This document shows, piece after piece, positions 1 to 64,000 of a stretch of DNA of 64,000 nucleotides. Each line of letters starts with the position of its first letter. Position 1 is the stretch's first letter. The position numbers and the translations under genes are program-made. The notes beneath the pieces were generated by a model. That model searched no databases and had not been told where the DNA came from. It saw nothing but the letters and a program-made list of their open reading frames with translations. The stretch is from Rhodoferax bucti (GTDB lineage Bacteria; Pseudomonadota; Gammaproteobacteria; Burkholderiales; Burkholderiaceae_C): assembly GCF_005876985.1 (NCBI RefSeq), contig NZ_VAHD01000001.1:310001-374000 (forward strand). The letters run 5' to 3'.

Positions 1-1233
<1,233 letters not shown>

Positions 1234-1274
1234 AGTATTTCCCAGCTTACTAACGGAGTCAGCTTAACGGCGAC

Positions 1275-3254
1275 TCAATACCTGTTTCCGAGCACCAGGC
1301 GATCTGCCTCGGCTTCTTGTTCCATGTGGACCCAGTCCACGATCTCATCGCTTGGGGTGTAACCGGAAACCAGTTGCACGATCAAGGCGCGAATGACGCC
1401 CACATCGTTCACGCTCAGCGCCAATTCCAGCGTGCGCAACTTGGACTCCAAATCTGCCCAGGCCATGAAGTCCTCGTGGGCTTTCATGATGCGGGGGTGC
1501 GAGGTCGGCTTGGGGTTGTCGCCAATCAGCAGTTCTTCGTAAAGCTTTTCACCGGGGCGCAGGCCGGTGATTTCGATCTCGATGTCGCCATTCGGGTGCT
1601 GCTCGTCCCGCACAGTCAGGCCGGACAACTCGACCATGCGCCGGGCCAAGTTGATGATCTTGACCGACTCGCCCATGTCCAGCACAAACACCTCTCCGCC
1701 TTTGGCCATGGCCCCGGCCTGGATCACCAACTGTGCCGCTTCGGGGATGGTCATGAAGTAACGGGTGATCTCTGGGTGGGTCAAGGTGATGGGCCCACCG
1801 TCCCGAATTTGCTGGCGGAACTTGGGCACCACCGAGCCCGATGACCCCAACACGTTGCCAAAACGCACCATGCTGAACTTGGTGCCCGGTTGGGCCGCGG
1901 CCAATGCCTGCAGGGCCATTTCCGCCAGGCGCTTGCTGGCCCCCATGATGTTGGTTGGGCGCACGGCCTTGTCGGTGCTGATGAGCACAAAGTCGGCCAC
2001 GCCGTTTTCTGCGGCGGCCTGCGCGGTGCACAAGGTGCCCATCACGTTATTTTTGATGCCCTCTGTCGGGTTGTGCTCCACCAATGGCACGTGCTTGTAG
2101 GCGGCTGCATGGTAAACCGTGTCCGGGTGCCATGTGGACATGATCTCGCGCATGCGGTCTTCGTCTTGGGCGGACGCCAGCAAAGGAACCAGGATCGTCT
2201 TTTCGCCTGCTAGTCGTGCTTCCAACTCCTGGTGAATGGCGTACAACGCAAATTCACTCAGATCAACGAGCAGCAACTTTTCGGGCCCAACGACCAGGAT
2301 CTGGCGGCACAGTTCGCTGCCGATGGAGCCACCTGCGCCAGTGACTAAGACCACCTTGTTGAAGTTGTTCTTGGACAGCAGCAGGTGGTTCGGCATCACT
2401 GGTTCACGGCCCAGCAGGTCGTCGATGTCCAAATCCCGCACATCGCTCAGGCTTACTTTGCCGGTGGCGATGTCGCTCAAGCCAGGTAAGGTGCGCACGG
2501 CAATCTTGTGGGATTTGAGTGCATCCAGAATCTCATTGCGTCGTTTGGGGGAAACGGAAGGCAATGCCAAAAGCACATCGGAAATCGGGGCCTCGACCAA
2601 GATTTCTGCCAAGTCGGCGGGGTTGTGGATGGGCAAGCCATTGAGCACATGGCCGTGCAGGCGATCGTCATCATCAAAATAGCCCACCACGCGCATTTCG
2701 GGGCTGTTAGCCATGGCCGATGCCAATTGCCGCCCGGCACTGCCAGCGCCATAAATCAAGGCCTGGGGCATGGCCGCTTTGCGCAAATGCTGGTGGTACA
2801 GCCCGCCCAGCCACACTCTGGCTGCGGCGCGCGATGCCCCCACGAACACCAGCAACAGCAAGGGCTGGATCAAACCAACGGTGCGCGGCACATCCTGCAC
2901 GCCATAGAACGTGAAAATGCCTGCAAACACGAACCCATACAGCAGCATGGCACGCGCCACGGCCACCATGGCGGGAAGTCCGCTGTACCGGAAAATGGCC
3001 CGGTAGAGCCCAGAGGTGATGAAAATAGGCAACGCCAACACCACCGAAGCCAGGACAGGCCAAACAGATGCACCAGACAGCGGCACGAACGCCCCAAGGC
3101 GCAAGTAAAACGCTAGCCACACGGACAAAACGCACAGGCTCGCATCCAGCGCCAACACAAACCCACGCTTGACTGGGCGTGGAATGGCCAAAACAGGCAC
3201 CGCAAGGCGACGGAGTTCGCGCATCATGATGTCACCCATGATATGAAACATCAC
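1275..3254 (-). CDS. WbpM/CapD-type membrane nucleotide-sugar 4,6-dehydratase
   Basis: The protein (up to 659 residues) belongs to the long FlaA1/CapD/WbpM family. It has four hydrophobic segments in the first ~140 residues, a first Rossmann motif (YGAGSAGRQ near 168) and a catalytic SDR domain starting with LVTGAGGSIGSE near 302. The active-site block STDKAVRPTNIMGASK has Met where most SDRs have Tyr, which is normal for the WbpM branch. These enzymes convert UDP-GlcNAc to UDP-4-keto-6-deoxy-GlcNAc at the inner membrane. Together with the WbpV-like reductase and sugar transferase just upstream it would supply and prime a QuiNAc- or FucNAc-type first sugar. The open frame starts at a GTG; a later ATG pair (MMRELRR, ~27 bases on) preceded by GGGTGA is an equally good start. 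Confidence 0.9.
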   Translation of the reverse strand: MMFHIMGDIMMRELRRLAVPVLAIPRPVKRGFVLALDASLCVLSVWLAFYLRLGAFVPLSGASVWPVLASVVLALPIFITSGLYRAIFRYSGLPAMVAVARAMLLYGFVFAGIFTFYGVQDVPRTVGLIQPLLLLVFVGASRAAARVWLGGLYHQHLRKAAMPQALIYGAGSAGRQLASAMANSPEMRVVGYFDDDDRLHGHVLNGLPIHNPADLAEILVEAPISDVLLALPSVSPKRRNEILDALKSHKIAVRTLPGLSDIATGKVSLSDVRDLDIDDLLGREPVMPNHLLLSKNNFNKVVLVTGAGGSIGSELCRQILVVGPEKLLLVDLSEFALYAIHQELEARLAGEKTILVPLLASAQDEDRMREIMSTWHPDTVYHAAAYKHVPLVEHNPTEGIKNNVMGTLCTAQAAAENGVADFVLISTDKAVRPTNIMGASKRLAEMALQALAAAQPGTKFSMVRFGNVLGSSGSVVPKFRQQIRDGGPITLTHPEITRYFMTIPEAAQLVIQAGAMAKGGEVFVLDMGESVKIINLARRMVELSGLTVRDEQHPNGDIEIEITGLRPGEKLYEELLIGDNPKPTSHPRIMKAHEDFMAWADLESKLRTLELALSVNDVGVIRALIVQLVSGYTPSDEIVDWVHMEQEAEADRLVLGNRY

Positions 3255-3269
3255 TGAGTCCTGAGTCCG

Positions 3270-3824
3270 TCATTTCGTTTTCACCCTATCTCCCGCGCCT
3301 TTGCCACCTACCGTCATGAAGATGTATTTAAAGTACAAGGCGATCGTCAAATCTTGCAGCATCCGGGCATCGGTTTCCGCCAACAGTTTTGGCGTTGACA
3401 TGTCGATGCTGTTGACCTGCGCCAACCCAGTAATACCTGGCCTGACCTCAAAAACACCACGGTTATGTCGTTCGGTGATCAATTCAGTTTGATTAAACAA
3501 GCAAGGCCTTGGACCAACCAGACTCATTTCGCCTTTGAACACATTCCAAAGCTGTGGCAGCTCATCCAACTTACTGCGACGCAAGAATGCCCCTAAAGGC
3601 GTAATTGCCGACGCATCAGCCAAATGAGAAGCCACAGAGGCAGTGTCAGGTCGCATTGTGCGGAACTTCACCAAGGTAAACGGTCTTTGATCTCGGCCAA
3701 CCCGCTCTTGACGAAAGAGTGGCGAACCCGTATCAAACAGACCGACCGCATAGATTACGAGCAGCACCGGGGCTCCAAGTACCAGCCCCGTTATAGAAAA
3801 CACCATATCCAATAGACGCAACAT
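3270..3824 (-). CDS. Initiating sugar-phosphate transferase (WcaJ/PglC family)
   Basis: This 184-residue protein is a small polyprenol-phosphate sugar-1-phosphate transferase of the bacterial sugar transferase family. It has one N-terminal hydrophobic reentrant segment, then the family signatures [27 protein letters not shown] and RPGITGLAQ. It would move sugar-1-phosphate from a UDP-sugar to undecaprenyl phosphate on the cytoplasmic face. Its length matches the short PglC/WreU type rather than the long WcaJ/WbaP type. The ATG at 3824 shares its A with the TGA of the upstream reductase gene (TGATG), so the two are probably translationally coupled; a GTG one codon earlier is less likely. Position between a reductase and a WbpM-like dehydratase suggests a QuiNAc-type substrate, which is inference. 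Confidence 0.88.
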
Positions 3825-4780
3825 CACAACCTTTGCTGGACCGCTCTGCGCAGTCCTTCATCCACTGACACTGGGGGCTTCCAATTCAGCAAAGTACAGG
3901 TATTACTGATGTCGATCTGCAACGAGCCCAATAGGCGTTGTGCAATCGAACTTTTGCCTAGCAAACGTGATGCGATGATCAGAATGTTCACTGGTACCGG
4001 AATTAATCGCGCTGGCCGATTCAAAGATTTCCCAATTCGACGCAAAAGGTCAGCAGTGGAAAGGTCTTCACCATCACTAACCAATAAAGTTTGATTAGCT
4101 GCCTCGGGGTGATCGACACAGGTCAGAATCAAGTCCACCAAGTTATCCAAGCCCACGAAACTTCGACGGTTAGTTGTTGCCGAGCCAAAGGGCAGTGGTA
4201 AGCCACGAGATACCCAGTTCATCAAACTAGAGAAATTACCCTTCACGCCTGGCCCGTAAACCAATGGTGGACGAATAATTACGACTTCCATACCGGTTTC
4301 AAGCGACAGAAGCCGCAACCCAGCCTCAGCTTCTGCCTTAGAAATCCCATACGCATCCTCTGGCGCAGGAACATCGTGAGCTGAGTAAGGACCTCCTGAC
4401 TGTGTCTTTTCACCGTTAACTTTAATTGAGCTGAGAAACACAAAACGCTTAGCGCCCGCAAGAGCTGCCTGTCTGGCCAGGTTCAAAGTTCCAGCTACAT
4501 TCACTTTGTAAAACTCGGCCAAAGGATCAGATGAGGCGTCGTGCATCACATGCACCCGAGCAGCGCAATGCACCACCACATCTACGCCAACTAATGCCTC
4601 GCTCCAGTCAGTATCTGCCTCAATGCTTGGTACAACTAAAGCGGGATTTTTAGCATCACCGAAACGCCTTGCTTGCTCATTGCATCTAAAGACTGCACGT
4701 ATTTTCATACTACGTTGTTGGGCAGCTCCGAGAAATGCGCTTCCTATAAAGCCTGTCGCACCAGTCAAAATTACATGCAT
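3824..4780 (-). CDS. NAD-dependent 4-keto-sugar epimerase/reductase, WbpV-like
   Basis: The 318-residue protein is an extended SDR. It starts with the nucleotide-binding motif TGATGFIGSAF, has the VVHCAARVHVM strand typical of the WbpV/WreQ branch, a catalytic Ser in FLSSIKVNGE and a YGISK Tyr-Lys pair. In known QuiNAc pathways such enzymes reduce UDP-4-keto-6-deoxy-GlcNAc made by a WbpM-type dehydratase, and here that dehydratase is two genes downstream. Its start overlaps the end of the glycosyltransferase gene by 10 bases and its stop overlaps the next start by one base. A UDP-hexose 4-epimerase role is the main alternative. Confidence 0.82.
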   Translation of the reverse strand: MHVILTGATGFIGSAFLGAAQQRSMKIRAVFRCNEQARRFGDAKNPALVVPSIEADTDWSEALVGVDVVVHCAARVHVMHDASSDPLAEFYKVNVAGTLNLARQAALAGAKRFVFLSSIKVNGEKTQSGGPYSAHDVPAPEDAYGISKAEAEAGLRLLSLETGMEVVIIRPPLVYGPGVKGNFSSLMNWVSRGLPLPFGSATTNRRSFVGLDNLVDLILTCVDHPEAANQTLLVSDGEDLSTADLLRRIGKSLNRPARLIPVPVNILIIASRLLGKSSIAQRLLGSLQIDISNTCTLLNWKPPVSVDEGLRRAVQQRL

Positions 4781-5535
4781 AAATTTATCTGGCGAAAAAA
4801 CTTTACAGGCAATCTTAGCAAGAGCATTAGCATGCTTGAAAAAACTTTATTCTCAAGCAAAGATCGTCGCATTTCCTTAGTAATGACAAAGTTACTTCGC
4901 CAGCCAGAAGTGCTTGCACCACCAGTAAGCATCCTCACCCAATGCTTTCCGGTTGCTTGATACTTAGCACCATCTATCAGCAAGAGGCGTAGGAGAAAAT
5001 CGAAATCCGCAGCAATTTTGTAGCTAGTCTTGTAAGAACCTACCCTCTTGTAGGCTGTCTTTCTCACAAATACTGCAGGATGTGGTGGCATGAATCCCAA
5101 ACGAAACATCCAGGTTTTAAAACCAGCGCCTCGGTATGTTCGTACTGGATTTTCCAAGTCGCCACTCTTGACAAAGTCAACATCACCGAGGAGCACATCT
5201 AATGTCGGATCAGATGCAAATGCAGTTGCAACCTCATTTAAAACATTTTCATGCACATAAAAATCATCTGAATTAAGAATTCCAATGACTTCACCAGTAG
5301 CACGTTCCACACCCTTATTCATTGCGTCATAGATGCCGTTGTCCGACTCTGAGCTGAATATCAATTTTGGGTGAGAGTGTGCATCAACCACCTGCATCGT
5401 CTTGTCAGAAGACTGGCCATCTATTATCAAATGCTCAATATCTGTGTAGGTTTGAGTTGCCACTGAACGCAATGTATCGGCAATAGTTGCAGCACTGTTG
5501 TAGGAGACGGTAACGATAGATATTTTCACTTGCAA
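4771..5535 (-). CDS. Family 2 glycosyltransferase
   Basis: This 254-residue protein has a GT-A fold N-terminus: ISIVTVSYNSAATI, then IIDGQSSDKT, the SDNGIYDAMNKG block seen in WcaA/WcaE-like transferases, and the acidic metal site NSDD near residue 90. It would add a sugar from a nucleotide donor to the lipid-linked repeat unit in the cytoplasm. The frame opens with TTG at 5535, with a GTG two codons later as another candidate; neither has a strong ribosome site, so the exact start is uncertain. Donor and linkage cannot be assigned. It lies between a family 4 glycosyltransferase and the WbpV-like gene in the same operon. Confidence 0.85.
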   Translation of the reverse strand: MQVKISIVTVSYNSAATIADTLRSVATQTYTDIEHLIIDGQSSDKTMQVVDAHSHPKLIFSSESDNGIYDAMNKGVERATGEVIGILNSDDFYVHENVLNEVATAFASDPTLDVLLGDVDFVKSGDLENPVRTYRGAGFKTWMFRLGFMPPHPAVFVRKTAYKRVGSYKTSYKIAADFDFLLRLLLIDGAKYQATGKHWVRMLTGGASTSGWRSNFVITKEMRRSLLENKVFSSMLMLLLRLPVKFFRQINLCM

Positions 5536-5633
5536 CAGCCCAATTTAAGTAGGTTACGTATGAAGTCGAAAACTAGGAACTGCGGGTATTGATGATAGGC
5601 CCTAGTAAGATGAAGTGCCACCTGGCTGCATAA

Positions 5634-6851
5634 TCATGCTACCCCGTCCACCACAGCATCGATGATCTGCGCTAAGCGATGGTTGAATTGCGCTTGTCCC
5701 TGGTGCTGGCTGCGTTCGACGCCTCGAAGTGACATCGAGGCGGCAAGCCCATCGTCAGTCCAGACACGGGTAATTTGAGCAGCCATTTCCTTCGCGCAGT
5801 TTGGGTTGAAGTAAAGTGCCGCATCACCACTTTGCTCTGGCATACCGTAGATTCCGGAAACGATAGCTGGGCATCCAAGAGCTAGTGCTTCTAGCGGGGG
5901 AATGTTAGTTGGGCCGAAGAACGTCGGCATGACAAGAGCGCGTGCCCGCTTGTAGAAACCTGCTAAGTCGGCGTCAGGGACGTAGCCGACAAAGAACACT
6001 TTGGAATCGATGCAAAGCGCCTTTGCTTGAGCTTGTACTTGCTCGAAAGCATGTTGCTTGCCACCGCTGAGCACCAGAGCGATGTCCGGATGGGCGTTTG
6101 CGACGATCGAGATAGCCTCCAACAAGCGTAAGTGGTTCTTATGGGGCCAGAACTGTGCCGGATAGAACACGAAGCGCTCTGGCAGTCCATAGTGCGCATC
6201 AAAGTCGGCGCGAGGTGTAGTGTCTAGCAGGTAGCTGGGAGCGACATAGGGTAGTTGCCATATGCGTTCATTAGGCACGTGATAGCTCTCGACCACCTGG
6301 ACGCGACCCACCTCTGAATCCACCAGCACCGCATCGCTGCAGCACGCGATGTTGCGGAAGCGGTGCTCACGGATGCCGTGCCGGAAACGCGCGCTGACCT
6401 CGGGAAAGTGCGGCTCGTAACGGTGCATCAGGTCGTGAATAGTACCGATAGCGCGGACACCGGGAACCTGGTAAGTAACCGATTCCTGAGCCGGGAAAAT
6501 CCACGTTTCGCAATCGAGCTCCCGGAGTTCGCGCACCAGCGGATTGACCAGCGGCGACAGCATGCGGATGAGGCTCACGGGTAGCCGCAGGGCCATGGCG
6601 GCATCGGCGATTTGGCTGCCGCGGTGGGCATGGCGCAGCGCATGACCGGCGAGACCGAGGCGCGCTAATATCGGCGCCCAGTCGGCATCGCCATGTGCTA
6701 CCGTGATGCGGTAGCGTGTCGCATCAAGGCGTGACAGAGCCTCTACCACCGACTGCGCATATTGAAACATACCGCCAGCGGTGGGCGCTACACCCAGATA
6801 CAGGCCGATGCTGCGCAGCGGCGCTGGCCCGTCGTATTCTGGCCGGCTCAT
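5634..6851 (-). CDS. Family 4 glycosyltransferase
   Basis: The protein (405 residues from the ATG at 6851, behind GGTGA) is a GT-B-type glycosyltransferase of family GT4. The N-terminal half has the GGMFQYAQSVVEALSRL acceptor-side loop, and the C-terminal half has FYPAQFWPHKNH, LVLSGGK, VGYVPDADLAGFYKRA and the donor-binding block PTFFGPTNIPPLEALALG. It probably transfers a sugar from a GDP- or UDP-donor during repeat-unit assembly. It starts just after the methyltransferase stop at 6856, so the two genes are tightly linked. The stretch from here to 8.7 kb is visibly richer in G+C than the genes on either side, consistent with a mosaic locus. Confidence 0.87.
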   Translation of the reverse strand: MSRPEYDGPAPLRSIGLYLGVAPTAGGMFQYAQSVVEALSRLDATRYRITVAHGDADWAPILARLGLAGHALRHAHRGSQIADAAMALRLPVSLIRMLSPLVNPLVRELRELDCETWIFPAQESVTYQVPGVRAIGTIHDLMHRYEPHFPEVSARFRHGIREHRFRNIACCSDAVLVDSEVGRVQVVESYHVPNERIWQLPYVAPSYLLDTTPRADFDAHYGLPERFVFYPAQFWPHKNHLRLLEAISIVANAHPDIALVLSGGKQHAFEQVQAQAKALCIDSKVFFVGYVPDADLAGFYKRARALVMPTFFGPTNIPPLEALALGCPAIVSGIYGMPEQSGDAALYFNPNCAKEMAAQITRVWTDDGLAASMSLRGVERSQHQGQAQFNHRLAQIIDAVVDGVA

Positions 6852-6855
6852 CGAG

Positions 6856-7632
6856 TCACCGCTTACGTGCCAAGACACAGACGCCCCAGGAGTCGAGTGA
6901 CGGGCGCTTGCCAGTCATCCACTCCTCAGTTCGCTCGCGCACGAAGCCGTGGCCGCTTAGCAGGAGGTCTATCTCGGGCAGGAAAAGGTAGCGCATCTCG
7001 TGCGTCTCGCGCACCTCGGTCGTCACGCCCGTCGCGTGATCAAGTACGAACAGGTCGTAGTTAACGTCGACCACGTTCTCCGCGTCGCGGATCACGGGTT
7101 CGGCCAGACGCGTGACTGCGATGTGTTCGTCGCTCAGTCGCTTGACACGTACCGACGGTCCCTGAGATAACACTGCCGGGCCGTACCAGAAGTCGAAGAT
7201 AAACAGGCCGTCCTTGTCGAGGTGCGTAGCTGCGGTCTCGAATAGCGCATTCAAACGCTGCTCGGCAGTCTGGTAACTGACCACATGAAACAGCGACGCT
7301 ACGACGTCGAATTTACGATTGATGCGAAAGCTGCAGGCGTTTCCCTCGTGAAAAGACACGTGATCTTCAGTGACGCCCATGGCGACCGCGCGCGCGCGCG
7401 CGCGCTGCAGCATCGTCTCGCTGAGGTCGACGCCACACACGTTCAACCCAGCCTCCGCGTTGAGCTTAAGTGCGTGGATGCCAGTGCCGCAGCCCAGTTC
7501 CAGCAACGAAGCAGGGGGCTTACGCGAATGCGCGCTGATAAGGGAGCGAATGTAGGCAGTCTCGCCCGCATAGTCTTTGTCCGCGTACAGCAGGTCGTAG
7601 TAGCGCGAGTAGTTACCAAAATTGTGGCTCAT
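6856..7632 (-). CDS. Class I SAM-dependent methyltransferase
   Basis: This 258-residue protein has the class I methyltransferase fold: motif I LLELGCGTGIHALKL near residue 43, VCGVDLSETML as the acidic loop, and FDVVASLFHVVSY as motif IV. In this setting it may methylate a sugar or its N-acyl group, for example on the amino sugar made by the adjacent aminotransferase; the substrate is inference. The start overlaps the stop of that aminotransferase gene by four bases (ATGA). A 17-base alternating CG tract lies within the gene at 7387-7403, encoding Arg-Ala repeats. Confidence 0.83.
   Translation of the reverse strand: MSHNFGNYSRYYDLLYADKDYAGETAYIRSLISAHSRKPPASLLELGCGTGIHALKLNAEAGLNVCGVDLSETMLQRARARAVAMGVTEDHVSFHEGNACSFRINRKFDVVASLFHVVSYQTAEQRLNALFETAATHLDKDGLFIFDFWYGPAVLSQGPSVRVKRLSDEHIAVTRLAEPVIRDAENVVDVNYDLFVLDHATGVTTEVRETHEMRYLFLPEIDLLLSGHGFVRERTEEWMTGKRPSLDSWGVCVLARKR
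7387..7403. repeat. Alternating CG dinucleotide tract
   Basis: Seventeen bases of uninterrupted alternating C and G lie inside the methyltransferase gene and encode RARARA-type residues. Such tracts can slip by two bases, which would shift the frame, and can adopt left-handed DNA. The frame is intact in this sequence. Confidence 0.85.
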
Positions 7633-8741
7633 TTGCGGATCACCTCACGAACGATGCGAGCTGCTTCACGAATCTGCTGCTCGGTCAAGGCGAGGCCGCT
7701 AGGTATATAGAAGCCGCGCCGCGCAATGCGCTCGGACACGGGACAACGGGCCTGTGCCATGAAACCCATGCGTCGCAGCACAGGCTGCTCGTGCATTGGC
7801 CAGAAGAACGGCCGCGTGCCGACGCCAGCGCCGCCCAAGCGTCTCATCGCCTCCTCGGCGTCAAATCCGATGGATTCCTTCAGCACAATGCCGTAGACCC
7901 AGTAGATGCTCTCGGCGTAGTCGACGCGCGCCGTTGGCAGTTCGACGTCGGGCATGCCCTGCAGCAGTTCGTTGTAAAGCCGGCCCATGGCGCGCTTACG
8001 CTCGATGAACTCTGGCAGGCGCTCTAACTGCGCAACGCCAAGCGCCGCCTGCAGGTTGGTCATGCGCATGTTGTAGCCAAGTTCCTCGTGCACAAAGCGG
8101 CGCGCCGGGATGAAGCACAGGTTGCGCAGGTCACGGCTGCGCGCGGCGAGCGCGTCGGAGTCGGTGACGATCATGCCGCCTTCACCGGTAGTGATGTGCT
8201 TGTTCGGATAAAAGCTGAAAATGCTGATATCGCCGAAACTGCCGCAAGGCTTACCGCGGTATGCCTGTCCATGCATCTCGGCGGCGTCCTCAATCACTTT
8301 AAGATCGTAACGTCGCGCAATATCGAGAATCGGATCCATGTCGCAGGGGAGGCCGTAGATGTGCACCACCAAGATGGCCCTGGTACGTGATGTGATCGCC
8401 GCCTCGATCAGCGAGACGTCGATGTTGAGCGTCGCAGCATCGGCATCGACAGCCACCGGCACCAGGCCCGCGCGCACAATCGCTGCGGCGCAGGAGATGA
8501 TGGTGAACGACGGCAGGATCACCTCGGCGCCTGCCTCTAGGCCCAGCGCGGCAACGGCGGCATCCAGCGCCATCGATCCGTTGGCCACGGCTATCGCATG
8601 CTTGCGCTGCACCAAGGCCGCAAAGCCCTCCTCGAAACGCTTAATAAACGGCCCCTCGGACGAGATCCAGCCAGTTTCGATACATTCGTTAAGATACTTC
8701 TTTTCGTTACCGTCCAGCAGCGGATCGTTTACGGGGATCAT
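7629..8741 (-). CDS. DegT/DnrJ/EryC1 sugar aminotransferase, perosamine-synthase-like
   Basis: This 370-residue PLP enzyme has the DegT-family order: ANGSMALDAAVAALGL (phosphate cup), VVHIYGLPCDM, VIEDAAEMHG with the pyridine-binding Asp, the Schiff-base Lys in SFYPNKHITTGEGGM, and YNMRMTNLQAALG. Its opening MIPVNDPLLDGNEKKYLNEC closely resembles GDP-perosamine synthase (Per/RfbE), which aminates GDP-4-keto-6-deoxymannose. That precursor would be made by Gmd encoded at 19.9-21.0 kb. The gene overlaps both neighbours by four bases. The DegT family call is firm; perosamine specificity is moderate, as UDP-sugar aminotransferases are similar. Confidence 0.87.
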   Translation of the reverse strand: MIPVNDPLLDGNEKKYLNECIETGWISSEGPFIKRFEEGFAALVQRKHAIAVANGSMALDAAVAALGLEAGAEVILPSFTIISCAAAIVRAGLVPVAVDADAATLNIDVSLIEAAITSRTRAILVVHIYGLPCDMDPILDIARRYDLKVIEDAAEMHGQAYRGKPCGSFGDISIFSFYPNKHITTGEGGMIVTDSDALAARSRDLRNLCFIPARRFVHEELGYNMRMTNLQAALGVAQLERLPEFIERKRAMGRLYNELLQGMPDVELPTARVDYAESIYWVYGIVLKESIGFDAEEAMRRLGGAGVGTRPFFWPMHEQPVLRRMGFMAQARCPVSERIARRGFYIPSGLALTEQQIREAARIVREVIRK

Positions 8742-9178
8742 TGCGCTTCTCCACTCAGTCGAACTTGAGCGTCGTCAATCGGTGAAAAGCGAGTTTTATC
8801 ATGGTCGCCGGCATATGGGCCCTGTTTTACTTCAATGATCTCCGCAGCCTCAAGTATCTGGAACCCATGCCCACCAAACGCTAGCAAGATAACATCGCCA
8901 GCATTAAGCATACGGCTTTGGACATAAACCCTCGCATCGGTGTAAAAGTCAACACGAACCTTACCAGACTTGATAAAAAGAACTTCTTTCGTATACTGAA
9001 CCTCGCGACGAATAGGGTTATGCACATGCGGCGGGATAACATACCCGCTTGGTCTTTTCATGTAAGCCAACTGTTGAGAAAATTCATCTGGTGTAAAAAA
9101 CTCAATCCCCTCTTTTTCATAAGAATGACGAAGAATAATAGCTAGCACCGACGATTCAAAACATATTTTTTCAATCAT
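8738..9178 (-). CDS. Cupin-fold protein of unknown substrate
   Basis: The protein (146 residues from the ATG at 9178) looks like a single-domain cupin: YVIPPHVHNPIRREVQYTKE supplies His and Glu positions typical of motif 1, followed by VLFIKSGKVRVDFY and GDVILLAFGGHGFQIL as motif 2. Related small cupins in polysaccharide clusters act as sugar isomerases or are of unknown role; I cannot assign a reaction. A TTGAAA-type repeat stands directly before the ATG and is open in the same frame, so a longer form beginning at TTG is possible. The stop overlaps the start of the aminotransferase gene (ATGA). Confidence 0.7.
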   Translation of the reverse strand: MIEKICFESSVLAIILRHSYEKEGIEFFTPDEFSQQLAYMKRPSGYVIPPHVHNPIRREVQYTKEVLFIKSGKVRVDFYTDARVYVQSRMLNAGDVILLAFGGHGFQILEAAEIIEVKQGPYAGDHDKTRFSPIDDAQVRLSGEAQ

Positions 9179-9217
9179 TTTCAATTCCAATTTCAATTTC
9201 AATTTCAATTTCAATTC
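9179..9217. repeat. Hexanucleotide (TTGAAA-type) repeat in front of the cupin gene
   Basis: Reading the minus strand, units of TTGAAA with one TTGGAA variant run directly into the ATG at 9178. The repeat occupies the place where a ribosome binding site would be expected, and no clear purine-rich site is seen. Unit number could change spacing between upstream signals and the start, or the length of an N-terminal extension if translation starts at a TTG. Confidence 0.8.
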
Positions 9218-9219
9218 AA

Positions 9220-9240
9220 CTTATGCGAGATTTGCATAAG
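9220..9240. other. Small hairpin between wzy and the cupin gene
   Basis: CTTATGC at 9220-9226 and GCATAAG at 9234-9240 form a perfect 7-base inverted repeat with a 7-base loop. It starts two bases after the wzy stop in the transcription direction. No T run follows, so it is not a standard terminator; it may mark mRNA processing or be incidental. Confidence 0.5.
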
Positions 9241-9242
9241 AA

Positions 9243-10583
9243 TTATTTCAAAGTACGAGGAAACGAATCTTTTTTTGAGCAAACAAGAAACAGAAACGCC
9301 CAAAAAAATATTAACTCAAAACGCAACAGTTGGCCTGAGCGAATTGAAAACACAAGCAAAAACAGAAAGGAGGCAATAGCCATATTTTTTCGAGAAGGCG
9401 AGACCACCCAACTAATATTCCGATATACAAATCCGGCTATGAGAAGCATGCCTACAATCCCCAACTCCGAGGACAATCTTAGATACATTGATCCTCCATC
9501 GGATAAGGTCAACTGATCTCTAATTTCATTTACACGGTTTATCAACGCCTGATTGCCTGGCAGACTTTGTTCCAAGTAGTCATTGGAATACACTCGGTAC
9601 GAACCTAGACCATGGCCAGAAATTGGCCTATCTTTTAACATTTGAACCGTGATTGCCAAATTCAAACCATTGATGAAGGTGCTCATGTTCTCATCACCTT
9701 GAAGGTCAAACTGCAGCGCGCTAGGAATGGCAATCAAACGGGAGTTCAATGCCGGGCTGGTACTGGCGATGTATCCCAAACCAGCCAATAACAATATGCT
9801 GATAAGCACGTTGCGTACTGTAAGTCGGAGTGCGAACAATATACAAAGACCAAGCCCAATGTAGCCGATGGTCGAAAAAGTACATATAAGGGCGGAGATG
9901 AACAGTAAGCTACGACCAATTCGAAGTTGTCGCGACCTCCCAGACAACCGTAGCACGGAGAGATACAACGCCGGCGTAAGAAACGCCGCAAAGTAGCTGG
10001 GCTCTGTAAACATCGAAGATGTGCGCAGAAATGGACCTGCATAGTCCAGATCAGCAGCACCAATCAATATCCAACGCAAATCATATAGTAGTTCAATACC
10101 CATCAAATACGCGGCCTGCTGCATCAAAGCTACTAATGCAGCAACAGTAGCACACTGCAGGTAAATATTAAATATTTTCTCTGGCGAGTAACGCAAATAT
10201 CGAAATAAATTCAAAACAACCAACCAAGCCACTAACAAACCCAAATACTGTACTGCTGGAACCACCAAGGATTCACCACGCATTGAAAATAAAAACGTCC
10301 CCGGCAGGGCAGCCAGAAAAAACCATCCAAGCGGTGCCAACCTAGCAAGTGGTATACGAAAGAAATTAAAATCCATCATAGACAATACAAAGGCGAGCAC
10401 CAAAAGCCCTTGTACAAGGTTTAATTGTTGACCACGAATAACGACGGCCACCGCAGTCCCCAGAAATGCGATATATGGGAATATTCCGACAAAGAAAAAT
10501 CGCATACTATTTACATGATGCAAAGATTGCGCGATTCGGAAATTCTGATGAAATACATCTATTGCTCGAACTGAGAAATTCAA
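9243..10583 (-). CDS. wzy: O-antigen/polysaccharide polymerase (Wzy-type)
   Basis: The ~446-residue product is very hydrophobic, with about ten to twelve predicted membrane segments and one large loop with the conserved-type sequence SGHGLGSYRVYSND, as in O-antigen ligase/polymerase family proteins. In a Wzx/Wzy pathway it joins repeat units in the periplasm. The gene sits just downstream of a flippase and a likely transferase. The longest frame starts at a TTG overlapping the upstream TGA (TTGA); an ATG at 10505 is the alternative start. WaaL ligase belongs to a related family, but the operon position favours polymerase. Confidence 0.8.
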   Translation of the reverse strand: MNFSVRAIDVFHQNFRIAQSLHHVNSMRFFFVGIFPYIAFLGTAVAVVIRGQQLNLVQGLLVLAFVLSMMDFNFFRIPLARLAPLGWFFLAALPGTFLFSMRGESLVVPAVQYLGLLVAWLVVLNLFRYLRYSPEKIFNIYLQCATVAALVALMQQAAYLMGIELLYDLRWILIGAADLDYAGPFLRTSSMFTEPSYFAAFLTPALYLSVLRLSGRSRQLRIGRSLLFISALICTFSTIGYIGLGLCILFALRLTVRNVLISILLLAGLGYIASTSPALNSRLIAIPSALQFDLQGDENMSTFINGLNLAITVQMLKDRPISGHGLGSYRVYSNDYLEQSLPGNQALINRVNEIRDQLTLSDGGSMYLRLSSELGIVGMLLIAGFVYRNISWVVSPSRKNMAIASFLFLLVFSIRSGQLLRFELIFFWAFLFLVCSKKDSFPRTLK

Positions 10584-11446
10584 TAGAATTTAAGATCGTG
10601 GTAGTCAACACGATCGAAGACATCCAGATAGCCACCGACAGTTGCGTTGAATATTTGAACACCCTTTCTATCCGCCTCATTTTTTAGAAGACGATAATTT
10701 TCCCATAATCGAAGATTGGCTCGCATCTCGTCATCGTAGGGGACACGATCACCTAATGGCACGTTAGTCATCTTGTGACCTGGCAGCGTACCTCCCGAGT
10801 AAAAGTGTCTATCAACTCCTCGATTTGCCAGATAGTCATGATCAAAGCCCAGTAAGTAAATGGGACTACATCCCATGTAAATTGCCTGGGCAAGTGCAAA
10901 GGCACTCACCCCAGCAAAGCTTTGTACAATATTCGTCAAATCCACACCCGACTTACCCGCGCCGACTGAAGCCACAAATTGGCAGCGCTCTATAGGTAGA
11001 AAGTTATGTCGTTGTATCGCATCGAAGCCGCGGTACAACGGCAAGAAGAAAGTACTGGTGCGAATACGCTCGTTCAGACTAGTGTAGAAAGCGCGCGTTG
11101 CATCCGAGTCATTAAAGAAATTTGCATCCAAAAGACTGTAGTAGGTTGGCTGCCAAATTGATACCACCTCATGTTTCCAAAAACCAGACACACAAAATGT
11201 AATATGATCTTTGAGACGCATGATGTCTTGTTGTGCCAAAGAGGGACCGTTTACGATGACGAATGCTGGTTGCCCTTTGTGCTTATCTGCAAATACAGAA
11301 TTTCGCTGTAACAGCCGCCGCTGCGCAGGCGTCAGACCACGAATTACCTCCAAGAGATCGGCTGCATTTTCAATGCCAGCAGAAAATTTTCGTAGATAGC
11401 CAGCCAATCGACTAATACCGTAGTGAGGCAACATAGAAATATTCAT
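10580..11446 (-). CDS. DUF115/MptE-like protein, possible nonulosonate transferase
   Basis: This 288-residue soluble protein has FVIVNGPSL near residue 62 and a later AIYMGCSPIYLLGFDHDYL block. The NGPSL loop and the 'YLxGxD' strand are shared by the DUF115 (motility accessory factor, MptE-like) family and by the GT42 sialyltransferases. Members of these families move nonulosonic acids to glycans or flagellin. Here the gene lies between wzx and wzy, 2 kb downstream of the last pse gene, so a role in transferring pseudaminic acid onto the repeat unit is plausible but not shown. Its start overlaps the wzx stop by four bases (ATGA) and its stop overlaps the wzy TTG. Confidence 0.68.
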   Translation of the reverse strand: MNISMLPHYGISRLAGYLRKFSAGIENAADLLEVIRGLTPAQRRLLQRNSVFADKHKGQPAFVIVNGPSLAQQDIMRLKDHITFCVSGFWKHEVVSIWQPTYYSLLDANFFNDSDATRAFYTSLNERIRTSTFFLPLYRGFDAIQRHNFLPIERCQFVASVGAGKSGVDLTNIVQSFAGVSAFALAQAIYMGCSPIYLLGFDHDYLANRGVDRHFYSGGTLPGHKMTNVPLGDRVPYDDEMRANLRLWENYRLLKNEADRKGVQIFNATVGGYLDVFDRVDYHDLKFY

Positions 11447-12891
11447 AGATTTAATTCAGCTTCAAGCAGTTTAATTGTTTGGAAACTTTTTTTCAAAAAC
11501 AATGAAGCCGCAAAAATAATTAAAACAATTATCAGCAGTAACTTTTCACCAACGCGCATTATTCCTGCATCCTGAAGATACAACCAATTTAGCCAAGGAC
11601 CGGATAGCATTAACAACATTAACAACATTAACAATATAAGACGCAAGTAAGTTGGCTTGTGTAAATCCAAGTTTCGGAGAGCTAGCGCCGCCAATGAACA
11701 CAAGATAAATGCGTTAATAGCCAAGCCCCACGAAGCTCCAGTTAAACCTAGCTGAATAATCAACAACCATGTCAATGGCATAGATAGAGCGGTGGCTGCT
11801 ACAGAAATACCCAACACGGTCCGCATACGCTTCAGCTGGAATAATGGGTTAGTTAAACTCATCCATACCGCGCTATTAAGCCAAGAAGCGATCACAAGCC
11901 CCGCTACAGTCGAGACCGGTAGTTTCACGCTACCCCCTGAGTAGGCTGTTAGCAATTCATCTGAGAATATAACAATTGACGCTGCAAATAAGGCAGTGCT
12001 AGCGACAAACGCTTCAACAAAGCGACTGTATAGCCCTGATGCATTCCAAGCCGATGCTTTGCGGTAATAATGTGGTATCCATGCCAAATTAATGGCCGAC
12101 GAGATCATGGCGATAATTGAAGCGAACAAAAATCCGGCACTAAAGGTACCAAAGTCTGCTTTATTGACCTGTGTTGCAACAAAACTTCGTGTCACAAAAT
12201 CGCTGGCTTGCCCAATCAGGGTATATAGAACTATTGGCATTCCAAAGGACAGAAGAGCCATATAATCAAACCTATCCGGACGTGCATTGACCTGCATTAA
12301 TGATAGCTGCCAAACAGCAAAGGCCGCATAGAATCCTGATGCGATCACCTGGGCTATCACTGCACCTTTTATCTCTAATTGGACGAGCAATGCCGTGATG
12401 CCAAGCATGACTACCTGCAGAATAAAACCAGTTAATGCAACACTGCGATACTTAAGTGCGTTATTGCTGGCCAAGTGTACACCCATCAGAATCAATGGGT
12501 AAGCGTTTAATGCTGCGATTATCGCAGAAAATAGAAAAATTTCCCTTATCTCATATTCCGCAATCGATTCGCGCAATACTGAAAAAACAGTAGCTATACT
12601 TATTAGTACAACAATGTTAAGACAAGTCGACAAACGCATGCCAGCCGAAATTATCTTCTGGCGTTGCTTATCGTTGGCATCAACTAGCATCCGAGCAATC
12701 GAGCTTAACAAGCCCCAAGAAAAGACTGGTTGCACAAACTGCCAAAATAGTAGAAACTGAGACCATAATCCATATTCGTTAGAATTGAGTAGCCTCAAAT
12801 ATATAGGTGCTAATATAATTTGGCCGCCTGCAGCCACTACTCCACCGAGCAGGTGTATCAGAGCGTTTTTAGACAGTGAGCGTTGATACAT
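11443..12891 (-). CDS. wzx: Polysaccharide flippase (Wzx, MOP superfamily)
   Basis: The 482-residue product has the regular spacing of 12-14 membrane segments of the Wzx/MATE-like exporters, beginning KNALIHLLGGVVAAGGQIIL and containing repeated hydrophobic spans throughout. It would flip the lipid-linked repeat unit to the periplasmic side. A three-fold nine-base repeat near the 3' end codes for Leu-Leu-Met units within a membrane segment. The gene follows the pse block and PIG-L deacetylase and is translationally linked to the DUF115-like gene. Sequence here is visibly A+T-richer than in the flanking chromosome, as is usual for O-antigen processing genes. Confidence 0.87.
   Translation of the reverse strand: MYQRSLSKNALIHLLGGVVAAGGQIILAPIYLRLLNSNEYGLWSQFLLFWQFVQPVFSWGLLSSIARMLVDANDKQRQKIISAGMRLSTCLNIVVLISIATVFSVLRESIAEYEIREIFLFSAIIAALNAYPLILMGVHLASNNALKYRSVALTGFILQVVMLGITALLVQLEIKGAVIAQVIASGFYAAFAVWQLSLMQVNARPDRFDYMALLSFGMPIVLYTLIGQASDFVTRSFVATQVNKADFGTFSAGFLFASIIAMISSAINLAWIPHYYRKASAWNASGLYSRFVEAFVASTALFAASIVIFSDELLTAYSGGSVKLPVSTVAGLVIASWLNSAVWMSLTNPLFQLKRMRTVLGISVAATALSMPLTWLLIIQLGLTGASWGLAINAFILCSLAALALRNLDLHKPTYLRLILLMLLMLLMLSGPWLNWLYLQDAGIMRVGEKLLLIIVLIIFAASLFLKKSFQTIKLLEAELNL
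11608..11634. repeat. Three perfect 9-bp tandem repeats in wzx
   Basis: The unit CATTAACAA occurs three times in a row on the plus strand. On the coding strand it gives Leu-Leu-Met units in a late membrane segment of the flippase, so copy number changes would keep the reading frame. Confidence 0.85.
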
Positions 12892-12922
12892 AAGAAATTC
12901 ACAAAAAACAGATTTAAGTGTT

Positions 12923-13594
12923 TTATCGAGTGGTTCTTAAAGTAACAAATGACTCGGCAGCCAGCATACCCATGGAATAGCCCCGATGATGTGCAAGGCA
13001 TTCGATGTGCTCGATGCTGCGTGTGTGAGGCGATTCGCGCATCTCCAACTGGTATGCCTTTAGGGCATACAACTTTGTGTTCAGTTGGTTGCTTATATCC
13101 ACATAGTGGTTTGGAATGAATGGCTCCGCAATTGGGGCTGACCATTCTGTACTAGACATCACCTCAAACGCATAGATCATACGGACACTACAGCCTGGCA
13201 CCGGTCGACACGCTATCATGACAGCTTGGTGCGTAATGCGGTGGTCTACGTTCAGGTCGCCATGGTGATGCGTGTAAACAATGTTAGGTTTGATCCTGTC
13301 AATGATCGGCTCAAGCTTTTGCACCACATCAATCAACGGAATGCTGTCCATCCGGTTGTCAGGCAGACCCAGGTAAAAGTTCTCTTCGATACCGAGAATT
13401 GCTCTGGCGTTTTCCGCAGCCGCATTGCGACCAAGTAGATCTTCTTGATCAGCCCCCACGCGTGAAGTTACACCATCGGCCATGAAAACGGCATAAACAG
13501 TATCACCCTCACCTACATGCCTGGCAATTGTTCCACCGCAACCCAAGGCCTCGTCGTCGGTATGGGCGGCCACTACCAACACACAGTTAGTCAT
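12923..13594 (-). CDS. PIG-L (LmbE-like) family deacetylase
   Basis: The protein (223 residues from the ATG at 13594) carries the zinc-site motif VVAAHTDDEALGCGG near residue 6 and a second His block, YTHHHGDLNVDH. This places it in the PIG-L/LmbE N-deacetylase family, which removes acetyl groups from N-acetyl sugars. The first motif is AHTDDE rather than the more common AHPDDE. Its ATG overlaps the end of pseI (ATGACTAA), suggesting coupling with pseudaminic acid synthesis. It might create a free amine for the adjacent formyltransferase or act on another N-acetyl sugar of the repeat unit; the substrate is inference. Confidence 0.83.
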   Translation of the reverse strand: MTNCVLVVAAHTDDEALGCGGTIARHVGEGDTVYAVFMADGVTSRVGADQEDLLGRNAAAENARAILGIEENFYLGLPDNRMDSIPLIDVVQKLEPIIDRIKPNIVYTHHHGDLNVDHRITHQAVMIACRPVPGCSVRMIYAFEVMSSTEWSAPIAEPFIPNHYVDISNQLNTKLYALKAYQLEMRESPHTRSIEHIECLAHHRGYSMGMLAAESFVTLRTTR

Positions 13595-14633
13595 GCAAAT
13601 GCCCCCACTGCAAAGCAGTGCCACGTGGTAGGTCTCCCTTAACCGTCCGGCCAATCACCTCGTCTAAATGCTTGGGTGCGAGACCATACCCTGGTCGAAT
13701 TCTTCGGATATCCGACTCAGAAATAACTTGGCCGGCTTTCATGTCTTTCACAAAATAGAGTGAGCGTCGATACCGTTTGCTCGACTCTTCTGCGTTTTGG
13801 CGTTCAAAGCCAGCATTGCCCAAGGCTACCCACGCATCGTGAGTATCCTGGCAAAGACGCTTTAGTTCTGCTGGCTCAATAGAAAACTCGCTGTCCGGCC
13901 CCTTGTCCTGACGGCTCAGCGTAAAGTGTTTTTCAATCAAGCATGCGCCAAGTGCCACAGCCGCTACAGATGCCACTGTCCCAAGCGTGTGGTCTGACAA
14001 CCCGGGCATGCTTTCGAAACGCTCAGCCAAATTTGACATTTGTTTCAAATTCGCCTGATCAATTGGCGCGGGGTAACTACTGATGCAATGTAGCAGCACA
14101 AGCTCTTTACAGCCGCCCTCGCGGGCGGCAATAACCGCTTCTTCAATTTCTTGCTCCGAGCACATACCGGTTGACATGATCATGGGCTTATTCTTGCTCG
14201 CCACGTACCGGATCAGCGGCAAGTCCGTCGCTTCAAAAGATGCAATTTTGTACGCAGGCGTATCGAGCGACTCCAGCAAATCCACCGCTGACTCATCAAA
14301 CGGTGTTGAGAACAGGGTGATGCCAATACTCGCAGCGTAATCAAAAATAGCCTTGTGCCACTCAAAGGGTGTTTCGGCCCACTTGTACAAATCGTAGAGT
14401 TTGTAGCCATCCCAAAGCCCACCACGGATCATGAATTCTTCCGTGTCGCAGTCAATCGTCATCGTATCTGCTGTGTATGTCTGAATTTTAATTGCGTCGG
14501 CACCACTATCGCGTGCAGCCTTGATGGTTTCAAAAGCACGTTCGATATTGCCGTTATGGTTGGCAGATAACTCTGCGATTATGTAAGGAGGATGATCTGG
14601 GCCAATTTTTCGCCCGTTAATGGAAATATTCAT
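13587..14633 (-). CDS. pseI: Pseudaminic acid synthase
   Basis: PseI condenses phosphoenolpyruvate with 2,4-diacetamido-2,4,6-trideoxy-altrose to make pseudaminic acid. The 348-residue product has a NeuB-like TIM barrel (IIAELSANHNGN, AIKIQTYTADTMT, PAYKIASFEA, IMSTGMCSEQEIEEA, GLSDHTLG, IEKHFTL) and a C-terminal SAF/antifreeze-like domain (AGQVISESDIRRIRPGYGL, DLPRGTAL). The Tyr-Thr-Ala-Asp-Thr stretch and overall length fit PseI better than NeuB or LegI. I chose the ATG at 14633; the frame also extends to a GTG at 14645 directly behind the formyltransferase stop. Confidence 0.92.
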   Translation of the reverse strand: MNISINGRKIGPDHPPYIIAELSANHNGNIERAFETIKAARDSGADAIKIQTYTADTMTIDCDTEEFMIRGGLWDGYKLYDLYKWAETPFEWHKAIFDYAASIGITLFSTPFDESAVDLLESLDTPAYKIASFEATDLPLIRYVASKNKPMIMSTGMCSEQEIEEAVIAAREGGCKELVLLHCISSYPAPIDQANLKQMSNLAERFESMPGLSDHTLGTVASVAAVALGACLIEKHFTLSRQDKGPDSEFSIEPAELKRLCQDTHDAWVALGNAGFERQNAEESSKRYRRSLYFVKDMKAGQVISESDIRRIRPGYGLAPKHLDEVIGRTVKGDLPRGTALQWGHLHD

Positions 14634-14645
14634 CTTGGGACTCAC

Positions 14646-15377
14646 TCATGTAAAATTTCTGATTTTTATTTCTACTTCAGCGACAAGGCGCCCATTTTCA
14701 AACCTCGCCCTGCTGAAGTTAAGCATGTAGTCTCCATGCTCTAAAAATGCGTGTGGATACCCATCGGCATCCAGCATTCGAATGAAGTCATAGGCGCTTG
14801 ACAGCGTGCCAGATTCAGGCAACACACTTTGCTCCGGCTTCCTGCGTTTGAACATGACCACTTCGCCCATTTGCTCAACAGGTACTGGCTGTTGCTCGAT
14901 CATCCATTCGATAATCTCGGCACTCAACACCCCAGCTCTGACGTAAATCTCTTGAGCCGTGCCATCAAGCCGCAGAGATCTTTTTGTGTAAACAGGTCCA
15001 GCATCCATCTCGCTGACCATTCTTAATGCTGTCAGCTTGGATTCCTTGTGCCCAGCTAGAATTAAGTTTTGCAACGGACTGCCACCACGCCCATAAGGCA
15101 CGTCTGTCATATGGAAGCAAACGCACTCATGCTTTTTCCAAATTCTTTCCGGAACCAACCAATTCCAATGAAGGAAGAATATATATTTCGGATCCATGGT
15201 GTCGATAGCACCATTCAAATCATTTGGTGTAGATGCATACATCCAATTCAAATTTATTTTCTTTTTCAGACTATCAAATAACGGTTTATGCCACGGCTTG
15301 CAACTGGCAAAAACGACATTCGATTGAAAATTATTAGTATTAATTTTTTCAACCATCCGCAACTGAAAGTCAATCAT
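14646..15377 (-). CDS. Formyltransferase-like enzyme of the pse cluster
   Basis: The 243-residue protein resembles the catalytic half of methionyl-tRNA formyltransferase-type enzymes. It contains IFFLHWNWLVPERIW, the active-site-like CFHMTDVPYGRGGSPLQN near residue 88, and SEMDAGPVYTKRSL, which aligns with the Asp-containing motif of the family. The usual Asn-x-His of formyltransferases is not obvious in its standard form, so the chemistry is not certain. Its location between pseH and pseI suggests formylation of an amino group of the pseudaminic acid precursor using 10-formyl-tetrahydrofolate. It overlaps pseH by 8 bases. Confidence 0.72.
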   Translation of the reverse strand: MIDFQLRMVEKINTNNFQSNVVFASCKPWHKPLFDSLKKKINLNWMYASTPNDLNGAIDTMDPKYIFFLHWNWLVPERIWKKHECVCFHMTDVPYGRGGSPLQNLILAGHKESKLTALRMVSEMDAGPVYTKRSLRLDGTAQEIYVRAGVLSAEIIEWMIEQQPVPVEQMGEVVMFKRRKPEQSVLPESGTLSSAYDFIRMLDADGYPHAFLEHGDYMLNFSRARFENGRLVAEVEIKIRNFT

Positions 15378-15930
15378 TCTTGGAATTTTTTATTTGGTCT
15401 AGGCGCGCGATTCGACCAATGATTTCAGTGCGCTTATTTAACCATTCTGATGAAAGAATGCCGAGGCGAATGACATCAACAAACTCTTTGCCATTAAAGT
15501 GAACATCCCTAAAAACTCCTTCCTCCTTAAAACCAAATTTTTTATGAAGGCTAACGACTTTGTTGTTAGTAGCAATTACTTCGCAATTTAGTTTGTGCAA
15601 TCCAAGGCTAGTGAATGCATGATCGAGGGCATCCAATTCCATACGCGCCCCAAGACCAGGCTTTCCGTTTTGCCCGGCATAAAATCCCCAAAAGGAATTC
15701 CGCAGTTCAGGTTGATATTGTGTGAAATACACAACGCCTTGAGGCCTACCCTTTTCATCTTCATAGATATACCAGCGCGAATGCACATCATTTCGCTGGC
15801 GAGCGAACCAATTGCGGTGTTCCGCCTCGGAAATTTCATGCTTTGTATACATGTTTTCTCGCACAGCAGGTGCATTTCGCCATTCAAGCATGGTCAGCAA
15901 ATCGGATTCGGTCAGGGGGCGAAGTGGCAT
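15370..15930 (-). CDS. pseH: PseH, UDP-4-amino sugar N-acetyltransferase
   Basis: This 186-residue GNAT-fold protein opens LRPLTESDLLTMLEWRNAP, a signature shared by PseH enzymes, and has RHWxx-type AEHRNWFARQ and the acetyl-CoA loop NGKPGLGARMELDAL near residue 97. PseH acetylates the C4 amine of the PseC product in pseudaminic acid synthesis. It follows pseG by two bases and overlaps the formyltransferase gene. Another acyl donor than acetyl-CoA cannot be excluded, but the family and context are consistent. Confidence 0.85.
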   Translation of the reverse strand: MPLRPLTESDLLTMLEWRNAPAVRENMYTKHEISEAEHRNWFARQRNDVHSRWYIYEDEKGRPQGVVYFTQYQPELRNSFWGFYAGQNGKPGLGARMELDALDHAFTSLGLHKLNCEVIATNNKVVSLHKKFGFKEEGVFRDVHFNGKEFVDVIRLGILSSEWLNKRTEIIGRIARLDQIKNSKND

Positions 15931-15932
15931 AG

Positions 15933-17036
15933 TTAGCCTTTAGCAAGGATGAGGCTGCAAACAAAGGCTACTCCTGTGGCGGGAACTAGTTGTTGCATCA
16001 GTTGGCTTTGCTGTTTCAGGAGTTCAGGGAAGTCCAAGGCTTGTCTAACAGCAGCAACGATTTGACTTATGGTGACCTCTTTCATATGCCCCAGGAAGTG
16101 GACATACCCCCCCGAATGGAGGGCTTGATTGGTTGGCAACTGATTGTCGGCAACTCCGATAACGAGACTGGGCAACCCCAAACTCATGCGTTCCCACGTA
16201 GTGGAGCCACCAGCACCAACCATCAAGTCGGCTCTTGCCATGAGGCCTGCCAAGTTCGGTAAATTTCGGTGCAAAACCGTGTGAGGCCGTTCGCCAACCA
16301 GCACCGCGATTGATGTCGGGTCCGGGTGGTTAACTCCTATGACAACATCTAAAGCGAGCTCTTGCAGGTTAGGCACCATCATTGCCTTGATAACAGTTGC
16401 CGTTTGATTGGTTGGATCGCTTCCACCCATAAAAACAAGTACCCGCCGAACGATTCCGTCACGCTGGGGAAGTAAGGCACGCAGTTGCGAGTATGCGGTA
16501 TTCAATAATGCATATCTAGGCCCAAGTAGCCTATTGGTCGGTGGCGGGATTAGGTGGTCGTAGCGTGAGTCGTTTTTATCACCATACCAGTTTTGGTCCA
16601 GCAGCAAGTCGCAAGCGTGTGGTCTGTCGGCCAGGTCGTCAATGACCATGATGCGTTTGGCTTGCTGACACAAGGCTTCTTCCCAGCGGACATCCAGCGC
16701 GTAGTGGTCCACCACCAACCAGTCCACAGGCTGGCCTCCCTGGTGTGCGCTTAGCGCTTGTTGGGTGTTTTGCGCGTCCGTGGTCCAGTCCGCGCCCAGC
16801 CAATGGGCGTGCGCTGTGCCGTTACGGTTAGGCTTAGCCCCCTCTTGCAGTTCGGGCAAGCCCAGACCCAGATGGCCGCGCTGAGCAATCAAAGCTAACA
16901 GGTGCCCCTGGTGCGGGCGGCACACAAAGGTGCAGTGCGCCCCGCGTTCGCGCAGCGCGTCGGCCAGCGTCAGGCAGCGCATGACATGGCCTGTGCCAAT
17001 TTGCAGCGATGCGTCGGCGCGGAAGGCAATGTGCAT
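15933..17036 (-). CDS. pseG: PseG, UDP-diacetamido-trideoxy-altrose hydrolase
   Basis: PseG removes UDP from UDP-2,4-diacetamido-2,4,6-trideoxy-altropyranose, one step before PseI. The 367-residue protein has a GT-B-like fold with FRADASLQIGTGHVMRCLTL at the N-terminus (the catalytic His lies in GTGHVMR), VIDDLADRPHACDLLLDQNW in the middle, and VLVFMGGSDPTNQT and GAGGSTTWERMSLGLPSL in the nucleotide-binding half. The ATG shares a base with the pseF stop (TGATG). The gene is complete and of normal length. Confidence 0.92.
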   Translation of the reverse strand: MHIAFRADASLQIGTGHVMRCLTLADALRERGAHCTFVCRPHQGHLLALIAQRGHLGLGLPELQEGAKPNRNGTAHAHWLGADWTTDAQNTQQALSAHQGGQPVDWLVVDHYALDVRWEEALCQQAKRIMVIDDLADRPHACDLLLDQNWYGDKNDSRYDHLIPPPTNRLLGPRYALLNTAYSQLRALLPQRDGIVRRVLVFMGGSDPTNQTATVIKAMMVPNLQELALDVVIGVNHPDPTSIAVLVGERPHTVLHRNLPNLAGLMARADLMVGAGGSTTWERMSLGLPSLVIGVADNQLPTNQALHSGGYVHFLGHMKEVTISQIVAAVRQALDFPELLKQQSQLMQQLVPATGVAFVCSLILAKG

Positions 17037-17737
17037 CAGGCTTGGCCCTGTTCGTATTGCATGGCTTTAAACAGCCACTCTGCACGCTGCCAATCCTCAG
17101 GCGTGTCTATGTCTTGCACTTGGTGGCGCGGCAGGGGCACGGGTGCAGCGTCCTGACTGAACAGGCGTCTACCCGCCAGCCAAGCGCTGGCCTTGCCCCA
17201 ATAAAACTGGCCAGCGTCGTGCCAGGCTTCTTCCAGGTCTTGCGAGCGAGTGCCAAAGTGTTCTGGCTGGAACATGGCCACGCGCTGCTCTGGCGTAATG
17301 CGAATGGCACGCTGGATCGGAAAAGGGTAGCTCGTAACAGAAAACGCGTACTGCGCACCGCTGGTTTGCAGTATGCTCAACCCACGCTGCAGGTCTTGCG
17401 CCTGCACAAAGGGGGCCGTGGCGTAAATGCAGCAAGCTTGGTTGACCACTTGGCCATGGGCGTTTTGCCAGTCAATGGCGTGTGCAATGACTGGAATGGT
17501 GCCGGTGTGGTCGTCCGACAATTCGGGCGGGCGCACAAAGGGCGCTTCGGCACCGTAGGCTTGGGCGACCTGGGCAATTTCGGCATCGTCCGTACTGACT
17601 ATGATCCGGTCAAAACAACCACTTCGCTGCACAGCAGCGATGGACCACGCTATTATGGGCTGACCATTAAAAGGCTTAATGTTTTTGCGCGGTATGCGCT
17701 TGCTTCCACCGCGTGCGGGAATAATAGCCAGCCTCAT
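17036..17737 (-). CDS. pseF: PseF, CMP-pseudaminic acid synthetase
   Basis: PseF activates pseudaminic acid with CTP to CMP-pseudaminate, the donor for glycosyl transfer. The 233-residue protein begins with the cytidylyltransferase motif AIIPARGGSKRIPRKNIKPF and has IIVSTDDAEIAQVAQAYGAE and IYATAPFVQAQDL. It overlaps pseC by four bases and pseG by one base. The presence of PseF shows that the pathway leads to activated sugar and not just a precursor. Confidence 0.93.
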   Translation of the reverse strand: MRLAIIPARGGSKRIPRKNIKPFNGQPIIAWSIAAVQRSGCFDRIIVSTDDAEIAQVAQAYGAEAPFVRPPELSDDHTGTIPVIAHAIDWQNAHGQVVNQACCIYATAPFVQAQDLQRGLSILQTSGAQYAFSVTSYPFPIQRAIRITPEQRVAMFQPEHFGTRSQDLEEAWHDAGQFYWGKASAWLAGRRLFSQDAAPVPLPRHQVQDIDTPEDWQRAEWLFKAMQYEQGQA

Positions 17738-18894
17738 GCGGCTAGCACCTTTTGCAGCGCGGCTACAACCTGGTCTTGCTGGCTATCGCTAAGCGTTTGG
17801 TACATTGGCAGGCTGATGGCCTCGGAGTAATACTGCTCGGACTGCGGGTAATCGCCCACATTAAAACCCATACGCTGGTAGTGCGGCTGGGTGTGCACAG
17901 GAATGTAGTGCAGGTTGACGCCAATGCCCTGCTCGCGGAGCGCTTCAAACACCTGGCGGTGGGTTTTGTTGATTTTGACCAGCTGCAGGCGTACCACGTA
18001 CAGGTGCAAACCAGAATAACTGTCGGGGTGCTGCCAAGGTGTGGTCACGGGCAAAGCTGCCAGCAATTGGTCGTAGCGCTGGGCCAGCTGGTCGCGACGG
18101 GCCACGAAGGCATCCAACCGCTGCATTTGGCTCACGCCCAAGGCTGCCTGCAGCTCGGTCATGCGGTAGTTGTAGCCCAGGCCAATTTGCTGGTAATACC
18201 AAGGGCCGTCTGGCGCGTGGGTCATTTGCGCGGTGTCACGGGTAATGCCGTGACTGCGCAGCAAGGCCATTTGGGCCGCCAACTCGTCATTGTTCGTCAG
18301 GGCCATACCGCCTTCAGCGGTGGTGATGATCTTCACGGGGTGAAAGCTGAACACCGTAATGTCGCTGTACTGGCTATTGCCAATGAACTCGCCTTTGTAT
18401 TTACCCCCAATGGCGTGTGAGGCATCTTCAATGATTTTGAAACCGTACTTTTGCCCCAGCGCGTGGATGGCCGCCATGTCGCATGGCTGACCACACAAAT
18501 GCACCGCCACCACCACTTTGGGCAGCTTGCCCGCTTGTTCTGCGGCAACCAGCTTGGCTTCCAAAGCTTTGGGGCACAGGTTGTAGGTGCGGGGGTCTAT
18601 GTCCACAAAGTCCACCTGTGCGCCGCAATACAGGCCGCAGTTGGCCGAGGCCACAAATGTGACGGGGGTGGTCCAGAGCCAGTCACCGGGGCCAAGGCCA
18701 AGCGCTAGGCAGGCTATGTGCAAGGCCGAGGTGGCGCTGTTGACGGCCAGTGCGTGCTTGGCGCCCACGTGCCCGGCCACAGTTTGTTCAAACAGGGGCA
18801 CTTGGGGACCTTGCGTCAAAAAGTCTGACTGCAGCACTGCCACAACCGCATCAATGTCGGCTTGGCTAATATCCTGGCGGCCGTAGGGAATCAT
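17734..18894 (-). CDS. pseC: PseC, UDP-4-keto-sugar aminotransferase
   Basis: PseC adds an amino group at C4 of the PseB product, using pyridoxal phosphate and glutamate. The ~386-residue protein has MIPYGRQDISQADIDAVVAV at the start, HALAVNSATSALHIACLALG, VVVAVHLCGQPCDM, IIEDASHAIGGKYKGEFIG, the Schiff-base Lys in FSFHPVKIITTAEGGM and GLGYNYRMTELQAALG. The ATG at 18894 overlaps the pseB stop by one base; a TTG one codon upstream is unlikely. The IIEDASHAIGG block is characteristic of PseC among DegT-family members. Confidence 0.93.
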   Translation of the reverse strand: MIPYGRQDISQADIDAVVAVLQSDFLTQGPQVPLFEQTVAGHVGAKHALAVNSATSALHIACLALGLGPGDWLWTTPVTFVASANCGLYCGAQVDFVDIDPRTYNLCPKALEAKLVAAEQAGKLPKVVVAVHLCGQPCDMAAIHALGQKYGFKIIEDASHAIGGKYKGEFIGNSQYSDITVFSFHPVKIITTAEGGMALTNNDELAAQMALLRSHGITRDTAQMTHAPDGPWYYQQIGLGYNYRMTELQAALGVSQMQRLDAFVARRDQLAQRYDQLLAALPVTTPWQHPDSYSGLHLYVVRLQLVKINKTHRQVFEALREQGIGVNLHYIPVHTQPHYQRMGFNVGDYPQSEQYYSEAISLPMYQTLSDSQQDQVVAALQKVLAA

Positions 18895-19892
18895 CAAATG
18901 CTCCCGATTTTTTCGCGGTTGGCGTCAATCCAGGCTTGCAGGTCTGCGTCTGTCATCCATTCGGCGTTGTTGTCGCTGGCGTACACAAAGCCTTCGGGCA
19001 CTTTTTTGCCGTCTTTGATGCGCTCGGGGCTGCTGCCCCAGCCATTGATAGTGGGAAGGATTTTGAAGTGTTCAGGGTACTCAAAGGTGTAATAAGCGTC
19101 TTCGGCCCCAATCATCTGCTCGTGCAGCTTTTCGCCGGGGCGGATGCCCACCACTTCTTGTTTGCACTCTGGGGCGACCAAGCGTGCGAGGTCAGTCACT
19201 TTCATGGACGGGATTTTTTTGACATAAATCTCGCCGCCCACCATGTCCTCAAAAGCGTGCCAGACCAGTTCGACACCTTGCTCCAAAGAGATCATGAAAC
19301 GCGTCATGCGCTCGTCGGTAATAGGCAGTACACCCTTGTCGCGAATGGACAAGAAGAACGGAATGACCGAGCCGCGCGAGCCCATGACATTGCCATAGCG
19401 CACCACCGAAAATTTGGTGCCATGCTCGCCTGAATAGGCATTGCCGGCCACAAACAATTTGTCAGACGTGAGCTTGGTAGCGCCATACAGGTTTATAGGG
19501 CTGCTGGCCTTGTCGGTGGAAAGGGCGACCACGCCTTTGACGCCTTTATCGATACAGGCGTCTATGAGGTTCATTGCACCGTTGACGTTAGTTTTGATGC
19601 ACTCAAAAGGGTTGTACTCGGCAGTGGGAACAATTTTGGTGGCAGCTGCGTGCACCACGTAGTCCACGCCATCTAGCGCACGATACAACCGATCTTTGTC
19701 TCGTACATCGCCAATAAAGAAGCGCACCCTTTTGTCGCCATCAAACTTCTTAGCCATGTCCCATTGCTTCATCTCATCACGAGAAAAAATGATAATTTTT
19801 TTGGGGTTGTACTGAGCTAAGGTCAGCGGAACAAAGGTGTTACCAAAAGAACCTGTACCGCCCGTTATTAGTATCGTAGAGTTTTTAAGCAT
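18894..19892 (-). CDS. pseB: PseB, UDP-GlcNAc 4,6-dehydratase (inverting)
   Basis: PseB converts UDP-GlcNAc to UDP-2-acetamido-2,6-dideoxy-arabino-hexos-4-ulose, the first step of pseudaminic acid synthesis. The 332-residue SDR has LITGGTGSFGN at residues 8-18, HAAATKIVPTAEYNPFEC, STDKASSPINLYGATK with Tyr and Lys, and RYGNVMGSRGSVIPFF. It lacks membrane segments, unlike the WbpM-type enzyme at 1.3-3.3 kb, so the locus has two different UDP-GlcNAc dehydratases feeding two branches. It starts 23 bases after gmd ends. Confidence 0.94.
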   Translation of the reverse strand: MLKNSTILITGGTGSFGNTFVPLTLAQYNPKKIIIFSRDEMKQWDMAKKFDGDKRVRFFIGDVRDKDRLYRALDGVDYVVHAAATKIVPTAEYNPFECIKTNVNGAMNLIDACIDKGVKGVVALSTDKASSPINLYGATKLTSDKLFVAGNAYSGEHGTKFSVVRYGNVMGSRGSVIPFFLSIRDKGVLPITDERMTRFMISLEQGVELVWHAFEDMVGGEIYVKKIPSMKVTDLARLVAPECKQEVVGIRPGEKLHEQMIGAEDAYYTFEYPEHFKILPTINGWGSSPERIKDGKKVPEGFVYASDNNAEWMTDADLQAWIDANREKIGSI

Positions 19893-19914
19893 ATTGATAT
19901 CTCAATAAATTCAG

Positions 19915-21042
19915 TTATTCGATACTAACTGCCATGTCGTAGCCATGCTTCTTTAGCAAAGCATGTTTTTTGGCCTGTTCCAGATCGTTTGCAACCATCT
20001 CCGAACACATCGACTGCACGGAAATTTCGGGTATCCAGCCAAGCTTTTGCTTGGCCTTTGTTGGGTCGCCCAGCAGCGTCTCTACTTCAGTTGGACGGAA
20101 ATAACGCGAGTCAATCTTGACGACGACATCTCCCACTTTGAGTGCGGGAGCTTTGGAGCCTTCGATTTTTTCAACAACAGCTATTTCGTTCACCCCTTGA
20201 CCCTCAAAGCGCAGAGTGATGCCCAGTTCGGCCGCGCTCCACATGATGAACTGCCGCACACTGAATTGCACGCCCGTGGCAATAACGAAGTCTTCTGGTT
20301 GATCTTGTTGCAGCATCATCCACTGCATGCGCACGTAGTCCTTGGCGTGCCCCCAATCGCGCAAGGCGTCCATATTGCCCATGTAAAGGCAACTTTCCAG
20401 CCCTTGCGCAATGTTGGCCAAACCACGAGTGATTTTGCGGGTGACGAAAGTCTCGCCTCGGCGCGGGCTTTCGTGGTTGAAGAGGATGCCGTTGCAGGCA
20501 TACATGCCATAGGCCTCGCGGTAGTTGACCACGATCCAGTAAGCGTACAGCTTGGCCACTGCGTAGGGACTGCGAGGGTAGAAAGGGGTTGTTTCCTTTT
20601 GAGGTATCTCTTGCACCAAGCCATAGAGTTCGCTGGTGCTGGCTTGATAAAAACGGGTTTTCTTTTCCAGCCCCAGGATGCGGATAGCTTCCAGAATGCG
20701 CAGGGTGCCTACGGCGTCCACATCGGCTGTGTATTCCGGGCTTTCAAAGCTCACCGCCACATGACTCATGGCGCCCAGGTTGTAGATTTCGTCGGGCTGC
20801 GTTTCTTGGATGATGCGCACCAGGTTGCTGGTGTCGCTCAGGTCACCGTAGTGCAGCTTGAAACAGGCATTGTCGATGTGGGGGTCTTGGTAGATGTGGT
20901 CAATGCGCTGGGTATTGAGCAGGCTGCCGCGGCGTTTGATTCCGTGGACCATGTAGCCTTTTTCCAATAAAAATTCGGCGAGGTATGAGCCGTCTTGGCC
21001 GGTGATGCCGGTGATAAGGGCAACTTTAGGTTGCGATGTCAT
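19915..21042 (-). CDS. gmd: GDP-mannose 4,6-dehydratase
   Basis: Gmd converts GDP-D-mannose to GDP-4-keto-6-deoxy-D-mannose, the branch point to GDP-fucose, GDP-rhamnose and GDP-perosamine. The protein (375 residues from the ATG at 21042, behind a GAAGGAAG ribosome site) has [65 protein letters not shown] with Tyr and Lys, and [17 protein letters not shown]. The gene is intact and follows fcl. It feeds both Fcl here and probably the perosamine-synthase-like aminotransferase at 7.6-8.7 kb. Confidence 0.95.
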
Positions 21043-21052
21043 TTTTCTTCCT

Positions 21053-22030
21053 TCAAGGCCGTTGGGCATGGTTCTTTAGAAAATCTTCATAGGCCAGCTC
21101 AAGCCCATTCTTGAGTGACACTTGTGCTACCCAACCAAGAGCATTAATGCGGGAGCTGTCCATCAGCTTGCGAAGAGTACCATCTGGCTTGCTGGTGTCG
21201 AATGTGACTGCACCTTGGTAGCCGACAGTCTTGCCGATGGCCTCGGCCACATCTCGGATGGTGAGGTCGTAACCACAGCCTACGTTGATATGGCTGAGTA
21301 TGGCTTGCGTGTGTTGGTCGTAGGTGGCCTTGGGCAGGTTCATGACATGCACGCTGGCGGCAGCCATGTCGTCCACATATAGGAATTCGCGCTTGGGTGT
21401 GCCGGTGCCCCAAATAGCCACGCTGGGCGCGTTATTGACCTTGGCTTCATAAAAGCGACGAATCAACGCGGGGATGACGTGCGAGTTTTCGGGGTGGTAG
21501 TTGTCGCCCGGGCCATACAGGTTGGTGGGCATGACGCTTCGGTAGTCCACGTCATGACTTTTGCCGTATTGGCGATTATAGCTTTCGCAGAGTTTAATGC
21601 CGGCAATCTTGGCTATCGCGTAGGGCTCATTGGTAGCTTCAAGCGGGCCGGTGAGCAAGGCGTCTTCACGCATGGGCTGGGGGGCCAGCTTGGGGTAGAT
21701 ACAACTGGAGCCCAAAAACAGAAGTTTTTTCACACCATTGCGAAAGGCGGCGTCGATGATGTTGGCTTCCATCATCAGGTTTTGGTAGATGAATTCGGCC
21801 GGGTAGGTGTTGTTGGCATGGATGCCCCCCACCTTGGCTGCGGCCAGATAGACTTGGGCGGGCTTTTCTGTGGCGAAGAATTCACGCACTGCGGCTTGGT
21901 CGGTCAAGTCCAGCTCGGCATGCGTGCGGGTGACGATGTGGGAATGCCCCTGCGCTTGCAGAGTGCGCACGACGGCAGAGCCCACCATTCCACGGTGGCC
22001 AGCGACGTAAATTTTGGGTGCGTTGCTCAT
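21053..22030 (-). CDS. fcl: GDP-L-fucose synthase
   Basis: Fcl (WcaG) epimerises and reduces the Gmd product to GDP-L-fucose with NADPH. The 325-residue protein has [51 protein letters not shown] and [20 protein letters not shown] with the catalytic Tyr-Lys pair, all typical of the family. Its ATG overlaps a TGA that would end manC if the manC frame were restored, which shows that the two genes were built as a coupled pair. Confidence 0.94.
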
Positions 22031-22087
22031 TTCTCGCTGCGTCCGTAGTTGTCTTCAAAGCGGACGATGTCGTCTTCGCCCAAGTAG

Positions 22088-23494
22088 CTACCGGACTGCA
22101 CCTCGATGATTTCGAGTGGAATGGTGCCGGGGTTGGCCAGGCGATGCCCCTCGCCCGGGGGGGATGTAGGTGGACTGGTTTTCAGTCAAAGTCAGCACTT
22201 TGCCCCCATTGGTAATCTCGGCAGTGCCCATCACTACGATCCAGTGCTCGGCTCGGTGATGGTGCTTTTGTAAACCAAGGCTGGCTTTGGGTTGGACTTG
22301 AATTCGCTTGACTTTAAAGCGGCCACCTTCGTCGATGCAGTCGTACCGCCCCCATGGACGGTGCACCTTGCGGTGCAGTGTGCGTTCCTCTCGGTTGGTA
22401 GTTTGCAGCTGAGCGACGATATGCTTGACGTCTTGGCTGCAGTTTTTGTCGGCCACCAGCACGGCGTCTGGTGTTTCCACCACGATAAGGTCTCTCACCC
22501 CCACCAGGCTGACAAGGCGACTGGTGGCGTCTGCCAGGGTGTTTTGGCTGTCGGTGGCAAGCACGTCGCCCCAGTGGGCGTTGCCTTGGTAGTCTTTGGA
22601 CAGCACATTCCAAACTGCATCCCAAGCCCCAAGATCGCTCCAACCCGCATTGAGCGGCACCATCTTGATCCGAAATTTGCTGCCAGGGCATTGCTCTATG
22701 GCTGCATAGTCAACCGACTCTGATGGAATGGCGACAAACTCGGATTTGCCAGGGCGCACAAATTGCGCCTCGGCACTGCGTTTTGACCAAGCCGCCTTCG
22801 TGGCCCCCAGGATATCTGGGCGGAACTCGGCAAGAGCATTAAGCCAAACAGATGCCCTGAGCACAAACATCCCCGCGTTCCAGAAATACCCACCCTCTGC
22901 CAAATAGGCTTGTGCGGTTGCCACATCGGATTTTTCAACAAACCGTTGAACCGTGAGCACTTTTCCCGCAGAACCGCCCCGATTGCACTGAATGTAGCCG
23001 TAGCCTGTTTCGGGCCTGTCGGGGGTCACACCCAGAATGACGATGCTGCCACGGGCTGCTTCTTGAATGGCTTTCTGCGTGGCTTCGGTGAATGCGGCTT
23101 GATCCGTCACCGCTTGATCGGCGGGAGTCACTACCAGGACAGGATCTTTGCCACCTTCGACTGAAGCCAAGGCAGCAAGCGTGAGGGCCGGTGCGGTGTT
23201 CCGCCTCACCGGCTCCAACAAAGCACTGCCCAGCTCGATACCGATCTCTCGCAACTGCTCAGAGGCCAGAAACCGATGATCCTCCCCCGTGACGATGAGC
23301 GGTGCGGTCACTTGAATGTCGGTGTTGCCCAAACCGGCCAAGCGTTGAGCGGCCTGTTGAAACAGGCTCTCGTTCCCTGTTAAGTACAAGAACTGCTTAG
23401 GGAAGCCCGTTCTTAATAAGGGCCAAAGCCTTGTGCCTGAACCACCACATAGGATGACAGGCGTTGCCTCATAAGGTTTTTGAGATTCAGTCAT
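22088..23494 (-). CDS. manC: Mannose-1-P guanylyltransferase/mannose-6-P isomerase, frameshifted near the 3' end
   Basis: ManC (AlgA/XanB type) joins a GDP-mannose pyrophosphorylase and a C-terminal cupin phosphomannose isomerase. The frame has [20 protein letters not shown] near residue 13, [29 protein letters not shown] and the isomerase strip [15 protein letters not shown]. At 22157-22163 the coding strand has seven Cs; reading then runs to an early stop at 22088 with a nonsense tail. With six Cs the frame would continue [20 protein letters not shown] and end in a TGA at 22027-22029 overlapping the fcl ATG. The loss removes the last ~40 residues, including the His of [10 protein letters not shown], a likely metal ligand of the isomerase. 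The pyrophosphorylase domain is untouched. No phosphomannomutase gene is in the window. Confidence 0.9.
22157..22163. repeat. G7/C7 homopolymer causing the manC frameshift
   Basis: Seven Gs on the plus strand (seven Cs on the coding strand) are flanked by three Cs on the left, which read GGG on the coding strand. Removing one base restores a conserved C-terminus and the four-base overlap with fcl, so the present length is a +1 state of the tract. Confidence 0.88.
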
Positions 23495-23796
23495 TGTCGA
23501 TATCGGCTTTCAACTGCTCTATTTCTCACTGAAGCGCCTCGCATTCAACTGTTTTTCTTTTTAAAAATTCAGCGGTGAATTTTGACTTTTCTGCAATGCC
23601 TCCCGGTGTCAGTAAATAGGCATGGCGCAATTTGTGTTGGCCATGACTGAAGTTCTGCACCTTGATCCAGCTCTTTTCCGCCAAAGCCGATGCTAAGCTC
23701 CTTGACAAAAATACGCTGGCTGAGATCAGGGTTTTGATGCAGACGGCACAGGAGTTCGAACTGGATTTCCTCTTGGAAACCAGCGAGTCGTTGCAC
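23487..23796 (-). pseudogene. EPS-associated MarR-family regulator, broken
   Basis: Two frames together match the small EPS-associated MarR-type winged-helix regulators. The first (from about 23796) reads FQEEIQFELLCRLHQNPDLS then QRIFVKELSIGFGGK. A second, shifted frame reads SWIKVQNFSHGQHKLRHAYL, LTPGGIAEKSKFTAEFLKRK and CEALQ, then an in-frame TGA, then [12 protein letters not shown] and a TGA overlapping the manC start. The missing stretch corresponds to the end of the recognition helix region, so an internal deletion plus frameshift and one nonsense codon are needed to explain it. Family recognition is from memory of these regulators, which usually head exopolysaccharide operons. Confidence 0.78.
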
Positions 23797-23835
23797 GGGG
23801 AATATGAGGCTCAAGTCGACACCGAGTAGGTTTAG

Positions 23836-23848
23836 ACACGCTACTGCA
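23836..23848 (-). promoter_or_regulatory. ops-like element in the polysaccharide operon leader
   Basis: On the minus strand the sequence TGCAGTAGCGTGT matches 10 of 13 positions of the Enterobacterial ops element (GGCGGTAGCGTGC), including the core GTAGCGTG. It lies in the transcribed direction about 190 bases after the rfaH-like gene and about 340 bases before manC, where RfaH recruitment would be expected. It also overlaps the base of a strong hairpin. The 12-base string AGTAGCGTGTCT occurs once more at 37154-37165 in an unrelated intergenic region, so chance similarity is possible. Confidence 0.5.
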
Positions 23849-23875
23849 GTGCTGCTTCAGCAGCAGCACTGCAGT
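23843..23875. other. 14-bp perfect hairpin in the polysaccharide leader
   Basis: The arms ACTGCAGTGCTGCT (23843-23856) and AGCAGCACTGCAGT (23862-23875) are perfect reverse complements around a five-base loop. No T run follows on either strand, so it does not look like an intrinsic terminator. On the transcribed minus strand it is followed directly by the ops-like core, an arrangement that could favour pausing. Confidence 0.75.
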
Positions 23876-23910
23876 CAGGGGTAAAGTGGATCAAAGGATC
23901 CTAGCAAGAC

Positions 23911-23937
23911 AGCGGTATGGCTGTAGCGCCATACGCT
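23911..23937. other. Second leader hairpin
   Basis: AGCGGTATGGC (23911-23921) pairs with GCCATACGCT (23928-23937) with a single bulged G and a six-base loop. It stands between the end of the rfaH-like gene and the larger hairpin. No terminator-like T run is present. Confidence 0.5.
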
Positions 23938-24038
23938 CGTTCATCAAACTTATCAAGTATCTCACATCCACGTAACCTTAAGAAGAGTTTTCGATGAATT
24001 TGCTTGGTGATGCTGTTTATTTGTCGCCCAAAATTAGA

Positions 24039-24536
24039 TTACACGACTTTCTGCAAGCTGGCTGCATCCACTTTCATGACCACCGGCTTGCCCATCAGCT
24101 CAATCAGCACCATGACCCGACGGTCACCATCGGCCATTTGGTAGACCCCTTCGATGCCGGCAAAGGCCCCGTCGGTCAACCTGACCTGTTCACCCGAGGT
24201 GAAAAACGGCTCGGGATTCGCTTGCACAGCGGCCTCTGTTGCCCGCAAGCAATCGATCAGGCCATCGTGCACCTTGGCGGGATTCACCCCAAACCGCACC
24301 AACCGACTAACGCCCTTGGTGGAACGAATCGGGGTCCAGCTTTGATCGGTATGGCCTTGACCCAGGCGGATAAACAGATAGCGCGGAAACAAGGGTTCGT
24401 CGGCGATGGCCACACCACTTTGCAGCAACTTTTCTTTAGGGAGGGTCGGGACGTAACACTCATACCCCTGCCGCACAAGGTTTTCTTGCGCACTTTTTTC
24501 CTGTCTTGGTTTGGTGTGAACAAGGTACCAATGCAT
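24039..24536 (-). CDS. rfaH: RfaH-like transcription antiterminator (NusG paralogue)
   Basis: The 165-residue protein has the NusG N-terminal domain (MHWYLVHTKPRQEKSAQENL, YECYVPTLP, FPRYLFIRLG, the last typical of RfaH) and a C-terminal KOW region (FTSGEQVRLTDGAFAGIEGV). Its length is close to that of RfaH. Specialised NusG paralogues bind RNA polymerase paused at ops sites and suppress polarity in long surface-polysaccharide operons. Here the gene is the first of the minus-strand series and sits directly upstream of a leader with an ops-like element and a >20 kb operon, so it probably acts on that operon. A GGGAG ribosome site precedes the ATG. Confidence 0.88.
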   Translation of the reverse strand: MHWYLVHTKPRQEKSAQENLVRQGYECYVPTLPKEKLLQSGVAIADEPLFPRYLFIRLGQGHTDQSWTPIRSTKGVSRLVRFGVNPAKVHDGLIDCLRATEAAVQANPEPFFTSGEQVRLTDGAFAGIEGVYQMADGDRRVMVLIELMGKPVVMKVDAASLQKVV

Positions 24537-25446
24537 CGCTGCTCCCGGAGATTGTTTTTATTAGGGAAATTTTACTCCCCCTTCATAGGGGTATCGACCA
24601 TGCTTGATGCATGTGATTTTGGTCCTTCAGCGGGTTTTGCCCGTCAGCTCCTACTGCTGTTGGACTGCCTCTTCCGTGCTGACGGTGTTCGCCGCCAGTT
24701 CAACCTGCTCGAGGATTTCTGACTCATGCCGGAACATAAAGCTCTTGACAGCCTCGTCGCCGACCAGTTTAGTCATACAGTCCGTCGTCGCAACCAAATT
24801 CAGCAAGTCCGAGCCGTAGTTTTTGTTCGGCGTCTTTGTATTGGATTTGGACCTGGCTCATTTCCTTTTCAAGCATAACGATTTACTCGATGGAGGCCTT
24901 TTTGTTGTCTTTTTCGGTGAGTTTGAAATCGGTGCGCTGTTCGGGGGTGTGGCTTTGCGCTAGTGCCCTGATCAACACTGTGCAAAAGATAGCCTCGCAC
25001 TATCTCAAGCTGGCCGCCGCGCATCGGACTGGATACTAATCCTCGCCATCTAACACTGGTTCAACCAAGCTGACTTAGCCTGTGAGGAAGCCCTGTACTA
25101 CAGCGTTAACCTAAGCCACTTCGTGAGGCAAGTAGAGAATGTGCCCAGCATAATCAAGCTTCTAGGAGAATTTACCAAGTTGCGCTACCGCGGCCAGCAA
25201 TAAGACGCCACGCGGGAGTTCAAGGTCTTGACGCTGGCCAACATCTATATCAACCGGGGACGTCTAATGGGACACGTGCGCCCGTGAGGGGCGGATGTTG
25301 GCCGTAAGGCCTGCAACACCGCCCGACGAGGCAAAATTAAGATTCAAAATCCACCGATTACCGTGCTTCCTACCACTCGCAGTCGCCAGCAGCTACTTAT
25401 TCAGCGTTGCTTTCGCTGCTTCTTGCAACTTGGCAACAGCATCCTA
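24537..25446. other. Decayed intergenic region without intact genes
   Basis: About 0.9 kb between the rfaH-like gene and the acyl-CoA reductase gene has no convincing intact gene. It holds the IS5-family relic at 25054-25287 and a short decayed minus-strand frame around 24651-24810 that reads MTKLVGDEAVKSFMFRHESE and ILEQVELAANTVSTEEAVQQ before a stop, which I cannot assign. The region marks the right border of the polysaccharide locus. Confidence 0.6.
25054..25287 (+). pseudogene. IS5-family transposase relic
   Basis: The frame reads HWFNQADLACEEALYYSVNL, similar to the N-terminal part of IS5-type transposases (family-typical 'WYGLSDPAMEDALY'). It then jumps to KLLGEFTKLRYRGQQ, a TAA at 25201, and FKVLTLANIYINRGRLMG, which match the C-terminal strip 'FGYTKVRYRG...LFALANLWMARR'. 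The catalytic middle is missing and a stop lies within the C-terminal part, so this is a deletion relic. Terminal repeats were not found. Confidence 0.65.
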
Positions 25447-27447
25447 TTAAAAATGAATCCCCCGCATCATCTGCTGCATCGCAATCGCCTCGGGTGACAG
25501 CTTCTGCTTTTCCCCCGGCTTAGCGCCCTTGGCGGCCGATGAATCGGGGAACATGCGGAAGCTGGTGTTCATGGCAATTTGGGCGATGCGGGGCACCAAG
25601 GCATGCATCACCTGGCCAGTGATGCCCAGACGCGTTGCGATTCGCACTGGCTTGCTAATGCAGGCGTCCGCCACCATGTCGGCAGCTTGTTCAGGCGACA
25701 AGGTCGGTACATTGTTGTAAATGCCAGTTGGCGCAATCATGGGGGTACGCACCAAGGGCATATTGATCGTTGTGAAGCTGATGCCCTGGTCCGCGAATTC
25801 GCTGGACGCGCAGCGCGTCCACGCATCCAGCGCGGCTTTAGATGCCACATAGGCGCTGAAGCGCGGCGCATTGGTCAGCACTCCAATGGAGCTGATGTTC
25901 ACGATATGGCCTTTTTTCTTGGCCACCATGCCGGGCAACAGGCCCATGGTCACCCGCAAACAACCAAAGTAATTGAGCTGCATGGTGCGCTCATAGTCGT
26001 GAAAGCGGTCATAGCTGGACTCGATGGCGCGACGGATGGAGCGGCCTGCGTTGTTGATCAGGAAGTCCACACCGCCATGGTTGTCGATCAATACTTTGAC
26101 GAACCGATCGCAATCCGCCATATCGGCAATGTCTGCGGGATAGGCCACAAAACTGTAGCCCTTGGCCTTGGCTTCTTTGCAGGCTTCCTCCAGCTTGTCC
26201 ACATCCCGGCCGCAGATGATGGTCGTGGCCCCGGCCTCGGCAAACTTGTGCGCAGCAGCCAAACCGATGCCTGACGAGCCCCCGGTCACCAAGACCACCT
26301 TGCCGCCCACCGTACCGCGCAAGGAGCGATCGATGTGCAAATCCGGATCCAGATGGCGCTCCCAGTAGTCCCACAAGCGCCATGCATAGTCTTTCAGGTT
26401 AGGGCACTCGACGCCCGAACCTTTCAGCATTGCTAGGGAATCACGGCAATCAAAGCGGGTGGGATAGTTGATGAACGTGAGCATGTCTTCGGGCAGGCTC
26501 AGGTCTTTCATGATCGCGTTGCGCACCCGGCGCACCGGGGCCAGCGCCATCAAGGTCTTGGTCACGCTGCGGGGGATGAAACCCAACAATGCCGCATTCA
26601 CAAAGATATTCATCTTGGGCGCATGGGCCGCCTTGCTGAAGATGTCGAGCACATCGCCCACGCGGTAGCCCACCGGATCGACCAAGTGGTAGCACTGCTT
26701 CGCAATGCCCTGTTTGTGGCTGATCACGTCCAGTGCATTCACCACAAAGTCCACCGGCACGATATTGACCCGGCCGCCTTCCAACCCAATGGACGGCATC
26801 CACGGCGGCAGCAACTGCCGCATGCGCTGGATCAGTTTGAAGAAGTAGTAGGGGCCGTCAATCTTGTCCATCTCGCCGGTCTGGCTATCGCCCACCACCA
26901 TGGCAGGGCGGTACACCGACCACGGCACCTTGCATTCCTTGCGCACGATTTTTTCGCTCTCGTGCTTGGTCATGAAATACGGATGCTCGTAGTTCTCCGC
27001 CTCGTCAAACATGTCCTCGCGGAACACACCTTCGTACAAGCCGGCGGCCGCAATCGACGACACATGGTGAAAGTGCCCGACCTCCACCGCCTTGGCAAAC
27101 TCCACCGTGTTGCGGGTGCCCTCGATGTTCACCGCGAACTGAAACTCTTCGTCAGCCTCTAGGTCGTACACCGCAGCCAAGTGATAAAAGTGATCAATCT
27201 GCCCTTTCAGTGCCTTGATCACCTCTGCGGCCACTCCGAGTTTTTTGCCCGTCAAGTCACCAAACACCGGCACCACCCGCGCAGCAGATTTGGCATCCGT
27301 CAGCCCCCAGAACTCGCGCAAGCCGGCCACCTTGTCTTCGCTCTCCTTGCGGATCAAAAAATGCACCGTAGCGCCCTTGCGCTGCAACAACTTTTTGACC
27401 AAGCGTTTGCCGATAAAACCCGTAGCTCCTGTGACGAAATACCGCAT
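25447..27447 (-). CDS. Two-domain fatty acyl-CoA reductase (alcohol-forming type)
   Basis: The protein (666 residues from the ATG at 27447, behind CAGGAG) joins two SDR domains. The N-terminal extended SDR starts MRYFVTGATGFIGKRLVKKL and has HVSSIAAAGLYEGVFREDMF and a YFMTK Tyr-Lys pair. The C-terminal classical SDR has VLVTGGSSGIGLAAA near residue 394, NNAGRSIRR and YVASKAALD. Length and both halves closely resemble the Marinobacter FAR enzymes, which reduce acyl-CoA or acyl-ACP to fatty alcohol with NADPH. The wax ester synthase 4 kb away would use such alcohol. A general 'SDR family' role is the fallback. Confidence 0.85.
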   Translation of the reverse strand: MRYFVTGATGFIGKRLVKKLLQRKGATVHFLIRKESEDKVAGLREFWGLTDAKSAARVVPVFGDLTGKKLGVAAEVIKALKGQIDHFYHLAAVYDLEADEEFQFAVNIEGTRNTVEFAKAVEVGHFHHVSSIAAAGLYEGVFREDMFDEAENYEHPYFMTKHESEKIVRKECKVPWSVYRPAMVVGDSQTGEMDKIDGPYYFFKLIQRMRQLLPPWMPSIGLEGGRVNIVPVDFVVNALDVISHKQGIAKQCYHLVDPVGYRVGDVLDIFSKAAHAPKMNIFVNAALLGFIPRSVTKTLMALAPVRRVRNAIMKDLSLPEDMLTFINYPTRFDCRDSLAMLKGSGVECPNLKDYAWRLWDYWERHLDPDLHIDRSLRGTVGGKVVLVTGGSSGIGLAAAHKFAEAGATTIICGRDVDKLEEACKEAKAKGYSFVAYPADIADMADCDRFVKVLIDNHGGVDFLINNAGRSIRRAIESSYDRFHDYERTMQLNYFGCLRVTMGLLPGMVAKKKGHIVNISSIGVLTNAPRFSAYVASKAALDAWTRCASSEFADQGISFTTINMPLVRTPMIAPTGIYNNVPTLSPEQAADMVADACISKPVRIATRLGITGQVMHALVPRIAQIAMNTSFRMFPDSSAAKGAKPGEKQKLSPEAIAMQQMMRGIHF

Positions 27448-27664
27448 ACATGCTCCTGTTGATCGAATAATTCTGACGGACTTTGGCGCCGCAGATTTCA
27501 TCGTAAACCCGCGACCACCGATTCCAAGCCGGCCATTGTGCGATCGATTCAGTGTTTACCTTAGTAGCGCCCACCTACACAGACCCTATTTCAGGGCTTA
27601 GAGTAGATGCCACGCTAAAGCACCATCACGAACACACCCGTCACACACCCATCAGGAGTTATTC

Positions 27665-28276
27665 ATGGTCAAAAAGATTCACAAGAGCAAGCCCGCCACA
27701 GCCGCTGCCAGCCCCTTGTCGGCATCGGTCAAAGATTCCGCGCAGCAAATCTGGCAAGCGGGCCTGGGCGCATTCACCCGAGCGCAAGCAGAGGGCAGCA
27801 AGGCCTTTGAAGCCCTGGTGAAAGAAGGTGTCAGCATCCAGCGCAAAACGCAGGCTGCAGCTGAAGGCAAGATCAATGAAGCCACCGCCAAAATGTCCAC
27901 CATGGCCAACGACATCTCTAACAAAGCGACCGGCCAATGGGACAAGCTGGAAAACATTTTTGAAGAGCGCGTCGCCAAAGCCCTGAACAAACTGGGTGTG
28001 CCCTCCGCCAAGGACGTCAACGCCCTGATCGCCCGTATCGACGAGCTCCATCAAGCCGTCCAGAAACTGACACCTAAAGCGCCTGCTACAGCCAAGACCA
28101 CCAAGGCCGTGGCAAAGAAAGCGGCACCTGCGCCCACCCCCTCCGTCGCCAAGAAGGCTCCCGCCAAAAAAACAACCGCTACCAAAACTGCAGCAAAGAA
28201 AGCCGTAAGCAAGAGCGCTACAGCCACAAAAACATCAACCCCCACCGTTGGCGACGCACCTGCTGCGCAAAACTAA
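27665..28276 (+). CDS. Phasin family protein, PhaF-like
   Basis: The 203-residue protein has an N-terminal phasin-like amphipathic helical region (SAQQIWQAGLGAFTRAQAEG then SKAFEALVKEGVSIQ) and a C-terminal Lys-Ala-Pro-rich tail (AKKAPAKKTTATKTAAKKAV and neighbours) like histone H1 and PhaF. Phasins coat intracellular polyester or lipid granules; the basic tail of PhaF binds DNA and helps granule partitioning. An intrinsic terminator follows. Its neighbours are lipid-storage genes, so it may coat PHA granules, wax ester/TAG bodies or both. Confidence 0.85.
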   Translation: MVKKIHKSKPATAAASPLSASVKDSAQQIWQAGLGAFTRAQAEGSKAFEALVKEGVSIQRKTQAAAEGKINEATAKMSTMANDISNKATGQWDKLENIFEERVAKALNKLGVPSAKDVNALIARIDELHQAVQKLTPKAPATAKTTKAVAKKAAPAPTPSVAKKAPAKKTTATKTAAKKAVSKSATATKTSTPTVGDAPAAQN

Positions 28277-28296
28277 GCAGCAGCCACCTGTCCATC

Positions 28297-28319
28297 AGGG
28301 CGCGCAAGCGCCCTTTTTT
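28297..28319 (+). terminator. Intrinsic terminator after the phasin gene
   Basis: GGGCGC (28298-28303) and GCGCCC (28308-28313) form a stem with a GCAA tetraloop, with an extra A-T pair at the base and six Ts at 28314-28319. It follows the phasin stop by about 20 bases. Confidence 0.88.
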
Positions 28320-28382
28320 ACGCCTTGCCACACTGCTGCAACGCAACATGCGCACCACGACTAGAACACTACACTCCCTCTC

Positions 28383-29582
28383 ATGAAGGCAGACAAAAAA
28401 ACATCGCCCACCATCGCCTTGGCGCTCGCCGGTGGCGGCCCGTTGGGGGCGATTTATGAGGTCGGCGCCTTGTGCGCGCTGGATGAGTCGTTGGCCGGGG
28501 TGGACTTCACCCATTTGAACCATTACGTGGGCGTATCTGCGGGTGGCTTCATTGCCGCAGCACTGGCCAACGGCATGACCCCTCGGCAACTCTGCAAAGC
28601 CTTTATCGAAGGGAGTCCCGGCACGGCCGATTACTTCGATCCCGCATGGCTGATGGAGCCCGCTTACGACGAATTCGTGCGCCGCGGCATCATGCTGCCG
28701 GGCCTCTTGGCGTCCGTGGGGTGGGGCGTGCTGCGTGGCCGTACCTCGGCGCTGCGCGCGCTGGAACGCCTGGCGCCTGCCTTGCCCACCGGCGTGTTTT
28801 CCAACCGGCAGGTAGACACCCAACTCGCCCGCCTGTTCAACCAGGCGGGGCGTACCAACGATTTCCGCAAGTTGCGCTGCCAGCTCACCCTGGTTGCCAC
28901 CCATCTGGACAGTGCAGAAGCCGTCGCTTTCGGTAGCCAGGGCTGGGACCACGTGCCCATCTCCAAAGCCGTGCAAGCCAGCTCTGCGCTCCCTGGGTTG
29001 TTCCCGCCCGTTGCCATCGACGACGAGTATTACGTAGACGGCGCGATGAAAAAAACCATGCACGCCTCCGTGGCGCTGGAGCAAGGCGTGGACCTGCTGA
29101 TCTGCCTGAACCCGCTCGTGCCCTTTGACGCCACCGCGCCGCAGATACCGCGCATCGTGGATGGCGGCCTGCCGGCGGTGATGAGCCAAACCTTCCGCGC
29201 CATGATCCACTCCCGCATGGAGCTGGGCATGAAGCACTACGCCCACGCCTACCCGGACACGGACATCGTGCTGATCGAACCCGACCACCGGGACCCCGAG
29301 CTGTATCTCGCCAACACCTTCAGCTACGCCCAACGCAGGCAACTCGCCGAGCACGCGTACCAGCAAACCCGCCAGCTACTGCGAGCAGGCGATACCAGCC
29401 TCACGGCCTCACTCCAGCGCCACGGCATTCAACTGCGGCATGATGTGCTGAACGACAGCAAGCGCCACTTATGCGCCCCTAGGAAACTCCCATCCCGCCT
29501 GGGGCAGGCTTTGGGTACATTGCAGGATGTCATGGATGATCTTTCACACGTGGTCCGCCACGAAACTCGGCTGAGGCACTGA
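28383..29582 (+). CDS. Patatin-like phospholipase
   Basis: The 399-residue protein has the patatin Ser-Asp dyad layout: oxyanion loop ALALAGGGPLGAIYEVGAL near residue 13, nucleophile Ser52 in GVSAGG, and the catalytic Asp219 in VDGAMKK. Such enzymes hydrolyse acyl-ester lipids in the cytoplasm or at membranes. The gene starts after the phasin terminator and runs into the tetR gene with only three bases between, so the three genes patatin-tetR-TPR likely form one operon. It could mobilise stored neutral lipid; the substrate is inference. Confidence 0.87.
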   Translation: MKADKKTSPTIALALAGGGPLGAIYEVGALCALDESLAGVDFTHLNHYVGVSAGGFIAAALANGMTPRQLCKAFIEGSPGTADYFDPAWLMEPAYDEFVRRGIMLPGLLASVGWGVLRGRTSALRALERLAPALPTGVFSNRQVDTQLARLFNQAGRTNDFRKLRCQLTLVATHLDSAEAVAFGSQGWDHVPISKAVQASSALPGLFPPVAIDDEYYVDGAMKKTMHASVALEQGVDLLICLNPLVPFDATAPQIPRIVDGGLPAVMSQTFRAMIHSRMELGMKHYAHAYPDTDIVLIEPDHRDPELYLANTFSYAQRRQLAEHAYQQTRQLLRAGDTSLTASLQRHGIQLRHDVLNDSKRHLCAPRKLPSRLGQALGTLQDVMDDLSHVVRHETRLRH

Positions 29583-29585
29583 CGC

Positions 29586-30242
29586 ATGGTTAAAAAAGCG
29601 CCGCGGCGTACCGCCGAGCGGATTCTCGAAACCACCCTGGAGCTGTTCAACCGCTTCGGAGAGCCCAATGTATCGACCACGCTGATCTCCGCCGAACTGG
29701 GCATCAGCCCGGGCAACCTGTACTACCACTACCCCGCCAAAGACGAGCTGATCAACTCGCTGTTTGACCGCTATGAGCGCTCTCTCAACGAAGTGCTCAA
29801 CGCCAGCGACAACGTGCGCGACGTGGAAGACGCCTGGTTCTTCATGCACACCCTGTTTGAGTTGATTTGGCAGTACCGCTTTTTGTACCGCGACCTCAAC
29901 GACCTGCTGAGCAAAAACCGCCGCCTGGAAACCCATTTTCAGAGCGTGCTGAAAAATAAAACCCGCTCCATCCGCGCCATGCTCGAATGCATGGCCCGCG
30001 CCGGCGCTCTGCGCATGGACGTGCGCGAGATGGAGCCTACCGCCACCAGCATGGTGGTGGTGCTCACCTACTGGTTGAGCTTTGAATATGTGCGCGATCC
30101 GCGCAACGCCTTGGAGCCCGCCAGTGCCCAAGCCGCCCTGCTACGCGGCGGGCAGCATGTGCTCAACCTGCTGGTGCCTTATCTGGAGGCCCAGCAACGC
30201 CAGCATCTGATGCAACTCACCGGCGCCTACAACACCCCCTGA
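29586..30242 (+). CDS. TetR/AcrR family regulator
   Basis: This 218-residue protein has a TetR helix-turn-helix near residues 8-55 (RILETTLELFNRFGEPNVST then ISAELGISPGNLYYHYPAKD) and a helical ligand domain. It probably represses its own operon or nearby lipid genes in response to an acyl-CoA or fatty acid, as many TetR regulators in lipid loci do; that is inference. It is placed between the patatin gene (three bases) and the TPR gene (one-base overlap). Confidence 0.87.
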   Translation: MVKKAPRRTAERILETTLELFNRFGEPNVSTTLISAELGISPGNLYYHYPAKDELINSLFDRYERSLNEVLNASDNVRDVEDAWFFMHTLFELIWQYRFLYRDLNDLLSKNRRLETHFQSVLKNKTRSIRAMLECMARAGALRMDVREMEPTATSMVVVLTYWLSFEYVRDPRNALEPASAQAALLRGGQHVLNLLVPYLEAQQRQHLMQLTGAYNTP

Positions 30243-31024
30243 TGCACGGCACACCGACCTGGGCCCCCTACCCGTATGTGAAATTGCACACGTGGGACAA
30301 CGCCCGCTTGATGGCCGCGTGGCCTCAGCTCCATGCCGGCGATCAGGAACCCCTGCCGCAAGACCCCGAGTTGCAGGAGGCCTGGGCGCTCTACCACCGG
30401 GGTGAGTTTGAAGCCGCCTTCCAGCTCGGGCGCCTGCTGGGCACGGCGGGTTACACGCTCATGAACAAGGCCAGCCTGATTCAAGCCGACTACCTGGAGC
30501 AAGGTGAAACCGGCAAACTCAAACTCTACTTTGACACCGCAGAGCGGGCCCGCGCCCACATCAATGCCGAACCCGGCAACCCCAATGCCCACTACTTGTA
30601 TGGCTACGCCCTAGGCCGCTACAGCCAAGGCACCAGTGTGGCCAAAGCCTTGGCACAGGGGTATGGCGACAAAATCAAAACCGCGTTTGAAACCGCCATC
30701 GCGCTGCAACCCCGCCATGCGGACGCGCACCTTGCGCTGGGCACCTTTCACGCCGAAGTCATCGACAAAGTGGGGCCGCTCATCGGCAGCATGACGTATG
30801 GCGCGAAGCGGGAAACGGCACTGCAGCACTTCCGCACCGGCCTTGCGCTCATTCCGCGTGCGGCCCTTGCGCTCACAGAATACGCACGTGGCTTGATGAT
30901 GCTGGACGCAGACGCGTACGACGCCGAAGCCTTGTGCCTGTACGAGCAGGCCGCTACCATTACCCCGCTGGATGCGATGGAGCACCTGGGCGTGCTGCAG
31001 GTGCAAGCCGAATTGGCCAACTGA
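30242..31024 (+). CDS. TPR-like helical protein of unknown function
   Basis: The 260-residue product has repeated helix-turn-helix units of TPR type, for example PGNPNAHYLYGYALGRYSQG and LQPRHADAHLALGTFHAEVI and ALIPRAALALTEYARGLMML. No signal peptide is seen. Its ATG overlaps the tetR stop (TGATG) so it is co-translated with the regulator. Its TGA directly abuts the stop of the wax ester synthase gene on the other strand (TGATCA). I cannot assign a function. Confidence 0.75.
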   Translation: MHGTPTWAPYPYVKLHTWDNARLMAAWPQLHAGDQEPLPQDPELQEAWALYHRGEFEAAFQLGRLLGTAGYTLMNKASLIQADYLEQGETGKLKLYFDTAERARAHINAEPGNPNAHYLYGYALGRYSQGTSVAKALAQGYGDKIKTAFETAIALQPRHADAHLALGTFHAEVIDKVGPLIGSMTYGAKRETALQHFRTGLALIPRAALALTEYARGLMMLDADAYDAEALCLYEQAATITPLDAMEHLGVLQVQAELAN

Positions 31025-32632
31025 TCAATCGCCCCAAGGCAACATCAGCGTCAGCATCGAGAGCTTGGCGAACTCCGGCTCGAATTGGTCGATGATTTGC
31101 TGCGGGTCCGAGCACAGGGTGGCATCCGACACTACCCCGAACTGCACCCCGCCGCCATAGCTCAGGATCGACACGCCTAAGCCCACCGAACCACTCTGCG
31201 GCACCCAGAAGAGGTTCTCTTCAATCGTGGCGCCGCAGATTTTGAGCTTCTCGCGCGGGCCGGGCACATTGGTCATCACCGCCGTGGTCTTCTTGGAGAA
31301 CAGGTTCAGCAAGGCGTCCTGCGCGGGTTTGATCAGCAAACCCGCCACCGCCAGCAAGCCAAACGCCAGCAAGGGCTGCATGCTGCCCTTGAGGCCCCGC
31401 ATGCGGGTGCGCACCTCGTAGACCCGCTCCACCGGGTTGTCCACGCCAATGGGTAGCACCAGCGGCGCCAAGCCAAATTGGTTCCCCAGCTTGTAGGCGT
31501 GCTCCAGCGGCCGCAAGTTCACCGGCACCATGGCGCGGATTTCTTTGCCGGACACCTCATCACCCTGCTCGCGCAGATACTCGCCAATGGCACCCGCCAC
31601 ACAGCTCAGCAGCACATCGTTGATCGAGCAGTTCAGCGCCTTGCCCACCGCCTTTACTTCGGCCAAAGGCAAGGGCTTGCACCAAGCCACCCGCTTGGAC
31701 GTGCCGGGCTGGCCTTTGAGGCGGGTGGGTGAGTCGTCGGGCATCAGCGCCAAGGACGCCAAATCGCTCACCACTTGGTAAGCCATCTTGGCCATGTCCA
31801 CCGAGTTGCTCACCCCGGACTCCACACCTTTTTGCGGCTCCATCAGCAAGCCCATGGATTTGACAGCGCCATCGCCCGCCGCCCCCAGGGCCTTCACAGC
31901 CATGTGGGTGAGTGGCTTGAGCAAGGCGTCACTCAGCCAGGCTTCTGCGCCCTCCATGCCTTGCGCACGCTCGGCCTTGCTGCGGCGCTGCGGGGGCGGG
32001 CTGCCACCATCCACCAGCGACTGGGTCACCGAGATGAGCGCAATACCATCGGCAATGCAGTGGTGAATGCGCACCATCAGGGCCGAGCCACCTTTGTAGT
32101 TCTCCACCAAATGCAACTGCCACAGGGGGCGGCTGCGGTCCAAGGGCTCCATGGTCAGTGCGGCCAGGCGGTCTTGCAGTGCCTCTTGCTCACGGCCACG
32201 CGGTTTTTTGGGCAAGGTTTCGATGACCACATGGCGGTCGATATCGAACGCCGCATCCTCCACCCAACTGGCTCCGGCAGCGTCTTCCACCACGCGTTGC
32301 TTGAAGCGCGGATATTTCAACAAACGGTCTTCCACCCGCTGCTTCAAGTCCGCCAAAGGCAGACCGGGCTTGGTCACCCAGACGCCAACGATCATCATCA
32401 GGTTGAAGTCCGAGTCCATGCGCAGCCAGGCCGTGTCGACCTTGGACATGCGCTCACCCTGCAAACCCAGCGTGCCGATGACGGCGTCTGCCACATTTTT
32501 CTGCGCGGCACCCACGGCTTTGCGTGCGCGCCGGGTGACCTTTTTGGCTACTGGTGTGACCGGGGCCACGGTATCGGCGACTTTGCGGCGGGCCTGCTTG
32601 ACAACGTTCTTGGCAATGACGCGGGTGACCAT
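31025..32632 (-). CDS. Wax ester synthase/diacylglycerol acyltransferase (WS/DGAT)
   Basis: WS/DGAT transfers acyl groups from acyl-CoA to fatty alcohol or diacylglycerol, making wax esters or triacylglycerol at the membrane. The 535-residue protein has PLDRSRPLWQLHLVE, the catalytic HHCIADG at residues 190-196, SINDVLLSCVAGAIGEYL and the late MTNVPGPREKL block, all family hallmarks. The first ~60 residues are an unusual basic, Ala-Lys-Val-rich extension (KKVTRRARKAVGAAQKNVAD) before the normal start-like MSKVDTAWLRMDS. It is the expected partner of the acyl-CoA reductase at 25.4 kb. The ATG has GGAG six bases upstream. Confidence 0.92.
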   Translation of the reverse strand: MVTRVIAKNVVKQARRKVADTVAPVTPVAKKVTRRARKAVGAAQKNVADAVIGTLGLQGERMSKVDTAWLRMDSDFNLMMIVGVWVTKPGLPLADLKQRVEDRLLKYPRFKQRVVEDAAGASWVEDAAFDIDRHVVIETLPKKPRGREQEALQDRLAALTMEPLDRSRPLWQLHLVENYKGGSALMVRIHHCIADGIALISVTQSLVDGGSPPPQRRSKAERAQGMEGAEAWLSDALLKPLTHMAVKALGAAGDGAVKSMGLLMEPQKGVESGVSNSVDMAKMAYQVVSDLASLALMPDDSPTRLKGQPGTSKRVAWCKPLPLAEVKAVGKALNCSINDVLLSCVAGAIGEYLREQGDEVSGKEIRAMVPVNLRPLEHAYKLGNQFGLAPLVLPIGVDNPVERVYEVRTRMRGLKGSMQPLLAFGLLAVAGLLIKPAQDALLNLFSKKTTAVMTNVPGPREKLKICGATIEENLFWVPQSGSVGLGVSILSYGGGVQFGVVSDATLCSDPQQIIDQFEPEFAKLSMLTLMLPWGD

Positions 32633-32772
32633 GGATGCTCCGGACTCAACAGGGTTGGGGGTAGCTGCCTATTCTGCGGGTAAAACGCCGCTTAAGATAC
32701 GGGTGAAGCACCTGCTTGCATCGGGTGTTCCCCCTAGTTTCAGTTTCCAGCACACCCCGAACGGAGAAAACC

Positions 32773-33027
32773 ATGGCCGATTTGAAAGCCTCTTTTGAAG
32801 CCGCTGTTGCGAATTCCAAAAACCTGAGCGAGCGGCCCGACAACGGCACCCTGCTCAAAATCTACGCGCTCTACAAGCAAGCCACTGCCGGCGACAACGC
32901 CGAGAAGAAGCCCGGCTTTGCTGATATGGTGGGCCGTGCCAAGTGGGACGCCTGGAATGGCTTCAAGGGCACCAGCAGCGACGATGCGATGCAACAGTAC
33001 ATCGACCTGATCGAGTCTTTGAGCTAA
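32773..33027 (+). CDS. Acyl-CoA-binding protein
   Basis: The 84-residue protein is a four-helix acyl-CoA-binding protein. It has the canonical LLKIYALYKQATAGD strip near residue 27, then KPGFADMVGRAKWDAWNGFK, which holds the Lys and Trp positions of the ligand site. ACBP is common in eukaryotes and scattered in bacteria. It is divergent from the WS/DGAT gene, with 140 bases between starts, and would pool acyl-CoA for lipid storage enzymes. The ATG at 32773 follows GGAG; the open frame extends upstream but without family similarity. Confidence 0.92.
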   Translation: MADLKASFEAAVANSKNLSERPDNGTLLKIYALYKQATAGDNAEKKPGFADMVGRAKWDAWNGFKGTSSDDAMQQYIDLIESLS

Positions 33028-33032
33028 ATCAG

Positions 33033-33080
33033 CCCCTAGCGCCCGCCGAATGTGCGCGGGCAGCTATCAAAAGAGTAGCA
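33033..33080 (+). repeat. Dispersed intergenic repeat, copy 1
   Basis: This copy reads CCCCTAGCGCCCGCCGAATG then TGCGCGGGCAGCTATCAAAA and GAGTAGCA. It shares the core '(T/C)AGCGCCC...ATGTGCGC(A/G)(A/G)GCAGCTATCAAAA..ATAGCA' with five other places in the window. Its end merges into the terminator hairpin at 33074-33098. Confidence 0.8.
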
Positions 33081-33098
33081 TGCGTGCTACTTTTTTTT
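33074..33098 (+). terminator. Intrinsic terminator after the ACBP gene
   Basis: AGTAGCA (33074-33080) and TGCTACT (33085-33091) pair around TGCG, followed by a run of eight Ts. It ends the plus-strand ACBP transcript and overlaps the last bases of the convergent PHA_gran_rgn gene. Confidence 0.82.
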
Positions 33099-33434
33099 CG
33101 TCCCGGTTTTCACCGCTGCTTTGCTCGCTGCCTTGTTGGCAGGCTTGGCGGCCAACAAGGCGTCCAGATTTTTGACAATCTCGGCCTCAATCTTGTCTTT
33201 AAACGCTCCCAGCAAAAAACCGAGCTTGGCGGTGAGGTCGAAGCGGTCTTGGCTCACCCGCAGCACACCGCTCACCCCGGAGCGCTGGAAGACCACTTCA
33301 TCCAGATCGTCGCCCTCCACATAGGTGCACTCCATATCGAACTCCTGCTCGGCCTGCTCGGCCCACTCGAAGGCCACTTTGCGGGCGGCGGCAAAGCCCA
33401 GACTGTGTTCACGCTGGATGTGTAAATCGGCCAT
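33087..33434 (-). CDS. Polyhydroxyalkanoic acid system protein (PHA_gran_rgn family)
   Basis: The protein (115 residues from the ATG at 33434, after AGAGGA) has an N-terminal domain MADLHIQREHSLGFAAARKV and VSGVLRVSQDRFDLTAKLGF, matching the PHA_gran_rgn family encoded near polyester granule genes. The C-terminal tail is Lys-Ala-rich (ANKAASKAAVKTGTKKK). Members are thought to relate to granule formation, but the mechanism is not known to me. It converges on the ACBP gene. Confidence 0.8.
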   Translation of the reverse strand: MADLHIQREHSLGFAAARKVAFEWAEQAEQEFDMECTYVEGDDLDEVVFQRSGVSGVLRVSQDRFDLTAKLGFLLGAFKDKIEAEIVKNLDALLAAKPANKAASKAAVKTGTKKK

Positions 33435-33517
33435 GGGGGAGGGTCCTCTCATCAGTATGCTGTGGGTAGGGCTGCATCCGCAGTTCACCGCATCATAAAA
33501 CCACCGCAGGCCGCAAC

Positions 33518-33847
33518 ATGCTCTACAAATTCAAATCCAAAGTCGCCAGCGACGTCATCATGTTGGAACCCAATGGACGTCAGATTTTGATGCTCTGGGG
33601 CCGCACCGATGAGGCCGGCCTGCGCAAAGGCATTTTGCAAGCCGCCGACATGCCGGCGGCCATCAGCGCACTCGAAGAGGCGATTGCCCACGAGGAGGCC
33701 CAGCGCATTCAGGCGGCGCTTGAGGCCCAAGAGAGGGGGGAAGACACCTTGCCTGCGGGTGTGACGCTGCGCCAGCGGGCTGCGCCCTTGTTGGACATGG
33801 CCCGCCGCAGCATGGCTGCGGGCAAAGACATTACTTGGGGCGTCTGA
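33518..33847 (+). CDS. DUF1840 family protein
   Basis: This 109-residue protein begins MLYKFKSKVASDVIMLEPNG and has the strip ILQAADMPAAISALEEAIAH typical of DUF1840 proteins, small conserved proteins of Burkholderiales of unknown function. It has no membrane segment or signal. It is divergent from the PHA_gran_rgn gene and its stop lies in the left arm of a terminator hairpin. Confidence 0.82.
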   Translation: MLYKFKSKVASDVIMLEPNGRQILMLWGRTDEAGLRKGILQAADMPAAISALEEAIAHEEAQRIQAALEAQERGEDTLPAGVTLRQRAAPLLDMARRSMAAGKDITWGV

Positions 33848-33867
33848 CCCGGCCAGCGGGTCAGACG
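33841..33867. terminator. Convergent terminator hairpin
   Basis: CGTCTGACCC (33841-33850) and GGGTCAGACG (33858-33867) form a perfect 10-base stem with a seven-base loop between two convergent genes. The T run is short on both sides (GGTTTC on the plus strand), so its strength is uncertain. Confidence 0.6.
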
Positions 33868-33881
33868 GGTTTCAGGCTGGA

Positions 33882-34853
33882 TCAGTCAGCGTAGACGCCA
33901 GCTGCTTTGATGATGGGCGTCCACTTGGCGATTTCGGCCGCCACAAACTTCTTGTGCTCGGCGGGCTCCACACGCTTGTCGGTGACAACCACAGCGCCCA
34001 AGGCTTCTTGCTTCTTGATGAAGTCGGCGTCTTTCAGCGCGGCTTTCAAGGCAGTGTTCAGCTTGGTTTGCACATCGGCAGGTGTGCCCTTGGGGGCGTA
34101 CAGGCCGTGCCAGATGGTGACCTCAAAGTTAGACAAGCCCTGGCTTTGCAGAGTGGGCAGCGTCTTCAAAGCGGCGGTGGTCAAAGGCTTGGCGGTCGTT
34201 ACGGCGTAGGCCTGCACCTTTTTGCCTTCGATTTGCTGGCTGGTGTTGGTGGTCTGGTCGCACATCAGGTCGATCTGGCCACCGATCAAATCGGTCATGG
34301 CGGGTGCGGTGCCCTTGTAGGGCACAGTGGTCATGTCGACCTTCACGGCGTTCTGGAACAGCAAACCGCACAGGTGCGATGCGGAACCAATACCGGCGTT
34401 ACCCAGGTTGATCTTACCGACGTTCTGGCCGATCCAGGTGGACAGCTCTTTGTAGCTCTTGGCAGGCAGGTCGGGGCGGCCGATGAGCGTCATGGGCACG
34501 TCGTTGATCATGCCCAGGTATTCGAAGTCGGACTCCACCTTGAACGTCATGTTACGCAGCAAACCGGGCATGGTGCCCATGGCAATGTGGTTCAGCAGCA
34601 GGGTGTAGCCATCCGGCGCGGCCTTGGCGACTTTGCCGGTACCGATGGAGCTGCCTGCACCCGCCGTGTTGTCGATGATGATGCTCACATCGCCCAGCTG
34701 CTTGCGCAGGGCTTCGCCCAGGTCGCGGGCCACACGGTCGGTAGGGCCGCCAGCGGTGAAGGGCACCACGATGGTGATCGGCTTGGACGGATAGGCCTGC
34801 GCGAACGCAGAAATCGACATCACGGCCGCGGTCGCAACGAGTAGTTTTTTCAT
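33882..34853 (-). CDS. TctC/Bug-type solute-binding protein
   Basis: This 323-residue protein has an N-terminal signal peptide (MKKLLVATAAVMSISAFAQA) and the TctC/Bug signature YPSKPITIVVPFTAGGPTDR, followed by GTGKVAKAAPDGYTLLLNHI and VPYKGTAPAMTDLIGGQIDL. It is a periplasmic receptor of the tripartite tricarboxylate transporter class, a family greatly expanded in Comamonadaceae and often without adjacent transporter genes. No TctA or TctB genes are seen here. It follows the CoA ligase gene, so the ligand may be an organic acid; this is inference. Confidence 0.9.
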   Translation of the reverse strand: MKKLLVATAAVMSISAFAQAYPSKPITIVVPFTAGGPTDRVARDLGEALRKQLGDVSIIIDNTAGAGSSIGTGKVAKAAPDGYTLLLNHIAMGTMPGLLRNMTFKVESDFEYLGMINDVPMTLIGRPDLPAKSYKELSTWIGQNVGKINLGNAGIGSASHLCGLLFQNAVKVDMTTVPYKGTAPAMTDLIGGQIDLMCDQTTNTSQQIEGKKVQAYAVTTAKPLTTAALKTLPTLQSQGLSNFEVTIWHGLYAPKGTPADVQTKLNTALKAALKDADFIKKQEALGAVVVTDKRVEPAEHKKFVAAEIAKWTPIIKAAGVYAD

Positions 34854-34947
34854 GGATTTGTCTCCTGTTTTTGGTTGAGCGGTGTGAAGGTTACCGCGAC
34901 TGAAAGTCCCTGCTAACTGTGGTGTTCAACAGCTCGGGAAAACCCTG

Positions 34948-34969
34948 AGGGCCCGGCCATGCGGGCCCT
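34948..34969 (-). terminator. Terminator-like hairpin after the CoA ligase gene
   Basis: AGGGCCCG (34948-34955) and CGGGCCCT (34962-34969) pair perfectly around six bases, directly after the ligase stop in the minus direction. It is followed on that strand by CAGGGTTTTCCC, a weak T run. It would separate the ligase gene from the TctC-type gene. Confidence 0.6.
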
Positions 34970-34973
34970 GCAC

Positions 34974-36227
34974 TCAGCGGTAGCTGCGTGCGTCCTCGAT
35001 CACCTTGCCGTCATTGGGCAAGCTGCCGGGCGCCAACAACTGCACATCGCCGCGCAGCTTGGTCACGTCGCGCACGGCATCGGCCACGCGCTGGGCCAGG
35101 CCCTCCGGCGCGCCCTCGACTTCGAGCTTCAGGGTCATCTGGTCATTGGCCATCTCGCCACTCACCACCAGGCGGGCCTTGCGCACCTCGGGGAAGCGTT
35201 TGGCCACCTCGTCCACCTGCTTGGGGTGCACAAACATTCCGCGCACCTTGGTGGTTTGGTCGGCACGGCCCATCCAGCCCTTGATGCGGGTGTTGGTGCG
35301 GCCGGTGGGGCACGGGCCGGGAAGCACCGCCGAGAGGTCGCCGGTGCCGAAGCGGATCAAGGGGTAGTCCGGATTCAGGCTGGTCACCACCAGCTCGCCC
35401 ACTTCGCCTTCGGGCACAGGGTCGCCGGTGCCGGGCCGCACGATTTCCACAATCACCTGCTCATCCAGCACCAGGCCCTCGCGGGCGCTGGTCTCGTAGG
35501 CAATCAGCCCCAGGTCGGCGGTGGCGTAGCACTGGTAGCCATCCACCCCGTGGGCGGTGAACCAGTCGCGCAGTGAAGGCGGAAACGCCTCGCCGCCGAA
35601 CATGGCTTTGCGCACGGTGGGCAGAGCCACCCCCATCTCCAGCGCTTTCTCCAAAATGATCTTCAAGAAGCTGGGCGTGCCGATATAGCCTGCCGGCTGC
35701 AGCTCGGCCATGGCCTGCACCTGCTGCTCGGTCTGCCCCGTGCCCCCGGGGAATACGGTGCACCCCAAAGCATGGGCGCCGGTTTCCATCATGGAGCCGG
35801 CCGGCACAAAGTGGTAGCTGAAACTGTTGTGGATCAACTCGCCGGGGCGAAAGCCTGCGGCATAAATGGCCCGTGCCATGCGCCAATAGTCACGCGCGGT
35901 GCCTTCCGGCTCGTAAATGGGGCCGGGACTGGCAAACACACGCGTCATGGCTTGCCCGAAGCCGATCGCGCTGAAACCACCAAACGCATTGCCGCCTTGC
36001 TGACGCGCTGCCTGCTGCAGTGCCTGCAACTCGGACTTGCGGGTAACCGGCAAACCCGCAAGGGCCACACGGTCCACGATGCGGGTGGCCTCCACGCCCT
36101 GCAAGATGCCTGCGAAGGCAGGGCTGTGCTGCTGGGCGTGGGCCACCTGCCGGGGCAGTGCCGCCATATGGGCAGCTTCACGCTCGGCCTGCGAACGGGT
36201 TTCCAGGGCGTCGTAGGCAGGGATCAT
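34974..36227 (-). CDS. Phenylacetate-CoA-ligase-like AMP-forming ligase
   Basis: This 417-residue adenylate-forming enzyme is of the PaaK/CapK branch. It has FSAIGFGQAMTRVFASPGPI then YEPEGTARDY, IHNSFSYHFVPAGSMMETGA, PTVRKAMFGGEAFPPSLR, YATADLGLIAYE, IRFGTGDLSAV and GRADQTTKVRGMFVHPKQV. It would activate an aromatic or short acyl acid to a CoA thioester in the cytoplasm. It is the second acid:CoA ligase of this operon, placed after the second ABC ATPase gene. The exact acid cannot be predicted. Confidence 0.88.
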   Translation of the reverse strand: MIPAYDALETRSQAEREAAHMAALPRQVAHAQQHSPAFAGILQGVEATRIVDRVALAGLPVTRKSELQALQQAARQQGGNAFGGFSAIGFGQAMTRVFASPGPIYEPEGTARDYWRMARAIYAAGFRPGELIHNSFSYHFVPAGSMMETGAHALGCTVFPGGTGQTEQQVQAMAELQPAGYIGTPSFLKIILEKALEMGVALPTVRKAMFGGEAFPPSLRDWFTAHGVDGYQCYATADLGLIAYETSAREGLVLDEQVIVEIVRPGTGDPVPEGEVGELVVTSLNPDYPLIRFGTGDLSAVLPGPCPTGRTNTRIKGWMGRADQTTKVRGMFVHPKQVDEVAKRFPEVRKARLVVSGEMANDQMTLKLEVEGAPEGLAQRVADAVRDVTKLRGDVQLLAPGSLPNDGKVIEDARSYR

Positions 36228-36245
36228 AGGCTCTCCGTCGGCTTG

Positions 36246-36297
36246 ATTGCTATTATTTCAGGAGCTGCTTGCGCACATTCCACGGGCGCCAGCAGCA
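36246..36297 (-). repeat. Dispersed intergenic repeat, copy 2 (reverse)
   Basis: Read on the minus strand this copy is GGCGCCCGTGGAATGTGCGC then AAGCAGCTCCTGAAATAATAGCAA. It lies between the LivF-like and CoA ligase genes. The GCTAT arm has changed to GCTCC in this copy while ATAGC is kept. Confidence 0.75.
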
Positions 36298-36314
36298 CAT
36301 TTTGTATAAAAATT

Positions 36315-37127
36315 TCAGGCCAACCAGCGCTTGCGGCGCTTGTAGCTCTTCACGTCTTTGAAGCTCTTGCGTTCACCGCCCCCCACACCGAGGTAGAACT
36401 CCTTGACGTCTTCATTGCTGCGCAAGTCTTCCGCCGCACCGTCCATCACCACGCGGCCGCTTTCCATGATGTAGCCGTAGTCGGCGTACTTCAGGGCCAT
36501 GTTGGTGTTCTGCTCGGCCAGCAGGAAGGTGACCTTCTCTTTGGCGTTGAGGTCTTTCACGATCTCAAACACCTCTTCCACGATCTGTGGCGCGAGGCCC
36601 ATGGAGGGTTCATCCAGCAACACCATGCTGGGGTTGGCCATGAGCGCGCGGCCGATGGCGCACATCTGCTGCTCACCGCCGGAGGTGTAAGCCGCCTGGC
36701 TGGCGCGGCGGGTTTTGAGACGGGGAAAGTAGTTGTAAACCTTCTCGAGGTTGGCAGCCACCTCGGCTTTGCTGTGGCGCGTATAGCCACCGGTGAGCAG
36801 GTTTTCCTCGATGGTGAGGTGGGCAAAGCAATGCCGCCCCTCCATCACCTGCACCACGCCGCGGCGCACCAAATCGGCGGGACTCAGGTTTTCAATGCGC
36901 TCACCCCGCAACTCAATGCTGCCCTTGGTGACCTCGCCCCGCTCACCTGCCAGCAGGTTGGAGATGGCCCGCAGCGTGGTGGTTTTGCCCGCGCCATTGC
37001 CGCCCAGGATGGCCACAATGCCACCTTCCGGCACCTGCAGCGACACCCCCTTGAGCACCAGGATGACGTGGTTGTAAATGACCTCGATGCCATTCACGTT
37101 GAGAACGATGTTTTTCGGTTCACTCAT
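36315..37127 (-). CDS. livF: Branched-chain-type ABC transporter ATPase (LivF-like)
   Basis: The 270-residue ATPase has Walker A GGNGAGKTTT near residue 39, an expanded LSGGQ-type signature SGGEQQMCAIGRAL and Walker B MVLLDEPSMGLAP. The DEPSMGLAP form and order are those of LivF-type subunits of hydrophobic amino acid/amide (HAAT) transporters. The C-terminus is longer than usual, with a basic GGERKSFKDVKSYKRRKRW tail. It lies downstream of the receptor gene, separated by a nested inverted repeat. Confidence 0.9.
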   Translation of the reverse strand: MSEPKNIVLNVNGIEVIYNHVILVLKGVSLQVPEGGIVAILGGNGAGKTTTLRAISNLLAGERGEVTKGSIELRGERIENLSPADLVRRGVVQVMEGRHCFAHLTIEENLLTGGYTRHSKAEVAANLEKVYNYFPRLKTRRASQAAYTSGGEQQMCAIGRALMANPSMVLLDEPSMGLAPQIVEEVFEIVKDLNAKEKVTFLLAEQNTNMALKYADYGYIMESGRVVMDGAAEDLRSNEDVKEFYLGVGGGERKSFKDVKSYKRRKRWLA

Positions 37128-37208
37128 GACCGTACTTTCTAAGCAAGTTGCGCAGACACGCTACTTGGGATGCGGGGCGCTCTGCGCAGCGAAATCAAGG
37201 AGGAGGCC

Positions 37209-37257
37209 GCAGGCCGGGGGACATTCGCGGAGCGGAGTGCTCCGCTTCCCGGCCTGC
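37209..37257. other. Nested inverted repeats between livK and livF
   Basis: GCAGGCCGGG (37209-37218) pairs with CCCGGCCTGC (37248-37257), and inside it GCGGAGC (37227-37233) pairs with GCTCCGC (37239-37245). The structure starts eight bases after the livK stop on the minus strand. No T run follows, which suggests mRNA stabilisation or partial attenuation rather than full termination. Confidence 0.7.
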
Positions 37258-37264
37258 TACTCAC

Positions 37265-38593
37265 TCAAGACTGACAATCAGCAGGGGTGCGGGCGGTCAG
37301 TTTCTTCTCGGCGGCGTACTTGGCTGCGGTGGTCTTCACCAAAGGCTTCAAGATCTGCTCATCCGCTTGCAACCAGTCGGAGGTGAACTGCCACTTGGCG
37401 CCGTCCCAGGTGTGAATACGGGCCCAGGATGCGCCCATGTGGTCCATGCACGAGGTGCTGATAGGGCGCATCACGCCGGCAAAGCCCAGCGCATCCAGCT
37501 TGGGCTGGGTGAGGTTCAGGTTTTCCAGACCCCAGCGCACTTGCTCACCCGTCATGACCTTGCCCTTGCCGAAGCGGTCTTGCGCAGCACGCACACCTTC
37601 GATCGCGAGCATGGCGCTCATGGCTCCGCGCATGTAGAGCACCTGGCCGACTTCTTCCTTCGGTCCGGTGCCCTGGCCCTTGCCGTGCACCATGGCCATC
37701 ACGTCCTTCACCAGCTTGGAGTTGGGCTCGGCACCATGCTGCATAGTCACCGCGTTGTAGCCCTTGGCGCCGTCCGCCACGTCTTTCACGTCGGGCTCCG
37801 CACCGGCCCACCACACGCCGTACATCTTCTCGCGGGGGTAGCCGGTGGCTTGCGCTTCCTTGATGGCGGTGGAGTTCATCACGCCCCAGCCCCACAGCAC
37901 CACATAGTCAGGACGGTTCTGGCGCACTTGCAGCCAAGTGGCTTTTTGCTCCACGCCGGGCGCGGTCACGGGCAGCAGGGTCAGGTTGAAGCCGAGCATG
38001 GCGGCACGCTCTTGCAACAGGGGAATGGGCTCTTTGCCAAATGGACTATCGTGGTAGACCAGTGCAATCTTCTTGCCCTTGAGCTTGTCCAGACCGCCCT
38101 CTTTCTTGCCGATGGCTTGCATGATGGCGTCAGCCGCCACCCAGTAGGTGCCGGCGATGGGGAAGTTCCACTTGAACACCGAGCCGTCTGCGCTCTCGCT
38201 GCGGCCGTAGCCCACGGTCACCACGGGGATTTTGTCGGCAGGGGCTTTTTCGGTAATCGCAAAAGTAGCGCCTGTAGACAGGGGCTGCACAAAAGAGGCA
38301 CCCTTGCTCTTCAAGCGCTCGTAGCACTCCACGCTGCGGGCGGTGTCGTAGCCGGTTTCGCATTCTTCAAAGCTGAACTTCACCCCGTTGATGCCACCAC
38401 GCGCATTGGTGAGCTTGATGTAGTCCACATAGCCGTTGGCCCACGGCACGCCGTTGGGCGCATAAGGCCCGGTGCGGTAGGACAGCACCGGAATGAACTG
38501 CTCCTTGGCTTGCGCAAAGGCGTTGCCCGCCATCAGGCCGGATGCACCGGCAGCCACCAGAGTGCTTGCGAGTACGAGTTTAGATAGCTTCAT
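37265..38593 (-). CDS. livK: Branched-chain-type ABC substrate-binding protein
   Basis: The protein (442 residues from the ATG at 38593, preceded by GGAGAG) has a signal peptide (MKLSKLVLASTLVAAGASGL then MAGNAFAQ) and a periplasmic type I binding fold (FIPVLSYRTGPYAPNGVPWA, GVKFSFEECETGYD, LSTGATFAITEKAP). It is about 60 residues longer than classical LivK, as in receptors for aromatic or acyl compounds in this family. It sits between the livM and livF genes. Two CoA ligases in the same operon suggest a carboxylic acid ligand, which is inference. Confidence 0.88.
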   Translation of the reverse strand: MKLSKLVLASTLVAAGASGLMAGNAFAQAKEQFIPVLSYRTGPYAPNGVPWANGYVDYIKLTNARGGINGVKFSFEECETGYDTARSVECYERLKSKGASFVQPLSTGATFAITEKAPADKIPVVTVGYGRSESADGSVFKWNFPIAGTYWVAADAIMQAIGKKEGGLDKLKGKKIALVYHDSPFGKEPIPLLQERAAMLGFNLTLLPVTAPGVEQKATWLQVRQNRPDYVVLWGWGVMNSTAIKEAQATGYPREKMYGVWWAGAEPDVKDVADGAKGYNAVTMQHGAEPNSKLVKDVMAMVHGKGQGTGPKEEVGQVLYMRGAMSAMLAIEGVRAAQDRFGKGKVMTGEQVRWGLENLNLTQPKLDALGFAGVMRPISTSCMDHMGASWARIHTWDGAKWQFTSDWLQADEQILKPLVKTTAAKYAAEKKLTARTPADCQS

Positions 38594-38651
38594 TTGTCTC
38601 TCCTGTAATAAGTGGTTGAAGCACGGGGAAAACACGGAACCTGGCCTGCCC

Positions 38652-39728
38652 TCAATGGGGGAAGGGCCACAAACGCAATTTCTGTTTACCGATAGACCAG
38701 AGCTTGGCCAAGCCATGCGGCTCCACGATCAGGAACCAGACGATCAAGCCGCCGAACACCATGAGCTCGGCATGTGACACCGCCGCCGTGGAAATCTCAA
38801 AACCGAACAGACCAGCCAACGCAGGCAGGAACTGGCTCAAGAAGATGGGCAACACCACAATGAAGGCAGCGCCGAAGAAGCTGCCCATGATGGAACCCAT
38901 GCCACCAATAATCACCATGAACAGCAGCTTGAACGACTGGTCCACCGAGAATGCGGCAGGCTCCCAAGCACCCAGGTAGATAAAGCCCCACAGCGCGCCC
39001 GCCACACCCACGATGAAGGAGCTGACCGCAAACGCACTGAGCTTGGCGTACATGGGGCGGATGCCGATCACGGCCGCGGCCACGTCCATGTCGCGAATCG
39101 CCATCCACTCCCGACCTACCGCACCACGGACCAGGTTTTTGGCCAACAGTGCAATCACGGCCAGCAGGCTCAAACAGAACAGGTACTTGGCGACCGGGCT
39201 CTCCAGCGAGAGACCGAACACCTGCAAGTTGGACACCGACACCGAGCCCGAAGGTGAGTTGTTGGTGAACCACTGAATACGCAAAAACATCCAGTCGGCA
39301 AAGAACTGCGCGGCCAGCGTGGCCACCGCCAGGTACAAGCCCTTGACGCGCAAACTGGGCAGGCCGAAGACCATGCCAAAAAGCATGGAGCTCACGCCGC
39401 CGAGCAGCAGAGCCACCAACAAGGGCATGCCTTCAATACGCACAAAGAAGTTGTAGGCCGCATACGCGCCTACTGCCATGAAGGCGCCGGAGCCCAGCGA
39501 AATCTGGCCACAAAAGCCGACCAAAATATTCACACCGACGGCTGCCAGCGAGAAGATCAAAAAGGGAATCAGGATCGCCCGGAACAGGTAGTCGCTGGCC
39601 AGCATGGGCACCAGCGCAAAGCCCACCAGCAACAGGGCCACGATGGCCATGCGGTCTTGCAGAATGGGGAATATCTGCTGGTCCGCACGGTAGGTGGTTT
39701 TGAATTGGCCGTTTTCTCTGTAGAACAT
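38652..39728 (-). CDS. livM: Branched-chain-type ABC permease (LivM-like)
   Basis: This 358-residue membrane protein has about ten hydrophobic segments and the LivM motif VGFCGQISLGSGAFMAVGAY near residue 72, plus RGAVGREWMAIRDMDVAAAV, the cytoplasmic coupling loop. It forms the channel with the LivH-like subunit. The gene follows livH by 26 bases and precedes the receptor gene. Confidence 0.9.
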   Translation of the reverse strand: MFYRENGQFKTTYRADQQIFPILQDRMAIVALLLVGFALVPMLASDYLFRAILIPFLIFSLAAVGVNILVGFCGQISLGSGAFMAVGAYAAYNFFVRIEGMPLLVALLLGGVSSMLFGMVFGLPSLRVKGLYLAVATLAAQFFADWMFLRIQWFTNNSPSGSVSVSNLQVFGLSLESPVAKYLFCLSLLAVIALLAKNLVRGAVGREWMAIRDMDVAAAVIGIRPMYAKLSAFAVSSFIVGVAGALWGFIYLGAWEPAAFSVDQSFKLLFMVIIGGMGSIMGSFFGAAFIVVLPIFLSQFLPALAGLFGFEISTAAVSHAELMVFGGLIVWFLIVEPHGLAKLWSIGKQKLRLWPFPH

Positions 39729-39754
39729 GGTTGTCTCTTATCGTTGTAACGGGT

Positions 39755-40684
39755 TCAAACGCGATCAATGATTTTTTCGCCGAACAGGCCTTGGGGCCGG
39801 ATCAGCAGGAAGCCGAGCGCAAGCACATAGGCAAACCAGATTTCGATGCCGCCACCCACATAAGGCCCGAGGTACACCTCGGACAGCTTCTCGCCAACAC
39901 CGATGATCAAGCCGCCCACGATGGCGCCGGGAACAGACGTCAGCCCCCCCAGAATCACTACCGGCAGCGCACGCAAGGCCACGGTGGTCAGCGAGAACTG
40001 CACACCCAGCTTGCTGCCCCAGATCATTCCGGCGACCAAGGCGACCACACCGGCCACGCACCAGACGATGACCCAGATGCGGTTGAGTGGTATGCCGATG
40101 GACTGCGCAGCCTGGTGGTCATCGGCCACGGCACGCAGAGCCCGGCCGGTGGCCGTTTTCTGGAAGAACACACTCAGCAGGGCCACCAGCGCGGCAGCAA
40201 TGATGGCGGCGTAAAAGTCTTCCTTGTTGATCAAGATGCCGCCTTCAAAAGCACTCTCCAGAATCATCACCGGGTCTTTGGGCATGCCGATATCGATCTT
40301 GTAGATGCTGCTGCCGAAGATGGTTTGGCCCAGGCCTTCCATGAAGTAAGTAATGCCCAGGGTGGCCATCAGCAAGGTGGTGCCTTCCTGGTTGACCAGA
40401 TGGCGCAGCACCAAGCGTTCGATGATCCAGGCCACAGCAAACATCACCACACCGGCGCCCACAAAGGCCAACACGTTGGCCGCTACGGGTGAGGTGATGC
40501 CCAGGTGCACCGGTATCCACTCCGCAAAGCGCGCCATGGCCAATGCCGCAAACAGCACCATGGCGCCCTGGGCGAAGTTGAAGACGCCTGAGGCTTTGAA
40601 GATCAGCACAAAGCCCAACGCGACCAGCGAATACAACATGCCGGCCATCAGGCCGCCGAGTAAGGTTTCTAGGAAAAAAGCCAT
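39755..40684 (-). CDS. livH: Branched-chain-type ABC permease (LivH-like)
   Basis: This 309-residue protein has eight or so hydrophobic spans and the LivH pattern GGLMAGMLYSLVALGFVLIF, ASGVFNFAQGAMVLFAALAM and ATGRALRAVADDHQAAQSIG, the EAA-like coupling loop. It is one of the two permeases of the first ABC system. It follows the livG gene by 11 bases. Confidence 0.9.
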   Translation of the reverse strand: MAFFLETLLGGLMAGMLYSLVALGFVLIFKASGVFNFAQGAMVLFAALAMARFAEWIPVHLGITSPVAANVLAFVGAGVVMFAVAWIIERLVLRHLVNQEGTTLLMATLGITYFMEGLGQTIFGSSIYKIDIGMPKDPVMILESAFEGGILINKEDFYAAIIAAALVALLSVFFQKTATGRALRAVADDHQAAQSIGIPLNRIWVIVWCVAGVVALVAGMIWGSKLGVQFSLTTVALRALPVVILGGLTSVPGAIVGGLIIGVGEKLSEVYLGPYVGGGIEIWFAYVLALGFLLIRPQGLFGEKIIDRV

Positions 40685-40695
40685 GGTGTTTTCTT

Positions 40696-41481
40696 TCAGT
40701 GGCTGGTGCCGAGGTAGGCGCTGATCACGTCTGGGTTGTTGCGCACTTCGTCCGGGGTGCCATCGCCGATTTTTTTGCCGTAGTCCAGCACGACCACGCG
40801 GTCGCTGATGTCCATGACCACGCCCATGTCGTGCTCGATCAACACCACGGTGGTGCCGAACTCGTCATTCACATCGAGCACGAAGCGGCACATGTCCTGC
40901 TTTTCTTCGACGTTCATGCCGGCCATGGGCTCGTCGAGCAACAGCACTTGCGGCTCCATCGCCAGCGCGCGGCCCAGGTCCACCCGCTTTTGCAGGCCAT
41001 AGGGCAGCTGGCCCACAGGGGTTTTGCGGTAGGCCTGGATTTCCAGGAAATCGATGATGCGCTCCACCGCCTCGCGGTGGGCAATCTCTTCGCGCTCGGC
41101 AGGCCCCCAGCGCAAGGCCTGTTTCAGGATGCCGCTTTTGATCTTGAGGTTGCGGCCGGACATGATGTTGTCCAACACGCTCATGCCCTTGAACAAGGCC
41201 AGGTTCTGAAAGGTGCGGCCTATGCCCATGGTGGCCACTTGGTGGCTGTCCATGTGTTTGAACTGTTGCCCGCGGAAGGTGATGGCACCTTCCTGCGGCG
41301 CGTACACCCCGTTGATGCAGTTCAGCATCGAGCTTTTGCCGGCGCCGTTGGGGCCGATGATGGCGCGGATCTCATGTTCCCGCACATCGAAGCTGATGTC
41401 GGTCAGCGCCTTCACGCCGCCGAAACGCAGGGAGATGTTTTTGACGTCCAAAATGACGTCGCCTATCTTTTTATCGCTCAT
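40696..41481 (-). CDS. livG: Branched-chain-type ABC transporter ATPase (LivG-like)
   Basis: The 261-residue ATPase has Walker A IGPNGAGKSSMLN near residue 41, QNLALFKGMSVLDNIMSGRN, the signature LPYGLQKRVDLGRALAMEP in place of LSGGQ, and Walker B VLLLDEPMAGMN, followed by LIEHDMGVVMDISDRVVVLD. The variant signature is normal for LivG. Its start overlaps the acyl-CoA synthetase stop by four bases, showing that the synthetase heads the transporter operon. Confidence 0.91.
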   Translation of the reverse strand: MSDKKIGDVILDVKNISLRFGGVKALTDISFDVREHEIRAIIGPNGAGKSSMLNCINGVYAPQEGAITFRGQQFKHMDSHQVATMGIGRTFQNLALFKGMSVLDNIMSGRNLKIKSGILKQALRWGPAEREEIAHREAVERIIDFLEIQAYRKTPVGQLPYGLQKRVDLGRALAMEPQVLLLDEPMAGMNVEEKQDMCRFVLDVNDEFGTTVVLIEHDMGVVMDISDRVVVLDYGKKIGDGTPDEVRNNPDVISAYLGTSH

Positions 41482-43430
41482 GCTGCAGCCTTCACAGGGG
41501 CAAAGGTTTTGGTGTCTTCGATGCGCAGCGTGGCGCTGACGCTGCCGGTGCGGCCGTCTTCGAACTTCACCACGGTCTCAATGAACTGGGTGGTCTTGCC
41601 CTCGTACAGCGCATCCACCAACACCTGATACTTCTCGGCAATGAAGCCGCGGCGGACCTTGTTGGTGCGGGTCAATTCGCCATCGTCTGCATCCAGCTCT
41701 TTGTGCAGCACCAGAAAGCGGCTGATCTGGCTGCCAGCCAACAGCGCATCCGCACTCAGGTCAGCATTGACCTTCTCCACGCACTCTTTGATCAGCTCAT
41801 ACACCTGTGGCTTCTGGGCCAGGTCGGTGTAGCCGGCGTAAGGCAGGTTGCGGCGCTCGGCCCAGTTGCCCACGGCATCAAAGTCGATGTTGATCAGCAC
41901 ACACACCTTCTCGCGGCCATCGCCATAAGCCACCACTTCCTTGATGTGCTGGAAGAACTTGAGCTTGTTTTCCACGTACTTGGGGGCAAACATCGCATCG
42001 TTGAACGCACCACCTTTGAGGCGGCCCACGTCTTTGACGCGGTCGATGATCTTCAAGTGGCCGTGCGAATCGATGAAGCCTGCGTCACTGGTGTGGTACC
42101 AGCCGTCAGCCGTCAACACCTCGGCAGTCGCCGCTGGATTCTTGTAGTACTCCTTGAGCAAGCCGGGCGACTTGACCAAAATCTCGCCGTTCTCGGCCAC
42201 TTTGATCTCCACGCCTTCGCAAGGAATACCTACTGTGTCTGCGCGGGCCTGGTTGTCCGGCTGCAGGCACACAAACACCGCAGTCTCGGTAGAGCCGTAG
42301 AGCTGCTTGAGGTTGATGCCGATGGAGCGGTAGAAAGTAAACAGGTCCGGGCCGATGGCCTCACCGGCGGTGTAGGCCACGCGCACACGGCTGAGGCCCA
42401 AGGTGTTGCGCAAGGGGCCGTACACAAACAGATTGCCCAAGGCATACAAGGCACGGTCTGCACCCGACACCTCCAGCCCGTCCATCAACGCCGGGCCCAC
42501 CCGCTTGGCCACGTTCATGAAGTAATGGAACATGTTGCGCTTGATGCTGCCCGCGTCTTCCATGCGGATCATCACACTAGTCAACATGCCCTCGAACACG
42601 CGGGGTGGTGCAAAGTAGTAGGTCGGGCCGATCTCCTTCAGATCGATCGTGGCGGTGGCACTGCTCTCAGGGCAATTCACCACATAGCCACACGACAACC
42701 ACTGGGCGTAGCTGAAGATGTTTTGGCCGATCCACGCCGGAGGCATATAGGCCAACACCTCTTCGGCACTCGTGAGCTTGTCGAACTCGGCACCAGCGCG
42801 CGCACGGTTGAGCAAGGAGTCGTGCGTATGCACCACGCCCTTGGGGTTGCCGGTGGTGCCGGAGGTGAAGAACATGGCCGCCACATCGGTTTGAGCAATC
42901 TTGGCCACTTCACCCCGAAAGAATGCCGGATGAATCGCCGCGAAGGCTTTGCCGGCCGCTTGCAATTCGTCCATACCGGCCAGCCCCGGCTGGTCGTAAT
43001 TGCGCAGGCCGCGCGGGTCGTCAAAGTAGATGTGCTGCAGCTGTGGACACTGCTCGCGCACCTCCAGCAGCTTGTCGACCTGCTCCTGGTCTTCAGCGAA
43101 TGCAAAGCGCACTTCAGCGTTGTTGATGGGGAACACGCACTCAGGGGCTGCAGCGTCCTGGTACAGCGGAATCGGCACAGCGCCCAAGCTTTGGACGGCC
43201 AGCATGGTGGCGTACAGACGGGGGCGGTTGGCGCCCACTACCACCATGTGGTCACCACGCTGCAAACCTGCTTGATGCAGCCCGGCGGCCAAATGCTCCA
43301 CCATCACGGCCAGGTCACCCCAGCTCAGTGATTGCCAGATGCCGTATTCCTTTTCGCGCATGGCAGCGGCCTGCGGGCGCTGACTGGCGTGTTGCAGCAG
43401 AAGCTGCGGAAATGTCGTGTGCGTACCCAT
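41478..43430 (-). CDS. Long-chain-type acyl-CoA synthetase (AMP-forming)
   Basis: This 650-residue adenylate-forming enzyme has AMFFTSGTTGNPKGVVHTHD near residue 188, YMPPAWIGQNIFSYAQWL, QLYGSTETAVFVCLQ and WYHTSDAGFIDSHGHLKIID, with a FAA1-like layout. It forms acyl-CoA from a carboxylic acid, ATP and CoA. Placement as first gene of an ABC uptake operon, and next to a divergent Crp/Fnr regulator, points to an imported acid rather than general fatty acid use; the acid is unknown. Substrate-class assignment beyond 'long-chain-like' is weak. Confidence 0.88.
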   Translation of the reverse strand: MGTHTTFPQLLLQHASQRPQAAAMREKEYGIWQSLSWGDLAVMVEHLAAGLHQAGLQRGDHMVVVGANRPRLYATMLAVQSLGAVPIPLYQDAAAPECVFPINNAEVRFAFAEDQEQVDKLLEVREQCPQLQHIYFDDPRGLRNYDQPGLAGMDELQAAGKAFAAIHPAFFRGEVAKIAQTDVAAMFFTSGTTGNPKGVVHTHDSLLNRARAGAEFDKLTSAEEVLAYMPPAWIGQNIFSYAQWLSCGYVVNCPESSATATIDLKEIGPTYYFAPPRVFEGMLTSVMIRMEDAGSIKRNMFHYFMNVAKRVGPALMDGLEVSGADRALYALGNLFVYGPLRNTLGLSRVRVAYTAGEAIGPDLFTFYRSIGINLKQLYGSTETAVFVCLQPDNQARADTVGIPCEGVEIKVAENGEILVKSPGLLKEYYKNPAATAEVLTADGWYHTSDAGFIDSHGHLKIIDRVKDVGRLKGGAFNDAMFAPKYVENKLKFFQHIKEVVAYGDGREKVCVLINIDFDAVGNWAERRNLPYAGYTDLAQKPQVYELIKECVEKVNADLSADALLAGSQISRFLVLHKELDADDGELTRTNKVRRGFIAEKYQVLVDALYEGKTTQFIETVVKFEDGRTGSVSATLRIEDTKTFAPVKAAA

Positions 43431-43516
43431 TGCGTGTCACCTCGTTGTAACCCCTTGCATGGCTGGCAACGGGGCTTTGGTATGGAGCGAATGGTAGGAC
43501 TGCATTTGACGCCAAG

Positions 43517-43534
43517 TTGTCGTTTGGACGACAA
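43517..43534. promoter_or_regulatory. Palindrome, likely operator of the Crp/Fnr regulator
   Basis: TTGTCGT and ACGACAA form a perfect 7-4-7 palindrome in the 178-base gap between the divergent synthetase and regulator genes. Read as TGTCG-N6-CGACA it has the same 5-6-5 geometry as Crp sites (TGTGA-N6-TCACA). It lies 87 bases upstream of one start codon and 75 bases upstream of the other. Confidence 0.6.
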
Positions 43535-43608
43535 TTCGCACGATTCTCGGTAGGTGTTTTCCCTTCGCTGAACACCAACTTACACACGGGTTACATGAAG
43601 CTTTCACC

Positions 43609-44343
43609 ATGCCCACCGCACGCACCCCTGCCCCTGTAGACGCCACGCTGCACCAGCGCCGCCGCCCACTGACCGAAGCCGAGTTGGCGGCCATTCCGTG
43701 GCTGCATTTGCTGGCCCCGGGTGACCGAGAACGCGCAGTGGATGACTTGCGCATTGCCGAGGCGGAGCCGGGCGAATATCTGTGCCGCATGGGTCGCCCG
43801 GTGACGTATTGGTTCGGCGTGATCGATGGCCTGCTCAAGATGAGCAGCGACAACGCAGAGGGCCAAACCATGACCTTCACCGGTGTGCCACCCGGCGGCT
43901 GGTTTGGCGAGGGCACCGCCCTCAAACGCGAGACCTACCGCTACAACATCCAGGCCCTGCGCACCAGCATGGTGGCCGGCCTGCATGTAGACACCTTTCA
44001 CTGGCTGCTGGACCACTCGATTGCCTTCAACCGCTTTGTGATGAACCAGCTCAACGAGCGCTTGGGTCAGTTCATTGCCGCCCGCGAAATCGACCGCATG
44101 ACCAACCCCGACATCCGGGTGGCACGCAGCCTGGCCTCGCTCTTCAACCCGGTGCTCTACCCCGGCGTGGGTGAAGTGCTACGCATCACCCAGCAGGAGC
44201 TGGCGTACCTGGCCGGCCTCTCGCGCCAGCGGGTAAATGAAGCACTGAACGCCCTGGAGGCTCAGGGCTGCATCCAGGTGGAATACGGCGGCTTGCGCGT
44301 GCTGGATTTGCAGGCCCTGCGCTCGCGGATTTTTACGCGGTAG
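43609..44343 (+). CDS. Crp/Fnr family transcription regulator
   Basis: The 244-residue protein has a cyclic-nucleotide-binding-like beta roll (AEPGEYLCRMGRPVTYWFGV, VPPGGWFGEGTALK) and a C-terminal winged helix with ITQQELAYLAGLSRQRVNEA as recognition region. No Cys cluster for an Fe-S centre is seen near the N-terminus, so it is not an oxygen-sensing Fnr. It is divergent from the acyl-CoA synthetase/ABC operon and likely controls it, perhaps by sensing the imported acid or its CoA ester; this is inference. Confidence 0.9.
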   Translation: MPTARTPAPVDATLHQRRRPLTEAELAAIPWLHLLAPGDRERAVDDLRIAEAEPGEYLCRMGRPVTYWFGVIDGLLKMSSDNAEGQTMTFTGVPPGGWFGEGTALKRETYRYNIQALRTSMVAGLHVDTFHWLLDHSIAFNRFVMNQLNERLGQFIAAREIDRMTNPDIRVARSLASLFNPVLYPGVGEVLRITQQELAYLAGLSRQRVNEALNALEAQGCIQVEYGGLRVLDLQALRSRIFTR

Positions 44344-44365
44344 CGACAGTGAGAAAATACGCCTC

Positions 44366-44614
44366 ATGACCAACACTACCGAACGCCCCGCCCTGCCCGA
44401 CCACCTGTCCATCGACCCGCGCAGCCCCCACCATGTGGCTGCCGTGTTCGAGCACGACATCGGCATCCGCTTCAACGACAAAGAACGCCAAGACGTCGAG
44501 GAATACTGCGTCAGCGAAGGCTGGATCAAAGTGCCCGCTGGCAAAACCGTAGACCGCAAAGGCCGCCCCTTGCTGATCAAGCTCAAGGGCAAGGTCGAAG
44601 CCTTTTACCGCTGA
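44366..44614 (+). CDS. DUF3297 family protein
   Basis: This 82-residue protein (LPDHLSIDPRSPHHVAAVFE, RFNDKERQDVEEYCVSEGWI, GKTVDRKGRPLLIKLKGKVE) matches the DUF3297 family, short conserved proteobacterial proteins of unknown role. It has no signal or membrane segment. It begins 22 bases after the Crp/Fnr gene and is followed by a dispersed repeat. Confidence 0.85.
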   Translation: MTNTTERPALPDHLSIDPRSPHHVAAVFEHDIGIRFNDKERQDVEEYCVSEGWIKVPAGKTVDRKGRPLLIKLKGKVEAFYR

Positions 44615-44630
44615 TAGTTATCAACCCAAT

Positions 44631-44684
44631 CAGCCCCTGGCGCCCATGGAATGTGCGCAAGCAGCTCTCAAAACAATAGCAAAC
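44631..44684 (+). repeat. Dispersed intergenic repeat, copy 3
   Basis: This copy reads CAGCCCCTGGCGCCCATGGA then ATGTGCGCAAGCAGCTCTCA and AAACAATAGCAAA. It ends six bases before the pseudouridine synthase start, so it occupies that gene's leader. Confidence 0.8.
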
Positions 44685-44689
44685 GCACC

Positions 44690-45718
44690 ATGACCGACCA
44701 GACTCCTCCCCGCCCCGTCCTGCGCCGCGCGCCACCGCCCGCCCAAGACGCTGCAGCCCCCACCGGCGCACGGCGTGCTCCGCCACCCGCAGCATCCGCG
44801 CGCGCGCCGGGCAACCGTGCCATTCCCCAAGGCCAAAGCAATACCGCCGCCCACGGCGCCGGTGGCACTGTGCGCTTGAACAAACGCATGGCTGACCTCG
44901 GCATGGCATCGCGCCGTGAGGCGGATGACTGGATTGCCAAGGGCTGGGTCAAAGTCAACGGTAAAGTGGCCGAGATGGGCATGCAGGTGCTGCCCGATGT
45001 GCGCATCGAAATCGACAAGCAGGCCCAGGGCCAGCAGGCCAACCAAGTGACCATCCTGCTGAATAAGCCGCTGGGGATTGTGAGCGGGCAGGCCGAGGAC
45101 GGGCATGAGCCCGCCATCAAGCTCATCCAGCCCCAGAACCGCTGGCGCGATGACAACGCCCGTTTCTTCTTCCACGGCAGCCAGCTCAAGAGCCTGGTGC
45201 CCGCCGGCCGGCTGGACATTGACTCCACCGGCCTGCTGGTGCTGACCCAGGACGGCCGCGTGGCCCGCCAGCTGATCGGCGAGGACTCGGTGATGGAAAA
45301 GGAATACCTGGTGCGCGTGGCCTACACCGGCGTGGAAAACCCCGGGGCGGCCAACTCGCCTGCGGCCACTTACCCGGCACTGGCCGGACGCGGCAAACCT
45401 CAACAGCTCATCCGCTTGGACGATGACGACCCGGTCACCAGCGATGTGCAAAGTGTGTTCCCCCCCGAGAAGCTGCAACTGCTGCGCCACGGCCTAAGCC
45501 TGGACGACCAGCGCTTGAAGCCCGCCAAAGTGGAGTGGCAAAACCCCGAGCAACTGCGCTTTGTGCTGACCGAAGGCAAAAAGCGCCAGATCCGCCGCAT
45601 GTGCGAGTTAGTCGGCCTGAAGGTGGTGGGCCTCAAGCGCGTGCGCGTCGGCAAGGTCATGCTGGGCAACCTGCCGGTAGGCCAGTGGCGCTATCTGCAG
45701 CCGCACGAAAAGTTCTAA
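44690..45718 (+). CDS. 23S rRNA pseudouridine synthase, RluB/E/F type
   Basis: The protein (342 residues from the ATG at 44690) has a Pro-Ala-Arg-rich N-terminal tail (~60 residues), an S4 domain ([20 protein letters not shown]), and the RsuA/RluB-family catalytic block [19 protein letters not shown] with the nucleophile Asp, then EKEYLVRV and [20 protein letters not shown]. It isomerises a uridine in 23S rRNA; the RluF branch looks most likely from [10 protein letters not shown] and the [16 protein letters not shown] end. An ATG at 44651 lies within the dispersed repeat and was not chosen. Confidence 0.87.
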
Positions 45719-45730
45719 ACCAAGGCACCC

Positions 45731-46990
45731 ATGCCCACACCGCCCCGCACCAAGGTCTCTGCCAAAGCCATCGCCACAGACCTGCGGGGCGCAGCCCAGC
45801 TGGCCACCCAGGCCACCTTGGGCGTAGCGCGCATGGCTGAGGGCGTGCACCAATCGGTGCTCGGCACACTGGGCACCAAGGGCGCCACCGCAATAGGCCG
45901 CCCGCTGCAAACCACCGGCCTCACGGGCCTGGTGTACAGCGCGGTGCGTGGCATCACCACCCTGGTCGGCAAAACCGCAGACACCGCCTTGCGTGCCCTC
46001 ACCCCTTTGCTGGAAAGCGCAGACACCGAGCCCCCCGAATCGCCCCAACGCGCTGCCGTGGTGGCCGCACTCAACGGCGTGCTGGGCGACCACTTGGCCG
46101 CCACCGGCAACCCGCTGGCTACGCCAATGACGCTGCGCTTCCACGGCCGGGTGCTGGAAGCTGGCCACATGCCAGCCCCGGCGGCCTTCAACAACAAGCT
46201 GCTGATCGTGCTGCACGGCCTGTGCATGAACGACCTGCAGTGGAAACATGCAGCGGCCGACGGCCAACCCACCAGCCACGCCGCCGCACTGGCAGAAGCC
46301 CATGGCTACACCCCTGTTTTTGTGCGCTACAACACCGGCTTGCATATCTCGATCAATGGCGCAGCTCTGTCAGAAAAGCTCAGCCAACTGGTGGCCCAGT
46401 GGCCTGTGGCGGTGGAGAGCATCACCGTGCTGGCGCACAGCATGGGCGGACTGGTGGCACGCAGTGCCTGTGCCACCGCAGAGGTCAACGCAGCTCCGTG
46501 GCGAGCCCTGCTCAAGGCCATGGTGTTTCTGGGCACGCCCCACCACGGGGCACCGCTGGAGCGGGCAGGCAACTGGGTCGATGTAGTGCTGGGCAGCACA
46601 CCGTATTCACGCCCGCTGGCCAAGCTGGGGCAGTTGCGCAGTGCCGGCATCACTGACCTGCGCTACGGCTTGGTGCAAGCGTCGGACTGGCTAGGCCACG
46701 ACCGCTTCCACCGCCAACCCGACCGGCGCACCCATTTGCCCTTGCCCGAGGGTGTGGCCTGCTACACCGTAGCAGCCACCGTGGCCAAACCACGCAGCCT
46801 GCTGGCCGAGCGCCTGGTAGGCGACGGACTGGTGCCGCTACACAGCGCTTTGGGCCGACACGACGATGCGGCCCGCACGCTGCACTTCGCCAAAGACCGG
46901 CAAGCTGTGGTCTACCGCCTCAACCACATGGAATTGCTGAGCAGCCCGGTGGTGCGCGAGCTGTTGTTGGAGTGGCTCGCCCCCTCTTGA
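45731..46990 (+). CDS. Alpha/beta hydrolase, lipase-like
   Basis: This 419-residue protein has an N-terminal Ala-rich helical part (~110 residues) and then a hydrolase fold with LLIVLHGLCMNDLQWKH near residue 157, the nucleophile elbow VLAHSMGGLVARSA near 235, and FLGTPHHGAPLERAGNW. The HSMGG and GTPHHG strips are shared with PGAP1-type and triacylglycerol lipases. No signal peptide is evident. It lies 13 bases after the pseudouridine synthase gene. The substrate is unknown. Confidence 0.83.
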   Translation: MPTPPRTKVSAKAIATDLRGAAQLATQATLGVARMAEGVHQSVLGTLGTKGATAIGRPLQTTGLTGLVYSAVRGITTLVGKTADTALRALTPLLESADTEPPESPQRAAVVAALNGVLGDHLAATGNPLATPMTLRFHGRVLEAGHMPAPAAFNNKLLIVLHGLCMNDLQWKHAAADGQPTSHAAALAEAHGYTPVFVRYNTGLHISINGAALSEKLSQLVAQWPVAVESITVLAHSMGGLVARSACATAEVNAAPWRALLKAMVFLGTPHHGAPLERAGNWVDVVLGSTPYSRPLAKLGQLRSAGITDLRYGLVQASDWLGHDRFHRQPDRRTHLPLPEGVACYTVAATVAKPRSLLAERLVGDGLVPLHSALGRHDDAARTLHFAKDRQAVVYRLNHMELLSSPVVRELLLEWLAPS

Positions 46991-47086
46991 AACCCACCCC
47001 GTCGCCCATAATTGAGGGTTGCCCGCGCCGCAGGTGCTTTTTGCCTTGCGGCGCACACCGCTTTTTTGAGACTCAGAGACTGAACT

Positions 47087-49099
47087 ATGACCAAGCAAAC
47101 CATGAATTTCCAGGCCGAAGTCGCCCAGCTGCTGCACCTGGTGACGCACTCCCTGTACTCCAACAAAGAGATTTTTCTGCGTGAGTTGATCTCCAACGCC
47201 TCTGACGCCTGCGACAAGCTGCGTTTTGAGGCCATCAACAACAGCGGACTCTACGAGAACGACTCCGAGCTGAAGGTCAAGGTCACCTTCGACAAGGACG
47301 CCAAGACGCTGACCATCACCGACAACGGTATTGGCCTCTCCATGCAAGAAGCCATCGACAACCTGGGCACGATCGCCAAGAGCGGCACCAAAGACTTTGT
47401 GAGCAAGTTGACCGGTGACCAGAAGGCCGACAGCAACCTGATCGGTCAGTTCGGCGTGGGCTTTTACTCCGGCTTCATCGTGGCTGACAAGATCACCGTC
47501 GAATCCCGCCATGCCGGACTGAAGGCCGATGAAGCCGTGCGCTGGGTGAGCGATGGCGGCGCCAGCGGTGGCGGTGCCTTTGAGGTGGAAGCCATCTCGC
47601 GCGAAGCCCGCGGCACCAGCGTGATCCTGCACCTGCGCGACGACGCCTCCGACTACCTGCAGACCTGGAAGGTCAAGGGCATCATCAACAAGTACTCCGA
47701 CCACATCAGCCTGCCCATCCTGATGGAAAAGGAAGAGTGGAAAGACGGCGAGCTGATCAACCCGTCCGACGAGAACGGCGGCCGCCAACCCGGCAGCATG
47801 GTCAAGACCGGCGAGTGGGAAACCGTCAACAAGGCCAACGCCATCTGGGCGCGCGCCAAGAAAGACGTGACCCAAGAGCAGTACGACGATTTCTACAAGC
47901 AAATCAGCCACGACTTCGAAGCCCCCCTGGCCCACACCCACAACCGCGTGGAAGGCAGTACCGAATACACCCAGCTGCTGTACATCCCCGGCAAAGCGCC
48001 GCAAGACCTGTACAGCCGCGACCACAAGGGCGGCCTGAAGCTGTATGTGAAGCGCGTGTTCATCATGGACGACGCCGAAGCTCTGCTGCCCGGCTACCTG
48101 CGCTTTGTGAAGGGCGTGGTGGACTCCGCCGACCTGCCCCTGAACGTGAGCCGTGAGCTGCTGCAGGAAAGCCGCGATGTGAAGGCCATCCGCGATGGCA
48201 ACACCAAGCGCGTGCTCTCCATGCTGGAAGCGCTGGCCAAGAACGACAAGCTGCCGGACGCTACCGAAGGGGCAGGCCAGCCCGCAGATGGCGTCACCGA
48301 CGTGCTGAGCGCTGAAGAAAAGGCCGAGCAGGAAGCCAACCTGGGCAAGTACACCAAGTTCTACGCCGAGTTTGGCGCGGTGCTCAAAGAAGGCTTGGGC
48401 GAAGACTTCGGCAACAAGGAACGTTTGGCCAAGCTGCTGCGCTTTGCCTCCACCAGCAGCGACACCACCAGCGTGGCACTGGCCGACTACAAGGCCCGCA
48501 TGAAGGAAGGCCAAGAGGCCATCTACTACATCACCGCCGAAACCCTGGCCGCCGCCAAGAACAGCCCGCAACTCGAAGTGTTCAAGAAGAAGGGCATTGA
48601 AGTGCTCTTGATGACCGACCGCGTGGACGAGTGGGCCCTGAACTACCTGCACGACTTCGACGGCACCCCCATGCAATCCGTGGCCAAGGGCGCAGTGGAC
48701 TTGGGTAAGCTGCAAGACGAATCTGAGAAAAAAGCCGCTGAAGAAGCGGCTGAAGCCTTCAAGCCCGTGCTGGCCAAACTCAAGGAAGCGCTCAAGGACA
48801 AAGCCGACGATGTGCGCGTGACCACCCGTCTGGTCGACAGCGCTGCCTGCCTGGTGGTGCAAGATGACGGCATGAGCACCCAACTGGCACGCCTGCTCAA
48901 GCAAGCCGGCCAGAGCGCGCCCGAAGTGAAGCCCGTGCTGGAGGTGAACGCCGACCACGCCCTGGTGAAAAAGCTGGACGGCTCGGTGCACTTCCACGAC
49001 CTGGCCCACATCCTGTTTGACCAGGCCTTGCTGGCCGAAGGCGGCTTGCCAGCGGACCCGGCAGCCTATGTAAAGCGGGTGAACGCACTGCTGGTGTAA
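47087..49099 (+). CDS. htpG: Hsp90 chaperone HtpG
   Basis: HtpG is the bacterial Hsp90, an ATP-driven dimeric cytosolic chaperone. The 670-residue product has the GHKL ATPase N-terminus ([55 protein letters not shown]), a middle domain with [20 protein letters not shown] and a C-terminal dimerisation region; the length is slightly above E. coli HtpG. The first ATG ([12 protein letters not shown]) was kept. A strong terminator follows at 49191. Confidence 0.96.
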
Positions 49100-49124
49100 A
49101 AACTCGGGCGCCAGGGGCCAAATT

Positions 49125-49176
49125 GGCCTCTAGCACCCGTATTACATGCGCAAGAAGCTATCAAATCAGTAGCAAA
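49125..49176 (+). repeat. Dispersed intergenic repeat, copy 4
   Basis: This copy reads GGCCTCTAGCACCCGTATTA then CATGCGCAAGAAGCTATCAA and ATCAGTAGCAAA. It is placed between the htpG stop and its terminator. Confidence 0.8.
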
Positions 49177-49190
49177 TTACGCAAACAGAA

Positions 49191-49224
49191 AGCCCCGCAA
49201 GTCTCACGACTGCGGGGCTTTTTT
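49191..49224 (+). terminator. Strong intrinsic terminator after htpG
   Basis: AGCCCCGCAAGTC pairs with GACTGCGGGGCT with one bulged A and a TCAC loop, followed by six Ts. It also faces the end of the convergent cytochrome b561 gene, where the reverse T run (CTTTCTG) is weaker. Confidence 0.92.
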
Positions 49225-49243
49225 CAAATACGAACGGCTGTGC

Positions 49244-49810
49244 TCAGCGCTTGCCCCCAGGCAGCATCGACTTCAACACGCCATCTTTCAACACCACGTG
49301 GTGGTAGAGAGCCGCCACGGCATGCAGTCCGGCCAGCCAGATGATGGCATCGCCCAGAAATTCGTGCACATCGCCCCAATCCGCCAGATCGGCTATCGGT
49401 AGGGCTTTGATCCACGGCAGCTCATTGATGCGGATGCCGCCCAGCAGGGTCACGGGGTGCCCCTCTGTGCCCAAGGCCAACAAGGCGGTGACCGGCGTCG
49501 CCAACAGCAGCAACCAGAGCAGCCCGTGCACGCCCTTGGAGGCCAGCGTCATCCAGGTAGCCATATTGAAGTGGGGCGTAGCCGGGCGCACCAGCACCCA
49601 CAACAGCCGCAGCAGCGTGAGCACCAACACGGTGATACCCAGCGACTCGTGCCACACGATGTCCAGCCGGGTCGCGGGGTCTACGCCATTGCGCATCAAA
49701 CGGCCGAAGCCGCCCGGCCCGAGAACGAAGGCAATCAGCACGGCAACAGCCGTGAGCCAATGAAACACTTGGCTCACGCGGTCATAACGGGTTTTGGATG
49801 GGTACGGCAT
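49244..49810 (-). CDS. Cytochrome b561 family protein
   Basis: The protein (188 residues from the ATG at 49810, after GGAGG) is a four-helix membrane cytochrome b. Haem-ligand His candidates occur in SQVFHWLTAVAVL, DIVWHESLGITVLVL, WGDVHEFLGDAIIWL and AGLHAVAALYHHVV. Such proteins pass electrons from quinol to periplasmic acceptors. It is convergent with htpG and its partner is not apparent. Confidence 0.88.
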   Translation of the reverse strand: MPYPSKTRYDRVSQVFHWLTAVAVLIAFVLGPGGFGRLMRNGVDPATRLDIVWHESLGITVLVLTLLRLLWVLVRPATPHFNMATWMTLASKGVHGLLWLLLLATPVTALLALGTEGHPVTLLGGIRINELPWIKALPIADLADWGDVHEFLGDAIIWLAGLHAVAALYHHVVLKDGVLKSMLPGGKR

Positions 49811-49897
49811 AGAGTCCTCCTCACAGGGAAGACCCACTGTAAACCCGCCGTGTGAAGCTGCGGTTAACGCAGGCCGACACGGCCCGGGCGGAGCCAC

Positions 49898-51061
49898 TCA
49901 GGCGTAGTCGCCAGGCTCGCGAGCATCCGCAAAGCGCAGCTTGATGGCCATGCGCGCTTCCTTGGCCTCCAACAAGGCCTCCACGCAATCGCCATCGAGT
50001 TGGCCGGCGACCACCTCGGCACGCAGCTCGGCACACACATGTGCGTCATCCCATGAGCTTTTGTAAGCGCGGCGGTTGCTCAAGGCGTCGTACACATCGG
50101 CGACCGCCACAATGCGGCCCTCCAGCGGGATCTGCTCCATGGTCAGGCCCCGCGGGTAGCCCGAGCCATCGCCCCGCTCGTGGTGGGTGGAGACGATGTT
50201 GCACATCACCTGCTTCTGAAAACTGCCTTTGAGCCCCAGGTCGGTGCTGATGCGCTGGATGATGTCCACCCCCAGTGCCACATGCCGCTTCATCACCTCG
50301 TACTCGGCAGCATCCAGCCGGCCGGGTTTTAACAGAATATGGTCAGGGATGCCGACCTTGCCGATGTCGTGCAGCGGCGCAAACAACTGCACGTACTCCA
50401 CATATTCATCGCTCAGGCCATACACCGGCGCCAAGGCCCGCGCCATGATGCGCGAGTAGTAGGCAATGCGCTCCAAGTGCTGTCCGGTTTCAAAGTCGCG
50501 GGTGCGGGCCAGGTCCACGGCCACCTGAATGGTGCTCACCACGCCATGCACCAGACGGCGCTGCATCAGGAAAAGGTGGGAAATCAGCTCTGAAAAATCG
50601 TGCAGCAAATCTGCATGCTCTTCGGTGAAGGCATGCGGTGTTTTGGAGTCGTAAAACAAAAAGCCCGCCAGTGCATCCCCTTGGAATACCGGCGAGGTCA
50701 CACTGGCGCGGTAATGCTGGTGCTTAAGCCAGCGGGTGTGCTCGGTGGGGGCACCAAATGCCTCTGCAATTTCACCCACCACCCGGCTGCGGCGACTCTC
50801 GGCCAAGGCCTGCAAAGAGGGCACGCGGGACAGAGGCACCTCGTAGTTCTGCAAGGTGTCGTCCCCCACCGTGCTGCTGACAAAGGTTTTGAGCATGCCG
50901 CTCACCGCGTCGTACAGCACCACCGCCACCCGGTCGACCTGGGAAAAGCGGGCCGTGATCAGCCCATGGATCATGCGCAACTGGGTTTCCAGATCGGCAC
51001 TGGAGGTGCGCAATGCCGGTACGGCAGAAGTTGCGGACGGTGAAGCAGTCATGGGCTGCAT
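49898..51061 (-). CDS. GAF/HD-GYP c-di-GMP phosphodiesterase
   Basis: The protein (387 residues from the ATG at 51061, after GCGGAG) has an N-terminal GAF-like sensor (VDRAVVLYDAVSG region, then GDALAGFLFYDSKTPHAFTE) and a C-terminal HD-GYP domain with LFAPLHDIGKVGIPDHILLK, VMKRHVALGVDII, VSTHHERGDGSGYPRGLTME and VAVADVYDALSNRRAYK. HD and GYP residues are all present, so hydrolysis of c-di-GMP to GMP is likely. A diguanylate cyclase is encoded 3.3 kb away. The ligand of the GAF domain is unknown. Confidence 0.9.
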   Translation of the reverse strand: MQPMTASPSATSAVPALRTSSADLETQLRMIHGLITARFSQVDRVAVVLYDAVSGMLKTFVSSTVGDDTLQNYEVPLSRVPSLQALAESRRSRVVGEIAEAFGAPTEHTRWLKHQHYRASVTSPVFQGDALAGFLFYDSKTPHAFTEEHADLLHDFSELISHLFLMQRRLVHGVVSTIQVAVDLARTRDFETGQHLERIAYYSRIMARALAPVYGLSDEYVEYVQLFAPLHDIGKVGIPDHILLKPGRLDAAEYEVMKRHVALGVDIIQRISTDLGLKGSFQKQVMCNIVSTHHERGDGSGYPRGLTMEQIPLEGRIVAVADVYDALSNRRAYKSSWDDAHVCAELRAEVVAGQLDGDCVEALLEAKEARMAIKLRFADAREPGDYA

Positions 51062-51144
51062 TGTTAACCAATCTCCGCACTGCAAACGCTATAGCCTGAC
51101 ACAATCTACGGCATTCATTCCTGCCATTTCACGTTTTACACACT

Positions 51145-51585
51145 ATGCAAACCTGTACCCGACTCGCCTGCCTCACCCTCGCTCTGGCCGCCCACAGCGC
51201 ATTCGCGCAGAACGCCGTGACCGCAGCGGCCGCCAAAGAAGACGGCGCGGTCGTCACCAGCAGTGGCCTCGTGTACCGCAGTCTGAAAGAAGGCAGCGGC
51301 GCCAGCCCCAAAGCCAGCGACAAGGTCACCGTGCACTACAAAGGCACCTTCCCCGACGGACGCGAATTCGACAGCTCCTACAAGCGCGGCCAACCCATCG
51401 ACTTCCCGCTCAACGGTGTGATCCCCTGCTGGACGGAAGGTGTGCAACGCATCAAGGTCGGCGGCAAGGCCAAGCTGACCTGCCCACCCGACATCGCCTA
51501 CGGCGCACGTGGCGCAGGCGGTGTGATCCCTCCGAACGCGACGCTGGTGTTTGAAGTGGAGCTGGTCGCCGTCAACGGCAAGTAG
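51145..51585 (+). CDS. FKBP-type peptidyl-prolyl isomerase, exported
   Basis: This 146-residue protein has a signal peptide (ending AHSAFAQ) and one FKBP domain (SGLVYRSLKEGSGASPKASD, VTVHYKGTFPDGREFDSSY, FPLNGVIPCWTEGVQRIKVG, ATLVFEVELVAVN). It catalyses proline cis-trans isomerisation, probably in the periplasm, similar to FkpA/FklB C-terminal domains without the dimerisation part. It is divergent from the HD-GYP gene. Confidence 0.93.
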   Translation: MQTCTRLACLTLALAAHSAFAQNAVTAAAAKEDGAVVTSSGLVYRSLKEGSGASPKASDKVTVHYKGTFPDGREFDSSYKRGQPIDFPLNGVIPCWTEGVQRIKVGGKAKLTCPPDIAYGARGAGGVIPPNATLVFEVELVAVNGK

Positions 51586-51613
51586 GCAACCTACCGCTAG
51601 CCGCCAGCGCTAA

Positions 51614-52756
51614 CTACACCGACCACTGCAGCAGCGGCTGCAGCACGCTGGCACCCAGCTTTTTGGAGCGCTGGCCGCTCCAACCGACCACCGGGTCGGG
51701 CAGGTTGGCGTTGTCTTTGAAAGGCATTTCAATGGTGAGCGCCAGACAACCAAAGCGCTGCGCGATCCAGTTGGTGGCCAGGGTCATATTGGCCTGGCCA
51801 GCGGCCGCGCGCGGGTAGTGCTCGGTGTCCTGAAAGTCCGGGCAGGCGTTCATCCAGGCGGCTTTGAAGTCGTCTTCCAGTTCGGCAATGCGGGGGGTGT
51901 AGCCCGGCGTGCCTTCCGACCCGACCACAAAGTTGTAGGGCAGGCCTTCATCGCCGTGCACATCAAGACACAGGTCCAAACCGGTCGCCTCCATGGCGGC
52001 GCGCACCAGAGCCACTTCAGGCGCGCGCTCCATGCTGGGCGCCGCCCACTCGCGGTTGAGATTGGCGCCCGCCGCATTGGTGCGCAGGTTGCCCAGCACC
52101 GCACCATCGGGGTTCATGTGCGGCACCACATGGAAGATGCAACGCTGCAGCAGGGTACGGCTGACCGAGTCGTCGGCGTCCAGCAGGCGCTCCAAAAAGC
52201 CTTCCACAAACCACTCCGCCATGGTCTCGCCGGGGTGTTGGCGGGCCATGACCCACACATGCTTTTTGTCTTCCTGCGCGACCGGGCTGTGCGGGTCGGC
52301 AATGTGGAGCACGCTCATGTCCCGCCCCTGCACCGTGGCGCCCAGGCGCTGCAGCGTCACCAGCGAGGATACGGCGGCCGAGGCCAGCAAATCCAAATGC
52401 TGCTCATACGAATAAGGCTCAAAGTACGCAAAGTACATGGCGTTGCCCTGGGGCGTGGCCTGTGCAGTGAGCACCGTGCCGTCGTAATGGGTGTCGATGC
52501 GGCTCCAGTGCTGTCGGTCGTGGCTGGCCACCACGCGGTAGCCATCCCAGCCCTTGGGGTAGGCGCACTCAGAGGCGTTCATGAACTTCACCGTCACCGC
52601 CTGCCCGGCTGCACCGTGCAGGCAAAAGTGAAACCACTGGGCGAACTCGGCGGCCGTATCCCGGCGGATGCGCAGCTGGATGTCATGCGCGGCCTCCAGG
52701 CGCAGCACCTCGATGGCACCGGAGTCGAACTGGCTGGAGATGGAGAGTGTATTCAT
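51614..52756 (-). CDS. M14 family zinc carboxypeptidase, cytosolic type
   Basis: The 380-residue enzyme has the zinc ligands of M14 peptidases in MARQHPGETMAEWFVEGFLE (His, Glu), the third His in LCLDVHGDEGLPYNFVVGSE, and the catalytic Glu in LALTIEMPFKDN. The N-terminal beta domain and the lack of a signal peptide fit the M14-type cytosolic carboxypeptidases related to AGBL/CCP enzymes. In bacteria their substrate is not settled; peptides with C-terminal Glu are possible. Confidence 0.9.
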   Translation of the reverse strand: MNTLSISSQFDSGAIEVLRLEAAHDIQLRIRRDTAAEFAQWFHFCLHGAAGQAVTVKFMNASECAYPKGWDGYRVVASHDRQHWSRIDTHYDGTVLTAQATPQGNAMYFAYFEPYSYEQHLDLLASAAVSSLVTLQRLGATVQGRDMSVLHIADPHSPVAQEDKKHVWVMARQHPGETMAEWFVEGFLERLLDADDSVSRTLLQRCIFHVVPHMNPDGAVLGNLRTNAAGANLNREWAAPSMERAPEVALVRAAMEATGLDLCLDVHGDEGLPYNFVVGSEGTPGYTPRIAELEDDFKAAWMNACPDFQDTEHYPRAAAGQANMTLATNWIAQRFGCLALTIEMPFKDNANLPDPVVGWSGQRSKKLGASVLQPLLQWSV

Positions 52757-52765
52757 GGTGTTTTA

Positions 52766-52818
52766 GGCCTCTAGCGCCCGCGCCATTTGCGCGAGCAGCT
52801 ATTAAAAATATAGCAAAC
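52766..52818 (+). repeat. Dispersed intergenic repeat, copy 5
   Basis: This copy reads GGCCTCTAGCGCCCGCGCCA then TTTGCGCGAGCAGCTATTAA and AAATATAGCAAAC. GCTAT and ATAGC arms pair around a seven-base A-rich loop. It lies between the M48 and M14 genes. Confidence 0.82.
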
Positions 52819-52833
52819 AGCAGGCAGATGGAG

Positions 52834-54330
52834 TTACTGCAACTCCACCACCTTCACCGCCTGCCCCGCAGCAGGCTCACCCCCGCCGTAGTAGCCATTG
52901 ATGAGGCGCAGCTGCTGCTCGGCGCGCGCCAAGGGAGAGGCTTTGGCCAACTCGGCAAAACCCCCACGGGGGTAGTTCACCGTTTTGAGCACCCAAGGCC
53001 GGGCAGCGCTGCGGTCTTGCGCAGTCAGGGCGCGGAAGCTGCCTTCGGCCTCACGCAGCCCTGCGCGTGCGCGGGCCAGGGCGTTGGCATCTTTGGCGCT
53101 GGTTTGCAGCAGGTACACCCGCTCGCCGGGGCCGGTAATCACGGTGGCTTCCAGCGCCACGGTGCTGCCGTTGGCATTGGCGCGGGCGCCGGTAAAGCGC
53201 GAGGCCTGCAAGCCGTTGATGGTGGTGGGCTCCAGCTTGCCTTGGGTGGGCTTGAGCAGGTTGCGCACCACATCCGCTGGCGTCTTGCCGGCCTGCGCCG
53301 GCACCAGCCGCACCAGCAAGGCTGCGTCGCGGGCGGTGTTGATGAAAGCCAGCTGCTCACTGTCGTTCTGGATGTACCAGCCGGCCGGCGCCGTTAGCGC
53401 CAGGCCCAGGGGCTCGTGGTAGAAGTTTTGGCCGCGCACCAGGCCTTGCGCCGGGCTGTCGCCAAAGTTCAGGCCGCGAATGGCCAGCAGGTAGCGGGCG
53501 CGGCCTTCGTCGTTGTAGCGGTCTTTGCTTTGGTACTGGGCGGCCAGGCGGGTGATGGTCTCCAGCCGTTGGTCGTTGCTGGGGTGGGATGACAACCAGT
53601 CCCCCTTGGCCGGTGCGGGGCGGCCTTCGGCCTGGGCCTGGTCGGCAGCGAACAGCTCCTGGTTTTTCAGGACCTTGATCACGTCAATCATGTTACGCGG
53701 GTCGTAGCGGGTGCGGTAGAGGTATTCGGCCCCCAGCCCGTCTGCCTGCAGCTCCTGCTCGCGCCCGTACGAGGCGATGTAGCCCGCCGCCACATTTTGC
53801 GACACCTGGCCCGCCAGCTGGCCGGCACCTGTGACTCCATACGCCTCAGCCACCGCACCCAGAATGCTGGCGGCAAACACGCCCAGCCCCGCGTTTTGCT
53901 GGCTGGTGGCGCGCTGCGCGCCATGGCGGGCGGTGACGTGACCGATCTCGTGCCCGATGACGCCGGCCAAATCGGCCTCGCTCTCCATGTAGGCCATGAT
54001 GCCGCGTGTGACGTACACATAGCCGCCGGGCAGGGCGAAGGCGTTGATTTCGGGGCTGTCGAGCACGGTGAAGTGCCACTCCAGCTGCGTGCGGTGGCTT
54101 TGCGCCGCCAGCTTTTGACCCAAGGTGTTCACATAGGTCTGCAGCGCGGGGTTGTTTACCACGCCGTATTCCCGCAGCACCTCTTGATGGCCCTTGGCGC
54201 CCTCGGCCAGCTCGGCCTCTTCGCTCATGGCCGAACGCTCGGTCTGGCCCGTGACCGGATTCACCACCTGGGTACCGCAGGCCACCAACAACGCGCTGGA
54301 CACCAGCGCCACACTCCACCAGAAACGCAT
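52834..54330 (-). CDS. M48 family metallopeptidase lipoprotein
   Basis: The 498-residue protein starts with a lipoprotein signal peptide (MRFWWSVALVSSALLVACG, lipobox Cys19), then an M48 protease domain with IGHEIGHVTARHG and the third zinc ligand in EQELQADGLGAEYLY. A ~200-residue C-terminal part follows (LTAPAGWYIQNDSEQLAFIN onward) that resembles the extra domain of BepA-like/YggG-type M48 proteins. It is likely anchored in the outer membrane and involved in envelope protein quality control. Confidence 0.9.
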   Translation of the reverse strand: MRFWWSVALVSSALLVACGTQVVNPVTGQTERSAMSEEAELAEGAKGHQEVLREYGVVNNPALQTYVNTLGQKLAAQSHRTQLEWHFTVLDSPEINAFALPGGYVYVTRGIMAYMESEADLAGVIGHEIGHVTARHGAQRATSQQNAGLGVFAASILGAVAEAYGVTGAGQLAGQVSQNVAAGYIASYGREQELQADGLGAEYLYRTRYDPRNMIDVIKVLKNQELFAADQAQAEGRPAPAKGDWLSSHPSNDQRLETITRLAAQYQSKDRYNDEGRARYLLAIRGLNFGDSPAQGLVRGQNFYHEPLGLALTAPAGWYIQNDSEQLAFINTARDAALLVRLVPAQAGKTPADVVRNLLKPTQGKLEPTTINGLQASRFTGARANANGSTVALEATVITGPGERVYLLQTSAKDANALARARAGLREAEGSFRALTAQDRSAARPWVLKTVNYPRGGFAELAKASPLARAEQQLRLINGYYGGGEPAAGQAVKVVELQ

Positions 54331-54372
54331 GAAAAACCCTCTGTTGACGCGCCGCAGCGCTTTGCACCAATT

Positions 54373-55374
54373 TTAGGAGCGGGACGGCACGTCGTTGTAC
54401 CACTCGGTGCGGTTGCGGCCGGTTGACTTGGCGCGGTACAGCGCCACATCGGCTTCGTGCAAAAGCCGGGTCAACAACACACTATCTTGCCCATGGAGCA
54501 GCGTCTGTTGGGCGCATGACACGCCGATGCTCACCGTCACCGGCTTTTTGTGCACCGTCACATTTTTCATGAGCTGGTGCACCCGCTGCGCGATTGCGCC
54601 GGCCCCCTCAGGCCCGGCATCGGGCAACCAGAGCGCAAACTCCTCGCCGCCGTAGCGCACCACCACATCGCTGGCGCGCTTGCTGGCTTGCAACTGGTGG
54701 GCCAGCTCTTGCAAGACGCGGTCGCCCTCCTCATGGCCGTACTTGTCGTTGACCCGCTTGAAATGGTCTACATCCACCATCAGCAAGGCAGCCGTGGCGC
54801 CCGGCTCCGACTGGGCTTGCCACTGCGCAACCGCACGCTCCAGGGCACGACGGTTGCCAAGGCGGGTGAGCGGGTCGGTCAGGCTCAGGGCCGAGAGTTC
54901 GCGGTTTTCCGACTCGATGCTCTGGGTGTGTTGTGACAGCTGGTGGTGCACCGAGCGCAGCTCCGCATTCGCCTGGGACAGCTCTGCAGCCAGCCGTTGT
55001 GCACGCCCCCGCGCCTCCACCAGCTCCGCCTCAAAACGGCTGCGCTCCAGGGCTACAAAAAACACCCAAAAAATGCAGTCCTGCTCGTCCCACAAGCCAC
55101 GCCGGCCATTCACCATCACCGGCACCCGCTCACCTGCCGCGTTGTGCAGGTGCAAGTACAGCTCTTGCACCGCGCCGTGGCGCAGCATCAGCGGCCACAC
55201 ATGGGTCTGCAAAAAAATACGGCTGGGTGCAGGCAGCAGGCAGTCCAGGTAGCGGCCGCGCCACTGTTCTGCCACACCGCCCACCAGGGCCAGCAGGTCG
55301 CTGTTGGCGGTCAGGATGTGGCCGCGCGCATCGGTCACGAGCACTGGGCTGGGAAGCAGGTCCAGGTGATCCAT
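54373..55374 (-). CDS. PAS-GGDEF diguanylate cyclase
   Basis: The protein (333 residues from the ATG at 55374, after AGGGAG) has an N-terminal PAS domain (LLPSPVLVTDARGHILTANS), a coiled coil (AAELSQANAELRSVHHQLSQ) and a GGDEF domain with LTDPLTRLGNRRALERAV, VDVDHFKRVNDKYGHEEGD and VVRYGGEEFALWLPDAG. An RASD inhibitory site precedes GGEEF at the usual distance, so it should make c-di-GMP and be product-inhibited. It begins 30 bases after the RsbQ-like hydrolase gene and is very likely its signalling partner: RsbP of Bacillus has the same PAS-coil front with a phosphatase output instead. Confidence 0.9.
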   Translation of the reverse strand: MDHLDLLPSPVLVTDARGHILTANSDLLALVGGVAEQWRGRYLDCLLPAPSRIFLQTHVWPLMLRHGAVQELYLHLHNAAGERVPVMVNGRRGLWDEQDCIFWVFFVALERSRFEAELVEARGRAQRLAAELSQANAELRSVHHQLSQHTQSIESENRELSALSLTDPLTRLGNRRALERAVAQWQAQSEPGATAALLMVDVDHFKRVNDKYGHEEGDRVLQELAHQLQASKRASDVVVRYGGEEFALWLPDAGPEGAGAIAQRVHQLMKNVTVHKKPVTVSIGVSCAQQTLLHGQDSVLLTRLLHEADVALYRAKSTGRNRTEWYNDVPSRS

Positions 55375-55403
55375 CAATGGGTCTCCCTGGTATTGAATGA
55401 AGC

Positions 55404-56210
55404 TCAAAGGGGCCGGGCCAGGTAGGCCTTCATGGCGTCTACCACCAAGGGGGCGTGCGACATGTGGCTGCAATGCCCCACCACATCCAGCACCTGCAAG
55501 GTGCTGTTGCGCAAATGCTGGTGCAGGTATTCGCCCACCTCTACCGGCGCCAGAGCGTCGTAGCGGTGCTGCAGGATCAGGCTGGGGCAGCGCACCTGGG
55601 GCAGGTCTGCCCGGTTATCGGCAAAAAAAGTAGCCTCGGCGAAGATGCGGGCAATCACCGGGTCGGTGGAGCAAAAGCTCTCCGACAGGCTGCTGGCCAC
55701 CGGCCCACCACCTTGCTCGCCCGACAGCACCGGCGTGAGGTAGTCCGCCCAGCCAATGAAGTTTTGGTCCATCAGCGCGAGCAGGCCTTCCAGGTCTGTG
55801 CGCTCAAAGCCGCCCACGTAGTCGGGTGGCTGGTTCAAAAAGCAGGGCGACGGGCCCACCATGACCATGCGATCAAACAAGCCCGGCCGGGCGATGGAGG
55901 CCAACATGCCAATCGAGCAGCTCACCGAGTGGCCCACAAACGTCACCCCCGAGCGCAGGCCCAGCGCATCGCACACGTCCAGCACGTCTTGTGCGTAGCC
56001 ATTCAGGGTGCTGTAGCGGCGGCTGTCAAAGGCGGAGGCATCGGACTGCCCGCTGCCCACGTAATCAAACAGCACCTGGCGGTACCCATCTGCAAAAGCG
56101 GGCACCACCTGCGCCCACATGTGCTGGTTGCAGCCGAAGCCATGCGCATACAGCAACACCTTGTCGCCTTCGCCCGTCACATGGACGTTGTTTCGTTTGA
56201 GGATACTCAT
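55404..56210 (-). CDS. RsbQ-like alpha/beta hydrolase (stress-signal receptor)
   Basis: The 268-residue protein matches RsbQ in length and in all its marks: MSILKRNNVHVTGEGDKVLL, YAHGFGCNQHMWAQVVPAF, LFDYVGSGQSD, the Ser elbow FVGHSVSCSIGMLASI, the Asp in LQHRYDALAPVEVGEYL and the His in DVVGHCSHMSH. RsbQ and its plant relatives D14/KAI2 are hydrolase-like receptors; in Bacillus RsbQ is needed for the PAS phosphatase RsbP. Here it precedes a PAS-GGDEF gene, so it may control c-di-GMP output. I used the ATG at 56210; a TTG two codons upstream is unlikely. Confidence 0.9.
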   Translation of the reverse strand: MSILKRNNVHVTGEGDKVLLYAHGFGCNQHMWAQVVPAFADGYRQVLFDYVGSGQSDASAFDSRRYSTLNGYAQDVLDVCDALGLRSGVTFVGHSVSCSIGMLASIARPGLFDRMVMVGPSPCFLNQPPDYVGGFERTDLEGLLALMDQNFIGWADYLTPVLSGEQGGGPVASSLSESFCSTDPVIARIFAEATFFADNRADLPQVRCPSLILQHRYDALAPVEVGEYLHQHLRNSTLQVLDVVGHCSHMSHAPLVVDAMKAYLARPL

Positions 56211-56460
56211 GGACAAGGCCCCGGTAGCACCGAATGAATGCGTTGCCAGTCTAGGTCAAAAGCCGAACATCCGGCAAGCGCAAGTTCCCTCAAAAACCTG
56301 CCTCCGTCACGCAGTCCACCGCCACACCCCGAATACCCTTCCCTCAGGGTTATTGAGGCGCCAAGCATCAGACGGACGAGCAAGAGACTTAGGACGTTGG
56401 GCCGCCTGGTTTCCGTGGCGTTAGGCTTGTACCGGGGTGTTGGCCCTACTTTGTGCAGGA

Positions 56461-56937
56461 TCAGCAACCGCTGGTAAGTGACGTAATGTCTGGCGTCAAC
56501 CCGAAGGTATCCACTTGGTGATAAATCACCATGCAATTCATGGGGTCTGGAGCCGTATCCACCCGAAACTGCGTGACGGCGGTGTTCACTTCGTACACAC
56601 CAACGCCTTGGACGCTGACCCAGTCTTTGATACCGAAATAGCTGGGCACTCGCGATTGGCCGGTCGGATAGCCGTTGTACATCGTGCCTACCAGCCCTTG
56701 AGGCCCAGTTACGGGGCCCGAAAATGTAGCCACATTGCAGCTTGCAACCAGCCTACATTTGGCCGAAGCCAGCGACACTGCCGCACCCACGGCGCCCGAG
56801 GTGGCTTGAACTGCGGAAATGCGCGCCTGCGACCCCAAGTTGACGAACTTGGGTAACGCAACAGCGGCCAAAACGCCAAGAATGACAACCACCATAACGA
56901 GTTCGATTAACGTAAAACCTCGTTGCCGCATAGCCAT
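56461..56937 (-). CDS. Type IV pilin-like protein, MSHA-type
   Basis: The protein (158 residues from the ATG at 56937) has a prepilin leader and cleavage site RQRG/FTLIELVMVVVILGVL, the invariant Glu5, and VAALPKFVNLGSQARI-like continuation, then a globular part with two Cys pairs (CRLVASC; C near 133 and the last residue). The leader and PKFVNLGSQAR strip resemble MshA-type pilins. No assembly genes are near, so it is an orphan pilin in this window. GTG at 56949 and ATG at 56931 are alternative starts. Confidence 0.85.
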   Translation of the reverse strand: MAMRQRGFTLIELVMVVVILGVLAAVALPKFVNLGSQARISAVQATSGAVGAAVSLASAKCRLVASCNVATFSGPVTGPQGLVGTMYNGYPTGQSRVPSYFGIKDWVSVQGVGVYEVNTAVTQFRVDTAPDPMNCMVIYHQVDTFGLTPDITSLTSGC

Positions 56938-57094
56938 TGACTTTGCCACTCCCTACCTCGCTGCCAACATTTTTTTCCTATTATCAAGGAAAAAATATAG
57001 CCAACCCGCCCGCTACAAGGCGGGAGCACGCAGACGACGCAGCAGGTGGTGCACTCCACGCCAAGCGACGCTACTTGCACATTAAACAAACCGA

Positions 57095-57140
57095 TAGCGC
57101 TTACAGAATAAGCGCAAGCAGCTACAAAAACTATAGCAAC
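57095..57140 (+). repeat. Dispersed intergenic repeat, copy 6 (shorter)
   Basis: This copy reads TAGCGCTTACAGAATAAGCG then CAAGCAGCTACAAAAACTATAGCAAC. The left half differs from other copies but also gives a TAGCGCTTA/TAAGCG pairing. It lies between the pilin and dbpA genes. Confidence 0.7.
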
Positions 57141-57189
57141 TAGACCCGCCAGCCCACTAGATGCAAGCCCCAGCGCCGATAATCGGGGG

Positions 57190-58572
57190 ATGACAGCTTT
57201 CTCCACCCTTCCCCTCGCACCTGCCACGCTGGCCAACCTGCAACAGCTGGGCTTTGATGCCATGACGCCCATCCAGGCCGCCAGCCTGCCCGTGGCCCTG
57301 GCCGGCAAAGACCTGATTGCCCAGGCCAAAACCGGCAGCGGCAAGACGGCCGCCTTTGCCTTGCCCCTGCTGGCCAAGCTCAACCCCCGCTGGTTTGCGG
57401 TGCAAGCCATGGTGCTGTGCCCCACCCGCGAGTTGGCCGACCAGGTGACGGTGGAAATCCGCCGCTTGGCCCGCGCGCAAGACAACATCAAGGTCGTGAC
57501 CCTGTGCGGCGGCGTGGCCACCCGCGGCCAGCGCGCTTCGCTGGAAAACGGCGCCCACATCGTGGTGGGCACGCCCGGCCGCATCATGGACCTGCTGGAG
57601 CGCGAGTACCTCACGCTCGAAGGCCTGAACACCCTGGTGCTGGACGAAGCAGACCGCATGCTGGACATGGGCTTCTTTGACGACATCGTGACCGTGGCAC
57701 GTCAATGCCCCAAAGAGCGCCAGACCCTGCTGTTCTCGGCCACCTACCCCGAAGGCATCGAGAAGCTGGCAAAGCAGTTCATGCAAGACCCGCAGCAAAT
57801 CAAGGTGGAAGCCCCGGTGGCCGACAACACCATTGAGCAGCGCTTTTTTGAGGTGGACCGCGAGTCCCGCTTCAGCGCGGTGAGCAGCATCCTCAACCAC
57901 TTCCGCCCGGTGAGCACGATTGCGTTTTGCAACACCAAGCAGCAGTGCAACGAGCTGGTGGACAAGCTGGTGGCTGACGGCTTCGTCGCCCAAGCCCTGC
58001 ACGGCGACCTGGACCAGCGCGAGCGCGACCAGGTGCTGGCCCAGTTTGCCAACCGCAGCTGCTCGGTGCTGGTGGCGACCGACGTGGCATCGCGCGGGCT
58101 GGATGTGAAAGAGCTGGACATCGTCATCAACGTGGACATCACGCCCGACCCGGAAGTGCATGTGCACCGCATCGGCCGCACCGGCCGCGCGGGCGAAAAA
58201 GGGCTGGCCGTGAGTCTGGCCAGCATGCGCGAGATGGGCGCGGTCGGCAAGATCGAGCAGTACCAGAACGCGCCCTCGGTGTGGCACAAGCTCGACGAGC
58301 TGACTGCCACAGGATCAGGCCGCTTGCTGCCCCCCATGGTCACCGTGCAGATCGCCGGTGGCCGCAAAGAAAAAATCCGCCCCGGTGACGTGCTGGGTGC
58401 GCTCACCAACGACGAGGGCGGCCCCGCCTTCAACCGTGAGCAGATCGGCAAGATCCAGGTCACCGAGTTCTGCACCTTTGTCGGTGTGGCCCGTGATGTG
58501 GCCCAGGCGGCGTGCAACAAGCTCAACGCGGGGCGCGTCAAGGGCAAGAGCGTGCGAGCACGTTTGCTGTAA
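57190..58572 (+). CDS. dbpA: ATP-dependent RNA helicase DbpA
   Basis: DbpA is a DEAD-box helicase that acts on 23S rRNA during large-subunit assembly. The 460-residue product has the Q motif GFDAMTPIQAASLPVAL, motif I AKTGSGKTAAFALPLL, PTRELADQV, LDEADRMLDMGFFDD, SAT in LFSATYPEGI and HRIGRTGRAG. The C-terminal DbpA RNA-binding domain is present (VQIAGGRKEKIRPGDVLGAL, KIQVTEFCTFVGVA), which separates it from RhlE and SrmB. Confidence 0.95.
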   Translation: MTAFSTLPLAPATLANLQQLGFDAMTPIQAASLPVALAGKDLIAQAKTGSGKTAAFALPLLAKLNPRWFAVQAMVLCPTRELADQVTVEIRRLARAQDNIKVVTLCGGVATRGQRASLENGAHIVVGTPGRIMDLLEREYLTLEGLNTLVLDEADRMLDMGFFDDIVTVARQCPKERQTLLFSATYPEGIEKLAKQFMQDPQQIKVEAPVADNTIEQRFFEVDRESRFSAVSSILNHFRPVSTIAFCNTKQQCNELVDKLVADGFVAQALHGDLDQRERDQVLAQFANRSCSVLVATDVASRGLDVKELDIVINVDITPDPEVHVHRIGRTGRAGEKGLAVSLASMREMGAVGKIEQYQNAPSVWHKLDELTATGSGRLLPPMVTVQIAGGRKEKIRPGDVLGALTNDEGGPAFNREQIGKIQVTEFCTFVGVARDVAQAACNKLNAGRVKGKSVRARLL

Positions 58573-58598
58573 ACAGACGGCGGGTAGTGGCAGGCAAG

Positions 58599-58617
58599 AA
58601 GCCGGTTTATCCGGCTT
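58599..58617 (+). terminator. Possible terminator after dbpA
   Basis: AAGCCGG (58599-58605) and CCGGCTT (58611-58617) form a seven-base stem with a TTTAT loop, followed by TGT only. The position fits a terminator but the T run is very short. Confidence 0.45.
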
Positions 58618-58739
58618 TGTAAGGGAAATTCCTACACGTTTTCCAGCGCTTGCCTGACTCCATTTTTTGGAGTGCGTGGCTACAGTTCCTCCAAGCGCCA
58701 AAGTATTCAGTTGGCGCAAACTTTCACCGGAGGACTGCC

Positions 58740-58976
58740 ATGAAAACCACTGCTACCGAACTCAACCCCTTCAGCCTGATGATGGAGCCCGAGCTGGTTC
58801 TGCAAACCATGGAGCGCTCCCAGCAATTGCGCGGCCTGCGCCGCCACAAGCTGCGCCCCTTGGACAAGCCGCTGATCCCCTACACCAAGGAAGCCTTGGC
58901 CGCCCGCGCTGCCTTTGATGCAGCCATTGACGCAGAAGACTTCGAAGCCAACGCCGAGAGCTACCTGCTGAACTGA
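58740..58976 (+). CDS. Small conserved-looking protein of unknown function
   Basis: The 78-residue product (MKTTATELNPFSLMMEPELV, LQTMERSQQLRGLRRHKLRP, LDKPLIPYTKEALAARAAFD, then an acidic end) starts with a good ribosome site (GGAGG) seven bases before the ATG. It has no signal or membrane segment, a basic centre and an acidic C-terminus. I do not recognise it as a named family. Codon pattern and ribosome site support it as real. Confidence 0.7.
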   Translation: MKTTATELNPFSLMMEPELVLQTMERSQQLRGLRRHKLRPLDKPLIPYTKEALAARAAFDAAIDAEDFEANAESYLLN

Positions 58977-59068
58977 ACGGGGCTTGCGCTTTCTGCAACG
59001 GTGCAGCGGAAAGCAGGGGTGTTGGGCCGATAATGAAACGGTCCAACCCTCCACAAGGAAAGTTTGCA

Positions 59069-60265
59069 ATGCACCTGCCCCGTTTTGCCCCCTCCCGCCT
59101 GGTTTTGACCGCCGCTTTGGCTGCCGCGACTGCAGGTGCCTGGGCCCAGTCCACCGAACCTGTTCGTGTCGGTTTGCTCAGCACCTTGTCCGGCCCCGGT
59201 GCCGGTTTGGGCGTGGATATCCGTGACGGCTTCCAACTCGCTGTGAAATTGAACGGCGGCAAACTCGGCGGCCGCACTGCCGAGGTCATCGTTGCCGATG
59301 ACCAGGCCAACCCCGAAGTGGGTCGCCAAACCGCAGACCGGCTGATCAAACGCGACAAGGTCGACTTCATGACCGGCATCGTGTTCTCCAACGTGATGCT
59401 GGCTGTAGGCACCCCCACCTTCCAGTCCAAAACTTTCTACATCAGCGCCAACGCAGGCCCCTCGCAGTACGCAGGCGAGCAGTGCAACCCCTACTTCTTC
59501 AGTGCCTCGTACCAGAACGACAACATGCACGAGGCGGTGGGCAAAACGGTCACCGACAAAGGCTTCAAGCGCGTGGCGCTGATCGCCCCTAACTACCCCG
59601 CGGGCAAAGACGCCCTCACCGGCTTCAAGCGCTTTTACCAGGGTGAGATTGCTTCCGAGACCTACACCGCCCTCAACCAGCTGGACTACGGCGCCGAGCT
59701 CTCCAAGCTGCGCGCTACCAAGCCGGACGCGGTGTACATCTTCCTGCCCGGCGGCCTGGGCATCAACTTCATCAAACAATTTGTAGGCGCCGGCCTCTCC
59801 AAGGACATCACGCTGTTCGGCCCCGGCTTCTCCGGCGATGAGGACGTGATCAAGGCGGTGGGTGACCCCATGCTGGGCATGTTCAACACCTCCCAGTGGG
59901 GCCACGACATGGACAACGCGGCCAACAAAAAGTTTGTGGCCGAGTTTGAAAAAGAATACGGCCGCCTGCCCACCCTGTACGCAGCCCAGGGCTATGACGC
60001 CGCCCGCCTGATGGACGCCGGCGTGCGCGACAGCAAGGGCAAACTGGACGACAAGGCCGCGGTCAAGAAGGCACTGGAAGCCGCCAAGTTCGACTCGGTG
60101 CGTGGCGCCTTCAAGTTCAATACCAACCACTTCCCTATCCAGGACTACTACCTGCGCGTCATCACCCGCGACGCCAAGGGCCGCGTCACCAACCGCACCC
60201 TGGGCACCGTGTTCAAAAACCACGCCGACGCCTACGCCGCCAACTGCAAGATGCCCGGCCTCTAA
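59069..60265 (+). CDS. livK: Branched-chain-type ABC substrate-binding protein, second system
   Basis: The protein (398 residues from the ATG at 59069, after AAGGAAAG) has a signal peptide (MHLPRFAPSRLVLTAALAAA then TAGAWAQ) and the type I binding fold with VRVGLLSTLSGPGAGLGVDI, VIVADDQANPEVGRQTADRL, FFSASYQNDNMHEAVG and FLPGGLGINFIKQFVGAG. It is the receptor of a complete HAAT-type ABC operon. Its sequence is of the aromatic/organic-acid-type receptor group rather than classical leucine receptors; ligand unknown. Confidence 0.9.
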   Translation: MHLPRFAPSRLVLTAALAAATAGAWAQSTEPVRVGLLSTLSGPGAGLGVDIRDGFQLAVKLNGGKLGGRTAEVIVADDQANPEVGRQTADRLIKRDKVDFMTGIVFSNVMLAVGTPTFQSKTFYISANAGPSQYAGEQCNPYFFSASYQNDNMHEAVGKTVTDKGFKRVALIAPNYPAGKDALTGFKRFYQGEIASETYTALNQLDYGAELSKLRATKPDAVYIFLPGGLGINFIKQFVGAGLSKDITLFGPGFSGDEDVIKAVGDPMLGMFNTSQWGHDMDNAANKKFVAEFEKEYGRLPTLYAAQGYDAARLMDAGVRDSKGKLDDKAAVKKALEAAKFDSVRGAFKFNTNHFPIQDYYLRVITRDAKGRVTNRTLGTVFKNHADAYAANCKMPGL

Positions 60266-60281
60266 GGCCTGAAGCACGCGC

Positions 60282-61202
60282 ATGAGCGGAATTCTGCTGC
60301 TGGAGCAGGCCCTGAACGGCCTGCAGCTCGGCCTGATGCTGTTTTTGCTGGCAGCCGGGTTGACGCTGGTGTTCGGCATCATGGACATGGTGAACCTGGC
60401 CCATGGTTCGCTGTACATGGTGGGTGCCTACCTGATTGCCACAGCCACCCAAGCCAGCGGATCGTTCTGGTGGGGCTTGGCTGCGGGTGTGGCGGGCACC
60501 GCCCTTTTCGGGGTGCTGCTGGAGGTGTCCGTCCTGCGCAGGCTCTACCGGCGCGACCACGTCACCCAGGTGCTGGGCACCTTTGCCATTCTGCTGATGT
60601 GCAATGAAACCGTGCGCATGATCTGGGGCTCACAACCCCTGTCGCTCAACCCGCCGGCCGCACTCTCGGGCCCGGTGGAGTTGTTGCCCGGCTTTTTCTA
60701 CCCGGCTTTCCGCTTGCTCATCATCGTGGTCGGCTTGGCCACTGCGCTGCTGCTCTACCTGCTGGTGACGCGTACACGGCTGGGCATGCAAGTGCGTGCC
60801 GGCGCTTCCAACCGCGACATGGCCCTGGCCATGGGCACCAATGTGCAGCGCCTGTTCACCGCGGTGTTCGGGCTGGGCGCCGCTTTATGCGCGCTGGCCG
60901 GCGGCATGCTCGGGCCGCTGCTGGCGGTGCAGGTGGGCATGGGCGAGAGCATTCTGATTCTGGCCTTTGTGGTCATCGTGATCGGCGGCATCGGTTCCAT
61001 CCGCGGTGCACTGGTGGGCGCGCTGCTGGTGGGCATGGTGGACTCCGGCGGGCGCACCCTGCTGCCCATGGTGTTCGAGTCGCTGTTCGGCGCAGCGCTG
61101 GCGGCTGATGCGGCACCGGCGGTGGCCTCCATCCTGATTTATGTGTTGATGGCTGCGGTGCTGTTCTTCAAGCCGCGCGGCCTGTTCCCTGCCCATGGTT
61201 GA
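60282..61202 (+). CDS. livH: Branched-chain-type ABC permease (LivH-like), second system
   Basis: This 306-residue membrane protein has LNGLQLGLMLFLLAAGLTLV then FGIMDMVNLAHGSLYMVGAY, and the coupling loop VRAGASNRDMALAMGTNVQR, as in LivH. It starts 16 bases after livK and overlaps the next permease by eight bases. Together with the next gene it forms the transmembrane channel. Confidence 0.92.
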   Translation: MSGILLLEQALNGLQLGLMLFLLAAGLTLVFGIMDMVNLAHGSLYMVGAYLIATATQASGSFWWGLAAGVAGTALFGVLLEVSVLRRLYRRDHVTQVLGTFAILLMCNETVRMIWGSQPLSLNPPAALSGPVELLPGFFYPAFRLLIIVVGLATALLLYLLVTRTRLGMQVRAGASNRDMALAMGTNVQRLFTAVFGLGAALCALAGGMLGPLLAVQVGMGESILILAFVVIVIGGIGSIRGALVGALLVGMVDSGGRTLLPMVFESLFGAALAADAAPAVASILIYVLMAAVLFFKPRGLFPAHG

Positions 61203-62166
61203 TTCGAACAACACCCGCACCTCGCTGCACCACACACTGCACCTGCGGGCTGCACTCCCGGTGTTTCTGGTGCTGCTGGCCCTGCCGCAAATCACGGCCG
61301 CTTTGCACGCCGAGTTCTACGTCACGCTGGCCACCCGCATTGCGATTTTTGCCCTTGCGGCCAGCAGCCTGAACCTGATTCTGGGCTTTGGCGGTTTGGT
61401 GAGCTTCGGGCATGCGGCCTTTGTGGGCGCGGGCGCCTACACCGTGGGCATCCTGATGCAGCATGGCACCGTGCCTGCTGCTATCGCCTGGCCTACTGCC
61501 ATGCTAGTAAGCGCGGCCCTGGCCTGCCTGATCGGCTTTATCAGCCTGCGTACCCAAGGCGTGTACTTCATCATGATCACGCTGGCCTTCGCGCAAATGC
61601 TGTACTACCTGGCCGTCTCCCTTAAAACCTACGGCGGGGACGACGGCCTGCCCCTGGCCGGGCGCAACACCTGGGCCGGCATCGCCCCCGACGACACAGC
61701 GCTCTATTACCTGGCCCTCGGTGCGCTCACCCTGTGCCTGCTGTTCACCCAGCGCCTGCTCAACGCGCGCTTCGGCCAGGTGCTGCAAGGCCTGCGCGAA
61801 AACCCGGTGCGCATGCAGGCACTGGGTTTTCCGGTGCTGCGCACGCAGCTCACCGCCTTTACCCTGGCGGGCGCGATGGCCGGTCTGGCCGGCACTTTGC
61901 TGGCCAACCAGGGCGGTTTTGTCAGCCCATCCATGATGCAGTGGAGCCAGAGCGGCATGCTGATGGTGATGGTGATTCTGGGTGGCGTGGGCCACCTGTA
62001 TGGCGGCGTGCTGGGTGCTGCCGCTTTCTTGCTGCTCGAAGAAGTGCTGGGCCACAACACCGAACACTGGCAGCTGGGCCTGGGCGCCATGTTGCTGGCC
62101 GTCGTGTTGCTAGCACCGCGCGGCTTGGCCAGCCTGCGCAGCGTGTGGACGCGGAGTCAGGCATGA
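61195..62166 (+). CDS. livM: Branched-chain-type ABC permease (LivM-like), second system
   Basis: The 323-residue protein has about ten hydrophobic spans and LIGFGGLVSFGHAAFVGAGA-type LivM motif (LNLILGFGGLVSFGHAAFVG near residue 58), plus the coupling loop FGQVLQGLRENPVRMQALG. Its stop overlaps the livG start by four bases (ATGA). Confidence 0.91.
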   Translation: MVDSNNTRTSLHHTLHLRAALPVFLVLLALPQITAALHAEFYVTLATRIAIFALAASSLNLILGFGGLVSFGHAAFVGAGAYTVGILMQHGTVPAAIAWPTAMLVSAALACLIGFISLRTQGVYFIMITLAFAQMLYYLAVSLKTYGGDDGLPLAGRNTWAGIAPDDTALYYLALGALTLCLLFTQRLLNARFGQVLQGLRENPVRMQALGFPVLRTQLTAFTLAGAMAGLAGTLLANQGGFVSPSMMQWSQSGMLMVMVILGGVGHLYGGVLGAAAFLLLEEVLGHNTEHWQLGLGAMLLAVVLLAPRGLASLRSVWTRSQA

Positions 62167-62939
62167 ACACCGGCGCCACCCCCTTGCTGCAGATCGACAC
62201 ACTGGTGAAGCGCTTCGGCGCGCTCACCGCCACCGACCACGCCAGCCTGCAAGTGCACCAGGGCGATGTCCATGCCCTGATAGGCCCGAATGGCGCAGGC
62301 AAGACCACGCTGATCCACCAGATTTCGGGCGCGCTGCAGCCGGATTCTGGGCGCCTGTTACTCAACGGGGCAGACATCACCCGCCTGCCCATGCACGCCC
62401 GGGTAAAGCGCGGTCTGGCCCGCTCGTACCAGATCACCAACGTGTTTTTGCGCCTGAGCGTGCAGGACAACCTGGCCCTCGCCCTGCAGGCAGTGGCGGG
62501 CAGCAGCATGCGCTTCTGGCGCCCGGTGCACACCGAGACCCAGCGTATGCAGGCGGCAGCAGATGTGGCTGCGCGTGTAGGTTTGCAGGCCCAACTGCAA
62601 CGCACCGCGGGCGCCTTGTCGCACGCCGAGCAACGGCAGCTGGAAGTCGGCTTGGCGTTGGCCAGCCGCCCGCAGTTGCTGGTGCTGGACGAACCCTTGG
62701 CCGGCATGGGGCCGGACGAATCCCAGCGCATGGTGGCACTGCTGCAGTCTTTGCGCGCCGAGACCACGCTGCTGCTGGTGGAACACGACATGGACGCCGT
62801 GTTCCAACTCGCCGACACCATCTCGGTACTGGTGGCCGGCCGCGTGATTGCCAGTGGCAAGCCCGATGCCATTCGCCAGAGTGACGACGTGAAGCGCGCT
62901 TACCTCGGCGACGAAGCTTTGCCGGAGGCCCACCCATGA
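62163..62939 (+). CDS. livG: Branched-chain-type ABC transporter ATPase (LivG-like), second system
   Basis: The 258-residue ATPase has Walker A IGPNGAGKTTLIHQISG near residue 40, RSYQITNVFLRLSVQDNLAL, the signature ALSHAEQRQLEVGLALASRP with His-Ala in place of Gly-Gly as common in LivG, and Walker B LLVLDEPLAGMGPDE. The start at 62163 overlaps the livM stop; upstream extension of the frame is an artefact. Its stop overlaps livF by four bases. Confidence 0.93.
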   Translation: MNTGATPLLQIDTLVKRFGALTATDHASLQVHQGDVHALIGPNGAGKTTLIHQISGALQPDSGRLLLNGADITRLPMHARVKRGLARSYQITNVFLRLSVQDNLALALQAVAGSSMRFWRPVHTETQRMQAAADVAARVGLQAQLQRTAGALSHAEQRQLEVGLALASRPQLLVLDEPLAGMGPDESQRMVALLQSLRAETTLLLVEHDMDAVFQLADTISVLVAGRVIASGKPDAIRQSDDVKRAYLGDEALPEAHP

Positions 62940-63652
62940 GCACCGAGACCCTGCTCGACATTCAGGGCCTAGAAACAGCGTACGGCAACAGCCAAGTGCT
63001 GTTCGGGCTGGACATGCAGCTCCGGGCCGGCACCACCTCCACCCTGCTGGGCCGCAACGGCATGGGCAAAACCACCACGGTGCGCAGCATCCTGGGGCTG
63101 ACACCACCACGCAGCGGCAGCATCCGCTTCCGGGGGGAGCGCATTGAGGGCTTGAGCCCCGACCGGATTGCCCGCATGGGCGTGGCTCTGGTGCCCGAGG
63201 GGCGGCAGATTTTCCCCAACCTCACGGTGCAAGAGAACCTGATTGCCTTTGCCGCGCGGCGCAATGCCAGTACCGAGCCCTGGACGCTGGAGCGGATTTA
63301 CCATCTCTTCCCGGTGCTGGAGCAACGCGCGCGCAACATGGGCAACCAGCTCTCCGGCGGCGAGCAGCAGATGCTGGCCATAGGCCGCGCGCTGATGACC
63401 AACCCGCACCTGCTGATCCTGGACGAAGCCACCGAAGGCCTGGCGCCACTCATCCGTGAAGACATCTGGCGCTGCCTGGACACCCTGCGCACCCAAGGCC
63501 AGAGCGTGCTGGTCATCGACAAATATGTGCAGCGCCTGATTGCGCTGGCCGGCCACCACACCATCATGGAGCGCGGCCGCGCGGTCTGGAGTGGCGACTC
63601 GACCACCCTGGCCGCACAACCCGAACTCTGGCACCGCTACGTCGGCATTTGA
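62936..63652 (+). CDS. livF: Branched-chain-type ABC transporter ATPase (LivF-like), second system
   Basis: The 238-residue ATPase has Walker A LLGRNGMGKTTTVRSILG, LVPEGRQIFPNLTVQENLI, the signature NQLSGGEQQMLAIGRALMTN and Walker B LLILDEATEGLAPLIRED. It completes the five-gene operon livKHMGF, in which all genes after livK overlap or nearly so. Confidence 0.93.
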   Translation: MSTETLLDIQGLETAYGNSQVLFGLDMQLRAGTTSTLLGRNGMGKTTTVRSILGLTPPRSGSIRFRGERIEGLSPDRIARMGVALVPEGRQIFPNLTVQENLIAFAARRNASTEPWTLERIYHLFPVLEQRARNMGNQLSGGEQQMLAIGRALMTNPHLLILDEATEGLAPLIREDIWRCLDTLRTQGQSVLVIDKYVQRLIALAGHHTIMERGRAVWSGDSTTLAAQPELWHRYVGI

Positions 63653-63667
63653 TTTCAAGGACACCCC

Positions 63668-64000
63668 ATGCCCAAGCTTTACCGCGACTTTGACACTCAG
63701 GCGCAAATTGACGCGCAGTACAACCCCTCCCTCGGCCTCGCCGACCCCGCCGCACCCGGCCGCCACTTTGCCGCGCTGGCCGACAAGGCGCGCAGCAGCA
63801 TCCGCTGCCACTTGGACATTCCTTTCGGCCCTACGGTGCACGAGACGCTGGACATCTTTCCCGCGGACGTCCCCAACGCGCCGGTCTTCGTGTTCATCCA
63901 CGGTGGCTACTGGAGGGCGTTCAGCAGCAAAGATTTCAACGGCGTAGCCCTGGGGCCCCACGCAGCCGGCATCACCACCGTGGTGGTGAACTACGCGCTG
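63668..64000 (+). CDS. Arylformamidase-like alpha/beta hydrolase, N-terminal part
   Basis: The first 111 codons are present before the window ends. They contain MPKLYRDFDTQAQIDAQYNP and the oxyanion motif VFVFIHGGYWRAFSSKDF, typical of kynurenine formamidase/arylformamidase-like esterases of the alpha/beta hydrolase fold. The gene begins 15 bases after livF, so it probably belongs to the ABC operon and may cleave an imported amide or ester; the substrate is inference. The catalytic Ser elbow lies beyond the edge. Confidence 0.85.
   Translation, partial: MPKLYRDFDTQAQIDAQYNPSLGLADPAAPGRHFAALADKARSSIRCHLDIPFGPTVHETLDIFPADVPNAPVFVFIHGGYWRAFSSKDFNGVALGPHAAGITTVVVNYAL

What the first reader, a model, noticed from the sequence alone, without database searches (positions are those of the whole stretch)
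54373..56210. RsbQ-like hydrolase receptor paired with a PAS-GGDEF cyclase
The hydrolase matches RsbQ in length and in the GHSVSCSIG and GHCSHMSH motifs, and the next gene 30 bases on has a PAS-coiled-coil front. In Bacillus, RsbQ works only with the PAS phosphatase RsbP. Here the output domain is GGDEF with an intact RASD inhibitory site, so a hydrophobic small-molecule signal processed or bound by the hydrolase could set c-di-GMP level. This looks like an RsbQP module with the output swapped, in an organism without a sigma-B pathway.
Basis: partly seen in the sequence, partly recalled or inferred. Interest (0 to 1): 0.78.

Follow-up and report, generated by a model that had tools for sequence, protein, structure and literature searches.

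The report
RsbQ-type hydrolase receptor driving a diguanylate cyclase
This gene pair encodes an RsbQ-family hydrolase beside a protein with a PAS and a diguanylate cyclase domain, a member of a sensing module described in 2011, in which the hydrolase is predicted to dock on the PAS domain and likely passes an unknown small-molecule signal into the second messenger c-di-GMP.

Summary
An RsbQ-class hydrolase (complement 55404-56210, 268 aa) lies 29 nt upstream of a PAS, coiled-coil, GGDEF protein (complement 54373-55374, 333 aa) with intact GGEEF and RASD motifs. The window PAS carries eight of their nine class residues; the hydrolase keeps the triad, pocket and gate residues they list. Here 81 of 88 other class hydrolase loci have a class PAS just downstream; 0 of 19 paralogous hydrolases examined do. 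Outputs: 39 kinase, 33 GGDEF, 6 phosphatase, 3 undetermined. The window pair sits in a mostly-GGDEF hydrolase clade, so its cyclase output looks old and stable. What I add: natural single-chain fusions of hydrolase, PAS and GGDEF (also a kinase version), four to six changes on quick trees, which favour direct contact over a freely diffusing product. An AlphaFold2 model of one fusion folds both domains well but leaves docking unsettled. The ligand, and whether the hydrolase raises or lowers c-di-GMP, remain unknown. Verdict: new member of a known kind.

The parts
55404..56210 (-). RsbQ-class alpha/beta hydrolase (268 aa)
   Evidence: Pfam Abhydrolase_1 70.2 bits
55926..55928 (-). catalytic Ser95 (GHSVS)
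   Evidence: S in 45 of 45 aligned class hydrolases, window included
55557..55559 (-). catalytic Asp218
   Evidence: D in 45 of 45 aligned
55473..55475 (-). catalytic His246 (GHC)
   Evidence: H in 45 of 45 aligned
54373..55374 (-). PAS-coiled coil-GGDEF protein (333 aa)
   Evidence: preferred ATG at 55374 (an upstream TTG at 55473 would overlap the hydrolase)
55042..55374 (-). RsbP-type PAS domain (residues 1-111)
   Evidence: S9 L12 L47 R52 F54 L55 H58 E71 P85 (+P61) align with RsbP C10 L13 L48 Q53 F55 C56 Y59 E72 P86 (+P62)
54889..55041 (-). helical linker with heptad repeat (residues 112-162)
   Evidence: 0 of 5000 shuffles as strong
54409..54882 (-). GGDEF domain (residues 165-322)
   Evidence: PF00990 143.8 bits
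54667..54678 (-). RASD inhibitory site (residues 233-236)
   Evidence: RxxD at this spacing in 31 of 33 GGDEF partners of other loci
54637..54651 (-). GGEEF active-site motif (residues 242-246)

Best explanation
The pair encodes an RsbQ-class hydrolase and, 29 nt downstream, an RsbP-type PAS-coiled coil-GGDEF protein, and the hydrolase is predicted to dock on the PAS domain and so would switch the cyclase that likely makes c-di-GMP. The likely mechanism: the hydrolase binds, and perhaps slowly cleaves, an unknown hydrophobic small molecule in its conserved pocket; the occupied hydrolase sits on the PAS F-alpha helix and the start of the linker; the change in the PAS dimer travels down the coiled coil and alters how the two GGDEF domains meet. 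The RASD site would cap the output by product inhibition. Shown here: both genes, their class residues, the conserved pairing, and natural single-chain fusions in relatives. Inferred: contact, ligand, dimer, direction of control and cyclase activity.
For: RsbQ is the best PDB sequence match, E 1.7e-92. Triad and pocket/gate residues are all present; S95, F135, F195, D218 and H246 are the same in 45 of 45 aligned class hydrolases (45 of the 89 then held, window included). The PAS has eight of nine class residues, including F54, H58 and E71, whose RsbP counterparts F55, Y59 and E72 are essential; F55A abolishes RsbQ binding in B. subtilis (PMC3183031). Class PAS directly downstream in 81 of 88 class hydrolase loci and beside 0 of 19 paralogous hydrolases. 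Reciprocal: of the 17 strongest class-PAS matches in 399 genomes of the order, 15 (window included) lie next to a class hydrolase. Hydrolase and PAS distances correlate, r 0.79 over 74 pairs. Natural fusions: L108 (582 aa, hydrolase-PAS-GGDEF), P0003-P0007, P0010, P0011, P0015 (kinase), P0009, P0019.
Against: No experiment on this pair. AlphaFold2 of the hydrolase-PAS part of a natural fusion folds both domains (mean pLDDT 88.6) but pTM 0.67 leaves their relative placement unsettled. Window position 9 is Ser where the class usually has Cys. Seven of 88 class hydrolases lack a class PAS next door: L022 (contig ends), L040 (other PAS kinase), L064 (broken PAS start), L068, L069, L104, L107; G551, home of L104, has no class PAS match at E 0.001, so a class hydrolase can exist without this partner. 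The correlation of distances also reflects shared descent. Among the fusions P0019 looks frame-disturbed, P0009 may be cut short, and Pfam sees no PAS in P0003 or P0010, where the PAS call rests on alignment and, for the near-identical L108, on my class profile (E 2.4e-15).
Confidence: 0.75

Rival explanations
1. The hydrolase is chiefly an enzyme: it makes a product that it hands to the PAS pocket, and the PAS domain is the sensor (Model 1 of PMC3183031). Contact is brief and catalysis is essential.
For: The triad is the same in 45 of 45 aligned class hydrolases, and triad mutants of RsbQ are null in B. subtilis (PMC3183031). Fusion does not exclude handing over a product inside one chain.
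Against: Covalent fusions and near-constant pairing are more than a freely diffusing product would need. KAI2/D14 relatives (PDB names) keep the same kind of triad yet act as receptors (recalled).
Confidence: 0.3
2. The two proteins are only co-transcribed: the PAS domain senses its own ligand and the hydrolase does unrelated metabolism.
For: The hydrolase occurs without a class PAS beside it in a few genomes (L068, L069, L104, L107).
Against: Pairing across several phyla and three output types, 0 of 19 controls, reciprocal pairing and natural fusions.
Confidence: 0.05
3. The GGDEF domain is not a cyclase here but a c-di-GMP-binding or scaffolding domain.
For: No activity has been measured; the own genome has 41 GGDEF matches in all, this one included, so redundancy is high.
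Against: GGEEF, the I-site and the full-length domain are intact; I-site kept in 31 of 33 GGDEF partners of other loci.
Confidence: 0.05

Closest known systems
RsbQ-PAS module with GGDEF output (Nadezhdin, Brody & Price 2011, PMC3183031)
   Same: Hydrolase gene immediately upstream; N-terminal class PAS; coiled coil; GGDEF output; no DIT motif; class residues
   Different: Ser in place of the usual Cys at position 9; natural hydrolase-PAS fusions, found here in relatives, are not mentioned in the parts of the paper that I saw (parts 1-5 of 8, Supporting Information, passages)
Bacillus subtilis RsbQ/RsbP
   Same: Hydrolase with full triad, pocket and gate residues; PAS with the essential positions; coiled-coil linker
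   Different: Output is GGDEF, not a PPM phosphatase; only weak SpoIIE matches and no small RsbW-like protein seen in this genome
Olei00960 of Oleispira antarctica (PDB 3qvm)
   Same: Second-best solved structure by sequence, E 2.5e-82
   Different: Its function and gene neighbours were not looked at here
Plant KAI2 and D14 receptors
   Same: Next-best solved relatives, E from 2e-54 to about 1e-37 in the rows shown
   Different: Plant signalling partners such as F-box proteins (an F-box/hydrolase entry is listed; biology recalled), not PAS proteins

Membership tests
RsbQ-PAS module (PMC3183031) | RsbQ homologue encoded immediately upstream of the PAS gene, same strand | tested here: met
   29 nt gap, same strand
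[quoted passage not shown]
   PAS at residues 1-111
RsbQ-PAS module (PMC3183031) | Nine class residues | tested here: met
   Eight of nine; S9 instead of the usual C. Which consensus letter of the paper's figure legend belongs to which position is my assignment
RsbQ-PAS module (PMC3183031) | No DIT motif at the end of the PAS domain | tested here: met
   Sequence there is FVALERSRFE
RsbQ-PAS module (PMC3183031) | Potential coiled coil of at least 21 residues to the output domain | tested here: met
   Heptad pattern over 51 residues, 0 of 5000 shuffles as strong; not run through a coiled-coil program
RsbQ-PAS module (PMC3183031) | Output domain PPM, histidine kinase or GGDEF | tested here: met
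   GGDEF 143.8 bits
RsbQ-PAS module (PMC3183031) | Direct hydrolase-PAS contact | tested here: inconclusive
   Natural fusions in relatives favour it; AlphaFold2 docking unsettled, pTM 0.67
RsbQ (B. subtilis) hydrolase | Triad S96 D219 H247 and F27 V97 F136 F196 | tested here: met
   S95 D218 H246 F25 V96 F135 F195
RsbQ/RsbP sigma-B pathway | PPM phosphatase output acting on RsbV | tested here: not met
   Output is GGDEF
Active diguanylate cyclase | GG(D/E)EF plus RxxD five residues before it | tested here: met
   GGEEF and RASD; activity itself not testable here
KAI2/D14 receptor | Binds a butenolide and recruits an F-box partner (recalled) | not testable with these tools
   Sequence relation only

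The most novel reading that the evidence does not exclude
The GGDEF-linked RsbQ clade is a bacterial counterpart of the plant KAI2/D14 hormone receptors: a permanently docked hydrolase receptor subunit, fused into one chain in some lineages, whose ligand-occupied state writes directly into c-di-GMP without needing to release a product.
Probability: 0.25. Interest if true: 0.65.

Novelty: new member of a known kind. Interest (0 to 1): 0.3.

Why it matters
The 2011 paper calls the signal of this module unknown, and the B. subtilis output (sigma-B) is several steps downstream. A GGDEF partner would give a one-step readout, and the natural single-chain fusions would give one purified protein in which ligand binding and cyclase activity can be measured together, so candidate ligands could be screened directly. 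That makes an old open question easier to test; the gene pair itself is an ordinary member of a published module.

Tried and rejected
Chance adjacency: rejected (0 of 19 paralogs against 81 of 88 class loci). The M48 peptidase gene after the cyclase (52834-54330) as a third module part: rejected, because within the stretches held for the 52 named loci (flanks up to 3.5 kb) it is found only in L001-L003, the closest relatives. Promoter scan: no sigma-70-like site in 54250-57100, uninformative; four terminator-like sites against 3.1 expected. AlphaFold2 of the fusion without an alignment: useless, pLDDT 36; it spent one of two jobs. Foldseek on the second model: the 50 rows shown are all hydrolases of this fold (RsbQ, Olei00960, KAI2/D14), so it gave no docking evidence. 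I first thought the linker residues R111 and E115 (invariant) were class-specific; from recall, ordinary PAS linkers often carry a similar R-x-x-x-E, so I dropped that. NCBIfam gave no family over its cut-off for the hydrolase and only the general GGDEF domain for the partner. Supplementary files of papers were not open to me. One class hydrolase shorter than 200 residues in its open frame was left out of the output tree (L051), and L069 out of the fusion trees.

Full report
What is there. On the minus strand, a 268-residue alpha/beta hydrolase (55404-56210) is followed after 29 nt by a 333-residue protein (54373-55374) made of a PAS domain, a helical linker and a GGDEF domain. The hydrolase's best solved relatives by sequence are B. 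subtilis RsbQ (1wom, E 1.7e-92) and Olei00960 (3qvm, E 2.5e-82), then the plant KAI2/D14 receptors. The cyclase domain has GGEEF with RASD five residues before it.

Prior art. Nadezhdin, Brody and Price 2011 (PMC3183031; I read the abstract, parts 1-5 of 8, the Supporting Information and searched passages) found 45 RsbQ homologues next to RsbP-like PAS proteins with phosphatase, histidine kinase or diguanylate cyclase output, in Gram-positive and Gram-negative bacteria, and named nine class residues. In RsbP, L48A, F55A, Y59A and E72A are null, and F55A breaks binding to RsbQ. A 2025 eLife paper (PMC12143880; passages only) adds an AlphaFold2 model of 2RsbP/2RsbQ with RsbQ between PAS domains and linkers, and cites the 2011 work for the kinase- and GGDEF-linked versions. 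So the claimed swap is published. No paper that characterises an RsbQ-PAS-GGDEF pair by experiment showed in the listings of my eight searches; the library is partial.

Membership. The window PAS matches eight of the nine class residues at a constant offset of one, plus the conserved proline (S9 L12 L47 R52 F54 L55 H58 E71 P85, P61); the assignment of the paper's consensus letters to positions is mine. Among 52 aligned rows (window plus 51 downstream neighbours of the 52 named loci, including the non-class L040), E72 is Glu in 52, P62 is Pro in 51, F55 is Phe in 47, Y59 is His or Tyr in 52, and C10 is Cys in 38. There is no DIT motif. The linker has a strong heptad pattern. The hydrolase keeps S95, D218 and H246 and the pocket/gate residues F25, V96, F135 and F195. 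In 45 aligned class hydrolases (window plus 44 of the 88 other class loci) five of these seven are invariant, V96 is Val in 44 and F25 is Phe in 42.

Is the pairing real? Three samples. (a) A scan of named species genomes, seeded with short peptides of the window hydrolase, gave 52 loci; 50 have a class PAS directly downstream, one contig ends (L022) and one has another PAS kinase (L040). (b) Searches of 399 genomes of the order and 398 of the phylum found class hydrolases (E 1e-35) in 17 and 20 genomes, giving 37 different loci with the window copy; 32 have the class PAS next door, that is 31 of 36 without the window. Together 81 of 88; the gap from the end of the hydrolase match to the PAS match is 20-108 nt in 80 of the 81, and 369 in L051, whose hydrolase frame is broken. 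(c) The control: ten of these genomes were searched for weaker hydrolases; 19 of the 35 paralog matches, from eight genomes, were held as loci, none with a class PAS within 1.5 kb. In these ten genomes class and paralog scores are well separated (234 bits and up against 64 and down), though elsewhere the weakest class hits reach down to 161 bits. From the other side, a class-PAS profile in the same 399 genomes gave 47 matches at E 1e-9. Of the 17 at 64 bits or more (a cut-off I chose after seeing the list), 15 lie next to a class hydrolase (window included), one (G380) is in a genome whose hydrolase lies elsewhere beside a broken PAS start, and one (G164) has none; none of the other 30 is beside a class hydrolase. 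The module is sparse: 17 of 399 genomes, and of the 12 same-family genomes listed only the window's own.

Outputs. Of 88 loci without the window, the script labelled 37 histidine kinase, 33 GGDEF (5 with EAL), 6 phosphatase, 5 undetermined and 7 without class PAS. Two of the undetermined (L105, L106) I read by eye as kinases of the HWE/HisKA_2 kind (a recalled label), making 39. For the 49 partners given to Pfam (window included) the script has 25 GGDEF, 18 kinase and 6 phosphatase; Pfam has 25 GGDEF, 17 HisKA, 17 HATPase_c and 6 SpoIIE. On a quick, unrooted hydrolase tree of 88 rows the three outputs need at least eight changes; the window falls in a four-row set (support 99) within a 33-row set (99) that is mostly GGDEF, with kinase exceptions L004, L010 and L021 (kinase domains checked). 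The cyclase output therefore looks like a long-kept trait of this branch, not a recent swap.

What is new here. In L108 (a gammaproteobacterial genome by my reading, listed as 'same class' as the window, one 4.1-Mb contig) hydrolase, PAS and GGDEF form one 582-residue protein; the same genome also has a separate pair (L092). A search of 5.8 billion proteins found 18 matches, among them close copies (P0003-P0007), a distant hydrolase-PAS-GGDEF fusion (P0010), hydrolase-PAS-kinase (P0015), and hydrolase-PAS proteins without output (P0011, Halomonas sp. PA5) or perhaps cut short (P0009, P0019). Parsimony counts five or six changes of the fused state depending on the rows, five without P0019, and four without P0019 and P0009. 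Several come from short metagenome contigs; L108, P0003 and P0011 are the safest. Pfam does not see the PAS in P0003 or P0010; alignment with the class does. PMC3183031 does not mention such fusions in the text I saw, and none showed in the search listings above.

Mechanism. Fusion argues that hydrolase and PAS work side by side. It does not decide between a docked receptor and an enzyme that hands over its product. The AlphaFold2 model of the hydrolase-PAS part of L108 with 65 rows has mean pLDDT 88.6 but pTM 0.67: good domains, unsettled docking. I favour the docked-receptor reading because of the fusions and the kinship to KAI2/D14, and mark contact, ligand and direction of control as inferred. 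Hydrolase and PAS distances correlate (r 0.79, 74 pairs after leaving out six near-duplicates and the short L051), which fits co-inheritance and is only weak evidence of contact.

Surroundings. The own genome holds 41 GGDEF matches, this one included, so the output has a network to feed. In L001-L003, the closest relatives, the order hydrolase, cyclase, M48 peptidase, M14 peptidase is kept; the stretches held for the other 49 named loci show no match to these two peptidases. I judge the finding real, correctly read, already described, and of modest interest (0.3).

Noticed in passing
L023, L025, L026: Identical hydrolases in Caldimonas and Tepidimonas and a nearly identical one in Silanimonas (a gammaproteobacterium), with matching PAS sequences in the partners: likely recent horizontal transfer.
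   Followed up: partly
P0017 (544 aa): An OmpR-type response regulator (receiver plus DNA-binding domain) fused in front of an RsbQ-class hydrolase, 10 member sequences, one short contig; a possible further output type.
   Followed up: no
L104 and L107: Sister class hydrolases without a PAS neighbour; the genome of L104 has no class PAS match at E 0.001, that of L107 has one beside another class hydrolase.
   Followed up: partly
L032:4334-4792: In Paenibacillus zeisoli the PAS-coil partner ends at 152 residues with no output domain.
   Followed up: partly
L064 and L140 (G380): Hydrolase beside only a broken PAS start, with an intact class PAS protein on another contig of the same genome.
   Followed up: partly
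L040:4325-6082: Class hydrolase followed by a hybrid histidine kinase whose PAS lacks most class residues: possible partner replacement.
   Followed up: no
window 49898-51085 (-): ORF with HD and GYP-like motifs, possibly a c-di-GMP phosphodiesterase, about 3.3 kb beyond the cyclase gene (named by eye, no family search).
   Followed up: no
window 56461-56949 (-): Gene with a type IV pilin-like start (RGFTLIELVMVVVILGVLAAVALP) upstream of the hydrolase; no match in the stretches held for the 52 named loci.
   Followed up: partly
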